From positions 118,332 through 182,331 of the forward strand of contig JACZYG010000002.1 of NCBI GenBank assembly GCA_022571215.1: DNA of 64,000 nucleotides, written 5' to 3'. A program made the position numbers and the translations under genes. Positions 1-64,000 of the stretch are shown in pieces. The notes below the pieces were generated by a model. That model made no database searches and was not told the DNA's origin. It saw only the letters and a program-made list of their open reading frames with translations. Each line of letters begins with the position of its first letter. Positions within the stretch are counted from its first letter, which is position 1. This DNA is from Fidelibacterota bacterium. Lineage in GTDB: Bacteria > Fidelibacterota > SORT01.

Positions 1-1203
1 GACCCGTGGGTTCCCGACATCTCCCTTTTCACGAAAAAGCCACACATCATCCTGAATAATTCCATCCTGAACAGTGAGCGATCCTGAATAAACAGGTTGC
101 TCTTTCAAATTAAAAAGATCTACATCTTCCGGTGAGCCTTGATAGAATACTACCTCGGCAAGATTGGCGCCGGAAATACGGTTGTCAAATTTTTCATGCC
201 AGACACCGGTGGTCAGTATCACAAGTCCTGTCATTGTACAAACGGTAAGTGTGTCAAGGAAAGGTCCCATCATTCCCAATATCCCTTCACGTACAGGCTC
301 TTTGGTTTTTGCCGCCGCGTGAGCGATGGGAGCGGAACCTTGTCCCGCTTCATTGGAAAAGAGACCTCGTTTAACTCCCCAAACAAGCGTCATCACCCAG
401 GCGGAGCCGAAAAATCCGCCCATTTTGCCGGCTGGTGTAAAAGCGCCTTCAAATATCGCTTTTAACGCCGCAGGAATCCCACTCGCATTGACGAAGAGGA
501 TATATAACGCGGCAAGAACATAAAGAACGGTCATAAAAGGCACTAATTTGCTCGTGACCCGCGCGAGCCTCTTAATTCCACCGACCACAACGACAGCTAC
601 TAAGAGAGCAAGCACTATACCTGTAACCATCGGCGGTATTCCAAAATCTCTTTCAACGGCTGAGGCGACTGTATTTGATTGCACCATATTGGGTGTATTG
701 AATGAGCCGATAATCAGAAAGATTGCGAATAGAATGGCAAGCCATTTGAATTTTGGTCCTAATCCACGAAGGATAGTGTACATAGGACCGCCTGACACCG
801 AGCCGTCTTCATTAATTTTACGGAATTTGTGAGAAAGAGTAATTTCAGCATACTTCGTTGCCATCCCGAATAGACCCGTGACCCATATCCAAAAGAGAGC
901 GCCGGGACCTCCCCAGTGAATTGCTGTTGCAACACCCGCGATATTCCCTATGCCTATTGTGGCGGATAGGGCGGCGGAGAGCGCCTGAAAGTGGGTTACA
1001 TCTCCTTCATCATCCGGATCGTCAAATTTACCTCTGACTATGTCGAATGCATGTTTGAATTGTACGAATTGGATGAGTTTCAACCGGATAGTCAAGTATA
1101 TTCCGGTGCCGACGAGAAGTACTATTGTAAACCAGGGTCGTATCTCAGCGCTACCCCAGATATAGGCATTGATGGTGTCTAAAAAGTTTTGAAGTTTATG
1201 CAT
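1..1203 (-). CDS. Sodium:alanine/glycine symporter (AGCS family), 3' end cut by window edge
   Basis: An open frame runs from an ATG at 1203 down to base 1 without a stop, so at least 401 residues are present and the C-terminus lies outside the window. An AGGAG ribosome-binding site sits just upstream of the ATG. The N-terminal part reads THFQALSAALSATIGIGNIA, the hallmark of the AGCS/AlsT family of inner-membrane symporters that import alanine or glycine with Na+. Further hydrophobic segments and the family-typical GGPMYTI-like stretch follow. About 75 residues near the window edge form a more polar insert (KFDNRISGANLAEVVFYQGS and onward), which may be a large loop. A consensus sigma-70-type promoter lies about 110 bases upstream. 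The family call is firm; the substrate (alanine or glycine) cannot be decided from sequence. Confidence 0.88.
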   Translation of the reverse strand, partial: MHKLQNFLDTINAYIWGSAEIRPWFTIVLLVGTGIYLTIRLKLIQFVQFKHAFDIVRGKFDDPDDEGDVTHFQALSAALSATIGIGNIAGVATAIHWGGPGALFWIWVTGLFGMATKYAEITLSHKFRKINEDGSVSGGPMYTILRGLGPKFKWLAILFAIFLIIGSFNTPNMVQSNTVASAVERDFGIPPMVTGIVLALLVAVVVVGGIKRLARVTSKLVPFMTVLYVLAALYILFVNASGIPAALKAIFEGAFTPAGKMGGFFGSAWVMTLVWGVKRGLFSNEAGQGSAPIAHAAAKTKEPVREGILGMMGPFLDTLTVCTMTGLVILTTGVWHEKFDNRISGANLAEVVFYQGSPEDVDLFNLKEQPVYSGSLTVQDGIIQDDVWLFREKGDVGNPRV

Positions 1204-1313
1204 TCATTCTCCTTTAAAATGTCTGAATAGTACAATCGTTTAAAAAATATCAGTGTCTAAGTCAGGCTGCAAACGTAGTTTAATCAATAATTCTATCAGC
1301 CTTGAAGAAGAGG

Positions 1314-1342
1314 ATTATAGTCATTTAATTGAATTTTGTCAA
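1314..1342 (-). promoter_or_regulatory. Consensus promoter for the AGCS symporter gene
   Basis: On the minus strand TTGACA (1342-1337) and TATAAT (1319-1314) are separated by exactly 17 bases. The predicted start site is near 1307, giving a leader of about 100 bases before the symporter ATG at 1203. Confidence 0.75.
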
Positions 1343-1478
1343 GATAATTTGTTTTTGGGATAATTAATCATCCTATTTTTTCCGTTTGTATTAAGTTGTT
1401 CTGATAAATATATTCACCCTATCAATTTAAAGCGGATAGACGCGGAATCAAAAAGTATTGAATTAAGGATTTTAATCT

Positions 1479-1838
1479 ATGAAACTGTTTGTAAGGAACC
1501 TGTCAAAGGATGTCACTTCGGATCAGCTCTTAAAAGCCTTCGAAGAACATGGTTGGGTGGATTCCGTTGATATAATCAAGAACGATGAAACAGGAGAATC
1601 AATGGGTTTTGGGTATGTTGTGATGTCGACTTATACAGACGGTCAGAAGGCTGTGAAAGGTTTAAACGGAAAGGAACTTTTTGGGAGGACGATTGAGATC
1701 ACGGAAGATCGCAGAGACCGGAGTGATCGACGTGAGTTCGAGGAACGCAGAAGTCCCGAACCGAGGAGAATACTCTCTGACAGACGTTCTGAAAATACTA
1801 ACAGAAGGGATGAGGAAAACAGACGACATCAGGAATAG
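1479..1838 (+). CDS. RRM-domain RNA-binding protein with arginine-rich DRR tail (first copy)
   Basis: A 119-residue protein. Residues 1-80 form a single RNA recognition motif: RNP2 is LFVRNL at 3-8 and RNP1 is GFGYVVMS near 43-52, so the aromatic RNA-stacking positions are present. The remaining ~40 residues are low-complexity and built around repeated RR pairs (DRRDRSDRREFEERR and further). Small single-RRM proteins of bacteria, for example the cyanobacterial Rbp family, usually end in a glycine-rich tail; an acidic/arginine tail is different. An AAGGA motif precedes the ATG. A second, divergent copy lies at 4824-5270. Binding to RNA is well supported by family; the target and role (cold response, mRNA localisation, ribonucleoprotein assembly) are unknown. 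Confidence 0.88.
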   Translation: MKLFVRNLSKDVTSDQLLKAFEEHGWVDSVDIIKNDETGESMGFGYVVMSTYTDGQKAVKGLNGKELFGRTIEITEDRRDRSDRREFEERRSPEPRRILSDRRSENTNRRDEENRRHQE

Positions 1839-1895
1839 CGAAAACGGTAAGCTGCTTATTCCTTTTCCAATCGAATATAAATTCAAACATGAAAA

Positions 1896-2663
1896 ATGAG
1901 TCCTATGAACGCAGTTAAAATTATACCAAATAAATTTCACGGGGTGATCGTATTACTGATCTTATCACAGATGATCGCGATGACCTTTTTGTCAAATCCG
2001 GCTTCGGCGGATGATGCGAAAAAAGATGTCAAGCCTCCGCCCAATATTGTAACGCAATATGTACTGGACGACCGCGATTTTAATTCTCTTGCTGTGTATG
2101 TAAGTACTCTACGGTTTCCGTTGGGAATATCGGTCTGGGGATTCACCGAGGTAAATGCAGCTCAGAAAGACCCTGCTCATCGGTTTGACCTTACACGGAC
2201 ATTTTCCGAGTATCGTTTCTCTCACAAAGGATTGGGTGATATGTTGAACGTCAAAGGGCTTGTTGCTCAGGTCGAATACAATGATATTACGCCGGGAGCC
2301 GGTCAATTGCTTCGATTTGGAGTAGCATACAGACATAATCTTAAAATGCCTCAAATAGGGTCTGTCGGCGGATTAAACGGTTGGCTTCAGTGGCGGGCGC
2401 ATCCCTATCAGACAAATGGGAATGGAGGGCAGGCAAGTCTTATTTATTTCCTGCCTTTTCATAAAAAAGTATTTATTAATGGATGGCTTGACCTGAATTA
2501 TTCAGAAAATTCCCGACGTAAATGGGTATTCGGACCTTTTTTAAACGTTAGGATAAGTGAACGGAGCTGGGTAGTTTTACGTTATCGTCACAACGGTATC
2601 GAGGAAGCGATACCGGGCTTGGATGGAACAGGCTGGGCTATAGGCGTGAGAGTGGATTTTTGA
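1896..2663 (+). CDS. Outer-membrane beta-barrel-like protein, function unknown
   Basis: A 255-residue protein starting about 57 bases after the RRM gene. An N-terminal signal peptide is evident (hydrophobic stretch from VIVLLILSQMIAMTFLS ending near ASA-DD, about residue 36). The rest alternates polar and aromatic/hydrophobic residues, ends several blocks in aromatic girdle residues (WLQWRAHPY, VFINGWLDLNYS, WVVLRYRH), and the final residue is phenylalanine (VRVDF), the usual C-terminal signal for barrel insertion. I do not recognise a family. An alternative start at 1905 would shorten it by three residues. It could share a transcript with the RRM gene and the peroxiredoxin gene that starts 24 bases after it. 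Confidence 0.7.
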   Translation: MSPMNAVKIIPNKFHGVIVLLILSQMIAMTFLSNPASADDAKKDVKPPPNIVTQYVLDDRDFNSLAVYVSTLRFPLGISVWGFTEVNAAQKDPAHRFDLTRTFSEYRFSHKGLGDMLNVKGLVAQVEYNDITPGAGQLLRFGVAYRHNLKMPQIGSVGGLNGWLQWRAHPYQTNGNGGQASLIYFLPFHKKVFINGWLDLNYSENSRRKWVFGPFLNVRISERSWVVLRYRHNGIEEAIPGLDGTGWAIGVRVDF

Positions 2664-2687
2664 TAATAAATTTTAGGAGAAACTGGA

Positions 2688-3206
2688 ATGATCGGATTGA
2701 ATTTTACACTGTTACTAATTTTATTGATGTTTCTATCCCCTTCAGATAAACCGATAGTGGGCGAACCCGCTCCGAACTTCAGCGGTCTGTCGACAGGAGG
2801 TAAGACCATAACTTTAGAAGACTTTAAGGGCAGCTGGGTGATACTTTATTTCTATCCGAAAGCTTTCACGCGCGGTTGTACAATCGAGTCGTGCGGGTTG
2901 CGCGACAGTTATGCGGAACTCTCAAAGCTGAATGCGAAGGTGATTGGAGTCAGTTTTGACGATATTGAAAAACAGGAAGAATTCAAAAAAGCCAATGAAT
3001 TGCCATTCGATCTTATAAGCGACAAGGATAAATCTATCGCGAAAAGTTATGACACTGTTGGTATATTGAAATTGTACGCTAAACGAAAAACGTTTCTCAT
3101 TGACCCTGAAGGGAAACTCGCATATATATTCGATAAGGTAGACACAGCGACTCACCCGCAGGATATTATTGATGTGCTGACCGGCATCATTAATGATTCC
3201 GATTGA
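2688..3206 (+). CDS. Exported thioredoxin-dependent peroxiredoxin (Bcp/PrxQ type)
   Basis: A 172-residue AhpC/TSA-fold protein with an N-terminal hydrophobic segment (residues 4-18) acting as signal or anchor. The active-site loop reads FYPKAFTRGCTIESCGLRD: the first cysteine is the peroxidatic one and the second, five residues later, the resolving one, as in Bcp/PrxQ enzymes that reduce H2O2 and organic peroxides with thioredoxin as donor. The start is set by AGGAG seven bases upstream of the ATG. A cytoplasmic-type second copy without a leader lies at 24425-24880. The leader suggests that this copy works in the periplasm or on the membrane, which is inference. Confidence 0.87.
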   Translation: MIGLNFTLLLILLMFLSPSDKPIVGEPAPNFSGLSTGGKTITLEDFKGSWVILYFYPKAFTRGCTIESCGLRDSYAELSKLNAKVIGVSFDDIEKQEEFKKANELPFDLISDKDKSIAKSYDTVGILKLYAKRKTFLIDPEGKLAYIFDKVDTATHPQDIIDVLTGIINDSD

Positions 3207-3276
3207 CGCTTGGTATGAAAATTGAGCGTTAGAAATAACTTAGAGCTAAAGCCAAGAAATATGTTCGGACATGAAA

Positions 3277-3303
3277 AAGGCAGCAAACTAAGTCTGCTGC
3301 CTT
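3277..3303 (-). terminator. Rho-independent terminator of the sigma factor gene
   Basis: A nine-base-pair stem (3277-3285 with 3295-3303, core GGCAGCA/TGCTGCC) with a nine-base loop. On the minus strand the stem is followed by a run of T residues, so it terminates the gene that ends at 3328. The plus-strand side has only a poor T run. Confidence 0.75.
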
Positions 3304-3327
3304 AACTGTTACAAATGCCGGCTTGAA

Positions 3328-4197
3328 TCAGCCTAAATATGCTTTCAACTTGCTGCTTCGTGATTTATGTCTCAGCCTCAAAATGGCTTTTTCCTTTATC
3401 TGCCGCACACGCTCGCGGGTAAGATGAAACTCTTCACCGATTTCGTTAAGCGTAAGGGGATATTCTCTCTCTATGCCGAAATACATCCTGATGACTTCCT
3501 GCTCTCTATCTTTCAGCGTATCGAGCGCTTGCTGAATTTCGTTTTTCAGAGATTCCAACATCAATTCATCGTCGGGAGGAGCTTGACCGCTGTCTTCCAC
3601 AACGTCTATAAGTGAATTTTCTTCCCCGCTTCTGAAAGGAGCATCAAGAGAGTTATGCCGCTTTGACATCATAATCGTATCGGAAACTTCCTCAGGAGTC
3701 ATTTCAAGTTTTTCTGCTATCTCCGCTTCATTCGGGGGACGCTGAAAACCCTGCTCGAGTCCTTCAGCCGCTTTTGCAACCTTCGAAATAGTTCCGACTC
3801 TGTTGAGAGGAAGCCGCACTATTCTTGAGTGCTCGGCGAGCGCTTGCAATATTGATTGCCTTATCCACCATACGGCATAGGAGATGAACTTGAATCCGCG
3901 GGTCTCGTCAAAACGCTCCGCTGCTTTGATAAGACCGACATTACCTTCATTTATCAGGTCTGTAAGCGGCAAGCCCTGTCCTTGATAGTTTTTTGCGACG
4001 CTTACTACAAAACGTAAATTTGCTTCGGTCAACTTCTTCAATGCCTTCAGCGCTTTCTCCGGGTTGTTCCCCTTGATTATCTTAGCGAGTTCTACTTCTT
4101 CGGATGGCTTGAGAGGTTCGTATTTGCCAATCTCTTCCAAATACTTGGAGAGCGATCTGTTTGCATCCATTCCGATTCTTTTTAGACTATTTGCCAT
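3328..4197 (-). CDS. rpoD: Primary RNA polymerase sigma factor (RpoD/SigA), short FCB-type
   Basis: A 289-residue sigma-70 protein. Region 1.2 covers about residues 10-45. Region 2 contains [17 protein letters not shown] and the -10-binding [15 protein letters not shown] near 105-120. Region 3 follows with LPLNRVG. Region 4 (about 225-285) has the -35-binding helix-turn-helix [20 protein letters not shown]. Region 1.1 and the non-conserved insert of the E. coli protein are absent, as is usual for Bacteroidota and Chlorobiota primary sigmas of about 287 residues. Its size and full set of regions 1.2-4 mark it as the housekeeping sigma rather than an alternative one. Promoters recognisable in this window are TTGACA/TATAAT-like. 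Confidence 0.95.
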
Positions 4198-4294
4198 TTA
4201 AAATACCTTATTAAGTTTAATTTTTCCACTCATGCGAGATAACGATAACGATTTTACCTTGCATTTTTAATATCATCCCCGTTCATAGCCTTTG

Positions 4295-4323
4295 AACATA
4301 GTTTTTTTATCGGTAAATAGCAA
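4295..4323 (-). promoter_or_regulatory. Possible promoter of the sigma factor gene
   Basis: On the minus strand TTGCTA and TATGTT are 17 bases apart, about 100 bases upstream of the sigma factor ATG. Each hexamer has two mismatches to consensus, so this is weaker than the other promoters listed. Confidence 0.35.
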
Positions 4324-4433
4324 GAAAATATCACTGTTTTGCTCTATTTATTTTAAAATAATCATTGAGGAATCGTAAGTTTGGCAATTCCAATCTCCAT
4401 TCTACAATAAAGTAGCGGTAGCTCGTCAATAAT

Positions 4434-4473
4434 GAGCCTACATTAACGTCAGAAAAAGACATCAAACAACGCT
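4434..4473 (+). repeat. Short intergenic repeat, third (divergent) copy
   Basis: The segment shares GAGCC.AC.T.AACGTCA, then AAAA and ACATCAAACAACGCT, with 6913-6952 and 7906-7945. About 33 of 40 bases agree with either of the other two. Only this core is shared; the terminator and tRNA-end parts of the longer repeat are missing. Confidence 0.65.
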
Positions 4474-4823
4474 AAATCAGGCTATTTCATAAAATAAAAA
4501 ACTCTCTCGAGATGTGGATCTGATATGGGCAATGAGTTTTTGGCGGTAAGCGCAAGCCCAAACCCGCACAACCCCCCCGATTATAAATGTTATTTACGCC
4601 TCTATTATTGACTTTTGCCATTTTCGATACTTAGCGGCAATGTCAGGGAATTTGAATATGTGGAAAAGAGAAGCAATTCCGAGCTTGGATGGCTCCACTT
4701 GCCTCTCTTCTTTTGAAGATGTTGTTGAGGTAATTATAATATACGAAGATCACAGAGCATTGTGGTGATAGTTGTCACATGTTTAAAATAAAGTAACATA
4801 GATTGATGCAATTTATTCTTAGT

Positions 4824-5270
4824 CTATTGTCTTCTGTCAGCAACTAAACGGCGATCAGAAGACAATCTTCTGGTCTTTATCTGCCTTCTATCCAATTCAG
4901 CTCTTCTTTCCGAGTCGAACCGTTTGTCAAATGCGTAACCCGTTGATTTTACCCGACGATCAGAAGCAATCCGTTTATCTTCGTAATTCCTTCGTCCTTG
5001 TTCAGAGCGTCTATCAACACTAGCTCTCCGATCAACTACTTCTCTCATAGGTGTAAGAATCAAAGTTTCGCCAAAAAGGGTGACACCATTAAAATTTTGA
5101 ATCATCTCAAGCGCTTCTAACCTATTTGGCATTTCTACAAAGCCTCCCGGTTTCCTACTAAATTTATCATTTACTATAGTTATTGATTCTACATCGCCCG
5201 ATAACTCAAATAATTTTATTAGATCATTATTTGTAACAGAGTGAGTCAAATTTTCAATGAATATCTTCAT
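4824..5270 (-). CDS. RRM-domain RNA-binding protein with long DRR-repeat tail (second copy)
   Basis: A 148-residue protein. Residues 1-76 are an RRM with RNP2 IFIENL; RNP1 (KPGGFVEMP) keeps one of the usual aromatic residues. The C-terminal half (about 78-148) is made of irregularly spaced DRR/ERR/GRR units, roughly a dozen, separated by 2-8 residues (VDRRASVDRRSEQGRR and so on to LVADRRQ at the end). The tail is about twice as long as that of the copy at 1479-1838, and the RRM parts are clearly homologous but divergent. Charge alternates, giving a strongly basic but acid-containing tail likely to be disordered. The gene is monocistronic with its own promoter. RNA binding follows from the family; the tail's role is unknown. 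Confidence 0.87.
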   Translation of the reverse strand: MKIFIENLTHSVTNNDLIKLFELSGDVESITIVNDKFSRKPGGFVEMPNRLEALEMIQNFNGVTLFGETLILTPMREVVDRRASVDRRSEQGRRNYEDKRIASDRRVKSTGYAFDKRFDSERRAELDRRQIKTRRLSSDRRLVADRRQ

Positions 5271-5701
5271 TGTGTTTCCTTATAGTTTTAAAACCAACAA
5301 CAACTAATCAACGGCTGAGTAAACTAAAAGAACTCCCGCATCATACGCCCTATTTACACGTTTAATATAATATAATCTTTATACCCTGTCAAGAAAATTT
5401 TATTTCTTGCAATATAGATAAGTCAAGAAAGTGATAAATCCCTTAGACCAAACATATCTTATATACTCGACCTTATTCAGCCGGATCCAACGCTTCGACA
5501 TATGATATAAAACACAAAAAGCTCTTAAAAACGGATTTGATAGAGGTAGTGATTTTTTTGTTGGTGTGGGCTGATCAATTATCACATTCGATTCACCATT
5601 AAAATCAGCAAGGTAATACAGATTACAGATAGTATATGATTTTTCAGTTTATAATGTTATAATATTTTAAAAGAAGTCGTAACATTGACTTGGAGAGTAC
5701 T
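5271..5701. other. 431-base divergent intergenic region
   Basis: It separates the minus-strand RRM gene from cfa. It contains the RRM promoter and, near 5650-5663, two overlapping TATAAT-like hexamers without a clear -35 element that may belong to cfa. The small minus-strand frame at 5400-5585 is not supported as a gene. Confidence 0.5.
5364..5392 (-). promoter_or_regulatory. Promoter of the second RRM gene
   Basis: On the minus strand TTGACA (5392-5387) and TATATT (5369-5364) are 17 bases apart, placing the transcript start near 5357 and leaving a leader of about 87 bases before the ATG at 5270. Confidence 0.7.
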
Positions 5702-6868
5702 ATGTCCATCGCATCTAAATCTACGTTCACAATTTCAAGTGGACAATCGAAACCTAATCGTTACAGTGAAATATTACAGGAGTTTTTGGAGCCGGCTGAC
5801 GTGTTGCTCAACGGCGGCAGGGCATGGGATATTCGTGTACACAATGACGGTTTCTATTCAAAAATTCTCGCAGGCGGTTCGCTTGCGTTTGGCGAAACCT
5901 ATATGGACGGATGGTGGGAATGCGAAGCGCTTGACGAGTTGTTTTACAAACTGCATCGAGCGATGTTGAAAAATAGGATAAAACGTCCTAATAAGTCCCT
6001 CTGGTCTCTCCTTCGCGCTAAGCTGACGAATTTGCAAAGCAGATCGAAGGTTGTCAATGTCGGCGGGACACATTACAACAGAACCAGCGAGCTATACCAG
6101 ACGATGCTCGACAAGCGGATGGCTTACAGCGGCGCTTACTGGAAAACCGCGACTAACCTCGATGAGGCTCAGGAAGCGAAAATGGATCTGATTTGCAAAA
6201 AGATCATGCTTAAACCGGGAATGAGAATACTTGATATCGGTTGCGGGTGGGGTAGCTTTGCGAAATACGCCGCTGAGAATTATGATGTCGAAGTGGTCGG
6301 CATCACCGTTTCAGAGGAGCAACATAAGCTCGGGAGTGAAATGTGCGAGGGACTTCCCGTTGAGCTGCGGCTGCAGGATTATAGGGAGATAGATGAACAA
6401 TTCGACCGGATAGTGTCTGTGGGTATGTTTGAGCATGTCGGAGCAAAGAATTACAGGACGTTTATGAAGAGCGTAAAACGAAATCTGGTTCCGGACGGTT
6501 TATTCCTGCTGCACACAATCGGCGCGAATACGACCAACAAGGTTATTGACCCCTGGTTTAACAAATACATATTTCCCGATTCGCTAACGCCATCCCCTCA
6601 GCAGGTATCCGAGGCGGCTGAAGGTCTGTTCGTAATGGAAGACTGGCATAACTTCGGCTCGGACTACGATAAGACGCTAATGGCATGGCACGCTAACTTC
6701 CTAAATGGATGGGAAACTATCAAATCGCAATTTGATGAACGATTCTACCGTATGTGGAGATATTATCTGCTCAGCAGCGCAGGCTCGTTCAGAGCGCGCT
6801 CCAGTCAGCTGTGGCAAATCATCTTTTCTATCAGCGGTGTGAATGGTGGTTATGAAAGTGTTCGGTAG
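5702..6868 (+). CDS. cfa: Cyclopropane-fatty-acyl-phospholipid synthase
   Basis: A 388-residue enzyme that transfers a methylene group from S-adenosylmethionine to cis double bonds of membrane phospholipid acyl chains. The N-terminal lipid-binding part (residues 1-~120) includes the family's GGSLAFGETYMDGWWE. The SAM-binding Rossmann fold begins with LDIGCGWGSFAKYAAE near 176. The catalytic region has GMFEHVGAKNYRTF, and the C-terminus has the YYLLSSAGSFRARSSQLWQ segment. The length matches the family (E. coli Cfa is 382). The frame is open from a TTG at 5690, but the ATG at 5702 is chosen because GGAGA lies seven bases before it. Typical role: stationary-phase or stress hardening of membranes. 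Confidence 0.95.
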   Translation: MSIASKSTFTISSGQSKPNRYSEILQEFLEPADVLLNGGRAWDIRVHNDGFYSKILAGGSLAFGETYMDGWWECEALDELFYKLHRAMLKNRIKRPNKSLWSLLRAKLTNLQSRSKVVNVGGTHYNRTSELYQTMLDKRMAYSGAYWKTATNLDEAQEAKMDLICKKIMLKPGMRILDIGCGWGSFAKYAAENYDVEVVGITVSEEQHKLGSEMCEGLPVELRLQDYREIDEQFDRIVSVGMFEHVGAKNYRTFMKSVKRNLVPDGLFLLHTIGANTTNKVIDPWFNKYIFPDSLTPSPQQVSEAAEGLFVMEDWHNFGSDYDKTLMAWHANFLNGWETIKSQFDERFYRMWRYYLLSSAGSFRARSSQLWQIIFSISGVNGGYESVR

Positions 6869-6978
6869 CTGAGAAACAGCTGTCGTTGATTGAATATCAA
6901 CCTACCGAAAATGAGCCGACCTGAACGTCACAAAACAACATCAAACAACGCTGTTTTACTTTTTAAATGAGACAAAAA

Positions 6979-7012
6979 AACCTTTGAAAAATGGAACTGT
7001 CTCAAAGGTTTT
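6979..7012 (-). terminator. Duplicated copy of the tRNA terminator hairpin
   Basis: AAACCTTTGA (6979-6988) pairs with TCAAAGGTTT (7003-7012); on the minus strand a T-run follows. It is part of repeat copy A and also lies downstream of the lipoprotein gene that ends at 7141, so it may now terminate that gene. Confidence 0.7.
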
Positions 7013-7029
7013 AAGGGTTACTACAAAGT

Positions 7030-7046
7030 AGCGGGTGTAGGATTTC
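7030..7046 (-). other. Orphan 3' end of an initiator tRNA gene
   Basis: Seventeen bases match, with one mismatch, the acceptor/T-arm end of the intact tRNA at 8021-8094. No anticodon or D arm is present, so it is a remnant from duplication or integration, not a functional gene. Confidence 0.75.
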
Positions 7047-7140
7047 CCGCTCAGTGCTGGACTAATCCCGCCAGGGGTTGGGTTTTCATATGAACCTAAA
7101 CAGTTTTAAATATTATTTATCTAAACACAGTTATTAGATT

Positions 7141-7548
7141 CTAATTGCCTTCCGCCGCAATACTTATTGCCACAAGTGCAACATAAACAATATCTAAGGC
7201 AAAGCCAATTCCAAGACCCTTCCACATTGCGTTTTTCTTCGATTCAGCTTCTATATTGGTAATGTCTTGCATACTGACACTTTCGAGCCCAAACTTTGTT
7301 TCTATAATAAGATAGTTTCCGGATGTTTCAATGAATTTGCCTTTCCGTATACTGCGATCCTTTTGATAAACAGTAATATCCCTATTAATTTCTATGCTTT
7401 TGTATTCATCTCGATCGATAATCTCCGAATCGGATGTCCTGCTATCAACTATTGCGCCTATACCAAGACCGTATAAAGTGCAACCATTAAATATGAGTGA
7501 AAAAATAATCAATAGAACAGAGAAGATTCGAGCATTATTAATTTTCAT
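7141..7548 (-). CDS. Small lipoprotein between the direct repeats, function unknown
   Basis: A 135-residue protein with a lipoprotein signal peptide: hydrophobic residues 9-20, lipobox FNGC with the acylated cysteine at about 23. The mature part has a glycine-rich patch (YGLGIGAIVDSR) and a middle with beta-like repeats (ITVYQKDRSIRKGKFIE, SGNYLIIETKFG), then a C-terminal hydrophobic segment (GLGIGFALDIVYVALVAISIA). No family is recognised. It is the only gene between the two copies of the tRNA-adjacent repeat, so it may have arrived with that event. A promoter with TTGATT and TATACT at 17 bases' spacing lies 36-64 bases upstream. Confidence 0.7.
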   Translation of the reverse strand: MKINNARIFSVLLIIFSLIFNGCTLYGLGIGAIVDSRTSDSEIIDRDEYKSIEINRDITVYQKDRSIRKGKFIETSGNYLIIETKFGLESVSMQDITNIEAESKKNAMWKGLGIGFALDIVYVALVAISIAAEGN

Positions 7549-7905
7549 TATTTCTCCAAATAGATTTGTAAATAGATGTACTGAGTATAAAATATTTCAT
7601 AACGAAAATCAACTAATAGAACGCATTATTGCAACTAATCGTAGTGTGTCCTCCTTTTTGAAATAGGCTCTTTTTATTCTACGCATACATGACGCGTATA
7701 TTTAAATAGGGCAAATTTAGTGCCAAATTTAGACTGAAACTCATAGAAAGGAAAATATCCTTTAAAACGCCTCCCATCATTGGCACATAAAATTTTGTAG
7801 ATTATATGCAGCCAAGAAAAATTGGATTATTGACTATTGAAACATGCAGGATCTGACCAGTTAATTGGTCAATAGTGTTTACTTTATACGCAGTGCGGCA
7901 AAAAC
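7549..7905. other. Intergenic region inside the repeat-bounded segment
   Basis: Apart from the lipoprotein promoter I see no gene, RNA structure or integrase remnant in these bases. They sit between the lipoprotein gene and repeat copy B. Confidence 0.5.
7584..7612 (-). promoter_or_regulatory. Promoter of the small lipoprotein gene
   Basis: On the minus strand TTGATT (7612-7607) and TATACT (7589-7584) are 17 bases apart; the ATG follows at 7548. Confidence 0.6.
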
Positions 7906-8020
7906 GAGCCAACCCGAACGTCACAAAACGACATCAAACAACGCTGTTTTACTTTTTCAATGAGACAAAAAACCTTTGAAAAATGGAAGTATCTCAAAGG
8001 TTTTAAGGGTTACTACAAAG

Positions 8021-8037
<17 letters not shown>
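7906..8037 (+). repeat. Long direct repeat, copy B (attached to the intact tRNA)
   Basis: Partner of 6913-7046 in the same orientation. It spans the 40-base core (7906-7945), the tRNA terminator, and the final 17 bases of the intact initiator tRNA gene (8021-8037). The two copies are about 990 bases apart, start to start. Confidence 0.9.
7967..8003 (-). terminator. Terminator of the initiator tRNA gene
   Basis: A ten-base-pair stem, AAACCTTTGA (7970-7979) with TCAAAGGTTT (7994-8003), and on the minus strand a run of six T residues. It lies 18 bases downstream of the tRNA 3' end. Confidence 0.85.
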
Positions 8038-8094
<57 letters not shown>

Positions 8095-8107
8095 ATCATG
8101 GATTGAA

Positions 8108-8136
8108 ATTATACAATCTTCTCTTTTTAGTGTCAA
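8108..8136 (-). promoter_or_regulatory. Consensus promoter of the initiator tRNA
   Basis: TTGACA (8136-8131) and TATAAT (8113-8108) on the minus strand with exactly 17 bases between, a perfect match. The transcript would start about seven bases before the mature tRNA 5' end. Confidence 0.85.
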
Positions 8137-8186
8137 GCTCTGAATGGTAAATGGCTGAAAAATCGGAAGAAATTCTGAAAAAAAAG

Positions 8187-8807
8187 CTATTTGAAGAGAA
8201 CGCCGCCGCCTGTGGCATCTATGAGTTCGGATTTAAACTTTTCGATCTCACTTAGCCGAACTGAAACGGTAAGTGACGCTTTACCGGCTTCATGATCCTG
8301 CCGCACGTTAGCTCTGAATCTCGACGCTACTCTCAAAACCGCAGTCAACAGCGGATAGTCGATCAGCAGCGTGACATCCTTTCTTATAGTCTGTTCAATT
8401 ATCGTTGCGTTATCAATCAATAGTTTTACGCATCCGCCGTAAGCGCGGATTAGTCCGCCGACCCCTAATTTTGTACCGCCGAAATAGCGTGTGACGATAA
8501 CTATAAGATTCGTCAGTTCCGCTCCGGCGATAACGGAGAGCATCGGCGCTCCCGCGGAGCCTGACGGTTCGCCGTCATCGCTTGAAAGCCCCTTGATCTT
8601 TTCACCGACGCCGACACCGCCACCTACCCGGTACGCCCAGCAGTTATGTGTTGCATCGTGATACTTTCTCTTGATTCTATCGAGCGTCATCTTCGCTTCC
8701 GGTTCATCCTGAAGGGGAGAGGCATAGCCGATGAATTTGGAACCTTTTTCTTTCAGCAGTGAGCTAGCTTCACCTTTGATGGTCAGGAAAGTGTCTGCGG
8801 CGGACAT
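8187..8807 (-). CDS. YigZ/IMPACT family protein (UPF0029)
   Basis: A 206-residue protein of the YigZ family. The N-terminal domain carries the family signature: KGSKFIGYASPL near 20, HNCWAYRVG near 55, and the glycine-rich SDDGEPSGSAGAPML followed by VTRYFGGTKLGVGGLIRAY. The C-terminal ~70 residues match the DUF1949-like ferredoxin-fold domain. The eukaryotic relative IMPACT/Yih1 regulates the translation-linked kinase GCN2; the bacterial role is unclear, though the fold suggests RNA or nucleotide binding. It is convergent with nothing and probably transcribed after the metalloprotease gene, whose stop lies ten bases upstream. Confidence 0.92.
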   Translation of the reverse strand: MSAADTFLTIKGEASSLLKEKGSKFIGYASPLQDEPEAKMTLDRIKRKYHDATHNCWAYRVGGGVGVGEKIKGLSSDDGEPSGSAGAPMLSVIAGAELTNLIVIVTRYFGGTKLGVGGLIRAYGGCVKLLIDNATIIEQTIRKDVTLLIDYPLLTAVLRVASRFRANVRQDHEAGKASLTVSVRLSEIEKFKSELIDATGGGVLFK

Positions 8808-8816
8808 TTTGCACTA

Positions 8817-10535
8817 TCAGCGAAGGAGAGTGAATTTACCGTTGATCTTTACGCCGTCACCAGAAATTCGATAGAGATAAACTGCGCTTGACAGTCTGGA
8901 CTCAGGAGCGTATATGAGTAAATTCAGACCTTGTGGAAGAGCGCCTAACTGTTCCCGGTATACTGTCCTGCCGAGCAGATCATAAACGGTGAATAAGCCT
9001 GAATTAACCGCGGCGCCGAGCTCATAACTAATATTGATAACAGTGTTATCCGCATCATATTCAAGCGGATTCGGGTATAGAGAGACGAGTGTCGAAGGTG
9101 GTAAGCCAGTTACATGAACCTCAATAGTGTATCGGTCAGTCCCCACATCACTGAGTTTGAACGAGCCGTTAACAGCCGCGACTATCAATCCTGATATGTT
9201 GTTTACATTTGCCGCATTCGCCGAAACTCCGGGCTGAAGCGAAATAATAAGCGGAGGATCGGCAGTCATTGCAGAACCCCAGACCTCCGGTTTGCTATCC
9301 GCCGTAAATGTGGCTTTAACGGTTGAAGAACGAACCGGAGTGAATCGGTACAGTTTAAATGCCAGCTGATTTAATCCAAAGAGTGGTGAAATCAACGCCA
9401 CCTCGGAAAAAGTTGTGTCTTGGTCCGCATTTAACTTGAATTCAGGATAAAGAGAGGCTTCTTCAAAGAAAACATCTTCGATGCTTCTTGCGCCTGTATA
9501 CCAAGTCCATAATGCGAACTTGCCGAAAGCGGCTTTGATGCCGTCAGTTTTTTCAACCTCAAGTTTTAACGCCAAATCAATTGACGCTGCCGCCGAATTA
9601 TCAACACTGAGTTCCCAGATAGAGTTCATTATGCCGATGCCATAATTCTCTTCGAGAAACTTACCGAAAATAGCCGCTTGAAAACCGTTAGAAAGAAAAA
9701 GTGAACGATGAGCAATTCTGTAATAGCTTTCTATGTACTGCAGATAATCGTTTATATCATCGTAGCCGACATCCTCGAACCAGGTAGATGCGAGTTCAAA
9801 AAACCATATGTCTAACGATCTGAAATTGTATGCGAGCTGCACGGCATGAAAATACTCATGTGCGGCCGTGACCTTCATTCCGTCAAGTCCGTTGGAAAAA
9901 TATATAGCCTCCGAATAGTCGTTCTCTGCTCTTATCCATGACGACTGTGTTGTGTTTTCCAAAAACTCGAAAACAGTTTCGCCATAAATAAGATCGCCTG
10001 ATAGTTCTTGTATATAAACATCATATTCGGGTTCTTCGATCGTATCAATCGGAGGAATTCGATATCCAAGCGAATCGATGAGCAGAAATCGAGCCCATTC
10101 GTACGCAAGACCTGTTTCGTAAACCCAATCGGGAACCGTTTTCCCAAGTGTATAGCTCAGCTCAACCGCGTGGACGCCGGTGGTGTCATAATGGATAATG
10201 AAATTGCCCCCTTCCGTCAGGTAGGATTTTTGGGTCAGAGGTCTTGTCAAGTGGTCAAGAAGTGTTGATTTCTCAAGCGGACTGAGCCGGTTCACCATCT
10301 CTGCCCGAACAGGAAGCATACATTTTATCGCCATCTCATCCTGCTCAGGCTGATACTTTCCGGTTCGCAATCTTTGATACAAGGATTTTAAATTAACTAC
10401 ATATTCTTGCTCGCTCAATTCGTTTTCGAGATACCGAGCACGTAATTTAGTGTAAGCATCCTGCGAAAATAAAGCAGAGGAGTTCATGAATGCCGCCGTG
10501 AATAGCGCAATGCCTACTGCTGATCGAAACTTCAA
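8817..10535 (-). CDS. Secreted zinc metalloprotease-like protein with T9SS sorting domain
   Basis: About 573 residues from the chosen TTG. A signal peptide (KFRSAVGIALFTAAF to about residue 20) leads the protein. The middle contains HEYFHAVQLAYNF with the zinc-binding HEXXH motif, a downstream ELASTWFEDVGYDD whose glutamate may be the third ligand, and long helical segments, resembling the MXAN_6640 family of putative metalloproteases. The last ~85 residues form a type IX secretion C-terminal domain: SLYPNPLEYDADNTVINISY, YDLLGRTVYREQL, then AVYLYRISGDGVKINGKFTL. The frame stays open up to a TTG at 10673, but that stretch has no ribosome-binding site and would bury the signal peptide. The exact start remains uncertain; TTG at 10541 is equally possible. 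Confidence 0.8.
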   Translation of the reverse strand: MKFRSAVGIALFTAAFMNSSALFSQDAYTKLRARYLENELSEQEYVVNLKSLYQRLRTGKYQPEQDEMAIKCMLPVRAEMVNRLSPLEKSTLLDHLTRPLTQKSYLTEGGNFIIHYDTTGVHAVELSYTLGKTVPDWVYETGLAYEWARFLLIDSLGYRIPPIDTIEEPEYDVYIQELSGDLIYGETVFEFLENTTQSSWIRAENDYSEAIYFSNGLDGMKVTAAHEYFHAVQLAYNFRSLDIWFFELASTWFEDVGYDDINDYLQYIESYYRIAHRSLFLSNGFQAAIFGKFLEENYGIGIMNSIWELSVDNSAAASIDLALKLEVEKTDGIKAAFGKFALWTWYTGARSIEDVFFEEASLYPEFKLNADQDTTFSEVALISPLFGLNQLAFKLYRFTPVRSSTVKATFTADSKPEVWGSAMTADPPLIISLQPGVSANAANVNNISGLIVAAVNGSFKLSDVGTDRYTIEVHVTGLPPSTLVSLYPNPLEYDADNTVINISYELGAAVNSGLFTVYDLLGRTVYREQLGALPQGLNLLIYAPESRLSSAVYLYRISGDGVKINGKFTLLR

Positions 10536-10777
10536 TATCAAAGAATATTTACTCGGTGTGAAGATCAATGACTCACGGGATAGCAGCTGCAAAATAATAA
10601 AACTATAAACAATAAATTCTCCATAAATTGAGTTTAATTGCGTGAAGTTAATCACGGACATGTACTTAGTCAAATAAATGATTTGTGAATAACCGTTCTA
10701 TAAGTTGTGTAGAAATGAAAAGAAACGTAAATTATTCGATGCCGTTTATCAAAAGAGAATTATAAAGGAGAAATTCG

Positions 10778-11365
10778 ATCAAGAAATTAATGATTCAAAT
10801 CATTTCGTTTTTTGTGATTGGAGGAGCGCTGCTACATGGATGCGGTTCTGACAAACTTATTATTCAGATTAGTACGGAGATGGGAGATATAACGATAGAG
10901 ATTTACGATAAAAAGGCTCCGCTGACGGTGTCGAATTTCCTGAGATATGTGGACGAAGGATTATTTAAGGATTCAAAATTCTACAGGGTGGTGACTAAAT
11001 ACAATCAACCTGATAATGAAATAAAGATCGAAGTTATTCAGGGCGGACTATTCTCGGAAGAGAAGATGCATGAACCGATAAGGCATGAAACTACAAAGGA
11101 AACAGGTGTGCTGCATAAGGACGGCGTTATCTCGATGGCGCGGAATGAACCCGGAACGGCAACATCGGAGTTTTTCATCTGTGTCGGCGACCAACCGGAG
11201 CTTGATTTCGGCGGAAAGCGTAATCCTGACGGGCAGGGTTTTGCCGCATTCGGAAAAGTCATTGAAGGGATGGAGGTTGTGAGGAAGATACAACAACGAA
11301 CTGAGCAGGAGCAGATGTTAGAACCCCAAGTTCGCATATTGAACATCACTCGCAAGAATTGGTAG
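10778..11365 (+). CDS. Cyclophilin-type peptidyl-prolyl isomerase, predicted lipoprotein
   Basis: A cyclophilin of 191-195 residues that speeds proline cis-trans isomerisation in extracytoplasmic proteins. Recognisable segments: the N-terminal strand ISTEMGDITIEIYDKKAPLT, VSNFLRYVDEGLFKDSKFYRV, IQGG, then ISMARNEPGTATSEFFICVGDQPELD and GFAAFGKVIEGMEVV. A lipobox (LLHGC) with cysteine about 22 residues from the proposed start indicates an outer-membrane or periplasmic lipoprotein. The first ATG is at 10790, but AGGAG (10766-10770) sits too far from it (19 bases) and ideally (7 bases) from an ATC at 10778 in the same frame. Starting there adds KKL, completing a positively charged signal-peptide N-region. 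I therefore mark 10778, with 10790 as fallback. Confidence 0.85.
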   Translation: MKKLMIQIISFFVIGGALLHGCGSDKLIIQISTEMGDITIEIYDKKAPLTVSNFLRYVDEGLFKDSKFYRVVTKYNQPDNEIKIEVIQGGLFSEEKMHEPIRHETTKETGVLHKDGVISMARNEPGTATSEFFICVGDQPELDFGGKRNPDGQGFAAFGKVIEGMEVVRKIQQRTEQEQMLEPQVRILNITRKNW

Positions 11366-11410
11366 TGTCTACTCTGATATTCTTCTATCTGATATCAACT
11401 CGATATATTC

Positions 11411-11424
11411 GATAAAATTTTATC
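11411..11424. promoter_or_regulatory. Perfect 14-base palindrome upstream of gapA
   Basis: GATAAAATTTTATC is self-complementary; a half-site ATGATAAAAT recurs at 11451-11460. It lies about 115 bases before the gapA start and could be an operator or just AT-rich chance. Confidence 0.3.
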
Positions 11425-11539
11425 TTATCGGAGAACAATAAACAATAATAATGATAAAATACTTGCGTTATGGAATAATATATAGTTAGATTTCCAATAG
11501 GAGATATAAACTAAGCGACTAAAAAATGGGAATAAATGT

Positions 11540-12562
11540 ATGGCGATAAAAATAGCTATTAACGGCTTTGGAAGGATTGGGCGTTCAGTTCTGCGGGCAG
11601 CCAAGCTCATTCGAAAAGCGGACTTCGATTTTGTGGCAATAAACGATCTGGCCGACCCGGAAAAACTTTCTACCGTGCTGAAATACGATTCAGTTCATGG
11701 TACATATTCCGGAGAGATCAGCATAAAAGACGGAAATCTTTCCGTCGACGGTGATGTTATAAGAATGGTGTCTGAGAGGAAACCGGCGGACCTGCCCTGG
11801 GGGGAGCTTGGAGTGGATTTTGTCATTGAGTCTACCGGATTATTCAGGGAACGGGCGCAATTGGAAGAACATTTAAACGCAGGAGCAAAAAAAGTTATTC
11901 TCACCGTTCCTCCGAAAGACGATATAGACGCTACCATAGTTCTTGGCGTGAATGACGATATTTTGACAGGAGAGGAAAAAATAATCTCCAACGCTTCTTG
12001 TACGACAAATTGTGCCGCGACAGTAACGAAGGTAATACATGAAGCGTTCAATATTAAAAAAGGTTTTCTGAGCACAATTCATGCATATACGATGGATCAG
12101 AAGCTTCTTGATTCTCCGCACAAGGATATGAGAAGAGCGAGGGCGGCATCGTTGTCTATAATACCTACATCAACAGGCGCGGCAAAAACCCTGGGAGTCG
12201 TTCTTCCATCCCTTGCCGGCAAGATTGACGGAATGTCCTTTAGAGTGCCGATACCTGATGGTTCGATAGTCGATTTGATTTTTGTGATAGAAAAGGCGGC
12301 TACGGTTGAAGAGATAAACAAGGTGATGAAAGATGCAGCTGAAAATGGGATGCAAGGGTTGGTGCAGTACACGGAGGATCCGATAGTGTCAGTTGATATA
12401 AAAGGAAATATTCACTCTGCGATTTTCGATGCCGAATTGACTCGAGCTATGGACCCAAACTTTATCAAAGTTTCAGCGTGGTACGATAATGAAATGGGTT
12501 ATGCTTGCAGAGTGGTCGATCTTATTTTAAAAATGAACGAACTCGCCGAAGCAGCTTCTTAA
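11540..12562 (+). CDS. gapA: Glyceraldehyde-3-phosphate dehydrogenase
   Basis: A 340-residue glycolytic enzyme converting glyceraldehyde-3-phosphate, NAD(P)+ and phosphate to 1,3-bisphosphoglycerate. The N-terminal dinucleotide fold begins INGFGRIGRSVLRAA. The catalytic cysteine is at 154 in NASCTTNCAA, with the catalytic histidine in the following STIHAYTMDQ segment. The phosphate-site SIIPTSTGAAK and the C-terminal SAWYDNEMGYACRVVDL are intact. IAINDLADPE at the end of the second strand carries an Asn rather than the Asp/Leu seen in strictly NAD- or NADP-specific forms, so cofactor choice is not settled. The gene's last four bases overlap the end of the convergent RodZ-like gene. Confidence 0.97.
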   Translation: MAIKIAINGFGRIGRSVLRAAKLIRKADFDFVAINDLADPEKLSTVLKYDSVHGTYSGEISIKDGNLSVDGDVIRMVSERKPADLPWGELGVDFVIESTGLFRERAQLEEHLNAGAKKVILTVPPKDDIDATIVLGVNDDILTGEEKIISNASCTTNCAATVTKVIHEAFNIKKGFLSTIHAYTMDQKLLDSPHKDMRRARAASLSIIPTSTGAAKTLGVVLPSLAGKIDGMSFRVPIPDGSIVDLIFVIEKAATVEEINKVMKDAAENGMQGLVQYTEDPIVSVDIKGNIHSAIFDAELTRAMDPNFIKVSAWYDNEMGYACRVVDLILKMNELAEAAS

Positions 12563-13410
12563 TTTCTGGCACGTAGTATGGTTCGTCCCTCGACAATACC
12601 CGATCTATCAATCAGCGCCCGGCTTACCCAAGTATTTTCAGGACCGAGGAAGGGGAGTAGCTGATCATCGAGGTATATTGCAACAGATCTGGTTTTACTA
12701 ATTCTCAAAGAAAATTGTTCATAGCCCTGCCAAGTATGCTCTTCACCGAGTCTCCGGAAAGTTATGTCATCGGTTTCCGTAACTACGCCGTCGGTTTTTA
12801 CGACTACCCGGACTCTATTGCTATCCATCGATATAATCCTCAATGTCATCAATGGAGTGAAGTCAGTAGTTACCTGGGAAATATCGATGGAATCTGAATC
12901 ATCGGCTGTGGAGACCAAAGAAGTGTCAAGGACCTCCGGTTCCACGCTTCCGTCATCCAACGCAGCAGCTTCTTCTCCGTTGATAGTGCCGGTAGAGGAA
13001 TTCATGGTAGAATCATCCGTTGAGCAAAATTTCACGGATAAGAGTAAGAGAATAAATATTACACTCCCTCCGATCAACAAAGTTGGGAATTTCTTTTTTG
13101 GTTTATCTTCGGAGGTAACATTTTTATTACCTTCAGCAAGCTCCCTGCGAGCTCTTCTTTTTTCTTTGGGTAATTCTTCCGCAGAGCGGAACAGCCTATA
13201 TCGTCTTGCTGTATCATCAGGATCAATACCGATCTCCTTAGCATAAGCTTTGATGAACAGAACAATATACGGTTCGGGTAAGAGATCATATTCCCCTGTT
13301 TCTATGGCATGTAAATACTGGGGGTTAATTTTTGTGACACTCGAAATATCTTCAATTGAGAGACCTCGTGCAAGCCTGCTTTCACGTAACTCTTCGTAAA
13401 AATTTGTCAT
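12559..13410 (-). CDS. RodZ-like helix-turn-helix membrane protein
   Basis: A 283-residue bitopic protein. Residues 4-70 form an HTH_25 domain (LRESRLARGLSIEDISSVTK, then INPQYLHAIETGEYDLLPEPY), followed by a basic linker (KEKRRARRELAEG). A single transmembrane helix (FPTLLIGGSVIFILLLLSVKF, about 108-128) comes next, then an acidic Ser/Thr/Asp-rich linker, and a C-terminal DUF4115-type beta domain (about 190-283). This order is that of RodZ, which links MreB filaments to the wall-elongation machinery. No mreB is present in this window, so the role rests on architecture alone. The gene has its own promoter, about 45 bases upstream. Confidence 0.87.
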   Translation of the reverse strand: MTNFYEELRESRLARGLSIEDISSVTKINPQYLHAIETGEYDLLPEPYIVLFIKAYAKEIGIDPDDTARRYRLFRSAEELPKEKRRARRELAEGNKNVTSEDKPKKKFPTLLIGGSVIFILLLLSVKFCSTDDSTMNSSTGTINGEEAAALDDGSVEPEVLDTSLVSTADDSDSIDISQVTTDFTPLMTLRIISMDSNRVRVVVKTDGVVTETDDITFRRLGEEHTWQGYEQFSLRISKTRSVAIYLDDQLLPFLGPENTWVSRALIDRSGIVEGRTILRARN

Positions 13411-13440
13411 AAAAACGATTACTCCATCAATAATTGATGA

Positions 13441-13469
13441 ATATTACTTAAGTTGTTATTGAGAGTCAA
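13441..13469 (-). promoter_or_regulatory. Promoter of the RodZ-like gene
   Basis: TTGACT (13469-13464) and TAATAT (13446-13441) on the minus strand, 17 bases apart; ATG at 13410. Confidence 0.5.
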
Positions 13470-13526
13470 ATATAAAATGGCAGACAAAAAGATTGCTAAT
13501 CGAAAAATAAAGGATATTCCTAAAAA

Positions 13527-15689
13527 ATGAATGGACAGTTGAACATAGCCTTTCATTGGCTTTTTCATCAACCGCAATACGCTGATCCCGAAGATATTGC
13601 TAATTCGCAGCCGTGGGTAAGACTACATGCTGCAAGAGAGTATATGGACTTGGGCTTGTTGATGCAGAAATATCCAAAGATAAAATCTACCATAACAATG
13701 TCATCATGCCTCATAGACCAACTGTTACAATTTGAAAATGGATTTGAAGACAGTTTTCTCTCGCTAATAAAATTGGATCCTAAAGATATGAACAAGGAGA
13801 CAAAAAGCGAATTTCTCAGAAAGGTATTCACTGTTTATTCCTTTGAATCGATGGCGGCAAAAGAGGGTTGGTCAAAACAGCATGAAATGTGGAAGAGCAG
13901 GGTGGAAAGGCAGGGATTGGAGAAAGCTGTTCAATTGACTACCGACCGGGAAATTATTGATATTCAAGTGTTACATCTTCTCGGATGGAGCGGGAATAAC
14001 CTATTGAATTCGGCTGAGCTGGAGAATACACTGAATAAAGAAAGTGGATATACTCTTGAAGAAAAAGCGAATATTCTTAAGCTTCACGAAGAGTTGATCC
14101 CGAAAATAATTCCACTTTACAAGGAGCTTGCTTCAACGAAACAGATCGAAATGTCAATTTCACCATACTATCATCCGATACTTCCTCTCCTGATTGATAA
14201 TGATTACGGTAAGATAGCAGACCGGTATTGTGAAGAATCATCATTACATTTTGAATATCCTGCCGATGCTGTCAAGCAAGTCAGGGACGCGTTCGGTTTA
14301 CATGAAAGAATATTTGATGAGAAACCGATGGGGATGCTGCCCTCTGAGGGTTCTGTATGCTTTGAAGTCATTGAACTTTGTTCTCGAGAGGATATCAAGT
14401 GGCTGATAACCGATGAACAAGTGTTATTCCAATCCGTTGATAAAGACTTAACTGCTGAAATGAGATACCGGGCATATAAAGTTAAAGGATTAGAAGATTC
14501 TCCGGCAATCTTTTTCAGATGTCAGGCGATTTCGGAAGCTATAACCAACGAGTATTTTGATATGCCTCCGGAAGATGCGGTGGATGATCTCATGAAAAAT
14601 CTTGAAAACATCAGAGACTCGTTATCAGGTGACGGGAAAGATTTTATTGTTCCCATACTGCTTGATGCTGAAAACAGATGGGAATTCTTTCCCGAGAACG
14701 GCATACCGTTTCTCAATGAGCTTTATTCCCGTCTAAGTGACTCTGAGACCATCAGGACCGTTACGATGAAGGATTATCTTGAAGAAACGGGAGAGCTTCC
14801 GATTATTGACAATATACAACCGGGTTCTATAATTGATGGTAATTTTAACAGCTGGATTGGCGAGGAACAGAAAAATAGAGCTTGGGATATGCTTACCGAG
14901 GCGAGGAAAGCCCTGGAAGAAGCAGGTAAGTCAGATGATATTCGAAGGGAGCCGTTTAAAACACGGTATGAAGCAGCGTATCGGAATATACTTGCTGCGG
15001 AAGGCAGTGATTGGTTTTTGTGGTATGGAATAAAAAAGACCTCACATCGGGGCAGGTTATTCGACGAACTTTACAGATCTCATCTCAGTAAAGTATATAG
15101 CTATCTGAATTTGTCTATTCCCGAAGAACTGTTGGAACCGTTAGATTATTATGTTGAAGAGGTGGCGGCTGCGCCAGAGGCGATGTTAACTCCGGATGTC
15201 GATGGAAAGGAAACAGAAAAAGGAGAGTGGGAAGCTGCCGGTTATTGGTACCTGGAAGAAGCAGTCGGTCGGCAGGCGGAATATGTTTTTACCGGAGTGA
15301 GATATGGCTTCGACAGGGAGAATTTGTATTTACGGCTCGATGGTGATTCCGGGTTGCTAAAATCCACTGAAGAGAAGGTTGAAATTGATATTTGCATTGT
15401 GAAGCCGGTAGAAGCGGAGATAACGATTTCGTTGATAGACCAGTTAGAGATTATAAAATATAAATCTCAAGGAGTGAAGAGGGATATTATCGGTGGAGAG
15501 ATGAACCTTCAGGACCTGATAGAAGTCAAGCTGCCGCTAAGCGAGATAGGCTTGGGAATGAATGAAAAATTTTATTTCTTTGTGCGATTGACTTCCGAAG
15601 GAGAAGAGCTCGAACGGCTTCCAAGGCAGGGGGTCATTAAAACCGTAACACCCTCTGTGAGAAGGAAAACAAAGAGATGGTATCATTAA
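13527..15689 (+). CDS. Glycoside hydrolase family 57 alpha-glucanase
   Basis: A 720-residue protein of the GH57 family (alpha-amylase, amylopullulanase, 4-alpha-glucanotransferase). The first motif appears as FHWLFHQPQY at 10-19. The region around residue 270 reads GMLPSEGSVCFEVIELCSRE followed by IKWLITDEQVLF, where the glutamate in PSEGSV fits the conserved nucleophile motif. A later SGDGKDFIVPILLDAENRWEFF likely carries the acid/base aspartate. Residues ~460-530 form the helical bundle with SDWFLWYG, and the last ~170 resemble the DOMON-like domain found at the C-terminus of glucodextranases and amylopullulanases. No signal peptide is visible, so it probably acts on intracellular glycogen or maltodextrin. 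It stands alone, with no glycogen genes nearby. Confidence 0.9.
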   Translation: MNGQLNIAFHWLFHQPQYADPEDIANSQPWVRLHAAREYMDLGLLMQKYPKIKSTITMSSCLIDQLLQFENGFEDSFLSLIKLDPKDMNKETKSEFLRKVFTVYSFESMAAKEGWSKQHEMWKSRVERQGLEKAVQLTTDREIIDIQVLHLLGWSGNNLLNSAELENTLNKESGYTLEEKANILKLHEELIPKIIPLYKELASTKQIEMSISPYYHPILPLLIDNDYGKIADRYCEESSLHFEYPADAVKQVRDAFGLHERIFDEKPMGMLPSEGSVCFEVIELCSREDIKWLITDEQVLFQSVDKDLTAEMRYRAYKVKGLEDSPAIFFRCQAISEAITNEYFDMPPEDAVDDLMKNLENIRDSLSGDGKDFIVPILLDAENRWEFFPENGIPFLNELYSRLSDSETIRTVTMKDYLEETGELPIIDNIQPGSIIDGNFNSWIGEEQKNRAWDMLTEARKALEEAGKSDDIRREPFKTRYEAAYRNILAAEGSDWFLWYGIKKTSHRGRLFDELYRSHLSKVYSYLNLSIPEELLEPLDYYVEEVAAAPEAMLTPDVDGKETEKGEWEAAGYWYLEEAVGRQAEYVFTGVRYGFDRENLYLRLDGDSGLLKSTEEKVEIDICIVKPVEAEITISLIDQLEIIKYKSQGVKRDIIGGEMNLQDLIEVKLPLSEIGLGMNEKFYFFVRLTSEGEELERLPRQGVIKTVTPSVRRKTKRWYH

Positions 15690-15712
15690 ATGTCGAGATT
15701 TATTTAAGTAGA

Positions 15713-15739
15713 GGCGTCAAGGCAAGCCCCGGCCGCCAC
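15713..15739. repeat. GGCAAGCCC intergenic hairpin, copy 1
   Basis: GGCG-TCAA-GGCAAGCCCC-GG-CCGCC can fold through GGCG/CGCC and GGC/GCC pairs. It resembles the reverse complement of 41336-41365 (shared GTCA.GGCAAGCCC core). It lies in the 90-base gap between the convergent GH57 and CHRD genes. Confidence 0.45.
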
Positions 15740-15779
15740 TGAGGTCAGCAATTTAACTATCCCTTAGGTATCATCGATA

Positions 15780-17651
15780 TTATTTGAGCAACACCATCTT
15801 CCTCGTCTGAACGAATCCGCCAGCTGGCGAACCAGCTTGAAGTCGGTAAAAATAGATGCCGGATGCTAAATTTGCTGCATTCCATGTTAATTCATACTCT
15901 CCGGCGGGCTGCTTTTCATCAACCAAACGGGCTATTTCCTCTCCAAGGATATTGTGTATCGTAAGGACTATCCTATCCCCATGCGGAATAGAATATTTTA
16001 TGGAAGTAACGGGATTAAACGGATTCGGATAGTTCTGCTTCAGCTCAATAGAATTTGGCAGTTGCAACACTCGTTCATCTATCACGCCTACGGGAATTTG
16101 AATCAGATCCGGTAACAGCTGACCCCGTATCTCGCCTCCCGGATTTGCGGACGTATGTATGTTCACATATACCTCTCCCGCTCTAATCATATCTACAATA
16201 TCATCTGTAAGTGGGTCTACTTCATCGGTTGCGCTCCATACTCCTTCAGCAGAGTTCCCGTCAAATGTGATAGCCTTAATAACACCACCGTTTTCTCCGG
16301 CGGCTCCGGCGTGGAAGTGCGAGTTAGTTATGGTTAACCCATTAACCGTGAGATTGTATTCAAGCTCAGCGCCCTCATCTGAATAGAAAAGCAAACTTGT
16401 CAAAGTACCTGTTCCCGAAGAAACAACAGCGGGGTCCGCTACAGTCTGGCTACCGTCAAGTTGGGCGTTATAGCCTGTAATTACAAAAACCTGACCACGA
16501 ATCTCACCTCCCGAGTATTCAGTCGTATGTATGTTAACATACAATCTTCCGCTGAGCAGTTCATCCACAAGAGCAGATGTTAACGGTTGTGTACCATCGG
16601 TAGAGGACCAGACGCCGCTGGCGTGACCATCAACGAAATCAAGAGTTTTTACAACTCCTCCGTTTAACCCCGCGCCCGCATTATGGAAATGAGCTACGCT
16701 TTGAGTTATACTTGAGATTGTGATGTCATATTCCACTTCTGTTTGTGCCGAATTAAGCGTTAGAACCGCTATACCTGAACCGAGGGACGAAATTGGTGTG
16801 GGGGCAATATTGTCGCCGCTGATAAACGCCGCGAACGCAGTACCATCTTCGCGTTCCAGCTGGCCCCTTATTTCGCCTCCCGGATTGACTGAGGTATGAA
16901 TATTCATATAAACATTTCCGAGAAGCAAGTCACTGATTAAATCATCAGTCAAAGGTTGTTCTGCATCACCGCCCAACCACTCACCGTCTGCGGCGTCATA
17001 AACTAAAGTGATGTTTTTGACCACTCCTCCATTATCAGTAGCGCTTCCTCCGTGAAAATGAGAGTTAGTCGGCGTCAAACCCGTAACATTTAAGCCAAAA
17101 TCTAATTCTCTATCATTGCCGAACAGGATAGCGACACCTGTACCGACTCCGGATGAAGTAATAGACGTAGGAACAATTTTATCGCCGCTTAATAATACCT
17201 TAAAAAATACCGGTACTTGAATATTTCCACGAATTTCCCCCCCGGGATTATCTGTTGTGTGAATATTAACATAAATCCTGCCTGCTAAAAGTTCATCCAA
17301 CATTGCAGTAGTAAACGGTTGGTCCGTATCAGTAGATGACCAAACACCCGATATGGTCATTCCACCGCTGAAATCCAACGTTTTCACAACCCCACCTGTC
17401 GCATCGAATGCGCCGTTATGGAAATGCGCTACACTTGGAGTCAATCCGTCGATTGTAATGACATAATGAAACTCTGTCCAATCGTTCATCAGCACTCCCG
17501 TGACGGTTCCTGTACCTGAAGAAGTAATAGGAGTAGGAGCGATATTATCGCCTGATAAGGATGCGCCGACTACACGATCTTCTTTCTGAGCTGATAAATT
17601 AGAGACTAATAAGAGAGTGACAACAATAAAACTTAGTAGCATTTTAATCAT
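15780..17651 (-). CDS. Secreted protein with four CHRD domains and a T9SS sorting domain
   Basis: A 623-residue protein. After a signal peptide (residues 1-21, ending LSAQ) come four tandem CHRD (chordin-type) domains of roughly 120 residues each. Each carries a strand like DGLTPSVAHFHNGA, a GGVVKTLDF-type turn, and ends with (Y/N)VNIHTTDNPGGEIRGQ; copies 1 and 3 are most alike (both with SGDNIAPTPI), and copies 2 and 4 share NSHFH. The C-terminal ~85 residues are a type IX secretion domain: LKQNYPNPFNPVTSIKYSIP, HNILGEEIARLVDEK, SGIYFYRL. CHRD domains in bacteria are of unknown function; the histidine pair HFH in each repeat suggests metal binding, which is speculative. The protein is probably surface-anchored or released. 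Confidence 0.92.
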   Translation of the reverse strand: MIKMLLSFIVVTLLLVSNLSAQKEDRVVGASLSGDNIAPTPITSSGTGTVTGVLMNDWTEFHYVITIDGLTPSVAHFHNGAFDATGGVVKTLDFSGGMTISGVWSSTDTDQPFTTAMLDELLAGRIYVNIHTTDNPGGEIRGNIQVPVFFKVLLSGDKIVPTSITSSGVGTGVAILFGNDRELDFGLNVTGLTPTNSHFHGGSATDNGGVVKNITLVYDAADGEWLGGDAEQPLTDDLISDLLLGNVYMNIHTSVNPGGEIRGQLEREDGTAFAAFISGDNIAPTPISSLGSGIAVLTLNSAQTEVEYDITISSITQSVAHFHNAGAGLNGGVVKTLDFVDGHASGVWSSTDGTQPLTSALVDELLSGRLYVNIHTTEYSGGEIRGQVFVITGYNAQLDGSQTVADPAVVSSGTGTLTSLLFYSDEGAELEYNLTVNGLTITNSHFHAGAAGENGGVIKAITFDGNSAEGVWSATDEVDPLTDDIVDMIRAGEVYVNIHTSANPGGEIRGQLLPDLIQIPVGVIDERVLQLPNSIELKQNYPNPFNPVTSIKYSIPHGDRIVLTIHNILGEEIARLVDEKQPAGEYELTWNAANLASGIYFYRLQAGSPAGGFVQTRKMVLLK

Positions 17652-17786
17652 AATAATATCCTTTTGTGGGTTATTAATGACTGATTTAGTAATGTTAAGC
17701 GGTAGAGTTAAAGCCAGAAACTGTAACAGTCTATTCCTATTAAGTAACTCCTTTCTGATTTGAATATAAGTGAATTATTACCAACC

Positions 17787-17814
17787 AATGTAATGATTTT
17801 ATTCAGTTTGTCAA
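17787..17814 (-). promoter_or_regulatory. Probable promoter of the CHRD protein gene
   Basis: TTGACA (17814-17809) and TACATT (17792-17787) on the minus strand with 16 bases between; the ATG follows at 17651. Confidence 0.5.
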
Positions 17815-17911
17815 GTGGTGTTTATTCGATTGGCTTTAAGAGTCATACTGCCGTTGCCTATGTTGATAGATAGCGGATATGGCTATTATGTGATCCTTAA
17901 TAAGGAGTTAC

Positions 17912-18514
17912 TTACGATAAATTCAGCGATTTAACGTTATCTTTGTCCTTCATTGCCCTGTAGAAACGGGAGAGAGGGAACCCCATGACGTTTTCGTAGG
18001 AACCTTCAATCTTTTCCACAAAAACGGCAGTCCTGTCCTGAATTCCGTAAGCGCCTGCTTTATCGAACGGTTGTTCTATTGAAATGTATCTTTCGATCAC
18101 ATTATCTGAAAGTTGTTTAAAGTATACGTTGGTCGTTTCCGCATCCGTAAAAGAACGTTTTTCAGGTGTTGCATAGACGCAGAACGCGGTCAGTACCCTG
18201 TGCATTTTACCGCTGAGTTTTCTCAACATTTTGGACGCTTCAGCCGGATCAACCGGTTTGCCCAAAACCTCCTCATCCAATATCACCACCGTATCAGCGC
18301 CGACGATGATACCGTCATCAATATTTTCGGCTACAGATTGTACCTTGAGTTCCGCAAATGATCTGATGTTCTCTTCAATTGATAGTGAACTATCAAAGTC
18401 TTCTGACAGTGTTGAGGGAATGACCTCCGGATGCAATCCGAGTTGTTCAAGAAGTTTTAATCTTCTCGGCGATTGAGATGCGAGAATAAATCTTCTGCTA
18501 TAACTCAGAATCAA
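17912..18514 (-). CDS. maf: Maf-family nucleoside triphosphate pyrophosphatase
   Basis: A 200-residue Maf protein that hydrolyses non-canonical or pyrimidine nucleoside triphosphates to monophosphates (dTTP/UTP or m7GTP type). The nucleotide-binding N-terminus reads ILASQSPRRLKLLEQLGL (SxSPRR motif). It is followed by EVIPSTLSEDFD, the conserved VGADTVVILDEEVLGKP with the catalytic aspartate, and the DKAGAYGIQDRTAVFVEKIEGSYENVMGFPL signature split around residue 160. The length is standard. Its start codon overlaps the stop of the thioredoxin-fold gene by four bases (ATGA), and that gene overlaps the PorU-like gene the same way, so the three form one transcript. Confidence 0.95.
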   Translation of the reverse strand: MILSYSRRFILASQSPRRLKLLEQLGLHPEVIPSTLSEDFDSSLSIEENIRSFAELKVQSVAENIDDGIIVGADTVVILDEEVLGKPVDPAEASKMLRKLSGKMHRVLTAFCVYATPEKRSFTDAETTNVYFKQLSDNVIERYISIEQPFDKAGAYGIQDRTAVFVEKIEGSYENVMGFPLSRFYRAMKDKDNVKSLNLS

Positions 18515-18780
18515 GAAATCTGCGCTTCGGAATAATTTTTAAGTCTGCGGAGAAGGTGTTTTGCGTTTACTTTATGTTTGAATTCCAAGTTTCCGTTTAT
18601 CTCAATAACAGGTATCTCAATTCCGTATTTCATCATCAGGTCGTCACTTTGAGTAATATCAACGGTTTCAAGAGTGAATTTTATTTTTTTTGATATTCGC
18701 ACCACAATTTCGAACGCGACGTCACAGAGATGACAGGATTCTTTTGTGTAGAATCTAAGGTGTGGATAATGTTTTGTCAT
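18511..18780 (-). CDS. Glutaredoxin-like thioredoxin-fold protein (DUF836 type)
   Basis: An 89-residue protein with CHLCD near residues 17-21, a CxxC redox pair in the position typical of glutaredoxin-like DUF836 proteins (FYTKESCHLCDVA). The cis-proline region IPVIEINGNLEF near 55-66 completes the thioredoxin fold. Such proteins are predicted dithiol oxidoreductases, but substrates are unknown. It is translationally coupled by four-base overlaps with the large upstream protease gene and the downstream maf gene. Confidence 0.87.
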   Translation of the reverse strand: MTKHYPHLRFYTKESCHLCDVAFEIVVRISKKIKFTLETVDITQSDDLMMKYGIEIPVIEINGNLEFKHKVNAKHLLRRLKNYSEAQIS

Positions 18781-21700
18781 CTGGCAATAGCTAGTTTTTC
18801 GAGTACCTCTTCCCAGTTGCCTGTCAGCGATGATTTTGCTCTGAGCCTGTAAATATAAACGCCGTTGGCGATCCTGTCTCGTACTTCATCGGTGCCGTCC
18901 CATCTGATAGATTGAAATCCTACTGAAACGGAAGAATAATCCTGAATCTTTCTTATCAATCTGCCTGCTACGGTGTAAATGCTTATCTCCACGACTTCGG
19001 CAGGATGAGACAGGTAGAATGTGAAATCTGTTGATTCGGACATAGGATTCGGGTAATTATAGACCCGTTCGATGACGAGATCCTCGCTTGACGAAATATT
19101 GAAAACAGCGGTCTCCTCGCTAAAATTATTGTAACTGTCCCACGCTTTCACCGTGACGGAATGTTCTCCCGTATCCAACTGGGGCATTGGATATCTTAAA
19201 GTACCTTTCTGATAGCTGTTGATGTCATATTCGAAGAATTGGGTGACATTAAATTTAGAATTAAGTTCGCCGTCAATTGTTAATGTGATCTTGTGACCGA
19301 CTTCTTCGGCGAGGTTGATGCCGTTTTCATCATTGATGATAACTTCTAATGTGGCATCGGGAGGAATGAGATCACCTGAACGGAAATATAATTCCTCAAA
19401 TCCTATTGTGATGTCGGGACCTAAATTATCCGCGGATACATTCGCTGTTCCATCGTATTCAATTCCGTTTAGAGAGCCGGCGCCGTCCATCCCGGTCTTT
19501 TCGTCCCACCAATAAACAACGCCTCTTCCCGTATTACCGCCGTAGTTAATATCTCGTGGTACGATAAATGTACTCACGAAGCTGTCACCGACTGCGCTTA
19601 CAGGACCGCTGAAAATGCGAGAACCGGGCAACTTGTAACTTATCGAACCTGTCACCCCGTTATGATTTTCACTTCGGGTCACCGGAACCACCGAATCAAA
19701 AATATTAATAGCTACGGTAACCGATCCTGAAGAAAATTTATTGCCGTCCGCGTCAAGAATTTTCCCGGTTAGAGATGCCTTACCGAGCGCTTGTAATGTA
19801 CGTGGGTTAGGCTCATTAACGGTAGCTCTGCCTTTGGGCAACGCCACTCGCATTGTGGGATCACCGAGGTAGTGATACTTCTCGTCGTTGCCAGGTTCAT
19901 TGTGCGCAATTTTACCCGCCAATAACGCTGCGCCAATTCGCGGAGTGTTGCTGGAAAATGGATGGTCGGGCAGTAATTTTTTAAAAAAGTGTGTGGTTAT
20001 TCGCGCATTAGCGCCCGAATAAACCAATCTCGAAGCCGCAATCATCCCGATGGCGCCGTTTTGCCTCTGTACAAGTAAGTCCTCAGCCATCGATTGTATA
20101 TTGGGATCGTCATACCTTCCGAATTCGCAGGTTCCTGCCACCCATATAGGCAGCTTCATCCCTGTATCAATGATATTCAAATCTCTATCGCTGGAAAGTA
20201 GCCGCTCCTGAGCTAGCACCGTCGGTCCGCCATGACCGATATAAACGAGAAATGTAGTTCCTCGATTTAATTGTCCGAGCAGAGCTTGCGTGGCATCAGG
20301 TTTTCTTACGCCAAAAACAGCGGCATCTGTTTCGACCTTATATTCAGTCAGATATATTTTACGAATATCGCTGACTTGCGGGAATGATTTAATTATATTT
20401 TCTGATTGAGTTATATGAACTCCTTCGGGATTGCTCGAGGGTCTGAAAAGATCGTCAGCCACTATCGTCAGGGTATTCTTCCAATTGCCGAAAATAGGCT
20501 GAGTTTCATAAAGAATAAGCTTTTCGACATAATTTTCCGCGTCTTCGGCGGTTCTCGATACGATCCTTCCCATGGAAATATCAGCTATGATATCATTACC
20601 GGAGATGTATGCGAAATGATCATCAGCCGCGCGCGATAGTATGAAGCTTATATGGTTATTCATAGTGGTGGTGTCATCTATGAGTTGATATGTCATGATA
20701 AAAGTTGTTGATTCGCCTGTGATATTACGGTAATCATAATCACCGTCGCCGAAAAGTAACGCAAAACTTGGTTTGGGTTCGTTCCAATTTTCATAAGCGT
20801 ATTTGAAGAAGTAACGAATAGCCATCGGATCGGTCTGACCCGCGGAAAACTCAAGTACGACGTCGTCAATGTCATATACGACAGTATTAAGCCTATCCTT
20901 CGGAGCCGCTTCAGATGTCCTGTATTTCGCAAGACGATCTGCCGATTTACGGAATTCCTTGTGCGAAAGTATAATATATTCCGCTTGTGTGTTGGCTGAT
21001 CTCGCCTTTGGAGTGTCGAAGTCCTCAACTATGACGATTTCGCTAACAGTGAGATAATTAGAGGTAGTAGAGAGATAGTATTCGGATGGAACCGTGCCGT
21101 TCGCTTTCTCCTGCCAAACTACTTCTGCCGTCGTATTCAAGGAGGGAATGATTCGATAAGTCGATTCGAGATCGGTCACGTTGTATATTGTAATCTCGGT
21201 AGAACCGAATCCTGAAGCATTGAAAGAGAGTAATCCTGAATTAGGGGGACTAAAAAAATGCAGCTTGTCCGACTCGGCTTTCAATTCTCTTTTATAGCGT
21301 ATTTCAAGCCAGTCATAATATACTTTTGAAGGTGAATCGGCTCCTTCCCACTCTAAGGTGAAGTTGTTCACGCCCGATGTAAGAAAATCGGCGATCATGG
21401 TCTTTTTGATTACCGTTGTGCCGAAATTGCTTACGAAGTTGGAGACAAGGATTGACTTACTGCCGTGCTTCAGCCCGAGTCTGCCTCCGAATCCCCTACC
21501 TTCGACTCCACTTCGCAGACGAAGGCGAAAGCTTATTTCCTCGGTTTTTATCAGATCGTTGAGCGCAAGCGGAAGCTGGCTGATATCGGACCTGCCCGAA
21601 AGACTTACTCCAAAGAAACCTGTACCTGTTCTAAGAAAATTGATAAGGTCTTCCTCGTGGTGCAGATAGGCATCATACCGCGTAATGACACTGTCAGGAG

Positions 21701-22823
21701 AATCCGAGGCAGAGGTTACCGACTTCATCTCTAAACCGGGTGAACCGCCTGCCGGCGCAATATTCAGCCAGAAAGCGGAAAAAGTTGAGTAAGGATTTTG
21801 TGAATAGTATATATGTCCTTTCAATTTATTGTATTCCCAGCCTGAACTGCCCTTGCCGTAAAAGACTATTTCTTCACCCGCATCGAATGTTCCGTTGGAA
21901 TTGGTATCCTTTCGCCATAAGGGAATCTCTTTGAGGTTGGGAGTAACCTCGGCGCCTATTGTACCATCCATAACTCTACCTTCGAAATAAGGCGAGTAAA
22001 GTTTGATACGGTCAATATCAATACCCGTAATGCTCACTCCGGTTGCTGCTAATTCCTCAGCAGTTATTTTATAAATGCCGTCTTCCAACAGGCTGAGCTT
22101 ATACCAATCACCGGGTCCGGAAGAGCTGTTTTTTTTGAATGCCTTAGGGAGATCATGCTTGATAAGCCATTTTTTTGATTGCTGGAAGTTAAGAATAGCA
22201 GTGCTATAAAGCTCTTCTTCGGCGACAGAAAATCTTTGAGGGCTGTTATCTCCGCTACTGCTTCTGAACGAAATATCAACCGAGATCTCATTAAAAAGAT
22301 CTAAAGCTCTCGTTTCACCGGAGACTTCATAAGGAATTATAATAGCGTTATATATTTTTTGCTGACGAAAATAACCGGCATCCTGCAATTGCACGCTTTT
22401 TATCTTGAGATCAGAATATGGAGAAAGATTATCTTCGTCGAGTTTGAAAACCGGGATGCCGTTTTCCCTCTTTATAGTGTTCGGAATTCGAACGAGCTCG
22501 CCTTTAATCGAACGTCCGCCCTTCTTGGTGATATTTATAATGATAGGCGCAGCATCCTCAGGAACACCGAACGTGAATATAGCCGCCGCTAACGCAGGCT
22601 CTCCCGGTTTTCCAAGTATAGTTGTAGCTTCGCTGAAAAAGAGCTCTATCCTTCCCGAGCCATCTCGTTCGTGCTTGAAATCCGGTCTGAGAGTGATGGA
22701 TATTCCTTTATCCGTGGACACGATATTCAGGCGTTTTAGTCCCGATTTAGGGGTTATAAACGACTCAATCCCTGTTTTCGGACTAATTTGCAACAGGATA
22801 AGGAGCAGGAGGGATGTTATCAT
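18777..22823 (-). CDS. porU: PorU-like type IX secretion sortase (peptidase C25)
   Basis: A 1348-residue secreted protein with an N-terminal signal segment (MITSLLLLILLQ). The long N-terminal beta region has the pro-domain style of PorU. The peptidase C25 (gingipain) domain spans about 600-990, with the catalytic histidine about residue 864 in VYIGHGGP and the catalytic cysteine about 899 in AGTCEFGRYDDP. The tail after ~1250 is a C-terminal secretion domain (VYNYPNPMSESTDFTFYLS, YTVAGRLIRKI, IANGVYIYRLRA). In Porphyromonas and Flavobacterium PorU removes such C-terminal domains from T9SS cargo and attaches the cargo to lipopolysaccharide at the cell surface. Two likely cargo proteins are encoded nearby (8817-10535, 15780-17651). 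An alternative is a cargo C25 protease rather than the sortase itself; the large size favours PorU. Confidence 0.82.
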   Translation of the reverse strand: MITSLLLLILLQISPKTGIESFITPKSGLKRLNIVSTDKGISITLRPDFKHERDGSGRIELFFSEATTILGKPGEPALAAAIFTFGVPEDAAPIIINITKKGGRSIKGELVRIPNTIKRENGIPVFKLDEDNLSPYSDLKIKSVQLQDAGYFRQQKIYNAIIIPYEVSGETRALDLFNEISVDISFRSSSGDNSPQRFSVAEEELYSTAILNFQQSKKWLIKHDLPKAFKKNSSSGPGDWYKLSLLEDGIYKITAEELAATGVSITGIDIDRIKLYSPYFEGRVMDGTIGAEVTPNLKEIPLWRKDTNSNGTFDAGEEIVFYGKGSSGWEYNKLKGHIYYSQNPYSTFSAFWLNIAPAGGSPGLEMKSVTSASDSPDSVITRYDAYLHHEEDLINFLRTGTGFFGVSLSGRSDISQLPLALNDLIKTEEISFRLRLRSGVEGRGFGGRLGLKHGSKSILVSNFVSNFGTTVIKKTMIADFLTSGVNNFTLEWEGADSPSKVYYDWLEIRYKRELKAESDKLHFFSPPNSGLLSFNASGFGSTEITIYNVTDLESTYRIIPSLNTTAEVVWQEKANGTVPSEYYLSTTSNYLTVSEIVIVEDFDTPKARSANTQAEYIILSHKEFRKSADRLAKYRTSEAAPKDRLNTVVYDIDDVVLEFSAGQTDPMAIRYFFKYAYENWNEPKPSFALLFGDGDYDYRNITGESTTFIMTYQLIDDTTTMNNHISFILSRAADDHFAYISGNDIIADISMGRIVSRTAEDAENYVEKLILYETQPIFGNWKNTLTIVADDLFRPSSNPEGVHITQSENIIKSFPQVSDIRKIYLTEYKVETDAAVFGVRKPDATQALLGQLNRGTTFLVYIGHGGPTVLAQERLLSSDRDLNIIDTGMKLPIWVAGTCEFGRYDDPNIQSMAEDLLVQRQNGAIGMIAASRLVYSGANARITTHFFKKLLPDHPFSSNTPRIGAALLAGKIAHNEPGNDEKYHYLGDPTMRVALPKGRATVNEPNPRTLQALGKASLTGKILDADGNKFSSGSVTVAINIFDSVVPVTRSENHNGVTGSISYKLPGSRIFSGPVSAVGDSFVSTFIVPRDINYGGNTGRGVVYWWDEKTGMDGAGSLNGIEYDGTANVSADNLGPDITIGFEELYFRSGDLIPPDATLEVIINDENGINLAEEVGHKITLTIDGELNSKFNVTQFFEYDINSYQKGTLRYPMPQLDTGEHSVTVKAWDSYNNFSEETAVFNISSSEDLVIERVYNYPNPMSESTDFTFYLSHPAEVVEISIYTVAGRLIRKIQDYSSVSVGFQSIRWDGTDEVRDRIANGVYIYRLRAKSSLTGNWEEVLEKLAIAR

Positions 22824-23167
22824 ACTCTACCTGCGCAGCAACAAAAAGTTAAATAATAGACCGGGCGTACGATTCGCGGTTCGGTAGTTTCCGAATAATG
22901 TAACAGAAACATCTAATCCTCCAAATTTAGTTCATTGTTTAGATAATATTCTGTAACGTTCTTTCGGTATACCCTCAATTTTATGGGATTAATATATCTT
23001 AAGGGTTCAACTTTGTCAAGACCATATTAGTTCCACAGCTACTCACATGCCTGAAGTGAGATACACGCAAGGTAAATATTAACCTTCCAAATTTATGTAA
23101 GATAGTTTACATTAAACCGCCGAATAATTTTGTTTTTAAAACAATCAATGTGAAAGGTTTTTAATCT
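22824..23167. other. 344-base divergent intergenic region
   Basis: It holds the porU promoter and a small hairpin (TTCGG/CCGAA near 22880-22896). No clear plus-strand promoter for folE is recognisable, nor a preQ1-riboswitch-like motif. Confidence 0.5.
22991..23019 (-). promoter_or_regulatory. Promoter of the porU-grx-maf operon
   Basis: TTGACA (23019-23014) and TATATT (22996-22991) on the minus strand, 17 bases apart. The predicted leader is about 160 bases. Confidence 0.7.
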
Positions 23168-23707
23168 GTGGAAAATTTAATAAAAGAATTGCTCATGAAG
23201 TTAGGTGAAGACACCGAAAGAGAGGGGTTGTTGAAAACTCCGTCAAGAGTGGCAAAGTCTTTAAAATTTCTGACTAAAGGATATGGAGAAAGCGTAGAGG
23301 AAGTAGTCAACGGAGCGCTGTTTGACGAAAAGTTCGACGAAATGGTTATAATCAGGGATATAGATCTTTTCAGCATGTGTGAGCACCACATGCTTCCGTT
23401 TTTCGGGAAATGCCATATAGCGTATCTACCGAATAAAAAAATTATCGGTCTGAGCAAGATCCCGCGGATAGTGGATATATTCGCCCGCAGATTACAGGTG
23501 CAGGAGCGTTTGACTACCCAGATAGCAGAGGCAATAAATTCTGCTGTGGAACCGTACGGAGTCGCTGTGACAATTGAGGCAACTCATCTTTGTACGGTTA
23601 TGCGGGGAGTTGAAAAACAGAATTCGGTGGCGATAACGAATGCTATGCTGGGAAAATTCAAAACTGATCCAATGTCGAGATCAGAATACCTTTCAATGAT
23701 TAAATGA
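23168..23707 (+). CDS. folE: GTP cyclohydrolase I
   Basis: A 179-residue FolE of normal length that opens GTP to 7,8-dihydroneopterin triphosphate, the entry step to folate, pterins and 7-deazaguanine. Zinc and active-site segments are intact: [18 protein letters not shown] (zinc cysteine and catalytic histidines), [10 protein letters not shown], and [11 protein letters not shown] with the second zinc cysteine. Translation starts at GTG. The gene is followed 20 bases later by a QueC-like gene, so its product may mainly feed queuosine synthesis, although it can also serve folate. Confidence 0.96.
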
Positions 23708-23727
23708 ACCTTTTGTGAGCATTCGAA

Positions 23728-24435
23728 TTGGTTTCTAAAAGTATAACGCGGGCGGCCTGGACTGATTTTGACTCGACAGCGGAGCTGCGTATTCTATTCA
23801 GCGGAGGGATTGAGAGCGCGGTTCTCATGGGAGAGGCTGTTCAGGCGGGTCTAAATCCAATTCCTGTTTATGTATCAACAGGCGCCCGATGGGAAAATGC
23901 CGAGTTGGAAGCGGCAAAAAATTATCTCGAGTCATTAGACGTTGGATTATCGGATAAAATGGTTATTCGTGAATCAATTTCGGGTAAGATTAAGGATCAT
24001 TGGGCATACAACGGAATGAGCTACCCTCTCGCGGAAGAAGACGTTCTGTCGTTAAAAATTCCCCAACGAAATGAGACTCTGCTGAGGGAAGCTGTCAGTT
24101 TCGGCAGTGATGACCATGATCTGATTCTCACTATCGGGACCACAGCGGACAATCCCTTTAATGACGGAAACCGTCAGTTTTTTGACAACATGGCGACTGC
24201 TCTATCAGTGGAAAGGGGTGAACGTGTGACCATATTGACTCCGCTGACAGGGCTTAAAAAGAGTGATGTAATACATAGAGGAAAGAGTTTCCCGCTCGGT
24301 TTGACGCTGTCATGTGTAGCCCCGCGTGACGGGGCAGCGTGCGGCGATTGTATAAAATGCGGTTCAAGAGCTGCCGCATTCTCAGAGGCGGGAGTGATAG
24401 ATAAATATAAGAAGGAGGAAGTAAATGAGTATTAA
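23728..24435 (+). CDS. queC: QueC-like 7-cyano-7-deazaguanine synthase
   Basis: A 235-residue PP-loop ATPase. The ATP-binding loop reads LFSGGIESAVLM, with Glu where most QueC proteins have Asp. The C-terminal zinc site is SCVAPRDGAACGDCIKCGSR (four cysteines), followed by AFSEAGVID as in QueC. QueC converts 7-carboxy-7-deazaguanine to preQ0 using ammonia and ATP. The middle of the protein is divergent, so a related ATP-pyrophosphatase is possible. The start is a TTG; a stop lies four codons upstream and there is no strong ribosome-binding site. Its 3' end overlaps the peroxiredoxin gene by 11 bases. QueD and QueE are not in this window. Confidence 0.8.
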   Translation: MVSKSITRAAWTDFDSTAELRILFSGGIESAVLMGEAVQAGLNPIPVYVSTGARWENAELEAAKNYLESLDVGLSDKMVIRESISGKIKDHWAYNGMSYPLAEEDVLSLKIPQRNETLLREAVSFGSDDHDLILTIGTTADNPFNDGNRQFFDNMATALSVERGERVTILTPLTGLKKSDVIHRGKSFPLGLTLSCVAPRDGAACGDCIKCGSRAAAFSEAGVIDKYKKEEVNEY

Positions 24436-24880
24436 GATTGGAGATAATGCTCCTAATTTCAGTTTAAAGGATCAAAACGGGAACGCTGTTTCTCTCGACA
24501 GCTTCTTAGGAAAGAAAGTTATACTGTTTTTCTACCCTAAGGATGATACGCCCGGATGTACTGTAGAAGCATGTAATTTTCGGGATGATTTTGAAATATA
24601 CGAAGAAAAGAATGCCGTACTTCTGGGAATAAGCAAAGATGGGGAAGAGTCACATAGAAAATTCATAAGCAAGTTCAATCTGCCTTTCAGTCTTTTATGC
24701 GATGAAGATCATGCCGTAGCAGAGGAGTATGGCGCATGGGGCGAAAAAAGCATGTACGGAAGAAAATATATGGGAATCATACGCAGCACAATCGTGGTAG
24801 ATACCGAAGGCAAGGTAGAGCAGCTCTTTGAAAAAGTTAAGCCGAAGGATCATAGTAAAGAGTTGCTCGAACTGCTCTGA
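24425..24880 (+). CDS. bcp: Thioredoxin-dependent peroxiredoxin (Bcp/PrxQ)
   Basis: A 151-residue cytoplasmic peroxiredoxin. It opens with IGDNAPNFSLKDQNGN and has the active-site loop FFYPKDDTPGCTVEACNFRDD, where the first cysteine (about 45) is peroxidatic and the second, five residues on, resolving. Later KYMGIIRSTIVVD carries the conserved arginine-side of the fold. It lacks the leader of the paralogue at 2688-3206. AAGGAGG lies just before the ATG, inside the end of queC, so the two are translationally linked. Confidence 0.95.
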   Translation: MSIKIGDNAPNFSLKDQNGNAVSLDSFLGKKVILFFYPKDDTPGCTVEACNFRDDFEIYEEKNAVLLGISKDGEESHRKFISKFNLPFSLLCDEDHAVAEEYGAWGEKSMYGRKYMGIIRSTIVVDTEGKVEQLFEKVKPKDHSKELLELL

Positions 24881-24959
24881 ATCAGCAAAACAACGAAAAA
24901 AGGAAATGCGCGGGCAGCTGTTGACCTCCCGATCCACCTGAAATAAATTGAAAAATTGC

Positions 24960-24987
24960 TTGACAAGTAAGTAATTTTCCTTAAAAT
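24960..24987 (+). promoter_or_regulatory. Promoter upstream of the small secreted protein
   Basis: TTGACA (24960-24965), 16 bases, then TAAAAT (24982-24987). Predicted transcription would begin near 24994, which supports the ATG at 25023 rather than that at 24996 as start. Confidence 0.55.
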
Positions 24988-25022
24988 GGATTATAATGAG
25001 ACTTCAATATTCCGGGTTCTTA

Positions 25023-25427
25023 ATGAAAAATAAAATTACTCAAACTCTGTTTGTCATTGCTCTTTTGAACGGCGTAGTGCTGGGCAGCTCAATATTAGTG
25101 AATTTTGAGGCAGTCACCATGGATAACAGTATACGGTTAGAATGGGATTCCGAGCAGGAGTTGAATTTATTAGAGTACCAAATAGAGCGTAGCGTATCGG
25201 GCGGAGATTTTGTGTTTATAGGGAATCATATGCCTAAAGGCTCTAACAGCCATTATACTTATGTTGATGAAACAATATTTGCTAAAATTACTGATCGCGC
25301 CTATAGTTATCGGATAAAAATAGTAGATAAAGATGATAGTTTTACTTACTCGCCCACAGTTACCGTCACGCCTACTCTCTCTGCCGCAAGAGAAACCTGG
25401 GGAAGCATAAAAGCTATCTTTCGGTAA
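25023..25427 (+). CDS. Small secreted protein with fibronectin-III-like fold
   Basis: A 134-residue protein from the ATG at 25023 (an in-frame ATG at 24996 is less likely). The signal peptide KNKITQTLFVIALLNGVVLG is followed by one domain with the pattern of cell-surface beta-sandwiches: FEAVTMDNSIRLEWDSEQEL, EYQIERSVSGGDFVFIG, then YTYVDETI and YSYRIKIVDKDDSFTYSPTV. This resembles the FN3-like module often placed before T9SS domains in FCB proteins, but here no sorting domain follows and the chain ends soon after. It could be a truncated remnant of a larger surface protein or a stand-alone domain. Confidence 0.7.
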   Translation: MKNKITQTLFVIALLNGVVLGSSILVNFEAVTMDNSIRLEWDSEQELNLLEYQIERSVSGGDFVFIGNHMPKGSNSHYTYVDETIFAKITDRAYSYRIKIVDKDDSFTYSPTVTVTPTLSAARETWGSIKAIFR

Positions 25428-25451
25428 TTCAATTTAAAAACAACTTCTGAT

Positions 25452-25479
25452 GTCGGCTACTGAATTCCGGCTTTTTTTT
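25452..25479 (+). terminator. Probable terminator after the small secreted protein
   Basis: GTCGG (25452-25456) pairs with CCGGC (25467-25471, one G-T pair) and is followed by eight T residues. The stem is short, but placement 24 bases after the stop codon is right. Confidence 0.5.
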
Positions 25480-25535
25480 CTTAAAATCTATTTTGCTCAA
25501 TTCTTGAATTCCTGTGATATTTTAAGGCTTTTATC

Positions 25536-25562
25536 TTGACATTAAATAGACCTATAGATAAT
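25536..25562 (+). promoter_or_regulatory. Probable promoter of mtnP
   Basis: TTGACA (25536-25541) followed after 15 bases by GATAAT (25557-25562), or 16 bases to ATAATT. The mtnP ATG is at 25594. Confidence 0.5.
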
Positions 25563-25593
25563 TTTCGTGACTTGAAAGGACGGAGTATTACAG

Positions 25594-26463
25594 ATGGATA
25601 ATGCAGGAAAAATAGGTGTCATAGGCGGTTCGGGCTTTTATGATATAGATGGGTTCGAGAAGGTAAATGAAGTCCGTCAAGAGACTCCCTGGGGTGAACC
25701 TTCCGATAAATACTCCATATACAACTATTCAGGTAAAGAGATAGTTTTCCTTGCGAGACATGGAGAAGGTCATAAATTATTGCCTTCAGAAATTAACTAT
25801 CGCGCGAATATCTACGGAATGAAAATGTTAGGCGTTGAACGGATAATTTCTGTTTCCGCGGTCGGCTCTTACAAAGAAGAGATAGCGCCTCGAAGTATTG
25901 TGATAATCGATCAGTTTTTCGACAGAACAAGACGCACCGAAGGCACAACTTTTTTTGGAAATGGTATTGCCGCTCACGTCTCTTTTGCGGAACCTGTCTG
26001 TCCTGTACTTTCCCAGGCGCTCTATGATTCGATTGTCAAAACAGGCGTTATCGTCCATAAAAACGGAACCTATGTGAATATGGAGGGTCCAGCCTTTTCA
26101 ACGAAGGCGGAAAGTCAGTTTTTCAAAAAGCAGGGAATGGATGTCATCGGAATGACAAATATATCCGAAGCGCGTTTAGCCAGGGAAGCGGAGCTGTGCT
26201 ATTCTACCATAGCATTGGTGACCGATTATGACGCATGGCACGAAGAGTTAGAGGCTGTAAGCGTCAGGGAGGTTATTGGTAATTTGGTGGAAACGACCAA
26301 ATATGCGAAAGAGGGAATAAAAGCTGCGCTGAGCGAAATCCCATCGGCACGTGACTGCCTGTGTAAAACAGCGTTAAGCAACGCGCTGATCACCGATAAA
26401 AAAGTGATAGATCCCGAAACAAGAGGAAAATTATCCTTGCTAATCGATAAATATCTTAACTAA
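25594..26463 (+). CDS. mtnP: S-methyl-5'-thioadenosine phosphorylase
   Basis: A 289-residue purine nucleoside phosphorylase family enzyme that splits methylthioadenosine (a by-product of polyamine synthesis and related reactions) into adenine and methylthioribose-1-phosphate. It begins IGVIGGSGFYDIDGF. It has the phosphate-site FLARHGEGHKLLPSEINYRANI, the FFDRTRRTEGTTFFG segment, YVNMEGPAFSTKAES, and the substrate-site IGMTNISEARLAREAELCY, then VTDYDAWH. The length and motifs are standard for MtnP rather than PNP. It is probably the first gene of the transcript that continues into the small acidic protein and ileS. Confidence 0.95.
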   Translation: MDNAGKIGVIGGSGFYDIDGFEKVNEVRQETPWGEPSDKYSIYNYSGKEIVFLARHGEGHKLLPSEINYRANIYGMKMLGVERIISVSAVGSYKEEIAPRSIVIIDQFFDRTRRTEGTTFFGNGIAAHVSFAEPVCPVLSQALYDSIVKTGVIVHKNGTYVNMEGPAFSTKAESQFFKKQGMDVIGMTNISEARLAREAELCYSTIALVTDYDAWHEELEAVSVREVIGNLVETTKYAKEGIKAALSEIPSARDCLCKTALSNALITDKKVIDPETRGKLSLLIDKYLN

Positions 26464-26492
26464 TAGAGTATATCTGAAATCGAGGAAAATGG

Positions 26493-26753
26493 ATGTTAAC
26501 TGAAATAGAACTCGAGGGAATTCTCGGAGAATTAGAAATTGCGATGTCGGAGATGTTCCCCGAAGTTAGCATTACAAATTATGTCAAAGAAGTTGAGGGA
26601 TCAATAGTAGTGTATCTCTCAACGCCCAACGATGACATTCCGGAGATTGAAGAAGAATTAGCCTCCAAATCAGCTGAACTCGACACGGAATATGATTGCG
26701 AGTTCATCTTTGTGGTTAAAAATGAGTATATTGATAATGCTCCTACTGAATGA
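26493..26753 (+). CDS. Small acidic protein of unknown function
   Basis: An 86-residue, strongly acidic protein (long EIEEELASKSAELDTEYDCE stretch) lying 29 bases after mtnP and 12 bases before ileS, same strand. It has no signal peptide or membrane segment; the alternating pattern suggests a small alpha/beta domain. I recognise no family. Its position between two housekeeping genes and its codon use, similar to its neighbours, support a real gene. Confidence 0.65.
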   Translation: MLTEIELEGILGELEIAMSEMFPEVSITNYVKEVEGSIVVYLSTPNDDIPEIEEELASKSAELDTEYDCEFIFVVKNEYIDNAPTE

Positions 26754-26765
26754 TAAAATGATTCT

Positions 26766-29700
26766 ATGATAAAAAAAGAACAGAGTAAGATAGATTTTAT
26801 AGCCCTCGAAGAAGAAGTACTCGAGAGATGGAGTCAAGAGGATACATTCAACAAGCTCCGGGAAAAGAATCGAGGGAACAAAACTTTTTCATTTCTTGAC
26901 GGTCCGATAACCGCTAATAATCCGATGGGTGTTCATCATGCGTGGGGAAGGACATATAAGGATATATTCCAGCGATATAAAGCGATGCAGGGTTTTGACC
27001 AGCGGTATCAAAACGGTTTCGATTGTCAGGGCTTATGGGTAGAGGTCGAGGTAGAAAAAGAACTCGGATTCAACAGCAAAAAAGACATTGAAAAATATGG
27101 AATCGATAAATTTGTAGAGAAATGTAAAGAGCGGGTAAGGAAATATTCTGCCGTGCAGACCGAGCAATCAATACGACTCGGTTATTGGATGGATTGGGAA
27201 AACTCCTATTTTACTTACTCGGACGAAAATAATTATACGATCTGGTCATTCCTGAAAAAGTGTTATGAGAGGGGACTCATATATAAAGGGGATGACGTGA
27301 TGCCATGGTGTCCGCGATGCGGCACATCACTTTCCGAGCATGAAATTGCGACCGAAGGTTATGTAGAGATCAAACACCCGAGCGTGTTTGCGCAATTCCC
27401 GCTGATCGGAAGGGAGAATGAATACCTGCTGGTTTGGACTACAACCCCCTGGACGCTTGCAGCCAATGTGGCGGCTGCGGTAAAGGATGAAATCGATTAC
27501 GTGAAAGTCGAAAATGACGGCAAAATACTTTACATGGCGGAAAAGAGACTTCAGGAATTGAATGGCGATCACAAAATTCTTGAGAACCTCAAGGGCAAGG
27601 ATCTTATCGGTTGGAAATACGACGCGCCATTCAAAGAAATTCCTGTTCAGGAAGGTATTGAACATAAAGTGATAAGTTGGGACGAAGTAAGTGAAGAGGA
27701 TGGAACAGGAATAGTACACATAGCGCCCGGATGCGGAAGAGAAGATTACAGCCTCAGTAAGCAGTATGACCTCGCCGTAATTAAAACCCTGGATGAAGCA
27801 GGAAATTATTTAGAAGGTTTTGGAGAGCTTTCGGGTAAGAATATTTCGGAAGTCAACGATTGGATATTTAAAAATCTTAGAGAGAAAAACTTGCTCTATC
27901 AGAAAAGAACCATCAGTCACAGATATCCGGTCTGCTGGAGGTGCAAAACAGAATTAGTCTTTAGATTAGTGGACGAATGGTTCATATCCATGGACGAGCT
28001 CCGTGGCGATATACAAGAGGTCACAAAAAAAATTAATTGGATGCCTTCGTTCGGTTTAGATAGAGAACTCGATTGGCTCAGCAATATGCAGGATTGGAAT
28101 ATTTCCAAAAAGCGTTACTGGGGTTTGGCTCTACCGATCTATGAATGTAAATCCTGCGGACATATAGACGTGATAGGAAGTAAAGAGGAATTGAAAGAGA
28201 GGGCGTTGTCAGGCTGGGACAAGTTTGAAGGCAAATCTCCTCATAAACCTTTTATAGATGAGGTTACGATATCCTGTTCTAAGTGCGGTAAAGAGGTTTT
28301 CCGAATCCCCGAAGTCGGCAATCCATGGCTTGACGCGGGGATAGTTCCGTTTTCGACCCTCAAATATAACTCTGATAAAGAGTATTGGAACAAATGGTTC
28401 CCCGCGGATTTCATTACCGAATCGTTTCCCGGACAATTTAGAAACTGGTTCTATTGTCTGCTTGCGATGAGTACGGTTATGGAAAATCGGGAACCATTTC
28501 TGAATGTGCTGGGGCATGCGCTCGTGAAAGATTCTAAGGGCGAAGATATGCACAAGACGGCAGGTAACGCAATTCCGTTTGGAGAAGCCGCTGATTCTAT
28601 GGGTGTGGATGTTATAAGGTGGATATACGCTTCCCAAAATCCTTACAGCAATTTGCTGTTCGGATTTGACATCGCGGATGGAGAACGCCGAAAGATGTTA
28701 ACATTATGGAACGTATACACCTTCTTTACAACCTATGCCTCAATAGATAAATATGACCCGAATAAGCGAACTCCCGTAGCGGATAGAACCGAACTTGACA
28801 GATGGCTATTGTCGAAAACCAACCTCCTTGTGAAGGAAGCGACAAAGGAATTGGACGGATATCAGTGTGTGAATGTGATGCGGAAAACGGAAAAGTATTT
28901 GAACGACCTCTCAAACTGGTACGTAAGACGCTCGAGGAGAAGATTTTGGAAGAGCACAAACGATATAGATAAATTTCATGCTTACGATACCCTTTACGAA
29001 TCGCTTGTCACCCTGATTAAAATTTTAGCGCCGATAATACCATTTCTCACCGAGAAAATTTATTCAAATCTTGTACGCGATAAAATTAAAGATGCTCCCG
29101 AGTCGGTTCACCTTTCGGATTGGCCCGAGGCGGATGAGGAGCTGATAGATGAAAAATTGATGAAATCCATTGATACGGTTATTAAAGCCGTTGAGTTGGG
29201 CAGAGCTGCAAGGAACAAGGCACAACTGAAGGTCAGACAACCCCTCGAAGAGATCCATTTTTTCACGGAATCATCCGAAGAAAAAGAAGTCCTGAATTCT
29301 CTTTCAGATCAGATACTCGATGAACTGAACATTAAAAAACTGACTGTTCTCAATGATATGAACGAGCTCGCTGTTTTGCGCGTCAGTCCGAATTTCAAGG
29401 CATTGGGTCCTTCATTTGGAAAAGATGCTCAAAAAGTCGCTGAAATTATCAAGACCCTGGATGCGGAACAGCTGAACAGCGAATTGAGTAAAAATGGCAG
29501 TTACACTATCGAGATAGATTCTGATAGATATAAAATAACGAACGATATGGTCAGTTTCGAGCATGAACAGACAGAAGGCTTCAGTGTTGTGGACGCTAAT
29601 GGCATGACTGCGGCTTTGAACACCGTATTGACGCCTGATTTGATCAGGCAGGGGATGGTCAGGGAGCTTGTTCATGATATAAACAATTTACGAAAAGAAG

Positions 29701-29918
29701 CGGATTTTGATGTTTCTGACAGAATAAATATGTATCTTTCAATGGACGGCGAGTTATTGGAGGCTGTCAAGGAGCATGAAGCCTATTTGTCGAATGAAGT
29801 GTTGGCGGAGAGTATTAAATATGACTTTAAAGGCGGAGAATTTAACCAGGAAATAGAGATACAAAACAATAAGGTGTCAATCGGAATCGAGCGAACATCG
29901 AGTAAAAGTAAAGCATGA
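26766..29918 (+). CDS. ileS: Isoleucyl-tRNA synthetase
   Basis: A 1050-residue class I synthetase charging tRNA-Ile. The HIGH-type motif near 54-60 reads NNPMGVHHAWGRTYKD, i.e. GVHH where most enzymes have HxGH. The CP1 editing domain includes WTTTPWTLAANVA. Zinc-like CxxC pairs occur near 180 (CPRCGTS), 459 (CKSCG) and 503 (CSKCG). The KMSKS-type loop near 594 is DMHKTAGNAI, which keeps the second lysine only. The anticodon-binding helical domain follows, and the C-terminal extension lacks the extra zinc finger of E. coli-type enzymes. These traits fit the eukaryote-like IleRS2 type. The stop overlaps the next gene (ATGA). Confidence 0.97.
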   Translation: MIKKEQSKIDFIALEEEVLERWSQEDTFNKLREKNRGNKTFSFLDGPITANNPMGVHHAWGRTYKDIFQRYKAMQGFDQRYQNGFDCQGLWVEVEVEKELGFNSKKDIEKYGIDKFVEKCKERVRKYSAVQTEQSIRLGYWMDWENSYFTYSDENNYTIWSFLKKCYERGLIYKGDDVMPWCPRCGTSLSEHEIATEGYVEIKHPSVFAQFPLIGRENEYLLVWTTTPWTLAANVAAAVKDEIDYVKVENDGKILYMAEKRLQELNGDHKILENLKGKDLIGWKYDAPFKEIPVQEGIEHKVISWDEVSEEDGTGIVHIAPGCGREDYSLSKQYDLAVIKTLDEAGNYLEGFGELSGKNISEVNDWIFKNLREKNLLYQKRTISHRYPVCWRCKTELVFRLVDEWFISMDELRGDIQEVTKKINWMPSFGLDRELDWLSNMQDWNISKKRYWGLALPIYECKSCGHIDVIGSKEELKERALSGWDKFEGKSPHKPFIDEVTISCSKCGKEVFRIPEVGNPWLDAGIVPFSTLKYNSDKEYWNKWFPADFITESFPGQFRNWFYCLLAMSTVMENREPFLNVLGHALVKDSKGEDMHKTAGNAIPFGEAADSMGVDVIRWIYASQNPYSNLLFGFDIADGERRKMLTLWNVYTFFTTYASIDKYDPNKRTPVADRTELDRWLLSKTNLLVKEATKELDGYQCVNVMRKTEKYLNDLSNWYVRRSRRRFWKSTNDIDKFHAYDTLYESLVTLIKILAPIIPFLTEKIYSNLVRDKIKDAPESVHLSDWPEADEELIDEKLMKSIDTVIKAVELGRAARNKAQLKVRQPLEEIHFFTESSEEKEVLNSLSDQILDELNIKKLTVLNDMNELAVLRVSPNFKALGPSFGKDAQKVAEIIKTLDAEQLNSELSKNGSYTIEIDSDRYKITNDMVSFEHEQTEGFSVVDANGMTAALNTVLTPDLIRQGMVRELVHDINNLRKEADFDVSDRINMYLSMDGELLEAVKEHEAYLSNEVLAESIKYDFKGGEFNQEIEIQNNKVSIGIERTSSKSKA

Positions 29919-30295
29919 ATAAAAAAGATAAAGAATATTATAAGAAATTGATTCTCGAAAAGCGGGAAAATCTTGTGGACGAGTTGAGCATGTTGAAAGA
30001 AACAGCGTTAGACGATTCATCTCGCAAGTCCTCCGGGAATTCATCGAGCTACTCTTATCACATGGCTGATCTCGGAACTGATTCGCAGGAGAGAGAAAAA
30101 GCTTATTTATTTCTCGCGCGTGAAAATAAATATCTGAGATATTTGAACGAGGCTCTTGAACGAATTGAACGCGGAGTTTACGGAATCTGTAAGATATGTG
30201 AGAAACCTATTCCTAAAGCGAGATTAAAAGCGGTTTCTCACGCGACAATGTGCGTACCGTGTAAAACAGAGTATAACGAAAATAATAATCAATAA
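29915..30295 (+). CDS. DksA/TraR-type zinc-finger protein
   Basis: A 126-residue protein with an N-terminal coiled-coil-forming helix (KEYYKKLILEKRENLVDELS) and a C-terminal four-cysteine zinc finger, CKICEKPIPKARLKA then CVPC. The loop between the helices lacks the DxxDxA motif that lets E. coli DksA act on the RNA polymerase secondary channel; it contains MADLGTDSQEREKAYLF instead. This ileS-associated family is common in FCB bacteria and is usually just called TraR/DksA-like. It overlaps ileS by four bases and precedes lspA by 15. Confidence 0.93.
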   Translation: MNKKDKEYYKKLILEKRENLVDELSMLKETALDDSSRKSSGNSSSYSYHMADLGTDSQEREKAYLFLARENKYLRYLNEALERIERGVYGICKICEKPIPKARLKAVSHATMCVPCKTEYNENNNQ

Positions 30296-30310
30296 AGCAG
30301 GACGCTTATC

Positions 30311-30796
30311 TTGTTAAAGCCGCTCTCAATTTCGGGGTTGATCGTTATATTCGATCAACTAACAAAGAATGTTGTGAAAGCCCGAATGGAGTTAGGCGAG
30401 TCTTTTGATATTCTGGGTACGTTTTTAAAATTTACTTTTGTTGAAAATAAAGGATTGGCGTTCAGCATCAAGGTATCTAATCTCGGCATATTTACAGGCT
30501 TGTCGATGGTTGCGAGTTTAATAGTCTTGTATTATATATATAAGTATAAGGATGAGGGAGCGATGGTATATATGCCGTTGGCGCTCATATTCGGCGGGGC
30601 AATCGGCAATATGATAGATAGAGTCTTATACAGTAAGGTAGTTGATTTCATAGATGTAGGGATATCAAGCTACCGGTGGCCCGTCTTTAATATTGCGGAT
30701 TCCTCAGTATTTATCGGGCTTGTCTGGTTTCTTATAGCTTCATGGCGGGCAAATGATTATATTCAAGAGGAGGTCCAAGGGGAGGTAACTGATTAG
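30311..30796 (+). CDS. lspA: Lipoprotein signal peptidase (signal peptidase II)
   Basis: A 161-residue inner-membrane aspartic protease that removes signal peptides from prolipoproteins. Four transmembrane helices are evident. Conserved motifs: FDQLTKNVV at 14-22, FVENKGLAFS at 44-52, GNMIDRVLYSKVVDFID at 99-115, and WPVFNIADSSVFIG at 123-136; the last two carry the catalytic aspartates. Translation starts at TTG. Several lipoprotein substrates occur in this window. A GGGGAGG ribosome-binding site for rluD lies within its last codons. Confidence 0.96.
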   Translation: MLKPLSISGLIVIFDQLTKNVVKARMELGESFDILGTFLKFTFVENKGLAFSIKVSNLGIFTGLSMVASLIVLYYIYKYKDEGAMVYMPLALIFGGAIGNMIDRVLYSKVVDFIDVGISSYRWPVFNIADSSVFIGLVWFLIASWRANDYIQEEVQGEVTD

Positions 30797-31799
30797 AAAT
30801 TCTCTGACTATCTCAGTACCTGAAAACAAGAAGCCGGAAAGGATAGATATTTTTCTGTCAAGACAAATCGCCGACCTGAGCAGGTCTCAACTTAAAAAAT
30901 TAATTACCGAGGATGAAGTCCTTGTCAATGGAAAACCGGTCCGCCCGAGTTACCTGGTTGATCCCGGAGAGAGCATTGAGATAAATATCCCCACTCCCCC
31001 TCCGATTAAGGCGGAACCTGAAGATATTCCTCTTGACATAATTTTTGAAGACGAGAGTCTTATAGTCGTAAATAAATCAGCCGGAATAGTTGTCCATCCC
31101 GCCCGAGGTAATCTCAGGGGTACTCTTGTGAACGCCCTGCTTCATTATTCCAATTCGCTTTCTACGGGCGGCGATCCTTTCAGACCGGGGATTGTTCATC
31201 GGCTTGACAAAGGCACAAGCGGATTGATTATGATCGTAAAAAATGATAAAGTGCACTCCGCTATTACCACCATGTTTATGAATAGAGAAATTCATAAAGA
31301 ATATACCGCCTTGATATGGGGGATGATGACGAAGAAAAAGGGTACAATTTCGGATTCTATAGGGAGAAACCGGAGCGACCGAACAAAAATGTCCGCGGTC
31401 GAGAACGGGAAATCGGCAAGGACGGATTACTCTGTCGATGTTGAAATGGATTTTACCTCTCTTCTCACTCTTAGACCGGTTACCGGGCGGACTCACCAAC
31501 TCAGAGTACATCTTTCAAACTTGGGCAACCCTATCTTCGGTGATCATGAATACGGAGGAAGGGGAAGAATGGCAGGAATGGTCACGCCCGAAAGAAGGAA
31601 ACTAGCTGTCAAATTGCTGGAAATTCTGCCTAATCAAGCCCTTCACGCGAGTAAATTGAGTTTCAAGCATCCCGTTACCCAAAAAAATATCGAATTTGAA
31701 GCGCCGTTGCCTGAGAATTATCAGTCAGTTCTTGAGCTTTTTGAAACTGATAACTTCCGCGCTAAAAGCAACAGCGTTGAAATAGGGAAGAACGATTGA
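30792..31799 (+). CDS. rluD: Ribosomal large-subunit pseudouridine synthase (RluD type) with apparent ATT start
   Basis: A 335-residue enzyme making pseudouridines in 23S rRNA. Residues ~5-60 form an S4 RNA-binding domain (RIDIFLSRQIADLSRSQLKKLI, split by family-typical turns, and DEVLVNGKPVRPSYLVDPGE). The catalytic domain has the PGIVHRLDKGTSGL motif with the active-site aspartate, GRTHQLRVHL and LHASKLSF. The frame is closed by TAA at 30786-30788. Between there and the S4 domain there is no ATG, GTG or TTG, the first being a GTG at 31128 in mid catalytic domain. ATT at 30792 overlaps the lspA stop and has GGGGAGG six bases upstream, so I take it as the start. CTG at 30804 is the only other realistic choice. 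Confidence 0.93.
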   Translation: MRNSLTISVPENKKPERIDIFLSRQIADLSRSQLKKLITEDEVLVNGKPVRPSYLVDPGESIEINIPTPPPIKAEPEDIPLDIIFEDESLIVVNKSAGIVVHPARGNLRGTLVNALLHYSNSLSTGGDPFRPGIVHRLDKGTSGLIMIVKNDKVHSAITTMFMNREIHKEYTALIWGMMTKKKGTISDSIGRNRSDRTKMSAVENGKSARTDYSVDVEMDFTSLLTLRPVTGRTHQLRVHLSNLGNPIFGDHEYGGRGRMAGMVTPERRKLAVKLLEILPNQALHASKLSFKHPVTQKNIEFEAPLPENYQSVLELFETDNFRAKSNSVEIGKND

Positions 31800-32755
31800 G
31801 TTCAGAAGCATATTCGAATCGAAAAGAAGAGAGCGCTAAAACGAGAAACACAATTGCGGAATCTGCTAAGAGATTTCTTATCTCTTTGAAGGAGCAGTTG
31901 AATTATTCGGAGAATACTATACAGGCATATGCTGTGGATTTAGCGCAGTTTAACGATTTCTTGAGCGAATATCATTCAGACTCGAATGTATCAGTCGAAA
32001 AAATAGACAAGTTATCAATCAGACATTTTTTCGGAAAGTTGGACGAAGAGGGCATAAGCCGAAAAAGCATCGCGAGAAAATTAGCGGCGCTAAGATCGCT
32101 GTTCAAGTACCTCATAAGAACAGGAGTAATTGAGAATAATCCCGCAAAAAACTTTTCTTTCCCTAAAATGGAAAAAAGACTCCCGACTCCGCTTTCTGTG
32201 GAAGAAGCCCTGAAACTTGTTACTGCTCCAAAAGCCGATACGTTTGCGGGCGCAAGAGACTCCGCATTGTTGGAACTGCTATATGGAACCGGCGCGCGTT
32301 TATCAGAAATAGTAAGTTTGAATATTCGAAATCTTAATTGGGAATCAGGAACTGTCAGATTATTCGGGAAGGGATCGAAGGAACGGATTGTACCTTTGGG
32401 AGGACCGGGTTGGAAGGCTTTGGAAGTGTATGAAGGATTCAGAAATTCTAAAAGCAAAGAGGGTGACGAAATTGCGCTCTTTTTGAATAAGTACGGAAAA
32501 CGGTTGTCAGGCAGAGGAATTCAACGAATTGTTAAAAAATATATGAGTATGACCGTTGAGAGTAAGGGTAAAAACCCTCATATTCTAAGGCATACATTCG
32601 CAACTCATCTGCTTGAAAGGGGGGCAGACCTAAACGCTGTTAAAGAGCTTCTCGGCCATGAAGATCTGGCTACTACACAGATATATACTCATGTCGAAGC
32701 TGAAGGATTAAAAAAAGCGTACAAACAGGCTCATCCAAGAGCAGGGACCGAATAG
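31796..32755 (+). CDS. Tyrosine recombinase XerC/XerD
   Basis: A 319-residue site-specific recombinase. The N-terminal SAM-like core-binding domain includes LNYSENTIQAYAVDLAQFNDF. The C-terminal catalytic domain carries GTGARLSEIVSL (first Arg), HILRHTFATHLLERGADL (His-x-x-Arg), LLGHEDLATTQIYTHV (second His and tyrosine nucleophile). The length is that of the chromosome-dimer-resolving Xer proteins (about 300). It begins with a TTG overlapping the rluD stop and lies in a housekeeping operon, so it is a Xer protein, not a mobile-element integrase. XerC and XerD cannot be distinguished from this alone. Confidence 0.94.
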   Translation: MSSEAYSNRKEESAKTRNTIAESAKRFLISLKEQLNYSENTIQAYAVDLAQFNDFLSEYHSDSNVSVEKIDKLSIRHFFGKLDEEGISRKSIARKLAALRSLFKYLIRTGVIENNPAKNFSFPKMEKRLPTPLSVEEALKLVTAPKADTFAGARDSALLELLYGTGARLSEIVSLNIRNLNWESGTVRLFGKGSKERIVPLGGPGWKALEVYEGFRNSKSKEGDEIALFLNKYGKRLSGRGIQRIVKKYMSMTVESKGKNPHILRHTFATHLLERGADLNAVKELLGHEDLATTQIYTHVEAEGLKKAYKQAHPRAGTE

Positions 32756-32794
32756 GAATAATAAACTTCATCTGAAGAGATAAGGAGGAGCAGA

Positions 32795-33100
32795 ATGAAG
32801 ATAGAGATAACGGCAAGGAATTTCCGATTAGGAGCCAAAACACAGGAATATGTCGAAGACGAACTGAATAGATTGGAGAAACTTTACGATGGGATTATAG
32901 ATTGTCAGGTTATCCTTGAAAAAATCAAAAACGATAATATCGCAGAAATCATTTTGCGAGTTTATAAAAAAAATCTTGTCACCAAAGATACGACTGACGA
33001 AATGTTCAAATCGATTGACGGCGCAGCTGAAAAAATGAGAAGACGGCTGAAAAAATATAAACAAAAATTAACAGATTATGATCATGAAACATTAGAATAG
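32795..33100 (+). CDS. hpf: Ribosome hibernation-promoting factor, short form
   Basis: A 101-residue HPF/YfiA (RaiA) protein that binds the small ribosomal subunit in the tRNA and mRNA channel under starvation. It has the start MKIEITARNFRLGAKTQEYV, the central strands, and the conserved DEMFKSIDGAAEKMRRRLKKYK with basic residues that contact rRNA. The absence of the long C-terminal dimerisation domain makes it the short type. AAGGAGGAG lies seven to ten bases before the ATG. It follows xer by 40 bases. Confidence 0.95.
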   Translation: MKIEITARNFRLGAKTQEYVEDELNRLEKLYDGIIDCQVILEKIKNDNIAEIILRVYKKNLVTKDTTDEMFKSIDGAAEKMRRRLKKYKQKLTDYDHETLE

Positions 33101-33128
33101 TTGCGGTTAAGTCAAGATTGTTTATATT
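33101..33128 (+). promoter_or_regulatory. Possible promoter of the nucleotidyltransferase gene
   Basis: TTGCGG, 16 bases, then TATATT (33123-33128) on the plus strand, about 50 bases before the TTG start at 33179. The -35 match is partial. Confidence 0.3.
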
Positions 33129-33178
33129 AAGCGGATTGAAAATTCATTAAGAACCTAATCGGAAGGTGAATTACTGAT

Positions 33179-34153
33179 TTGAAAGCTATTGTACCGGCAG
33201 CGGGGATTGGAAAAAGACTTAGACCCCACACGCTCACAACGCCTAAGGCATTGTTCAATGTCGCAGGTAGACCGATAATCGGACATATATTAGATTTTCT
33301 TATCAAAGCGGGTGTTGATGAGATAGTGGTGGTGGTCGGTTACGAATCTTCTCAAGTGGAACGGTATTTACACGAGCAGTATCCGGACGTAACTCGAACC
33401 GTTCAACAGACCGAGCGTAAAGGATTAGGACATGCCGTACATCAGGCATTGGAGGATAACGAAGAGCCTATATTGATAATGTTGGGTGACACAATCATTG
33501 ATACAGATTTAAAAGAGATTATGAAACGCTCAAATAGTTCCATCGGTGTAAGGGAGATACCAAATCCGCAGGCTTTCGGAATCGTAGAGATGGATGGACG
33601 ATACGTCCGGAAGCTTATAGAAAAACCGGAAAACCCTACAAGTAATCTCGCTATTGCCGGTATTTACCTGATCCGAAACCAATTGAAATTGAAACGTTCC
33701 ATCGAGCGGTTGATAGAACAAAATATTACTACCAAAGGCGAGATTCAGCTTACTGACGGTCTGCAAAATATGCTCGAATCAGGAGAACAGATTGAGATTT
33801 TCGATGTCAGCAATTGGTATGATTGCGGTAGTTGGGATTCAATATTGGAGACCAATAGAATACTGCTTGATAAATCCGAGGGCAGCGCAATGACCGTAAA
33901 AGATAGTGTTATAAATGAACCTTGCTATATCGCCCCAACCGTACAGTTGATTAATTCAATAGTAGGACCTCATGTTACGTTGGATGAAGGGGCAATAGTT
34001 AAGAATACCATCATTTCGGATTCCGTAGTTGCAAAAGGAGCTACATTGGAAAATTGCAGTGTATCAGGCTCCCTCATAGGGGAACACGCGCTAGTTCATG
34101 GCATAGTCCGTAAATTAAGTGTCGGAGACTACTCCGAAATAAAATTTGATTGA
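33179..34153 (+). CDS. Sugar-1-phosphate nucleotidyltransferase with left-handed beta-helix tail
   Basis: A 324-residue NTP-transferase activating a sugar-1-phosphate. The N-terminal signature IVPAAGIGKRLRPHTLTTPK contains the GxGxRLxPxTxxxPK-type motif. GDTIID near 105 supplies the metal-binding aspartate, and GSWDSILETNRILL closes the catalytic domain (~240). The last ~80 residues form a hexapeptide beta-helix (CYIAPTVQLINSIVGPHVTL). The best fit is the glucose-1-phosphate thymidylyltransferase/UTP-glucose-1-phosphate type; the exact sugar cannot be fixed. The start codon is TTG with an upstream GGAAGG. A TTG at 33179 is the first possible start after the gap. Confidence 0.85.
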   Translation: MKAIVPAAGIGKRLRPHTLTTPKALFNVAGRPIIGHILDFLIKAGVDEIVVVVGYESSQVERYLHEQYPDVTRTVQQTERKGLGHAVHQALEDNEEPILIMLGDTIIDTDLKEIMKRSNSSIGVREIPNPQAFGIVEMDGRYVRKLIEKPENPTSNLAIAGIYLIRNQLKLKRSIERLIEQNITTKGEIQLTDGLQNMLESGEQIEIFDVSNWYDCGSWDSILETNRILLDKSEGSAMTVKDSVINEPCYIAPTVQLINSIVGPHVTLDEGAIVKNTIISDSVVAKGATLENCSVSGSLIGEHALVHGIVRKLSVGDYSEIKFD

Positions 34154-34175
34154 TTATAATTATTAATGGAGAATT

Positions 34176-35318
34176 ATGTCTGAATATTTATTTACATCCG
34201 AATCAGTAACAGAGGGGCATCCTGATAAAATAGCGGACCAAATTTCTGACGCGGTTCTTGATTCAATTTATGAAAATGATCCTAATGGTCGTGTGGCGTG
34301 TGAAGTGTTTGTTACTACTGGCATGGTATTGGTCGGTGGGGAGATCACCACGGATACTTATGTAGAGATTCCCAAAATCGTAAGAAGCGTTATAGAGGAG
34401 ATAGGATACACAGACGCAAGCATGGGATTTGATTCGGAGACTTGCTCGGTTCTTACAAGTATAGATCAACAATCTCCTGATATTGCCTTGGGCGTTGACA
34501 GAGATGGAGCTGGAGATCAAGGAATGATGTTCGGATTTGCGTCAAACGAAAATTCCGTTTATATGCCGACACCGATCTATCTTGCTCATAAAATCACTAA
34601 AAAACTCGCCGAGATTAGAAAATCCGGTAAGGTCGATTATCTTCGTCCTGACGGTAAGTCACAAGTAACAGTGAAATACGTTGATGATAAACCGGTAGCA
34701 GTCCAGAATATTGTACTCTCGACGCAGCATAAGCCGTATTCAGATTCACTGAACTTAGAAAAGATTACTGAAGAGATGATCGAGCTTGTCATCAAACCGG
34801 TTATACCTGAAGAATTTTTGACAAACGGCGAAATAATTTATCATATCAATCCTACCGGGCAATTTGTGGAGGGCGGTCCCAAGGCTGATGCTGGATTGAC
34901 CGGAAGAAAGATTATTATGGACACATATGGAGGATTCGCCTCTCACGGTGGAGGCGCTTTTTCCGGAAAAGATCCAACCAAGGTAGACAGGTCAGCGGCA
35001 TATATGGCTCGCTATATTACCAAAAACATGGTTGCAGCCGGATTAGCGGATAAAATGCAACTACAGCTGGCTTATGCGATTGGAGTAGCCGAACCTGTAT
35101 CTATCCATGTTAAAACATATGGAACGGGAAAGCTATCCAACGCCGAACTTGTAAATCTGATACAGGATAAATTTGATCTTACGCCTAAAGCCATGATCGC
35201 CACGCTTGATCTGAGGGTGCCTCGATATAAGCAAACAGCAAACTACGGTCATTTCGGCAGGGATGAGGAAGGTTTTACCTGGGAACGTCTGGACAGGGTA
35301 GATGAACTCAAGGGATAA
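34176..35318 (+). CDS. metK: S-adenosylmethionine synthetase
   Basis: A 380-residue enzyme making SAM from methionine and ATP. Signatures: [20 protein letters not shown] at the N-terminus (methionine and ATP binding), [12 protein letters not shown] (the conserved GAGDQG hexapeptide), and [20 protein letters not shown], the P-loop-like segment. It is followed 39 bases later by ahcY on the same strand. No SAM riboswitch fits: only 22 bases separate it from the preceding gene. Confidence 0.98.
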
Positions 35319-35357
35319 AAAACAATAATTTATAATGATTTAATGATGGAGAAATAA

Positions 35358-36611
35358 ATGGAGTATCATGTTAAAGATGAATCGTTAGCGGATGCGGGAA
35401 AAAGAAGGATAGATTGGGCAAACCGGGATATGCCTGTTCTTTCTCTGATTCGCGAACGATTTGAGAAGGAAAAACCTCTTGAGGGTGTGAAGATGTCGGC
35501 GTGTCTGCACGTTACGGCGGAAACTGCAAATTTAATGCGGACTTTTAAAGCAGGGGGAGCAGACGTTCTTTTGTGCGCATCGAATCCCCTTAGCACGCAG
35601 GATGATGTTGCGGCGGCTCTTGTCGTTCATGACGGTCTTTCTGTTTATGCGATATATGGTGAAGATGATGATACATACTATTCTCACATTAAAGAGGCTT
35701 TGACGCACAGACCGAATATCACGATGGATGACGGCGCAGATCTCATTACAGTGCTTCATAATGATTATGCGGATCAGACAAAAGAGATAAAATGCTCGAT
35801 GGAAGAGACGACTACGGGTGTGATGAGGTTAAGAGCGATGGAAGCGGATGGTGTCTTGAAACTTCCTGTCATTGCCGTGAACGATGCAAAGATGAAACAC
35901 TTATTTGATAATCGTTATGGTACCGGGCAGTCAACGGTTGATGGCATCATACGAGCTACAGATATGCTGATAGCCGGAAAGACCGTAGTAGTCGCCGGAT
36001 ATGGTTGGTGCGGTCGTGGATTTGCTGACAGGATCCGTGGAATGGGCGCTAACGTTGTTGTTACTGAAGTGGATGCGACGCGGGCGCTTGAGGCGTTGAT
36101 GGATGGATTCAGGGTCATGTCAATGGAAGAAGCAGCGGTTGAGGGACACCTCTTTGTGACATTGACGGGCGATATTCACGTTCTTCGCAAGAGTCATTTC
36201 GAGAAGATGAAGAACGGCGCTGTAATTGCTAATTCAGGTCATTTCAATGTAGAAATTGATTTGGATGAACTCAGGGAGTTGTCCGAAAAGGTTGTTGAAG
36301 ACGTGAAGGTTAACATCGATGAATATATAATGCCTGATGGTAGATCGCTATTCGTGCTTGCCAAAGGTCGTCTGATCAACTTGGCGGCAGCGGAAGGGCA
36401 TCCCGCAAGCGTGATGGACATGAGTTTCGCGGTGCAGGCTCTCACTTCAGAATACAGTTTGAAAAATGACCTTGATGTTCGGGTGCACGATGTTCCATCG
36501 GATATCGATGAACTCATCGCCGGGCTAAAGCTTGAAAGTATGAATATCAGCATTGACACGTTGACCGATGAGCAGGTCAAGTATTTATCGTCCTGGGACC
36601 AGGGAACTTGA
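35358..36611 (+). CDS. ahcY: Adenosylhomocysteinase
   Basis: A 417-residue NAD-dependent enzyme splitting S-adenosylhomocysteine into adenosine and homocysteine, which relieves product inhibition of methyltransferases. Motifs: MSACLHVTAETANLMRTF, DDGADL, MEETTTGVMRLRAM, the NAD-binding VVAGYGWCGRGFADRIRGMG near 213, and GHFNVEIDLDEL. C-terminal LINLAAAEGHPASVMDMSFA completes the signature. The length is that of the shorter bacterial/archaeal form (without the ~40-residue insert of the longer type). It is linked with metK and forms the methyl cycle. Confidence 0.97.
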   Translation: MEYHVKDESLADAGKRRIDWANRDMPVLSLIRERFEKEKPLEGVKMSACLHVTAETANLMRTFKAGGADVLLCASNPLSTQDDVAAALVVHDGLSVYAIYGEDDDTYYSHIKEALTHRPNITMDDGADLITVLHNDYADQTKEIKCSMEETTTGVMRLRAMEADGVLKLPVIAVNDAKMKHLFDNRYGTGQSTVDGIIRATDMLIAGKTVVVAGYGWCGRGFADRIRGMGANVVVTEVDATRALEALMDGFRVMSMEEAAVEGHLFVTLTGDIHVLRKSHFEKMKNGAVIANSGHFNVEIDLDELRELSEKVVEDVKVNIDEYIMPDGRSLFVLAKGRLINLAAAEGHPASVMDMSFAVQALTSEYSLKNDLDVRVHDVPSDIDELIAGLKLESMNISIDTLTDEQVKYLSSWDQGT

Positions 36612-36671
36612 TATCCGGTAGTTAAGTATCACCAGTAGCGCAATAATGTCAACCTGCTGGGGTAGAAAATA

Positions 36672-38795
36672 ATGATTCCAAACAGCCGTTTATTCAAAAC
36701 TATGTTACTGCTTGTTCTTATGAACGGCTGTTTAATTGAATCTCCTGAATCACCTACCTGGGAGGTGAATCTCGCCATCCCTTTAATAGATGAAAAATAT
36801 CCGCTTAGCGATCTTGTAGGACCTATAGCGGGCGACAGCTCGAACGGATTCATAGATCTCGATTCGTTGGATATTCTCCGATTGAATGTTCGGGACACTA
36901 TCGGAACAATTGAACTGGACGAAAGCAGGCTGACTGTGAGAGGAATCGGATTGATATCCGTTTCAGAGGTAATAGGACCGCTGACTTTGAATAATTTAGG
37001 TGATGATCAGGTATTTGAATCTCAAACGCTGTCAAGCATGTCGGAAGCGGTAGCCGCCGCTCCTAACGGCACGTCTGTACCGGTTCCCGGGTTTAGTCTG
37101 TCACCGATTGATAATGACGTTGCCATTACCGATGTGGAAGAAGCTACGATTGAACAGGGGATAATTAGGATTTCCATTTACAACGGTTTTATAGACGCTC
37201 CGAATTCAGGTATCCCCTTGACAAATATGCAGATTATGCTCACAGACGTAAATAACACCGTTATTGGAACCGCCCTGTACGATAGGATAGGTCCTGACTC
37301 GACCGAAACGAGGGACATTGATTTAGCCGGCAAGAGTTTCGTCGTTCCTCTCACAACGACCACCACAGGTGAATCACCCGGAACATCTAATTTTGAAATA
37401 AACAGCGCGTCAAAAGCGGGAAAGATCAGGGTAACCGTACAATTTATAGGACCTTTCATTGCCAGCAGGGTTAAAGGCAACATACCGTCAACTAATATTA
37501 AGATTTCGGAATCGATTCCTCTTGCGATATCGGGAAGCACAGAACTTATCAGCGGCAGATTTAGTTCTGTAACTGATGAGATGATACTTACTATAAATAA
37601 CGGATTGCAAGTTCCTCTCAGTGCGAGTCTGCTTCTACCGAATTTCATTGATTTCACCACTAATTTACCGGAGACGGTAATATGGGATAGTATTCCACCC
37701 GGCGGGTCGGAGACTCAACGCGTTGATTTAAGGGGGGACAGCCTCACAAATCCCGCGGGTGAGTTTCCCCTGACCAATATCGAATATATTTTTGAAGCCA
37801 CAACACTCTCACCGGGAAGTTCGAGCATCATTTCCGAAGATGATGATATCGAACTGGTGATCGTTCTTGACACGCTTCGTTTTTTGAGATGGAAGGCGAA
37901 TTTCGATGAAACGATTCCTACAACTGAAACCAATATTAAAGATATGCCCGAGGGATTCGCCGGAATCAGTCTTGAGGACGTGCGGCTCATATTGAATTTA
38001 CATAACACCATAAGCGTTCCGATGTTCCTTGACCTTAACATAATGGGTACCAATACGATTTTAAACAGCCGCGCTGAACTGGCTCTCGTGGATGCAGAGC
38101 TTAGGTCACCGCCTTTATTCAGTCTACAGCCTGAGACTACACAGATTGTCTTTAAAAAAGATTCGACCTGTGTCAACGCCGTATGTGAACCATCGGGAGA
38201 GACCGATATAGTAGATTTTTTTAATATACTTCCTGATAACATTTCAATTTCCGGTGAGGCGAGTCTGCTGGGAGTGGGAGTCGTATCAGTTGGGCAAAGT
38301 ATGAGCGGCGATTATCAACTAATAGTTCCTTTCTCGTTCTCGCTTGATTCGATCGCTAAATTTGTTCCGTCAACCTTCAGCACCATAGCGGCGCTTGAAG
38401 ATAAGCAGAAGGAACTGATAGAGAATAATATTCTCTATGCGATAGTCGAATCCGAACTCGTGAACAGCTTTCCCTTCGGTGGAACGGTGTCGCTGCTTAT
38501 TACCGACGATTTGACAAAATTCGATGTCCATCCTGATTCACTTGACGTGGACACGCTTCTGACGTTTGTGCTGCCGGATACTGATCCGGATATGGGCATA
38601 TTCACCGCGATAAAGCGTGATAGTGTCTTTCTCGACAGCTCGATAATCAGGATATTTACGAGAGGAGAGGAGCATTACCTAAAACCGTTGATAGAATTGA
38701 AATCTACCGACGGGAAGCCGCGAACCGTCACGGCGTCAAACTTTATTCGTATAAAATCAGTCATGACTTTTAGGATAAAAATAAATCCCCGATGA
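36672..38795 (+). CDS. Large lipoprotein of unknown function
   Basis: A 707-residue predicted lipoprotein: hydrophobic residues 9-17, lipobox LMNGC with cysteine at about 20, then IESPESPTWEVNLAIPLIDE. The mature part is almost entirely beta-type, with repeated blocks such as LTNMQIMLTDVNNTVIGTAL, FPLTNIEYIF and LIVPFSFSLD, suggesting tandem immunoglobulin-like or lipid-binding-like domains. I recognise no named family. Its stop overlaps the start of the next gene by four bases, so the two products are likely to act together at the outer membrane. A polysaccharide or surface-layer role is possible but unproven. Confidence 0.7.
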   Translation: MIPNSRLFKTMLLLVLMNGCLIESPESPTWEVNLAIPLIDEKYPLSDLVGPIAGDSSNGFIDLDSLDILRLNVRDTIGTIELDESRLTVRGIGLISVSEVIGPLTLNNLGDDQVFESQTLSSMSEAVAAAPNGTSVPVPGFSLSPIDNDVAITDVEEATIEQGIIRISIYNGFIDAPNSGIPLTNMQIMLTDVNNTVIGTALYDRIGPDSTETRDIDLAGKSFVVPLTTTTTGESPGTSNFEINSASKAGKIRVTVQFIGPFIASRVKGNIPSTNIKISESIPLAISGSTELISGRFSSVTDEMILTINNGLQVPLSASLLLPNFIDFTTNLPETVIWDSIPPGGSETQRVDLRGDSLTNPAGEFPLTNIEYIFEATTLSPGSSSIISEDDDIELVIVLDTLRFLRWKANFDETIPTTETNIKDMPEGFAGISLEDVRLILNLHNTISVPMFLDLNIMGTNTILNSRAELALVDAELRSPPLFSLQPETTQIVFKKDSTCVNAVCEPSGETDIVDFFNILPDNISISGEASLLGVGVVSVGQSMSGDYQLIVPFSFSLDSIAKFVPSTFSTIAALEDKQKELIENNILYAIVESELVNSFPFGGTVSLLITDDLTKFDVHPDSLDVDTLLTFVLPDTDPDMGIFTAIKRDSVFLDSSIIRIFTRGEEHYLKPLIELKSTDGKPRTVTASNFIRIKSVMTFRIKINPR

Positions 38796-40081
38796 ATAAC
38801 AGTGTAAAATTCGTAATTAAGTTATTGATGAATATAATAATTCTCCTCGGACTTGGAAATGCCGGAGAACTAAGCGGACAACTGCGTAAAGACCCGCGTA
38901 GTCTCGGCATGGGCGGAGCGTATACGACCATAGCGAGAGACTTTTTCTCGGTTGGAGTCAATCCCGCAAATCTTGGTGTTGTCAGAAATTACATCGCCAT
39001 GCAAATCATTCAATTTAATTTCGGAGTTTCAAACTCCAGCCTTAGCCTCTTCGAATATAACAAATTCAACGGCGCAGATTTGGAAAAGGACAACAAAAAA
39101 GAGGAACTCTTAGCGCTAATCCCGGACGAAGGATTGTCAATATATTTCGACACTTCGATTCAACCGATATTGGGAAATATCTCGTGGAATAACATGGCTG
39201 TTACAACAGACTTCTATTCGATAGGTGAAGTGACCATACCTAAAGCGCCATTCGAAATAATATTTAACGGAAACGAAGTCGGTGTGGACTATTCGCTCGA
39301 GGCAGGAGGGGAATCTCTTACCGCAGCGGAAATAGGATTCTCAAACGGCGGTCTTTTTGGAGGCTACCTCATGGGATACACAGCAAGAATCATAAAAGGC
39401 ATAGCATATTTCAGTGTTGACGATTCCGATGCCTTCCTCCGTACGGATTCATCCAAGATAGTCGGAGAAGGCGAATATATTCTGAAGTCATCAAAGGGAG
39501 GCTTGGGGTACTCTTTTGATATAGGGTTGTTAAAAGTAAGTAGAGGAGGAGCGCATTTTGGGATAGCCCTAATCAATCTTCTCGGGATGATAAACTGGAG
39601 CGACGACAATGAGCGGATAAAATATTTTTATACTATTGATAATTTAAACCTCAATCGAGTGGCAAAAAAGGGATATGCCGCGCTCGTAACAGGCGATAAT
39701 GAAAGAACTCCCTTAGCAGGAAATTTTTCGACTGACCTCCCGAGGTTGCTTAGAATAGGAGCTTCGACATCTTATAAGAAAACTCTGATCGCGCTTGATT
39801 ATATTCAGGGGTTCAGTGACCGGTTGTACTCAAGCAAAGTTGGAAAATTCTCGCTCGGGATGGAGTATTACGGAGAGTCGAGGACTCCCGTTCGCTTCGG
39901 TATCTCCGCCGGTGGTAAGGAAGGCAAAGAGATTGCTGTAGGACTCGGTTTCAGGCTTTTTAAATTTAAACTTGATATTGCCTCTTCTATGAGGGGAGCT
40001 TACAATCCTTCTAATGTTAATGGGTTCGAATTCTCTATCTCTATCTGGTCTGCGCTTGGGTATAGAAAAACGAAGAGCTGA
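38792..40081 (+). CDS. Outer-membrane barrel-like protein (PorV/FadL-like N-terminus)
   Basis: A 429-residue protein with a signal peptide (FVIKLLMNIIILLGLGNAGE). The segment after it, RKDPRSLGMGGAYTTIARDF followed by NPANLG, is typical of the FadL/PorV-type outer-membrane family (GMGGA...NPA(G/N)L). Many alternating strands follow (GLGYSFDIGLLKVSRGG, RLLRIGASTSYKKTLIALDY, RFGISAGGKEGKEIAVGLGF), and the chain ends in a barrel-like strand FEFSISIWSAL. The name or cargo is not recognised. It is translationally coupled to the lipoprotein gene before it. Confidence 0.72.
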   Translation: MNNSVKFVIKLLMNIIILLGLGNAGELSGQLRKDPRSLGMGGAYTTIARDFFSVGVNPANLGVVRNYIAMQIIQFNFGVSNSSLSLFEYNKFNGADLEKDNKKEELLALIPDEGLSIYFDTSIQPILGNISWNNMAVTTDFYSIGEVTIPKAPFEIIFNGNEVGVDYSLEAGGESLTAAEIGFSNGGLFGGYLMGYTARIIKGIAYFSVDDSDAFLRTDSSKIVGEGEYILKSSKGGLGYSFDIGLLKVSRGGAHFGIALINLLGMINWSDDNERIKYFYTIDNLNLNRVAKKGYAALVTGDNERTPLAGNFSTDLPRLLRIGASTSYKKTLIALDYIQGFSDRLYSSKVGKFSLGMEYYGESRTPVRFGISAGGKEGKEIAVGLGFRLFKFKLDIASSMRGAYNPSNVNGFEFSISIWSALGYRKTKS

Positions 40082-40093
40082 ATGGATTTAGCT

Positions 40094-41191
40094 CTATTTT
40101 GAAGTTCTGATGATCATAATCAGAGCGAGAACAAAGAAAATCAGATTTCCGAGCCATACACCCTCTATCGGCTCTAAAATGCCCTGCTTTGCGAGTGTCT
40201 GTCCAAATTTTATGAATCCATAATAGAAAAAGGCTATCAACAGAGCCACTCCGATGCCGAAAGCCGCGCCGCCGCGTCTTCTGTTAGAAGCGATAGGCAC
40301 GCCTATGAGTATCACGATCAAATTTGAAAACGCAAGTGATATCTTGAATATATGGTTTACTTTCCAGCTACGCGCTTCTATTCCGTTTGCCTCTAAGTTT
40401 TTAATGAACTCCCCAAGTTCCCAGTAACTCATCTCTTCCGGTTTACGGTTCTCTTTTTTAAGCGTATCAGGAGTCAAGCGAAGCTTGATGGTATCCAATA
40501 GAGCTGCCTTTATAACTATTTCCCTATCTTTCTTAAATTTTCTGAGAATCACGTCGCTAAACAGCCATAGTTCCCTCTCTTCATCCCATTTCATATGAGA
40601 GGCGTCAATGCGCTGGATAAGCGATTCGTTATCAAAATATTGTATGTTTATCCGTTCACCTTTTTTGTCATTGAATTTATAAACGCCTATGGAGATGTTA
40701 CGGGCGGGACCTTCCTGAAAATTTAAGTTGAATTTTCTTAGAGCCTGTCTTTTGGCTCCCCTCAGCGAATACTTGCGCGCAATTTCAAATCGCTTTCTGT
40801 TCGAATCAATCACAACTGTTTCTCCGAAATAGAAGGAGAATATCGTTATGATAAGTCCAAGAATTATCATGGGAATTAGAAGTCTGTAAAGGCTCACCCC
40901 CGCTGATTTTATGGGAACGAGTTCATTGTATTTCACTAAAGAAGAGAATGTCAGTACGGATGCCAACAATACGGCTATCGGCAGCGAAATATTGAACAGC
41001 CAGGGTAGGTTCAGGAGAGAATATTTTGCAGCTGTGCCGAGCGGCGCCGATGAGTCGAGAACTCTGCGTAAGTTTTCAACTATATCCACAACGAAGAAAA
41101 TGGAAAGAAACGCAAGTGTCGTCATCAGAAGTGACAGGAGGAACTTTCTTACTATGTAAAGGTCCATCTTCTTAATCATGGGCATGCTCAC
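40094..41191 (-). CDS. LptF/LptG-family lipopolysaccharide transport permease
   Basis: A 365-residue inner-membrane protein. It starts MDLYIVRKFLLSLLMTTLAF (after a few residues), with helices in pairs at both ends and a large periplasmic beta-jellyroll domain between (about 130-260), the LptF/G layout. In LptB2FG complexes two such permeases with the LptB ATPase extract LPS from the inner membrane. The conserved C-terminal SLAFSNLIVILIGVPIASNRRRGGAAFGIG is present. The partner permease is not in the window. The gene is monocistronic here and converges with the barrel protein gene. Confidence 0.92.
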   Translation of the reverse strand: MSMPMIKKMDLYIVRKFLLSLLMTTLAFLSIFFVVDIVENLRRVLDSSAPLGTAAKYSLLNLPWLFNISLPIAVLLASVLTFSSLVKYNELVPIKSAGVSLYRLLIPMIILGLIITIFSFYFGETVVIDSNRKRFEIARKYSLRGAKRQALRKFNLNFQEGPARNISIGVYKFNDKKGERINIQYFDNESLIQRIDASHMKWDEERELWLFSDVILRKFKKDREIVIKAALLDTIKLRLTPDTLKKENRKPEEMSYWELGEFIKNLEANGIEARSWKVNHIFKISLAFSNLIVILIGVPIASNRRRGGAAFGIGVALLIAFFYYGFIKFGQTLAKQGILEPIEGVWLGNLIFFVLALIMIIRTSK

Positions 41192-41335
41192 AAAGACTTA
41201 ATATAATCAGCGCAATTTACCTCTCTTAATTTCTAAAAGAAATTAAAAGTTGATTTAGCAAATTTCATTTCGCAATTATTGTTGCGGATAATATAATCGT
41301 AATTCAGATGATCGATGATGAAATGATAATATTCT

Positions 41336-41365
41336 GTGCGAGTCAGGGCTTGCCCTGACTGCCAC
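41336..41365. repeat. GGCAAGCCC intergenic hairpin, copy 2
   Basis: AGTCAGGGC and GCCCTGACT form a perfect nine-pair palindrome around TT (41341-41360). Read on the minus strand it shares a GTCA.GGCAAGCCC core and a CGC(C)AC end with 15713-15739. No T-run follows. Confidence 0.5.
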
Positions 41366-41471
41366 ATAATTAAGAGTTGTTTCGGTAAATTTCATTTCGA
41401 GCATTCTGAATATAAAGCCTTCGAAAGCTAATTTCGCTTTACTTTAATAATGGCGAAATATATGTTTAGCC

Positions 41472-43412
41472 ATGTTTTTACGAAATATCACGTTTTTATT
41501 TGCTCTTTTAATAGTGTGGAACGGATCGGTCAGAGGCTCCGAGCCAAGAGGAAGCATTAGCATAGAATCCAGAAAAATCGCTTTGAACGGCGTGCCGTTC
41601 TCGGTCACTATAACTGTCTTGGATGCCGATGGCGGGATAGATGACAGCGCATCGGGAGAAATACAACTATACGGATTCAAAATGATCGATTCGGAAGGGA
41701 TGCTTCTGTCACCGAACCGTCTCGAGATCGAAAATGGAACTCTGACGATAGACAGGGTCATTTTTGAAAGTAACGGTCAAAACGAACTGTCCGTGGTTTT
41801 CAACTCGCTCAGTGGAAGCAAGAATGTCCAAACTCTACCCGCAATTTTGAGTCTTGCGCCTCCCCTTATCGCCATAGGACTCGCGGTTTTATTCAAGGAG
41901 GTATTACTCAGCCTTTTTGCCGGAATTTGGATAGGCGCGATTTTCTTAGCGGGCTACAATCCAATCAGCGGTTTCCTTGTAGCAATAGATAAATATATCG
42001 TTCCTTCCTTGGCAAATAAAGATCATGCGGCGGTAATACTGTTCAGCATGGGACTTGGCGGCATGGTGGGGCTTATTGCGCGCAATGGAGGGATGCACGG
42101 TGTTGTAGAAAAGATATCGAAGTATGCGAAATCAGCCCGTTCGGGACAGATAGCTACTCTTTCTATGGGATTGCTGATATTTTTCGATGATTATGCCAAT
42201 ACTCTTTTAGTTGGCAATACGATGCGGCCGTTTACCGATAAACTAAAAATTTCTCGTGAAAAATTAGCCTTCTTGGTTGACGCGACAGCAGCGCCGATTG
42301 CCTCCATAGCATTTGTGAGTACCTGGATAGGATTCCAAAACGGGTTGATTCAGAAAGGTTTTGATAGTATCGGTCTTGACAGAGACCCTTATATAACGTT
42401 CATAAGTTCAATACCATACAGCTTTTACGCTTTTATTATGCTCGGGCTGATAGTTATTACGGCTGTACGGGCTCGTGATTTCGGTCCCATGTTAACGGCT
42501 GAGAGAAGGGCGCAAGAAACAGGAAAGGTTCTCAGAGAAGGGGCAACCCCTCTTGCGGGAGCAGACCTCAGCGAATTGGATGTGCCTGATAGCATTGAAA
42601 AGAGGTGGTACAACGCGATGATCCCTATAGGATTCGTAATAGTTACCACTATAGTAGGATTATACTTCAACGGAAAAGCCGCTCTTGGAGCAACGGCGGA
42701 AAGCATGAAGTTCCATGAGATAATCGGCAGCGCCAATTCATTCACCGTTCTGATGTGGGCGGCATTCGGCGGTTCCATATTGGCAGCAATCTTGAGCCTC
42801 TCGCAAAAATTGACAACTCTTCAGGAAACTGTTGACGGTTATCTCAATGGCATCAAATCGATGGTGTATGCAATGGTTATTCTTATTCTTGCGTGGTCAT
42901 TAGGCTCTATCGCGGCGGATCTGTCGACGGCTGAATACGTATTGCACATAACAAGAGGACTCTTTTCTCCGAATTTACTTCCCGCTATGACATTTATAGT
43001 GGCAGCTCTGATAGGATTTTCCACCGGAACTTCATGGGGAACTATGGCAATTCTTACTCCGATAGTCATTCCTATGGCATATCACCTTCCTATAGAAGCG
43101 GGTATCGATGTGAGTCTGCAATCTTCGATCTTTTTAGGGACCATTGCGGCAGTATTGTCCGGCGCATGTTTTGGTGACCATTGCTCTCCCATTTCAGATA
43201 CTACGATACTTTCCTCAATGGCATCGGGGGCTGATCACATTGACCACGTAAAAACTCAATTACCGTATGCTTTATTAGCTGCCGGAGTAGCAATAGTATT
43301 CGGATATATCCCGGCGGGATACGGCATGAATCCATTTCTTTCCATCGTTTTGGGGATTGGAGCACTTTATCTGATTCACCGGAAGATAAGTAAACCGGTG
43401 ATTGTCAGTTAG
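41472..43412 (+). CDS. NhaC-family Na+/H+ antiporter with N-terminal exported domain
   Basis: A 646-residue protein. Residues 1-22 look like a signal sequence, then about 100 residues form a soluble beta domain (ISIESRKIALNGVPFSVTIT, LSVVFNSLSGSKN), before the first helix of the antiporter part (ILSLAPPLIAIGLAVLF, ~130). The rest follows the NhaC family: GLIARNGGMHGVVEKIS, FFDDYANTLLVGNTMRP, DATAAPIASIAFVSTWIG, and GFSTGTSWGTMAILTPI near 520, then CFGDHCSPISDTTIL. Such antiporters exchange Na+ (or a substrate such as malate/lactate) for protons. The extra N-terminal extracytoplasmic domain is unusual. It ends four bases before the convergent CNNM gene. Confidence 0.88.
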   Translation: MFLRNITFLFALLIVWNGSVRGSEPRGSISIESRKIALNGVPFSVTITVLDADGGIDDSASGEIQLYGFKMIDSEGMLLSPNRLEIENGTLTIDRVIFESNGQNELSVVFNSLSGSKNVQTLPAILSLAPPLIAIGLAVLFKEVLLSLFAGIWIGAIFLAGYNPISGFLVAIDKYIVPSLANKDHAAVILFSMGLGGMVGLIARNGGMHGVVEKISKYAKSARSGQIATLSMGLLIFFDDYANTLLVGNTMRPFTDKLKISREKLAFLVDATAAPIASIAFVSTWIGFQNGLIQKGFDSIGLDRDPYITFISSIPYSFYAFIMLGLIVITAVRARDFGPMLTAERRAQETGKVLREGATPLAGADLSELDVPDSIEKRWYNAMIPIGFVIVTTIVGLYFNGKAALGATAESMKFHEIIGSANSFTVLMWAAFGGSILAAILSLSQKLTTLQETVDGYLNGIKSMVYAMVILILAWSLGSIAADLSTAEYVLHITRGLFSPNLLPAMTFIVAALIGFSTGTSWGTMAILTPIVIPMAYHLPIEAGIDVSLQSSIFLGTIAAVLSGACFGDHCSPISDTTILSSMASGADHIDHVKTQLPYALLAAGVAIVFGYIPAGYGMNPFLSIVLGIGALYLIHRKISKPVIVS

Positions 43413-43416
43413 ATCG

Positions 43417-44625
43417 TTAAGTTTTCTTTTTCAAAATTACTTTTTTAATAGCTCTTTTACTTGCGTTGATTATCCTGAAAACTCTATCGCCGACAAGAAT
43501 TTTTTCTCCGATTCCCGGAATTTTACCGGTTAAAAATGTCAGCAGACCGGCGATAGTTTCATATTCGCCATCAGGGAAAATTATATCCAATTCTTCCTTT
43601 AGCAGATCGAGCTCCGCATCGCCGTTTATAATAATATCTCCGTTCGCCAGCTCTCTGAAGGGGAGACTCTCATCGTGGTCTTCAAGATCGAACTCACCGA
43701 ATATCTCTTCAAGTATGTCCTCTATCGTCATTATTCCGGCTGTTCCGCCATACTCGTCCACTACCACTACCACACTCTGTTTATCTCTTTGCATCTCCTC
43801 TAATATTTCATCAACCGGTTTGGATTCAGGTACGTAACGGACATCTCTCACTATCGGAAGCTCAAAATTGTCACTGTTTATGAGGTCTTTTAACAGGACT
43901 ACTCCGATTATGCGGTCAAGAGTTTCCTTGTAAATTAGAATTTTCGAATGATCGGATTTTTTGAACTCACCGATTATACTCTCTTTCGTAAAATCGGAAG
44001 AGACAGAATCTATATTTGTTCTGGGTGTCATCACTTCACCTGCGGTCACTTCGTTAAAATTCAACAGATTGGTTATGATTTTACTTTCATGTTCGTCGAT
44101 GATGCCCTGTTCGCCGATTTCGTCAAATAATATCCTTAAGTCATCCTTCGAGAACGCCTTATGAATATCATCGCTGCCGTCTTCTTTAAAAATATTAAGC
44201 TTTCCTATAAGTTGAATGGTGCCGATTATCGGGTAAAGCAGGTATTGAAAAGCTTTGAGAAAAGGGGCTATTAACGTGACGCTTACCGCGGCTGTTTCTC
44301 TGCCGATGGTTTTAGGCAGTATCTCCCCAAATATAAGTATCACAACGCTTATCACGAGAAGTACCGCCCAGATGGGTAGATATTGAATGAGAGCCACGGT
44401 AGCAAATGAAGTGGTCATTATGTTGGCAATATCCGTTCCAACAAGCGATGTGCTCAAGAAAGTTTCCGGATTGTCCAGAAATTTGAATGCCGTATCGGCG
44501 CCGCGCACTTTTCTCTTTTGCTGCACCTCTAATTGGATCTTATTAACCGTTACAAATACCGTCTCGGCCATCGAGAAAAAAGCGGAGAATAGCAACCCTA
44601 CAGCTGCTATCAATAATTCTATCAA
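43417..44625 (-). CDS. CNNM/CorC-family membrane protein (hemolysin family)
   Basis: A 402-residue protein in standard order: an N-terminal DUF21/CNNM membrane domain (residues ~1-185; ETVFVTVNKIQLEVQQKRKV, FLSTSLVGTDIANIMTTSFA), two CBS domains (~200-330; TPRTNIDSVSSDF, VVVVDEYGGTAGIMTIED), and the C-terminal CorC_HlyC transporter-associated domain (INGDAELDLLKEELDI). The family is linked with magnesium and cobalt export or homeostasis and is often misnamed hemolysin. The ion specificity is not readable. Confidence 0.93.
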   Translation of the reverse strand: MIELLIAAVGLLFSAFFSMAETVFVTVNKIQLEVQQKRKVRGADTAFKFLDNPETFLSTSLVGTDIANIMTTSFATVALIQYLPIWAVLLVISVVILIFGEILPKTIGRETAAVSVTLIAPFLKAFQYLLYPIIGTIQLIGKLNIFKEDGSDDIHKAFSKDDLRILFDEIGEQGIIDEHESKIITNLLNFNEVTAGEVMTPRTNIDSVSSDFTKESIIGEFKKSDHSKILIYKETLDRIIGVVLLKDLINSDNFELPIVRDVRYVPESKPVDEILEEMQRDKQSVVVVVDEYGGTAGIMTIEDILEEIFGEFDLEDHDESLPFRELANGDIIINGDAELDLLKEELDIIFPDGEYETIAGLLTFLTGKIPGIGEKILVGDRVFRIINASKRAIKKVILKKKT

Positions 44626-44764
44626 TATGTTCTTTTCAATTGCGTTCTACCTGCAGGTAATGATACTCAGTTCACCGGATATATTCAACCGATATTTAAG
44701 GGGAATCAATGAATTTTATTGATTATCTTTCATCTGATAATTATGCTTTGTTTGTTAAACCCGC

Positions 44765-47233
44765 TTGGAGTATAAACTGTTTAAACATTTGAAAACTATA
44801 CTGTTTACAATTATCGCAGTTACGACTTTAACGATTAATATCGGCGCTCAGGATATATCGGGTCTCCAATTGCCTTTTGAATCCGTTGCGACAACGAATA
44901 GCGCATCTTCTATCGCATGGAATCCCGCCGGTCTCGGATTCGATAACGGAAGCGGGTTCAACATCGCTCAAACTCATTTCTCCCGCGATCTGTTTCGTGA
45001 TACCGGATTATATTTTGCGGGCAAAGGACTTGGTTATTCGGTTGAATTGCTGGGTAGTGATAAATCAAGGACTAAACAGACGATTGCAGCCGGTTTCGGT
45101 GGAGATGACACTTTTTCATGGGGATTCGGATATTCCTGGTTCAAATCAGCTGACCGAAGATATAGAGCGCTCAACGTACGAACTGTCGCTTTTACATCCC
45201 GACCCTGGAAATTTCTCTCGATGGCGGGGAAATGGAACTCGATAAGGGGCACCAATTACCCAGAAATAAGATTTGTTGGACCAATTCCTCCCAAACCTCA
45301 AGATAATTATCGGATTGGAATCGGTCTGAGACCATTTGGTAATAATATCACCATTACAACCGATCTAAATGTTGATAAGAAATCAGCCGGTAACGTTTCC
45401 ACTCTGATTTACGGGTTGGAAATCTGGTCGAATAAAGGACTGAGTGTCAATGCGATGTACGATGAACTCGGTAATTATGAATTCGGTTTAGAGATAGGAT
45501 TTCCAACCAAGAGTTTAAGGAACAGCAATTCATTTGATGATGCCGGAGAGTATCTTTCCTCAACTATAGTATTAGACTCACGTGAACATTTTAGGGAAAC
45601 TAATCTACACACGAAGGGAAGGTACCTGAAATTAAATTTGAAAGGCGATATTCCCGATAGCCCGCAGAGAGGCTATTTCTTCTCAAGAGGACCGCGCACA
45701 ACCGCCGAATGGGTTCGTTTGATAGAAAAGGCGAGAGGCGACGACTCTGTCAATGGAATTATCTTGAATATCGGAAGGTTCGGAGGGGGAATGGCAACGG
45801 TCTCCGAGATTCGAAATGCCTTGCTCCGCTTCAAAGAAGATGGAAAAAATGTTATCGTGTACGCCGAAATACTGACCGGAAAAGGTCTTCTCTTAGCCTC
45901 TGCGGCTGATATGATAATAATGAACCCATCAGGTTATCTATACTTTACCGGTCTGACAGCAAGCATCTCTTACTATAAGGGTCTGCTTGATAAAATTGGC
46001 GTGGAAGTAGAATATATTCGGGTAGGAAGGTATAAGAGCGCGGTCGAGCCGTTTTCATTTGATTCAATGTCATATTCTTTTAGAGAAGAGCTTGATGCCA
46101 TCCTTGATGATTATCAGAATTATTATATTGATGGTATCAGCGAAGGGAGAAACCGATCCAAAGACGATATAAGAATGTTACAGGATAACGGTCCTTTCAC
46201 GGCATCCGAGGCGCTGAAGAGTGAACTTATCGATAAGATCGCATACGAAGATGAGATTGATGAGATCATCAAAAAGAAATACGGCTTGAAAAGCATAGTG
46301 AAAATCAAGGCTCGCGACTACGAAAAACGGAAGAAGTTAAAAAGAGAGTGGAGCGACAAAAAGAAGATTGCGATAATTCATTTATCAGGAGCGATTATTC
46401 CGGGTGAAAGTAGAGGCGGGAGCCTATTAGGCGCAAAAACCGCTTCAAGGATCATTAAATACGCCCGTAAAGACCCTTCTATAAAAGCCATCATATTGCG
46501 GATTGACAGCGGTGGCGGAACAGCTCTCGGAGCTGATATTATTTGGAATGAGTTAAAGCACGCTAAGGGTAAGAAACCGATTATAGCAAGTTTCGGAGAC
46601 ATCGCCGCTTCAGGAGCATATTACCTTGCGATGCCGGCGGACACTATCCTTGCCGAAAAAACGACGTTGACCGGTTCTATCGGAATATTCATGGCGCTGC
46701 CGAAGGTAAAAGAGCTATATAAAAAACTCGGCATTCGGCAGGAAGTCATTAAGCGGGGTAAACATTCTGACATATTATCCGCCAATCGGATGTGGACAGA
46801 AGAGGAAAAAGAGCTTTTTCAGAGACAAATTGACGAGCTATATCAGGATTTCGTTAATAAGGTATCAGAAGGCAGGGGTATGACTTCGGTGGAAGTCGAC
46901 AGCGTAGGAATGGGGCGACTTTGGACTGGTGAAGACGCTTTGGATATCGGTCTCATAGATGTGATCGGAGGGATGAGGGAAGCGGAAGATCTGTCGTTAA
47001 AAATGACCGGATTAAATAGAGAAGATGTGGAATTCGTAACATTCAGCGCGTCAAGACGTTCTAAAATCGGCATAGGGACTCTATTAAAAGAGTCTGTCAG
47101 CAATAAATTTTATACCGATGATCCGTTAATCGAGGCAATTATAGAAGAGATCGGTTTTTATGGCGATCTGCTCACGTTGATGAAGGAAGCGGGATTAATG
47201 TTAATGCTGCCCTATGAATTGGAAATAGAATGA
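44765..47233 (+). CDS. sppA: SppA (peptidase S49) fused to an N-terminal outer-membrane-barrel-like domain
   Basis: Some 818-822 residues. A signal segment (HLKTILFTIIAVTTLTINIGAQ) leads into ~260 residues that resemble FadL/PorV-type barrels: ATTNSASSIAWNPAGLGFDNG, then alternating strands such as TFSWGFGYSWFKSADRRY and NVSTLIYGLEIWSNKG. From about 280 the protein is a two-domain (67K-type) SppA. The catalytic lysine is near residue 424 in GRYKSAVEPF and the catalytic serine near 616 in DIAASGAYYLA, with HLSGAIIPG and the ILRIDSGGGTALGAD glycine loop before it. SppA normally digests cleaved signal peptides in the membrane. The start is drawn at TTG 44765; CTG at 44777, six bases after GGAG, is an alternative. 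Its stop overlaps murQ. Confidence 0.88.
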   Translation: MEYKLFKHLKTILFTIIAVTTLTINIGAQDISGLQLPFESVATTNSASSIAWNPAGLGFDNGSGFNIAQTHFSRDLFRDTGLYFAGKGLGYSVELLGSDKSRTKQTIAAGFGGDDTFSWGFGYSWFKSADRRYRALNVRTVAFTSRPWKFLSMAGKWNSIRGTNYPEIRFVGPIPPKPQDNYRIGIGLRPFGNNITITTDLNVDKKSAGNVSTLIYGLEIWSNKGLSVNAMYDELGNYEFGLEIGFPTKSLRNSNSFDDAGEYLSSTIVLDSREHFRETNLHTKGRYLKLNLKGDIPDSPQRGYFFSRGPRTTAEWVRLIEKARGDDSVNGIILNIGRFGGGMATVSEIRNALLRFKEDGKNVIVYAEILTGKGLLLASAADMIIMNPSGYLYFTGLTASISYYKGLLDKIGVEVEYIRVGRYKSAVEPFSFDSMSYSFREELDAILDDYQNYYIDGISEGRNRSKDDIRMLQDNGPFTASEALKSELIDKIAYEDEIDEIIKKKYGLKSIVKIKARDYEKRKKLKREWSDKKKIAIIHLSGAIIPGESRGGSLLGAKTASRIIKYARKDPSIKAIILRIDSGGGTALGADIIWNELKHAKGKKPIIASFGDIAASGAYYLAMPADTILAEKTTLTGSIGIFMALPKVKELYKKLGIRQEVIKRGKHSDILSANRMWTEEEKELFQRQIDELYQDFVNKVSEGRGMTSVEVDSVGMGRLWTGEDALDIGLIDVIGGMREAEDLSLKMTGLNREDVEFVTFSASRRSKIGIGTLLKESVSNKFYTDDPLIEAIIEEIGFYGDLLTLMKEAGLMLMLPYELEIE

Positions 47234-48159
47234 CGGTGAGACAGAAAACCGAAGTCGACAGTTCACTGATGGCATCTCTTACAACCGAGCTGCGGAACCC
47301 GAAAAGTATGGAAATTGACGCTCTTTCCGTTAGGGAAATACTCGAATTGATAAACAGCGAAGACAAATTGATTACCGATGTTGTCGCCGAAGAGATCGGA
47401 AATATTGAAATCGCAGTAAACTATGTCGTCGAGTCGCTCCGGGCAGGCGGAAGATTGATATATGCGGGAGCGGGAACAAGCGGAAGGCTCGGAATACTTG
47501 ATGCGACAGAAATCCCGCCCACCTTCTCGGCAGATCCGAATATGGTGCAGGGTATTATCGCAGGGGGAATGGATGCTTTGGTTCGTTCGATAGAAGGGGC
47601 GGAAGATTATCCCGAAGACGGCAAAAGGGACATTATGGAGAAAAATGTCTCGGAAAAGGATGTGGTCTTCGGAATTGCCACAAGCGGCCGGACTCCCTAT
47701 GTGCTCGGCGTTCTCGAAAAGGCGAAAGAATTGGGGGCAAAAACGGTATTTCTCTCCTGCAACAAGGTAAACGAAGCCGATATAGACGCGGATCTGATAA
47801 TATCTCTGATAGTAGGCCCTGAGGTCGTAACCGGTTCTACCCGAATGAAAGCCGGCACGGCTACAAAACTCGTTTTAAACATGGTAACGACTACCGCAAT
47901 GATAAAACTCGGTAAGGTATATGGAAACCTTATGGTGGACCTGAAGGCTGTGAACAATAAATTGGTGGACAGAGCCTGTAGAATACTCGGTATACTCACC
48001 GGCATCGGTCACGATGCGGCGGAGAAGGTACTGACCGATGCGGAAATGAGTCTCAAGGTGGCTATCGTTATGCAGCTTGGAGAGATGAATCGCGCGCAAG
48101 CGAATCAAAAACTTGATGAGGTAAATGGTATAGTTAGAAATGCGGTTAATCTATCATGA
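47230..48159 (+). CDS. murQ: N-acetylmuramic acid 6-phosphate etherase
   Basis: A 309-residue SIS-domain enzyme that removes the lactyl ether from MurNAc-6-phosphate to give GlcNAc-6-phosphate. Signatures are YAGAGTSGRLGILDATEIPP, GDM-type ADPNMVQGIIAGG, the SIS loop GIATSGRTPYVLG, and GSTRMKAGTATKLVLNM, then LTDAEMSLK. It overlaps sppA and anmK by four bases each, forming a peptidoglycan-recycling pair with anmK. The ATGA junctions imply translational coupling. Confidence 0.97.
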   Translation: MTVRQKTEVDSSLMASLTTELRNPKSMEIDALSVREILELINSEDKLITDVVAEEIGNIEIAVNYVVESLRAGGRLIYAGAGTSGRLGILDATEIPPTFSADPNMVQGIIAGGMDALVRSIEGAEDYPEDGKRDIMEKNVSEKDVVFGIATSGRTPYVLGVLEKAKELGAKTVFLSCNKVNEADIDADLIISLIVGPEVVTGSTRMKAGTATKLVLNMVTTTAMIKLGKVYGNLMVDLKAVNNKLVDRACRILGILTGIGHDAAEKVLTDAEMSLKVAIVMQLGEMNRAQANQKLDEVNGIVRNAVNLS

Positions 48160-49316
48160 TCGAATCGCTTGACTTGCTTTCCGCTAAAGAGGAACGAATC
48201 GTAGCGGGATTGATAAGCGGGACGTCAATGGACGGCGTTGATGTGGTTATCTGCAAACTATCGGGGAGCGGTGTCGAAACCGTTTGGGATCTACTATATT
48301 TTAATTCATACCCCTACAGCGATGTTCTGCGAAAAAAAATAATTGATACGCTTAAAGGCACAGCCGAAGATGTTTGCAGATTGAACTTTGATCTTGGCAA
48401 GGAATTCTCTTTTCAATTAAAAATAGCATTCGAGGAGTCGGGAATTGATGTTGAACAATTGGATCTCATCGGTTCTCACGGTCAGACAATTTATCATGTC
48501 AACGGACATTCGAGCTTACAGGTGGCTGAAGCATCGGTGATGGCAGAAGATTTCGGAGTGCCCGTTATTTCAGATTTTCGTGTCAGAGATATTGCGGCGG
48601 GAGGGAACGGAGCTCCTCTCGTGCCTTATTTGGACTATCTGCTTTTTGGGAAGGACGGGGGAAAATTACTGCTTAACTTAGGCGGTATAGCCAATTTCAC
48701 CATAATTCCTTCGGCAGGCGGTAATCCGGACACCGTAAGAGCATGGGATACGGGTCCCGCCAATATGTTGATAGATTTAGCCACGATATACATCTCTGAG
48801 GGTAAAGAGAAATTCGATGAATCAGGAAAATACGCAGCCGGAGGAAAAATAAATGGTGATTGGATGAGCCATTTAATGGCGCATCCTTTCGTCACAAAAT
48901 CTCCTCCGAAGTCAACCGGCAGGGAAGATTTCGGCGAGGAGTATTTTCAGTCTCTTTTGACCGCTTTTAATGTAAATACCGAACAAGATAAGCTGGACCT
49001 TATAGCAACCGTTACCCGATTTACGGCGGAATCGGTCTATTCAAATTTTATCGCTTTTTCCAACACGGGTGACGATATATCCGAGCTGATAGTGAGCGGC
49101 GGAGGGGTTAACAATGCGGTAATTATAAGCCATTTAGAAGAGTTATTTTCAGCTGTAAGTATAAAAAAAATAGATGATTACGGAATATCGTCAGATGCGA
49201 AAGAAGCGTTTGCGTTTGCTATTCTCGCAAACGAATTTATATCGGGAAACCCAACAAATATCCGATCCGTAACGGGCGCTGGTAAGCGGGTAATGTTGGG
49301 CAAACTAACAGTGTGA
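48156..49316 (+). CDS. anmK: Anhydro-N-acetylmuramic acid kinase
   Basis: A 386-residue sugar kinase of the Hsp70/actin fold that opens and phosphorylates anhydroMurNAc from wall turnover to MurNAc-6-phosphate, the MurQ substrate. Motifs: GLISGTSMDGVDVVICKLSG (ATP phosphate loop), DLIGSHGQTIYH, GGNGAPLVPYLDYLLF, LNLGGIANFTI, and AWDTGPANMLID, followed by the C-terminal LIVSGGGVNNAVI. The length is standard. It is directly coupled to murQ. Confidence 0.97.
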   Translation: MIESLDLLSAKEERIVAGLISGTSMDGVDVVICKLSGSGVETVWDLLYFNSYPYSDVLRKKIIDTLKGTAEDVCRLNFDLGKEFSFQLKIAFEESGIDVEQLDLIGSHGQTIYHVNGHSSLQVAEASVMAEDFGVPVISDFRVRDIAAGGNGAPLVPYLDYLLFGKDGGKLLLNLGGIANFTIIPSAGGNPDTVRAWDTGPANMLIDLATIYISEGKEKFDESGKYAAGGKINGDWMSHLMAHPFVTKSPPKSTGREDFGEEYFQSLLTAFNVNTEQDKLDLIATVTRFTAESVYSNFIAFSNTGDDISELIVSGGGVNNAVIISHLEELFSAVSIKKIDDYGISSDAKEAFAFAILANEFISGNPTNIRSVTGAGKRVMLGKLTV

Positions 49317-49338
49317 AAGGAGGAACAAGTTAAGGCGT

Positions 49339-50703
49339 ATGGACGTTAACCCATATATTTTTAGGGAATATGATATCAGAGGTGTGGTGGAAGAGGACTT
49401 CCCCCCCGAAGTAACGGAGCTGCTCGGTAAAGGGTTCGGTACGTTTGTAAAAGAGAAAGCGATAGATAAGATCAGTCTCGGGGGAGATGTTCGCCTGACA
49501 ACAAAGGCTCTCAAAGAAGCATTCGCTAAAGGAGTGCTGTCAACGGGAGTGAACATAGTCGATATAGGCATTATCCCCACGCCCGTCAGCTATTTTAGTA
49601 TTCATCATCTAAAACTTCAGGGCGCGGTACAGATAACCGGAAGTCATAATCCGCCTGAATTCAACGGGTTCAAGATGACTCTTTCTACGGGAGCGGTCTA
49701 CGGAAAACAGATATTCTCTATAAGGGATATTATTGATTCGGGAGAATTCGCAGAAGGTGAAGGAGTAATGGAAAACAGGGATATAACGGATGAATACTGT
49801 CGGGATATAGTAAATAAGATTAAACTGGATAAGCCGCTGAAAATCATAACGGATTGCGGAAATGGCGCGGGCGGTTTAGTCGCTCCGAAAGTTTTACGGG
49901 AAATAGGATGCGAAGTGGATGAGCTGTTCACCGAGCCGGATGGAACATTCCCGAATCACCATCCGGATCCAACGGTAGAAAAATACATAAAGGTATTGAT
50001 AGAAAAAGTAAAAAACGGCAATTATGACTTCGGAGTGGCGTTTGACGGCGATATGGACCGGATAGGAGTAGTTGATAACAAAGGGAATATCGTCTGGGCG
50101 GATTACCTTATGGCTCTGCTCGCGGAAGAAGTGCTTGCGAAGGGACGGAAGACAATAATCTTTGACGTGAAATGTTCTCAAGGCTTATCCGAGCGGATAA
50201 TAGAACTCGGCGGTGATCCGCTTATGTACAAAACGGGGCATTCACTGATAAAAGCGAAACTGAGAGAGTTGAACGAAGATTTTGCCGGAGAGATGAGCGG
50301 TCATATCTTCTTCGCTGATGAGCATTACGGTTATGACGATGCTCTATATGTAACCGCGAGGCTTGCGCGTTTCATGTCAAGAACAGAAGACTCTATGTCA
50401 GATAAAATGGCAACGCTTCCGAAATATTATTCAACACCTGAGATGAGATTAAACATTTCTGATGACAAGACCAAATTCGAGATCGTTGAAAAGGCGATCG
50501 AATACTTTACAAATAATTATGATTGTGACACTATTGACGGAGTACGAATACAATACGGTGACGGTTGGGGGCTTGTAAGAGCTTCAAATACACAACCCGT
50601 GATTGTGGTGCGGTTTGAAGCAAAGACTGAAGAACGTCTCGCAGAAATTAAAGATGAAGTTATTGGAAAACTCATGGAATATGGCGAAATTCAGTTAGAT
50701 TAA
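49339..50703 (+). CDS. Phosphomannomutase/phosphoglucomutase
   Basis: A 454-residue alpha-D-phosphohexomutase interconverting hexose 1- and 6-phosphates. Active-site phosphoserine loop: QITGSHNPPEFNGFKM. Metal loop: AFDGDMDRIGVVD with three aspartates. Sugar loop: GEMSGHIFFADEHYGYDD. Phosphate-binding loop: RASNTQPVIVVRFEAK. It is of the bifunctional ManB/AlgC type used for exopolysaccharide, LPS and sugar-nucleotide precursors. AGGAGG lies about 16 bases before the ATG, rather far. It precedes polyprenyl synthase and the sugar-phosphate isomerase on the same strand. Confidence 0.95.
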   Translation: MDVNPYIFREYDIRGVVEEDFPPEVTELLGKGFGTFVKEKAIDKISLGGDVRLTTKALKEAFAKGVLSTGVNIVDIGIIPTPVSYFSIHHLKLQGAVQITGSHNPPEFNGFKMTLSTGAVYGKQIFSIRDIIDSGEFAEGEGVMENRDITDEYCRDIVNKIKLDKPLKIITDCGNGAGGLVAPKVLREIGCEVDELFTEPDGTFPNHHPDPTVEKYIKVLIEKVKNGNYDFGVAFDGDMDRIGVVDNKGNIVWADYLMALLAEEVLAKGRKTIIFDVKCSQGLSERIIELGGDPLMYKTGHSLIKAKLRELNEDFAGEMSGHIFFADEHYGYDDALYVTARLARFMSRTEDSMSDKMATLPKYYSTPEMRLNISDDKTKFEIVEKAIEYFTNNYDCDTIDGVRIQYGDGWGLVRASNTQPVIVVRFEAKTEERLAEIKDEVIGKLMEYGEIQLD

Positions 50704-50724
50704 TTATTTAACAAGAGTAAAGAA

Positions 50725-51705
50725 TTGGACTATTCGGATAATCAGACTCTGGAAAATTTCAGAAACGCCATAGAGGCGAAACTTTCCACTATCGCAAAAT
50801 CGTATAAGCCTAATTCATTGTATGAACCGGTTCGTTATGCGGTGGAAGGAGGAGGAAAACGTCTTCGACCGGTAATAGTTTTAACGGCATGCGAAGCGAT
50901 GGGCGGTAATCCCGAAGACGCTCTTGATGCGGCTGTTGCGGTGGAATTATTGCACACCTTCACATTGGTTCATGATGACATAATGGATGCTGACACCTGG
51001 CGAAGAGGAAGAGAATCGGTTCATAAAAAATGGAATTCATCCTCCGCCATTCTATCGGGAGATGCTTTACTCGTACTGGCATATCAGTCGTTGATGAGAA
51101 CAAAGACGGATGATATCGCAACTCTGTTAAAGCTGTTCAACGATGGAGCGTTGGGAGTTTGCGAGGGACAAGCGCTCGATATTGAATTGGAAAATAAAGA
51201 GGATGTTTCGAATTCGGAATACCTTAATATGATCGAAAAGAAGACCGGTATGATGATTTCGATGGCTGTGTCAATAGGAGCGTTGATAGGGGGCGCAGGC
51301 TCTACCGATTTAAAAAAATTCAAGTCGTTCGGATTAGCGCTTGGTAAAGCGTTTCAACTTCAGGATGATTATTTGGAGATCACTTCTTCCAAATCCGTGA
51401 TGGGGAAAAGTCTCGGCAGTGATCTCACAAAAGGAAAGAAAACATTCCTGCTTATCAATGCTCTGAAAATGGCTAACGAAGAACAGCATGACGCATTGAA
51501 GAGAATAATAAATAAGACGAGCATCACATCTGTCGAATTGAGCCATGTGAGAGACATCTTTGAGGAGTGCGGTGTTTTAGACCTTACGAAAAGTATCATA
51601 AAGGAAAATATCAGCGCTTCCCGTGAAAGTCTTGATTTCTTAGATGCGAAGAACCGAAAAGATTTACTCGAGATAACAGAACTTATTCAGAGTAGAAAAA
51701 ATTAA
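50725..51705 (+). CDS. Polyprenyl (farnesyl/geranylgeranyl) diphosphate synthase
   Basis: A 326-residue all-helical trans-isoprenyl synthase that condenses isopentenyl diphosphate onto an allylic primer. It has GGGKRLRPVIVLTAC, the first aspartate-rich motif VHDDIMDADTWRRG, and the second QLQDDYLEITSS near 210, plus SLGSDLTKGKKTFLL. The residues ahead of the first DDxxD (LLHTFTLVHDD) suggest a medium-chain product; farnesyl or geranylgeranyl diphosphate is likely. Translation starts at TTG. The product may feed quinone, carotenoid or undecaprenyl synthesis. Confidence 0.94.
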   Translation: MDYSDNQTLENFRNAIEAKLSTIAKSYKPNSLYEPVRYAVEGGGKRLRPVIVLTACEAMGGNPEDALDAAVAVELLHTFTLVHDDIMDADTWRRGRESVHKKWNSSSAILSGDALLVLAYQSLMRTKTDDIATLLKLFNDGALGVCEGQALDIELENKEDVSNSEYLNMIEKKTGMMISMAVSIGALIGGAGSTDLKKFKSFGLALGKAFQLQDDYLEITSSKSVMGKSLGSDLTKGKKTFLLINALKMANEEQHDALKRIINKTSITSVELSHVRDIFEECGVLDLTKSIIKENISASRESLDFLDAKNRKDLLEITELIQSRKN

Positions 51706-51728
51706 TATATTAAGGATAATTTTTGTAA

Positions 51729-52787
51729 ATGAATATTAGCGAACTGAAATTAGAATACGATAAATCCGATATGTACAGCGTGATTTCAAATATGCCCGAT
51801 CAAATAAGGGAAGCGGTAAAGTTAGCTGAAGGTTTCCACGTGAATATTGATACCGAATCAGTGTCGAGCATTCTATTCGCAGGCATGGGCGGTTCAGCCA
51901 TAGGGGGCGATCTGGTTCGTTCGATATTGGAGGATGAATGCAAACTCCCTATCAGCGTAGTTAGAAACTATAATCTTCCGAGGTGGGCGGGAGAATCAAC
52001 CTTAGCGCTGATAACAAGTTATTCGGGTAACACGGAAGAATCTCTTTCCGCGTATGACGACGCAAGGGAAAAAGGATGCAAGATAATTTGCATAACAACG
52101 GGTGGAAAGTTACAGGAACTTGCCAATAATGATGAAGTACCCGTGCTGATTATACCGGCAGGACTACCGCCGAGAGGCGCAATAGCCTACAGCTCAATAC
52201 CATGGCTGTTGATATTTGCGTCTTTAGGCATAATTAAAAATAGATCAAACGATATTGAGTCAATGGCTGTCGAGCTTGAAAAAGTCATCAATGAATATGG
52301 AAATTATGATTTAGAGCGGGTAAATTTGCCGCTATCTATCGCAAAGAAGGCGGTCGGTAAAATTCCTTTGATATACGTCTCGACCGGCGCTTTCAACGTG
52401 ATCGGCAAGAGGTGGGTAAATCAAATCCAAGAGAATGCAAAGATGCTTGCCTATACAAATGAGCTGCCTGAAATGAATCACAATGAAATTGTGGGCTGGC
52501 ATCTTACCGGACAATCGAAGGAAAGCGTCTTGCCTATATTTATAATTTCAAATAGTCATCATCCAAGAGTGAACTTGCGTTTTGATATTACATCCAGTCT
52601 TGCTGAAGACAAAATAGGAGAAGTTGTAAGGATCAATCCCGCCGATGATAAGCTTATCGTTCAATTATTTTCATTGATTGTAATGGGAGATTTCTTCAGT
52701 TACTATCTTTCCTTGTTGAATAATGTAGACCCCGGACCTGTGGACATTATTACGGAATTAAAAGAGCAACTCGGGGCAAGAAATTGA
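51729..52787 (+). CDS. Bifunctional phosphoglucose/phosphomannose isomerase
   Basis: A 352-residue SIS-domain protein of the archaeal-type PGI/PMI family. It has the first SIS motif FAGMGGSAIGGDLVRS near 57, ITSYSGNTEESLSAYDDA for sugar phosphate, GLPPRGAIAYSSIPWLL, NQIQENAKMLAYTNELPEMNHNEIVG (split), with the catalytic glutamate and histidine. The enzyme converts both glucose- and mannose-6-phosphate to fructose-6-phosphate. It ends with DIITELKEQL. Gene order with the phosphohexomutase suggests supply of activated mannose or glucose. Confidence 0.93.
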   Translation: MNISELKLEYDKSDMYSVISNMPDQIREAVKLAEGFHVNIDTESVSSILFAGMGGSAIGGDLVRSILEDECKLPISVVRNYNLPRWAGESTLALITSYSGNTEESLSAYDDAREKGCKIICITTGGKLQELANNDEVPVLIIPAGLPPRGAIAYSSIPWLLIFASLGIIKNRSNDIESMAVELEKVINEYGNYDLERVNLPLSIAKKAVGKIPLIYVSTGAFNVIGKRWVNQIQENAKMLAYTNELPEMNHNEIVGWHLTGQSKESVLPIFIISNSHHPRVNLRFDITSSLAEDKIGEVVRINPADDKLIVQLFSLIVMGDFFSYYLSLLNNVDPGPVDIITELKEQLGARN

Positions 52788-52794
52788 AAAGAGC

Positions 52795-52823
52795 TTGACA
52801 TGTTTATCATGCACAGATAACTT
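52795..52823 (+). promoter_or_regulatory. Weak possible promoter of the DUF151 gene
   Basis: TTGACA (52795-52800), 17 bases, then TAACTT (52818-52823). The -35 is perfect, the -10 poor. The GTG start is at 52907. Confidence 0.3.
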
Positions 52824-52906
52824 TTGATATCCATATTTATTGGATAATATTGGTTGTCGCATAGAAATACTTTCGACCGTCAAAGAAAAAAATTAGGAAC
52901 AGATGA

Positions 52907-53485
52907 GTGGTAACCCTGCAAGTTGAAATAGCCAAGATCTCCTTTTATCCTCCAAGCAAAGGATACGCTGTAATATTGAAAGAGTTAAACGGTGAAAGAC
53001 AGCTTCCGGTTATTGTAGGCGCTTTTGAGGCTCAGGCGATAGCGCTTGCCATTGAAGGTATAGAAATGCCGAGACCTATGACACACGATCTTCTTAGCAA
53101 TTTATTGGAGACGATGGAGGTTGATGTAAAAGAGATAGTCATCAACAAATTAGTCGAAGGAACTTTCTACGCTAAAATCTATGTGGATTCCTACAATTTC
53201 GGTGAAAAGGAAATTGATTCTCGCCCCAGCGACGCTATAGCTTTAGCGCTTAGAGTAGATGCTCCTGTATTTGTCAGTGAAACGGTCATGAATGAGGCAG
53301 GCGTGAAACTTACAGATCAAAAAGACTCGGAGGTATTCAAAATTGACGCCTCGATAATTCAGCAGGAATATTCATTGGAAGAGGAACTTAAAAAAGCGGT
53401 AGACATCGAAAACTATGAATTGGCCGCCCAATTACGTGATAAAATCAAATCACTGAACGGAGAAAATTCCGGAGGACATTCATAA
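52907..53485 (+). CDS. Bifunctional nuclease-family protein (DUF151) with UVR motif
   Basis: A 192-residue protein. Residues 1-~135 are a bifunctional nuclease (DUF151) domain: YAVILKELNGERQLPVIVG, the conserved EAQAIALAIEG and MPRPMTHDLLSNLLE, and later SRPSDAIALALRVDAPVFV. The last ~45 residues form a UVR-type helical pair (LEEELKKAVDIENYELAAQL, then RDKIK), as in UvrB/UvrC interaction modules. DUF151 proteins are ascribed DNase/RNase activity. AGGAA precedes the GTG start by seven bases. Close neighbours do not indicate a specific role. Confidence 0.93.
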   Translation: MVTLQVEIAKISFYPPSKGYAVILKELNGERQLPVIVGAFEAQAIALAIEGIEMPRPMTHDLLSNLLETMEVDVKEIVINKLVEGTFYAKIYVDSYNFGEKEIDSRPSDAIALALRVDAPVFVSETVMNEAGVKLTDQKDSEVFKIDASIIQQEYSLEEELKKAVDIENYELAAQLRDKIKSLNGENSGGHS

Positions 53486-53508
53486 CATCCTAATTCGAGA
53501 ACGTTTGA

Positions 53509-54291
53509 CTAATCTTTCTCCGTCGCATTGACGGAGTTTTTGTTTTTATTTTCTAAATAAGACAATGCCATTCGGGCTGCTGACTGTTCCGCTTCTTTGA
53601 GTCTTTTGCCACTGCCACTGCCAAGAGATTCTCCCTCAATAATCGCTTCAACCATGAATATTTTCGCATGATCCGGACCCTCCTGATCTACGACGACGTA
53701 TTTAATATTCGATAAGGATCTAGCTTGAATATATTCTAACAGTCTGCTCTTATAATTTGTTAATTTTGAATTTTGGAATGCTGATTCGATGTCACTAAGC
53801 AGGGTCGCATGGATGAATTTTTCAGCAGATCTAATTCCCCCGTCGAGGTAAATCGCTCCCGCGATAGCCTCATACAGGTCCGCTAAAATAGCTGGATTCT
53901 CTCTACCGTCTCGTAGATGCTCTTCGGAAGTCAACAACAAATATTTACCAAGATTGAGTTTCTGTGCGACTTTTGCAAGATGCGTACCCTTTACGAGCGA
54001 AGAGCGAGCTTCGGTTAGAGGGCCTTCCTCCTTGTCGCCGTCTACATTATAAAGAGCGTGAGCGGTTACGAGTTCTATGACGGCATCGCCGAGAAATTCC
54101 AATCTCTGGTTGGAGGGGATATTATGTTTTGCGCTGAATGATCTATGGGATAGAGCTTCAATTACGATTTTTTTATTATTGAACGTATATGAAAGAGTGC
54201 TGTAGAGGGCTATTAGGTCAAAGTCGATTGGGAGATAGCTTAAAACTTTCGATCTGTTTTTCGGCTGGAAAAAACTGAAGAATTTCAGCAA
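53509..54291 (-). CDS. rnc: Ribonuclease III
   Basis: A 260-residue double-strand-specific endoribonuclease for rRNA and mRNA processing. The nuclease signature NQRLEFLGDAVIELVTAHAL lies at about 60-80, with the acidic metal residues; later ADLYEAIAGAIYLDGG carries the remaining conserved Asp and Glu. The C-terminal double-stranded RNA-binding domain (about 175-250) includes GSGSGKRLKEAEQSAARMAL. The ~30 N-terminal residues are an extension. It is the last gene of the fab cluster; its final codons hold the plus-strand terminator noted at 53518. Confidence 0.97.
   Translation of the reverse strand: MLKFFSFFQPKNRSKVLSYLPIDFDLIALYSTLSYTFNNKKIVIEALSHRSFSAKHNIPSNQRLEFLGDAVIELVTAHALYNVDGDKEEGPLTEARSSLVKGTHLAKVAQKLNLGKYLLLTSEEHLRDGRENPAILADLYEAIAGAIYLDGGIRSAEKFIHATLLSDIESAFQNSKLTNYKSRLLEYIQARSLSNIKYVVVDQEGPDHAKIFMVEAIIEGESLGSGSGKRLKEAEQSAARMALSYLENKNKNSVNATEKD
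53518..53541 (+). terminator. Terminator of the DUF151 gene, inside the 3' end of rnc
   Basis: CTCCGTC (53518-53524) pairs perfectly with GACGGAG (53530-53536) around a five-base loop, followed by TTTTTG on the plus strand. It overlaps the last codons of the convergent RNase III gene. Confidence 0.8.
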
Positions 54292-54302
54292 ACTTCAGAT
54301 CT

Positions 54303-55547
54303 TTAGTTATAGTATTTTTTAAACAATATTACCGAATTATGACCACCGAACCCAAAAGTGTTACTGATGGCAATATTAACTTCTTTTGCAACAGCCTTAT
54401 TAGGAGTATAATCGAGGTCACATTCGGGGTCAGGATTCTCATAGTTGATAGTGGGGGGAACCAATCCTTCGTTAATGGCAAAGATGCATGCAATCGCCTC
54501 TACGGCGCCAGCTGCGCCGAGGAGATGCCCGGTCATTGATTTGGTTGAACTCACTGAAAGCTTATATGCGTGCTCACCAAAAACGGTTTTGATAGCGGCC
54601 GTTTCATTCTTGTCGTTGAATTGGGTCGAGGTGCCGTGAGCATTGATATAGTCTACCTCATCAGGCTTGATACCCGCATCTTCCAAGGCAATATTGATCG
54701 CTCTTACGGCTCCTTCACCTCCCGGAGCGGGCGCTGTGATGTGATACGCATCGCCGGTATTTCCTAAACCGCCTACCTCAGCGTAAATATGCGCTCCACG
54801 GGCTTTTGCGTGTTCCAGCTCCTCGAGAACAAGTATTCCTCCTCCTTCCGCCATAATGAATCCGTCACGATCAAGATCAAAGGGCCTTGAAGCCTTTTCG
54901 GGTTCATCATTCCGGGTAGAAAGCGCCTGCATATTCATGAATCCGCTTACCGCCATTTTGGAGACGGTCGCTTCCGACCCACCGGTAATCATTACATCGG
55001 CTGAGCCATATTGAATTTGGCGAAAAGAATCGCCAATGGCATGGTTTGATGTTGAGCATGCGGATGTTACCGCATAATTAGGCCCCTTGAAGCCATGCAC
55101 AATTGCAATTCTTCCCGGAGAGATATCTGCTATGTACATTGGTATGAAAAATGGACTGACTTTTCTTGGCCCCTTCTCATATAAAGTAGCGGTCTGTCGT
55201 TCAAATGTTAATATACCGCCGATTCCTGAGCCTACAATGACACCGACTCGTTCCTTATCGATATCTCCATTCTCTTTCAACCCTGCATCTTCGATAGCCA
55301 TATCCGCAGCATATAGAGCGTATTGAGTAAACAGGTCCATTCTGCGGATATCTTTTTTTTCGATGCGCTCTTCAGGCATAAAATCCTTTACCTCTCCCGC
55401 TATACGACACTTATATTCTGAACTGTCGAATTTTGTTATCGGTCCAATTCCGTTTTTTCCGTCTTTCAGGGCGTCGTAAAATTCTGGGATACTGTTTCCG
55501 ATTGGAGTGACCGCTCCCATCCCCGTGATGACAACTCTTCTATGCAT
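54303..55547 (-). CDS. fabF: 3-oxoacyl-[acyl-carrier-protein] synthase II
   Basis: A 414-residue condensing enzyme elongating acyl-ACP with malonyl-ACP. The catalytic cysteine is in NYAVTSACSTSNHAIGDSF, the two histidines in NAHGTSTQFNDKNE and STKSMTGHLLGAAGAVEA, and the C-terminal SNTFGFGGHNSVI loop is intact. It starts VVITGMGAVTPIGN. It lies 33 bases after acpP and 11 bases before rnc on the minus strand. Confidence 0.98.
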   Translation of the reverse strand: MHRRVVITGMGAVTPIGNSIPEFYDALKDGKNGIGPITKFDSSEYKCRIAGEVKDFMPEERIEKKDIRRMDLFTQYALYAADMAIEDAGLKENGDIDKERVGVIVGSGIGGILTFERQTATLYEKGPRKVSPFFIPMYIADISPGRIAIVHGFKGPNYAVTSACSTSNHAIGDSFRQIQYGSADVMITGGSEATVSKMAVSGFMNMQALSTRNDEPEKASRPFDLDRDGFIMAEGGGILVLEELEHAKARGAHIYAEVGGLGNTGDAYHITAPAPGGEGAVRAINIALEDAGIKPDEVDYINAHGTSTQFNDKNETAAIKTVFGEHAYKLSVSSTKSMTGHLLGAAGAVEAIACIFAINEGLVPPTINYENPDPECDLDYTPNKAVAKEVNIAISNTFGFGGHNSVILFKKYYN

Positions 55548-55580
55548 GTTTGACAGGCACCTGCTTTTATCCGTTATCGG

Positions 55581-55811
55581 TTATTTATTTGATGTGATAT
55601 AATTAACGATATCACCAACTGTAAGAAGCTTGTCGTAATCCTCTTCGGGAACTTCGACTCCGAATTCATCATCAAAGGCTATCATGAGCTCCATGACGGA
55701 AAGGGAATCCGCTCCTAAATCATCAACCAAAGAAGCGCTATCAACCACTTCAGCTTCATCAATTTCCAATTCCTTTGAGATGATCTGCTTTATCTTTTCT
55801 ACGTCTGACAT
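55581..55811 (-). CDS. acpP: Acyl carrier protein
   Basis: A 76-residue acidic helical carrier. The phosphopantetheine serine is in DDLGADSLSVMELMIAFDDE (DSL motif, about residue 37). It carries growing acyl chains for FabF, FabH, FabG and PlsX encoded around it. Length and placement between fabG and fabF are the typical bacterial arrangement. Confidence 0.98.
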   Translation of the reverse strand: MSDVEKIKQIISKELEIDEAEVVDSASLVDDLGADSLSVMELMIAFDDEFGVEVPEEDYDKLLTVGDIVNYITSNK

Positions 55812-55849
55812 ATTTCTTATTCTCCTTTTTATTTTAGGGTGTTAAAATA

Positions 55850-56593
55850 TTACATCAAGAGACCACCGTCAACATTAATTACTTGTCCGGTGATATAATT
55901 TGATTCTTCTGACGCAAGAAATGCTGCCAAGTTTGCCACATCCGAACCGGTTCCACTTTTTCCTAATGGAATATTTTTTATGAAGTTTTCCCTCGCGATG
56001 TCGCTAATGGAGTCGGTCATATCAGTTTCGATATACCCGGGAGCGATAGCATTAACTCTGATATTTCTGGAAGCCAATTCCTTGGCGGCGGACTTGGTCA
56101 ATCCTATTATTCCTGCCTTGGAAGCAGAATAATTTGCCTGTCCGGCATTTCCGGTAATGCCTACAACTGATGTAATATTTATTATAGTGCCCTTTTTGGC
56201 TTTCAGCATAGCTCGTGTGACAGCCTTGATTCCATTGAACGTGCCTTTCAAATTTACATTGAGTACCGTATCCCAATCTTCATCCTTCATAGCCATAATA
56301 AGTTTGTCCCGTGTGATACCTGCGTTGTTGACAAGTATATCCACTGCGCCGAATGTTTCCATCGCATATTTTATGAGCTCGGAGAAGGAAGAACTGTCTG
56401 AGATGTCAACCGTTTTAAATTCGATGTCTATACCGGCTCTTTCTATCTCATCCTTAACTTGATTTAAGAGGGATTCATTGGTCGCCGCAATAAGCAAATT
56501 TGCGCCTTCATCGGCGAATTTCCGGGCGATATCCGCTCCGATGCCTCTTGATGCGCCAGTTATTACCGCAGTTTTTCCTTTTAAGAGAGGCAT
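55850..56593 (-). CDS. fabG: 3-oxoacyl-[acyl-carrier-protein] reductase
   Basis: A 247-residue short-chain dehydrogenase reducing 3-oxoacyl-ACP with NADPH. The cofactor motif is VITGASRGIGADIARKFA. NNAG is present at about 89, and the catalytic Ser-Tyr-Lys appear in ITSVVGITGNAGQANYSASKAG (read in two parts, S at about 141, YSASK at 154-158). The C-terminal GQVINVDGGLLM is typical. Its start overlaps the fabD stop by one base (TAATG). Confidence 0.97.
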   Translation of the reverse strand: MPLLKGKTAVITGASRGIGADIARKFADEGANLLIAATNESLLNQVKDEIERAGIDIEFKTVDISDSSSFSELIKYAMETFGAVDILVNNAGITRDKLIMAMKDEDWDTVLNVNLKGTFNGIKAVTRAMLKAKKGTIINITSVVGITGNAGQANYSASKAGIIGLTKSAAKELASRNIRVNAIAPGYIETDMTDSISDIARENFIKNIPLGKSGTGSDVANLAAFLASEESNYITGQVINVDGGLLM

Positions 56594-57528
56594 TAGTTCA
56601 ATAATTCCTTTAAATCGTCAAGAGAGTCTATGCCCGTTGCGATAAGTTCCTTGTCAATCCGCTTGATCAGACCTTGAAGGACTTTGCCCGGACCCACTTC
56701 GATGAAGGTCGTAACCCCATCCGTAATCATATTCAATATCGAAGGATACCATTTGACAGGGTTGGTGATTTGCATTGACAGAGAATTCATTATTTCATCA
56801 GGATCTGAAAGAGGGAGGGCTGTGAAATTACTGTACACCGGAAAAGAAGGCGCCGATATATTCGTTGAACGCAATGATCCATTTAATTCTTCCACGGCGG
56901 ATTTCATCAATGACGAGTGAAATGCGCCGCTCACATTAAGCTCTTTGACAATTTTAGCGCCCCTCTCTTTTGCAGCGGTCATCACCTCATGCACAGCATC
57001 AAGGGTGCCGGAGATAACCAGTTGAGATGGTGAATTCAAATTGGCTACCTGCACACTGCCGCCGTTACTCAGACTGTTGCATAAATCCTCAAGAGTGTCC
57101 AAATCCAGCCCTATAACCGCCGCCATCGTTCCCGGGTTTTCATCACAAGCTTTTTGCATAGCGTTGGCTCTGACATTCACTACTCTTAACGCATCTAAAT
57201 ATTCCATCGAGTCCGCCGCCACAAAAGCGGAGTACTCACCGAGGCTGTGCCCGGCTGAAAAACCGGGTTTGCAGCCATTGTCCAACAATATCATGGTCAA
57301 AGCATAGCTGTGGGTGAAAATAGCCGGCTGGGTGACAGAAGTTTGTGTCAATTTTTCTATAGGTCCGTTGAACGACAGATCGGCAAGATCAAAATTAAGC
57401 AGATCAGAAGCTTTTGAATATAGTTCCTTCACCGAGTCGTATTCTTCATAAAGGTCTTTACCCATTCCAACATATTGAGACGCTTGTCCGGGGTATATAA
57501 AGGCGGTACTTTTCTCTGAAAATTGCAA
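56593..57528 (-). CDS. fabD: Malonyl-CoA:ACP transacylase
   Basis: A 311-residue enzyme that loads malonate from CoA onto ACP. It begins TAFIYPGQASQYVGMGKDLY. The nucleophilic serine is in FSAGHSLGEYSAFVAA (about residue 95), with the catalytic histidine in VSGAFHSSLM near 205. The C-terminal FIEVGPGKVLQGLIK is intact. It directly follows fabH (one base between) and touches fabG. Confidence 0.97.
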   Translation of the reverse strand: MQFSEKSTAFIYPGQASQYVGMGKDLYEEYDSVKELYSKASDLLNFDLADLSFNGPIEKLTQTSVTQPAIFTHSYALTMILLDNGCKPGFSAGHSLGEYSAFVAADSMEYLDALRVVNVRANAMQKACDENPGTMAAVIGLDLDTLEDLCNSLSNGGSVQVANLNSPSQLVISGTLDAVHEVMTAAKERGAKIVKELNVSGAFHSSLMKSAVEELNGSLRSTNISAPSFPVYSNFTALPLSDPDEIMNSLSMQITNPVKWYPSILNMITDGVTTFIEVGPGKVLQGLIKRIDKELIATGIDSLDDLKELLN

Positions 57529-58539
57529 TCAGTATGCCCATTTGAGAAGGGTGCTGCCGAGTGTATAACCTGCTCCGAATGCGGCTAAGACCGTCACATA
57601 GCCTTTTTTGAGCCTTCCGTCCTGAACAGCGTCATATAGTCCGAGCGGGATTGTTCCGGCAGTGGTATTTCCGTAACTGCCGATATTGATCACAACCTTG
57701 GAAGAGTCAATTTTTAAGCGTTTCGCGGTCGAGTCAATTATCCGCTTGTTTGCCTGGTGAGGAATAAACAGATCGATATCCTCACCATTAAGACCATTTT
57801 TTTCTAATATTTTAATCGAAATATCAGCCATTCCTCTAACAGCGTCAATGTAGACTTTTTTCCCATCCTGATGTAAATAATGCTCATCCGCGTCAACAGT
57901 TTCATGGGATGCCGGCTTCTCGCTTCCGCCTGCCGGCATGTACAGGTGTTCTGCTCCCGAACCGTCTATCGAACTCAATGAGTCAATTATTCCGAAACCC
58001 TCTTCCTCTGACGGTTCAACCAATACTGCTCCGGCGCCATCGCCAAATAGGATACAAGTGTTTCTGTCTTTGTAGTTCATAATCGAACTCATGGTATCAA
58101 CCCCTACGACAATGATTTTTTTATACGCGCCGGACTCGACAAAGCGGCTTGCTGTATTAAGTCCGAAAACGAATCCCGAACAAGCGGCGGAGAGATCAAA
58201 TCCCCAGCAATTTTTGGCGCCGATTTTTTCCTGGACTAAGCATGCAGTGGAAGGAAATAATCTGTCGGGCGTCACGGTTGCCACTATGATCACGTCTATT
58301 TCGCTTACATCGGTGTCGGTCGTCTCCAAAAGTTCGTTGATGGCATTCACGCTCATATGAGAGGTGAACTCACCGTCGGCAACGATTCTCCGTTCAGAAA
58401 TACCGGTACGGCTGACTATCCACTCGTCATTTGTATCCACCAATTTTTCGAGATCATGGTTTGTCAGGACTTTTTCGGGCATATAATGACCGACTCCGCT
58501 TATTTTTGCCAGTATCGGTCTGTGATTGGATCGATTCAT
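57529..58539 (-). CDS. fabH: 3-oxoacyl-[acyl-carrier-protein] synthase III
   Basis: A 336-residue initiating condensing enzyme joining an acyl-CoA starter with malonyl-ACP. The catalytic triad is visible: cysteine in DLSAACSGFVFGLNTA, histidine in LFIPHQANKRIID, and asparagine in VINIGSYGNTTAGTIPL. It starts with an ~8-residue N-terminal extension before ILAKISGVGHYMPEKVLTN. It abuts plsX without a gap. Primer preference (acetyl or branched) is not readable. Confidence 0.97.
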   Translation of the reverse strand: MNRSNHRPILAKISGVGHYMPEKVLTNHDLEKLVDTNDEWIVSRTGISERRIVADGEFTSHMSVNAINELLETTDTDVSEIDVIIVATVTPDRLFPSTACLVQEKIGAKNCWGFDLSAACSGFVFGLNTASRFVESGAYKKIIVVGVDTMSSIMNYKDRNTCILFGDGAGAVLVEPSEEEGFGIIDSLSSIDGSGAEHLYMPAGGSEKPASHETVDADEHYLHQDGKKVYIDAVRGMADISIKILEKNGLNGEDIDLFIPHQANKRIIDSTAKRLKIDSSKVVINIGSYGNTTAGTIPLGLYDAVQDGRLKKGYVTVLAAFGAGYTLGSTLLKWAY

Positions 58540-59577
58540 CTAAGCATTCTCCCTCGTAACTTCAGAGCGTTCTAAGTTAAGTTCGTAAATTTTTTCAGCA
58601 ATATGTTCATTAATTTTTTCTTTCACCATTTTCCTCGCAACCCGAATCGCATTCTTAATCGCAACCCTCGATGAATGTCCGTGCCCGATAATTGAAATAC
58701 CATTTGCTCCCAGGAGAGGTACGCCCCCATAAGATTGATAATCAAGGTCTGCTCTTAACTCTTTAAAAGCGGGCATCATCATTAAAGCCCCGAGCTTGGC
58801 GAACGGTTTATTTTTAAGGTAAAATTCAGATTTTGTTTTCAATATTTCTATAATCGATTCAGCAAATTTCAAAATTATATTACCCACGAAGCCATCACAT
58901 ATTACCACATCAACTTCGCCCTTCAGTATATCCTTGCCTTCGACATTCCCGTAAAAATTAGGAAGGTTTTCCTTAAAAACAGAATGAGTCTCAATTGTTA
59001 ACTCGTTTCCTTTTGTAGGTTCATGCCCGATGCTCAATAATCCTACAGACGGATTTTCCCAACCGTGGATGTGCTCGACGTATATGCTTCCCATGATTGC
59101 GAATTGTAAGAGATGGATCGGGCGGCAATTGGGGTTCGCTCCCACGTCAAAGATAGTGGTACCATGATTCTCAGAAGGCAGGTAAGTTCCGATAGTAGGA
59201 CGGCGAACACCTTTTATCCTGCCGAGGTTCATCAGGGTGGAGGCATAAAATACGCCAGTGTTGCCGGCACTGACAAAAGCGTCTATCTCACCTGCTTTCT
59301 GCAACCTGGTGCCTATTGACACTGCTGAATTAGGTTTCATCTTGAGAACTTTCGTGGGAGAATCGCTCATCTCTATAATATCGGGGGCGTGAATGATCTC
59401 AAATTTGGGATAATCTGCATCTACTTTAGATAAGACGCCCTCGATAGCGTTTTTATCGCCAATCAGAATCATTTGAGTATCTTTGTCATACTCGCGGGCT
59501 GCCAAAATAGCTCCCATCACAATTTCTTCAGGTGCGTAATCACCCCCGTTGGCATCTATGGCGATTCTCATTTTCAC
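58540..59577 (-). CDS. plsX: Phosphate acyltransferase PlsX
   Basis: A 345-residue enzyme converting acyl-ACP to acyl-phosphate for PlsY, the start of phospholipid synthesis. It begins RIAIDANGGDYAPEEIVMGA. It has GNTGVFYASTLMNLGRIKGV, FDVGANPNCRPIHLLQFAIM, VVICDGFVGNIILKFAES, and GVPLLGANGISIIGHGHSS, all conserved in PlsX. Length is normal. It follows rpmF by 37 bases, the widespread rpmF-plsX-fabH order. Confidence 0.97.
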   Translation of the reverse strand: MKMRIAIDANGGDYAPEEIVMGAILAAREYDKDTQMILIGDKNAIEGVLSKVDADYPKFEIIHAPDIIEMSDSPTKVLKMKPNSAVSIGTRLQKAGEIDAFVSAGNTGVFYASTLMNLGRIKGVRRPTIGTYLPSENHGTTIFDVGANPNCRPIHLLQFAIMGSIYVEHIHGWENPSVGLLSIGHEPTKGNELTIETHSVFKENLPNFYGNVEGKDILKGEVDVVICDGFVGNIILKFAESIIEILKTKSEFYLKNKPFAKLGALMMMPAFKELRADLDYQSYGGVPLLGANGISIIGHGHSSRVAIKNAIRVARKMVKEKINEHIAEKIYELNLERSEVTRENA

Positions 59578-59614
59578 GGTTTTAATTCGTTATGGAAAAT
59601 TTATTATGTGTTAG

Positions 59615-59794
59615 CTACTCTGACGAGGCTATTACAGACCTGCCGTTATAATATCCACAATTTTGGCATACCCGATGAGTAAGTTTAGGTTGAAGACATT
59701 TAGGACAATTCATCGTAGTAGAAACGGTAGCCTTGTAATGCGTACGCCTTTTGTCTCGACGAGATTTTGATATTTTTCTTTTTGGTAAAGCCAA
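59615..59794 (-). CDS. rpmF: 50S ribosomal protein L32
   Basis: A 59-residue zinc-ribbon ribosomal protein, short enough to be missed easily. It starts with TTG and reads MALPKRKISKSRRDKRR, THYKATVSTT, then CPKC ... CQNCGYYNGR, so the CxxC/CxxC zinc ribbon is complete. AAAGGA sits six to seven bases upstream of the TTG. It lies between yceD (27 bases) and plsX (37 bases), the near-universal place of rpmF. Confidence 0.97.
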   Translation of the reverse strand: MALPKRKISKSRRDKRRTHYKATVSTTMNCPKCLQPKLTHRVCQNCGYYNGRSVIASSE

Positions 59795-59821
59795 GTTAAA
59801 TCCTTTTAATTGTTCTTCTTA

Positions 59822-60316
59822 TTAAGTTGATAGTTGAAGCTTCATGAGCTTATCCCATCTCGGGTCGGTATATTTTGATTTACAGGAACAGACAGCCTCA
59901 TTCCAATTAGCCCCGCATGTCGGGCATAAACCCTTACAATTATCTGTGCAAAGTAATTTGATGGGTAACGTTAAAACGAAAGCGGAACGTATTTCCTCTG
60001 AAAGGTCGATCATTTGATTATTCAAATGCAGAGGCTTAATATCATCTTCCAACTTTGAAAGTTTGTTGCTGAAGTATAAGTTAATTTTAGCAGTTATTTT
60101 ATACTGAAAAGTAGATAAGCACCTATCGCACAGTAATTCTGCCGCGGAGGATATTTCAGCCTTCAGGTTCAGGTCTTCATCCCGCCGGTCTATGGTTGCC
60201 TTAAGGTCTATTTTCCCCACTAAATGGCCGTGCCCTAAAAGTTCCAGCCTATGTGATGGTTCAGACAGCTGAATCTCGTGTAACCCGCTTTCCATATTTG
60301 AAATATTTATTTTCAT
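59822..60316 (-). CDS. yceD: YceD/DUF177 family protein
   Basis: A 164-residue protein of the DUF177 family, almost always found before rpmF. In plants and bacteria members are linked with 23S rRNA accumulation. The domain core LLCDRCLSTFQYKITAKINL and the C-terminal CTDNCKGLCPTCGANWNEAVC, with clustered cysteines, are conserved. The frame stays open up to 60529, but the ATG at 60316 (with AGGA just before) is chosen: it places the family's usual N-terminus first, and a strong promoter lies within the upstream open stretch. Confidence 0.93.
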   Translation of the reverse strand: MKINISNMESGLHEIQLSEPSHRLELLGHGHLVGKIDLKATIDRRDEDLNLKAEISSAAELLCDRCLSTFQYKITAKINLYFSNKLSKLEDDIKPLHLNNQMIDLSEEIRSAFVLTLPIKLLCTDNCKGLCPTCGANWNEAVCSCKSKYTDPRWDKLMKLQLST

Positions 60317-60685
60317 ATATCCTGATAATATAATTTTGTATCGGTTGGTTGTCAAGATAAAATAGAACCCCAAAAGTAAGTTGAATTGAGGGGTTTGAGA
60401 GCTGTTCGGGAGAAAGTTTTTTTGGCTGGATGTAAGTGAAAATAATACATATTCAATAGAACAAAAATTGGATTCATGAAAAAAGATTTTGTATAAAGAG
60501 TCCGATGATTCAATCATCCTGAGGCTCATAAAATGAAATTAGAGTTTCCGCTGATCCAGTAATTTTATTGCAATTTCCAATTAGTTCGTCCCTAAAAATA
60601 GCTGACCGAATTAATCGGTTGCATTTATAGTTCAAATTCCCCAAGTTTTACGCCAATTATTAATTCATAATAGAGTGATATAGAT
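60317..60685. other. 369-base divergent intergenic region
   Basis: It contains the fab operon promoter close to yceD. No clear promoter for egtB, no RNA structure and no credible small gene was found in the remainder. Confidence 0.5.
60327..60355 (-). promoter_or_regulatory. Promoter of the yceD-rpmF-plsX-fab-rnc operon
   Basis: TTGACA (60355-60350) and TATATT (60332-60327) on the minus strand, 17 bases apart. The predicted start site, about 60320, lies only a few bases before the yceD ATG at 60316, implying an almost leaderless first cistron. Confidence 0.7.
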
Positions 60686-61996
60686 TTGGGACTGAGTTTA
60701 ATAACTGTTGAATCCATAGAAAGGGATTTAGCAAGAGTAAGGAAAGAGACTCTCGATCTGATCGGGATGATCCCCGAAGATTTTCTTTTTAACCCACCAA
60801 AACCGTTCATGGGTCCCATTATTTGGGATTTAACTCATATAGGAAAGTTCGAAGAATTATGGATCCTTCACAATTCCAGCGGTAACAAGATGGATGAGTT
60901 CTATCGAAATGACGACTATAATGCGATAATTACTCCACGAAAGAACAGAATAAGCTTAGACCTGCCATCAATTCCGGATTCGCTGGAATATCTGAATAGT
61001 ATCAGGGATAGAGTTATAGATTATCTCCACAAGGTTGATCTGCGATCGACAGATGAACTTTTAAGGAATGGATATGTCTTTGACCTGGCTATCCAACATG
61101 AATGCCAGCATCAGGAAACGATACTACAATCTCTTGCTCTCTATCATTCACCACCCTTTATCAGCCCCGAACATCAGTCCGGTAACGGAACAATCTTTGA
61201 AGCAGGGATGGTGAAAGTCCCGTCAGGTAAATTTCAGCTTGGTAGCAGTTCGGGCGGATTCAGTTACGATAATGAGCATAATTCCTCTGAGCTCTTTCTT
61301 GGCGAGTTTCTGATTGATTGCTATCCGGTCACAAACCATGATTTTATGCAGTTTATTGAAGACGACGGTTATATGAATAAAGAATTTTGGTCAAAGGAGG
61401 GTTGGACTTGGAAATCGGAAGAAGATGCTGATGCTCCTTTGTATTGGGAAAAAATCGATGGAGAGTGGAACAGAAGGAGCTATCATAAGTCACTTCCCGT
61501 CTCCCATTCCGAGCCTGTGATTCATGTCTCGTATTGGGAGGTTGAAGCGTACGCAAAGTATAAAGGAAAGAGGTTACCCACCGAATTTGAATGGGAAAAA
61601 GCCTGCCGCTGGAACCCCGAGACGGAGGAGACTCTCTCTTATCCGTGGGGAGAGGAAGAACCGAATCAAAAAAACGCAAACATAGGCATTAAAAGGTGGT
61701 CTCCGGCTCCGGTCGGGTCATACAAAGACGCTGTCTCTCCGGTTGGTTGTCATCAAATGATAGGGGACGTTTATGAATGGACGTCATCAGATTTTCTTCC
61801 TTATGACGAATTTAAAGCTTTTCCGTACGAGGAGTATTCAAAAGTAAATTTTGGAACCGAGTATAAGGTTCTAAGAGGTTCTTCATGGGCTACCTCATCA
61901 TTGGTAGCTCGTTCAACGTTCAGAAATTGGGATTTTCCGCGAAGACGTCAAATATTTGCGGGATTTAGATGCGCTATGGACGCGGAGGAAGATTAA
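60686..61996 (+). CDS. egtB: Ergothioneine biosynthesis sulfoxide synthase EgtB
   Basis: A 436-residue non-haem iron enzyme joining a thiol (gamma-glutamylcysteine or cysteine) to hercynine with O2. The N-terminal DinB-like domain carries iron ligands: histidine in IWDLTHIGKFEELW and the pair in AIQHECQHQETILQSL. The C-terminal FGE-sulfatase domain runs from about residue 165 (MVKVPSGKFQLGSSSGG) through RLPTEFEWEKAC and GDVYEWTSSDFLPY to VLRGSSWAT and FAGFRCAMD. The start is TTG. It leads an egtB-egtC-egtD operon; egtC begins three bases after its stop. No egtA (glutamate-cysteine ligase) lies nearby. Confidence 0.95.
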   Translation: MGLSLITVESIERDLARVRKETLDLIGMIPEDFLFNPPKPFMGPIIWDLTHIGKFEELWILHNSSGNKMDEFYRNDDYNAIITPRKNRISLDLPSIPDSLEYLNSIRDRVIDYLHKVDLRSTDELLRNGYVFDLAIQHECQHQETILQSLALYHSPPFISPEHQSGNGTIFEAGMVKVPSGKFQLGSSSGGFSYDNEHNSSELFLGEFLIDCYPVTNHDFMQFIEDDGYMNKEFWSKEGWTWKSEEDADAPLYWEKIDGEWNRRSYHKSLPVSHSEPVIHVSYWEVEAYAKYKGKRLPTEFEWEKACRWNPETEETLSYPWGEEEPNQKNANIGIKRWSPAPVGSYKDAVSPVGCHQMIGDVYEWTSSDFLPYDEFKAFPYEEYSKVNFGTEYKVLRGSSWATSSLVARSTFRNWDFPRRRQIFAGFRCAMDAEED

Positions 61997-61998
61997 CC

Positions 61999-62796
61999 AT
62001 GTGCCGTTTTGCGGCATATCTCGGCGAGGAGATCAAATTAGAAGAGCTTGTCTATAATTTTCCTCATAATCTTGTAGTCCAGAGTTACGCTCCTAAGGAG
62101 CTATTGGTCGGAAACGTCAATTTAGACGGATTTGGCTGCGGCTGGTACAACAGGGCTGTAGAAAAAGATCCGGCGCAGTACGCCACGCTTCTGCCTATAT
62201 GGTCTGATTACAAGTTTCCTACAATAGCGAGAGCGGTGACCTCAAATATCATTTTCTCGGCAGTTAGAAACGCCACACCGCCGTTTCCGAATGAACTGTC
62301 TTCGGTATTACCGCTCGCGCTTGATAACTGTCTGTTTCTTCATAACGGGTCTATAAAGGATTATGATAAATGCAGAAGAAGACTCGAAAATGAATTGCCT
62401 GATGAATATTTCAACATGATTCAAAGTCGCTCGGACAGCGCCCTTATTTTTGCCGCTTTCATGTGGAAACTTTCAGAGATTGATAAGGGCGAGAGATCGC
62501 TCAAAAAAGCAATGATTGCAACTCTTGATTGGCTCAAAAATCAGCTTGATAGTATAGGAGCGAGCGCTAACTTGAACATGGGGATCACCGGCGGTGAGAG
62601 TATGCTGTTCATTAGGCATGAGTTGAACGGCACTTGCAATTCATTGTATTATAATGAGTCTCACGAACTCCTTTCAAAGGGGGTTCTTATAGCTTCTGAA
62701 CCTTTGGATGAGGACAGCGGGTGGACTGCGGTTCCTGAAAACACTATAATTGAAATAATGCCGGGTAAACAAATAAAATTGAGTAAGATTAAATGA
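61999..62796 (+). CDS. egtC: Gamma-glutamyl-hercynylcysteine sulfoxide hydrolase EgtC
   Basis: A 265-residue class II glutamine amidotransferase-fold hydrolase that removes glutamate from gamma-glutamyl-hercynylcysteine sulfoxide. The ATG at 61999 is chosen over an open extension to 61969 because it exposes cysteine 2 (MCRFAAYLGEE) as the N-terminal nucleophile. Further family features are GNVNLDGFGCGWYN, SNIIFSAVRNATPP, and LFLHNGSIKDYDKCRRRLEN. Presence of EgtC implies that this pathway uses gamma-glutamylcysteine as sulfur donor. The stop overlaps egtD by four bases. Confidence 0.95.
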   Translation: MCRFAAYLGEEIKLEELVYNFPHNLVVQSYAPKELLVGNVNLDGFGCGWYNRAVEKDPAQYATLLPIWSDYKFPTIARAVTSNIIFSAVRNATPPFPNELSSVLPLALDNCLFLHNGSIKDYDKCRRRLENELPDEYFNMIQSRSDSALIFAAFMWKLSEIDKGERSLKKAMIATLDWLKNQLDSIGASANLNMGITGGESMLFIRHELNGTCNSLYYNESHELLSKGVLIASEPLDEDSGWTAVPENTIIEIMPGKQIKLSKIK

Positions 62797-63791
62797 GTTT
62801 ACCACAAAGAAAAGTAGAGATAGCACCGAAAAAAATAAATTTACGGAATAATTCCGATCCATTTTCGGATATCGCGGAAGATGTAAGAAAGGGTTTAACT
62901 TCAAATCCAAAAGTGCTTAATCCGAAATATTTTTACGATGAGGAAGGTTCGAAATTATTCGACGAAATTACCCGTCTTCCGGAATATTATCCAACAAGGA
63001 CGGAGACAAAAATATTAGCAAAAGAATCTGAGCGGCTGATCGCCAAATACACGCCAGAGGCAATATTTGAGCTCGGCAGCGGTTCTGCGACAAAAACTAA
63101 TATGATTCTTGAACCTATGACGAAGATGGGTCTTCTGAAAGGGATAGGATTATTAGATTTTAATGAAGAATTTCTAAAGGAAAGCTCGTTAAATTTTCAA
63201 ATTAGCTATCCAAATGCCGAAATTATGAGTGTCGTTGGTGACTTTAGTAAAAAGTTGCTGTTTGATTCGTTTGAATATTCTCCGACGCTCTATTTGATAC
63301 TTGGCTCCACTATCGGTAATATGAATCAGGGAGAGAGCATAAAATTTCTCAAACGCGTAGCTGGGAAGATGCGCGCAAGCGACTATTTCCTTCTCGGAAC
63401 CGATTTGATTAAGGACGAAAAATCTCTTTATGAAGCATATAATGATTCGCAAAATGTAACGGCGAAATTCAACAAGAATATCCTGAAGGTCATCAACGAT
63501 AAGTTAGGAGCTGATTTTGATCCCGCTCTTTTTGATCATGAGGCTATTTACAATCAATCGAAGAATAGAATTGAAATGTACCTGATCTCCGACTCTTATC
63601 AAAAAATCTATATTAAAGACTTGGACTTGGAGATAGAAATCGAACGCGGCGAAAAAATCTGCACGGAGATATGCAGGAAATACGACCGTCAGAAAGTCAA
63701 GGCGATGCTTGAACCGGCAGGAATGGAAATTATCGAATGGCTGACAGACGAAGATTCGTTATATGCGCTCTCCTTGTGTAAGTTGATTTAA
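62793..63791 (+). CDS. egtD: Histidine N-alpha-methyltransferase EgtD
   Basis: A 332-residue SAM-dependent enzyme that trimethylates histidine to hercynine, the first step of ergothioneine synthesis. Conserved: NPKYFYDEEGSKLFDEITRL and PEYYPTRTETKIL (histidine site), IFELGSGSATKTNMIL (SAM loop), LYLILGSTIGNMNQGESIKF and YFLLGTDLIKDEKSLYEAYN (the N-terminal acidic turn). The C-terminus EICRKYDRQKVKAMLEPAG is typical. It is coupled by overlap to egtC. The last four bases overlap the end of the convergent M24 gene. Confidence 0.96.
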   Translation: MSLPQRKVEIAPKKINLRNNSDPFSDIAEDVRKGLTSNPKVLNPKYFYDEEGSKLFDEITRLPEYYPTRTETKILAKESERLIAKYTPEAIFELGSGSATKTNMILEPMTKMGLLKGIGLLDFNEEFLKESSLNFQISYPNAEIMSVVGDFSKKLLFDSFEYSPTLYLILGSTIGNMNQGESIKFLKRVAGKMRASDYFLLGTDLIKDEKSLYEAYNDSQNVTAKFNKNILKVINDKLGADFDPALFDHEAIYNQSKNRIEMYLISDSYQKIYIKDLDLEIEIERGEKICTEICRKYDRQKVKAMLEPAGMEIIEWLTDEDSLYALSLCKLI

Positions 63792-64000
63792 TGTTTTATT
63801 AAGATCAGATCTTCCTGAGGCGGAATCAAATATTCGGCGCCTGTTTCTGTAATAACAGCCATCTCTTCAACAGAAATAGTCTTGGAGTCGTCAGTTTCGC
63901 CGCCAAGCTTCCAGCTGAAGAAACCGTCAAAAGCGAAAGTCTGACCGGGATACAGGAGTCGTAAAGCATCGCCGGAAGGCGGTTCATCGCTTGCCGCTCC
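63788..64000 (-). CDS. M24 metallopeptidase (Xaa-Pro aminopeptidase-like), C-terminal fragment
   Basis: Only the last 70 residues are in the window; the N-terminus is beyond base 64000. The fragment reads LRLLYPGQTFAFDGFFSWKL, then SVEEMAVITETGAEYLIPP and ends LILIKH. The pattern PGQTF...(S/R)xEEMxxxTExGxExL is that of the M24 (methionine aminopeptidase/prolidase) fold near its last metal-binding glutamate. Members remove N-terminal residues from peptides, often before proline. The family call rests on the tail only. Confidence 0.6.
   Translation of the reverse strand, partial: GAASDEPPSGDALRLLYPGQTFAFDGFFSWKLGGETDDSKTISVEEMAVITETGAEYLIPPQEDLILIKH

Follow-up and report, generated by a model that had tools for sequence, protein, structure and literature searches.

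One gene of the window, i.e., of the 64,000-nucleotide stretch of DNA analysed here, encodes an SppA peptidase in which the usual transmembrane (TM) anchor has given way to a domain of the PorV/FadL superfamily of outer-membrane (OM) barrels. The same domain order recurs in most families of the window's phylum and, as judged from the SppA part of these proteins, the fusion arose once. We interpret this architecture as an ancient anchor swap, which would have led to an OM-tethered SppA clearing hydrophobic peptides at the periplasm-facing surface of the outer membrane; the probability of this reading is estimated at roughly two in three. SppA is generally described as an enzyme of the inner membrane (in Gram-negatives) or the plasma membrane, and we know of no SppA-type enzyme at the outer membrane. 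In the open-access literature, which covers only part of all publications, no paper on a barrel–SppA fusion was found.

The Fusion Gene

The ORF listing with translation gives a single uninterrupted reading frame at 44765–47233 (+), comprising 822 amino acids when counted from the TTG at 44765. The true start is, however, probably the CTG at 44777, which yields a gene at 44777–47233 (+) and a protein of 818 amino acids plus stop, because the TTG overlaps a GGAG (44767–44770, +) that is sited 6 nt before the CTG, and because both relatives of the same family have a TTG at the CTG codon, immediately behind an in-frame stop. The GGAG is a probable ribosome-binding site and occupies the same position in the relatives L033 and L034. 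The stretch 44765–44791, thus, contains a probable non-ATG start, with CTG in the window, TTG in both family relatives, and GGAG shortly before each. Residue numbers of the 818-residue form (K420, S612) are those of the 822-residue form (K424, S616) minus four.

All parts of the protein are encoded on the same (+) strand. A signal peptide (44777–44848), with cleavage expected between ...NIGA and QD, is followed by the barrel domain (44849–45574), by a linker delimited in the alignment of relatives (45575–45616), by the first (45617–46336) and second (46337–47026) S49 domains of SppA, and by a C-terminal tail ending in MLPYELEIE (47027–47230). According to the alignment, relatives possess a tail of similar length, often with PY or PF plus a beta-like end.

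A Complete SppA without Its Transmembrane Helix

Within the C-terminal ~500 amino acids, Pfam Peptidase_S49 (PF01343) matches in two stretches, the first S49 domain being additionally recognised by TIGR00705 and the second by TIGR00706. The NCBIfam model TIGR00705 (SppA_67K) matches amino acids 314–745 with 350 bits, exceeding its cut-off of 311 bits, and SppA of E. coli (3bez) aligns with residues 315–748 at E=6e-65. The complete two-domain SppA that the earlier note had read from this sequence is, thus, confirmed, and so is the catalytic dyad proposed there: K424 (K420 of the 818-residue form; 46034–46036, +) and S616 (S612; 46610–46612, +) sit in the conserved YKSAVEP and AASG motifs in the alignment to 3bez, and the Lys–Ser pair is kept in 74/74 aligned two-domain SppAs, outgroups included.

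The N-terminal inner-membrane TM helix that belongs to the SppA 67K type is absent from the window's protein, which has a signal peptide and then the ~240-amino-acid barrel-type domain; the protein is, therefore, a variant of SppA and not a standard member. The hydrophobic segment of the window's protein has a mean KD of 1.65, compared with about 2.5–3.0 in TM-anchored SppA relatives and outgroups. The other fusions likewise contain a signal peptide only, with KD values that reach about 2.4 and mostly lie at 1.4–2.1, and the segment ends in AQ or GQ in nearly all relatives. These values agree with the earlier proposal that the barrel takes the place of the usual anchor. As automatic annotation with TIGR00705 would label such fusions plain SppA, the barrel would be overlooked.

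In E. coli, SppA forms a tetramer with a Ser–Lys dyad, a one-helix inner-membrane anchor and a periplasmic catalytic domain (PMC9360617), and a short TM helix is likewise present in SppA of F. columnare (PMC13236525). An enzyme with a TM helix accompanies the fusion in the window's genome, where three S49 stretches are found: two in the fusion and one in a separate 298-amino-acid protein with a strong TM helix (KD 3.19). Ten second copies were inspected in further genomes of the phylum; eight are readable by motif, and seven of these eight have a TM helix. One copy is truncated by the end of its contig.

A PorV/FadL-Type Domain at the N-Terminus

The ~240-amino-acid N-terminal domain carries, in its N-terminal part, the conserved motif SVATTNSASSIAWNPAGLGFD (44882–44944, +), in which Ser36 and Asn49 are invariant in 27 relatives. 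In the alignment of these relatives, the whole domain has five invariant columns, and residues beyond the motif are poorly conserved. The assignment to the PorV/FadL superfamily comes from hhalign comparison with PorV proteins of the same genome and from the beta moment. A profile built from the 27 N-terminal domains matched seven own-genome PorV proteins with a probability of 98.1% (E=1e-13), which amounted to 97.5% (E=5e-12) upon removal of the signal peptides and still to 88.8% upon removal of the NPAGL motif region, while five column-shuffled profiles, a reversed profile and the SppA domains as controls stayed at or below 2.4%. The own-genome PorV profile, in turn, matches the F. johnsoniae PorV structure 6h3i (E=9e-34); the literature describes PorV as a FadL-family outer-membrane barrel with 14 strands (PMC9143113). 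In terms of hydrophobic alternation, residues 60–243 reach a beta-moment z-score of 2.9, the PorV proteins 2.8, and the SppA part −1.6. The fusion of SppA to a PorV/FadL-type barrel domain, as had been suggested from the sequence alone, was borne out by these comparisons.

The relationship holds at the superfamily level. Against the NCBIfam family PorV_fam (NF033709), the domain alone gave a weak match over amino acids 40–85 (E=1e-4), and its score of 21.9 bits is below the curated cut-off of 90 bits; hence, it is a relative of PorV and FadL, but not a PorV_fam member as curated. Pfam returned nothing relevant for the N-terminal domain of the window's protein or for all 27 domains, and a PDB search with the domain profile returned chance matches only. 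The predicted barrel is deduced from homology rather than from a structure model, single-sequence AlphaFold (AF2) of the mature domain alone, without an alignment, having given a pLDDT of 29.8. Given its length of ~240 amino acids versus ~300–370 in the PorV proteins of the genome, the domain may have fewer strands.

Another protein of the phylum combines a FadL-type N-terminus with further sequence. A 918-amino-acid frame (L235; G115:C16 about 22181–22663 and downstream) starts with a PorV/FadL-like domain, after which comes a large non-S49 part that, by eye, resembles a transglutaminase; Pfam gives only a weak FadL match. It may represent a second fusion of a FadL-type barrel to a C-terminal enzyme-like domain in the window's phylum.

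Distribution and Single Origin

With the N-terminal 288 amino acids as query, matches were obtained in 40 of 245 genomes of the window's phylum, most of them within frames of 800–860 amino acids, and the whole-protein query gave more matches. When loci were fetched and frames read, the same domain order, for which the earlier note had recommended a search, was found in 62 proteins from as many genomes, about 750–870 amino acids long and distributed over 20 of the 31 families of the phylum.

In a tree built by a quick method on the SppA part alone, with some long outgroup branches, all 62 barrel proteins lie on one side of one branch (SH-aLRT 97), corresponding to one change, and on this basis the fusion has a single origin. 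Outside the barrel clade are TM-anchored SppAs of Bacteroidota, Proteobacteria, Fusobacterium and two viral-collection contigs, as well as TM-anchored SppAs (601 and 614 amino acids) from four genomes of the same phylum. Among 200 genomes of one other phylum, to which an alphaproteobacterial contig belongs, no two-domain SppA among the matches listed reaches into the barrel; these matches start at profile position 240 at the earliest and lie in frames of 538–707 amino acids. A scan of genome contigs with the single protein retrieved one distant SppA only, and a scan of viral contigs retrieved S49 relatives only, of which the long ones are TM-anchored, and no fusion.

As a separate observation, the 614-amino-acid TM-anchored SppAs of G115, G118 and G074 (L179, L180, L218) are nearly alike across the families f16 and f18 and group with proteobacterial forms on the tree, pointing to either lateral transfer or contamination.

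Genomic Neighbourhood

The fusion gene is followed by a murQ-like gene (47230–48159, +; SIS/GKRP domains), which overlaps the fusion stop by 4 nt, and by anmK (48156–49316, +; PF03702, E=6e-90). In the earlier note, this overlap was taken to tie the fusion to envelope turnover. The order fusion–murQ–anmK is, however, kept only in two relatives of the window's own family (f1) and in 0 of the 18 other loci checked, and the link is rejected beyond that family. Upstream, the window contains an NhaC-type Na+/H+ antiporter (41472–43412) whose start resembles a signal peptide and whose first TM region is preceded by about 130 extra residues; frames of similar length occur in the relatives L163 and L164. 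A few genes upstream of the fusion, there is another FadL-like protein (DUF5723; 38792–40081), directly preceded by a 707-amino-acid protein without a Pfam match (36672–38795).

A Proposed Role at the Outer Membrane and Its Alternatives

According to the anchor-swap reading, the protein would be exported by Sec and its signal peptide removed, upon which the N-terminal PorV/FadL-type barrel would insert in the outer membrane and the two-domain SppA would hang into the periplasm in the manner of the OmpA C-terminal domain. Like other SppAs, the SppA part would be expected to assemble into a ring, with its Ser–Lys sites now held against the inner OM leaflet. Candidate substrates are short hydrophobic peptides, such as released signal peptides, fragments of failed OM or secreted proteins, or antimicrobial peptides, while the separate ~300-amino-acid TM-anchored SppA would do the same job at the inner membrane. 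FadL-type barrels have an even strand number with both ends in the periplasm; if this is kept, SppA would, therefore, be located beneath the outer membrane, in the periplasm, with the compartment unchanged and the membrane exchanged. The earlier expectation that the peptidase would face a different compartment has to be given up, since the catalytic domain of E. coli SppA is already periplasmic (PMC9360617) and only the membrane would change. Substrates other than signal peptides are plausible because deletion of SppA in B. subtilis alters antimicrobial-peptide resistance without a secretion defect (PMC7568657).

We think that the barrel is mainly an anchor, because conservation is loose beyond its N-terminal motif. 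A more far-reaching version, by which SppA moved to the outer membrane phylum-wide and digests hydrophobic peptides at or through it, with the barrel also serving as substrate entry, would make the fusion a quality-control or peptide-defence post; we regard this version as tentative and rather doubtful. It is unlikely that the barrel is a conduit as well, taking up hydrophobic peptides or peptidolipids from the outside in a FadL-like manner and passing them to SppA, which would digest them for nutrition or for defence against antimicrobial peptides. The superfamily does include channels for hydrophobic ligands, the domain keeps the NPAGL N-terminal motif, and B. subtilis SppA is tied to antimicrobial-peptide resistance (PMC7568657); however, the poor conservation after the motif fits an anchor better than a specific channel, and both FadL and PorV are longer than this domain.

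The window's genome (G000) encodes SprA, about 36 type IX sorting tails and several PorV proteins, which would suit a barrel acting as a type IX docking part like PorV or PorP, with SppA processing cargo or cleaning the translocon. Within the phylum, however, 94/94 good genomes contain SprA, whether or not they also carry the fusion, which is patchily distributed; therefore, the distribution of the fusion does not tie it to the type IX system, and coupling by co-occurrence is not supported. Furthermore, we know of no processing of type IX cargo by SppA, and this explanation appears improbable. An equally low probability is given to a reading in which the N-terminal domain is either an incomplete barrel or a beta domain of the periplasm with no more than PorV-like ancestry, and in which a signal peptide left uncleaved holds the protein at the inner membrane. 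The domain is short for its family, and the hydrophobic segment could in principle remain uncleaved, but the signal peptides end in AQ or GQ, as cleaved ones do, and fall below the TM anchors of SppAs in hydrophobicity, and the hydrophobic alternation equals that of true PorV proteins. As to an artefact, in which two genes were joined by a frameshift or misassembly, the earlier note had named such an error as a possible refutation; no sign of one was found, 62 independent intact fusions refute it, and the conservation of the same junction in 62 genomes from 20 families leaves this explanation a negligible chance.

If the anchor-swap reading is correct, two proposed roles of SppA, signal-peptide clearance and resistance to membrane-active peptides, would be separated by place, and a membrane peptidase could change membranes through the exchange of its anchor.

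Relation to Known Systems

With the SppA 67K type (protease IV; TIGR00705; MEROPS S49), the window's protein shares the tandem S49 pair with Lys in the first and Ser in the second domain, at an identity of roughly 31–36% to the Bacteroidota and E. coli forms; where this type has a TM anchor, the window's protein has the ~240-amino-acid barrel domain instead. The single-domain SppA of the same genome (~300 amino acids) is an S49 enzyme with Ser and Lys like the fusion but, unlike it, consists of one domain with one strong TM helix and no barrel. The signal peptide, the SVAxxDNAxAxxxNPAGLG motif and profile-level homology over most of the domain are common to the N-terminal part and the PorV/PorQ and FadL family (NF033709; 6h3i), whereas the fusion's domain is about one third shorter than those barrels and has a C-terminal enzyme attached. 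Both parts are already known, and what appears to be new is an SppA variant with an exchanged anchor. In overall layout, the fusion resembles the OmpA type, in which an N-terminal OM barrel precedes a C-terminal periplasmic domain. The order of parts and the expected orientation are the same, but the barrel belongs to another family, and the C-terminal part is a peptidase in the fusion and a peptidoglycan binder in OmpA.
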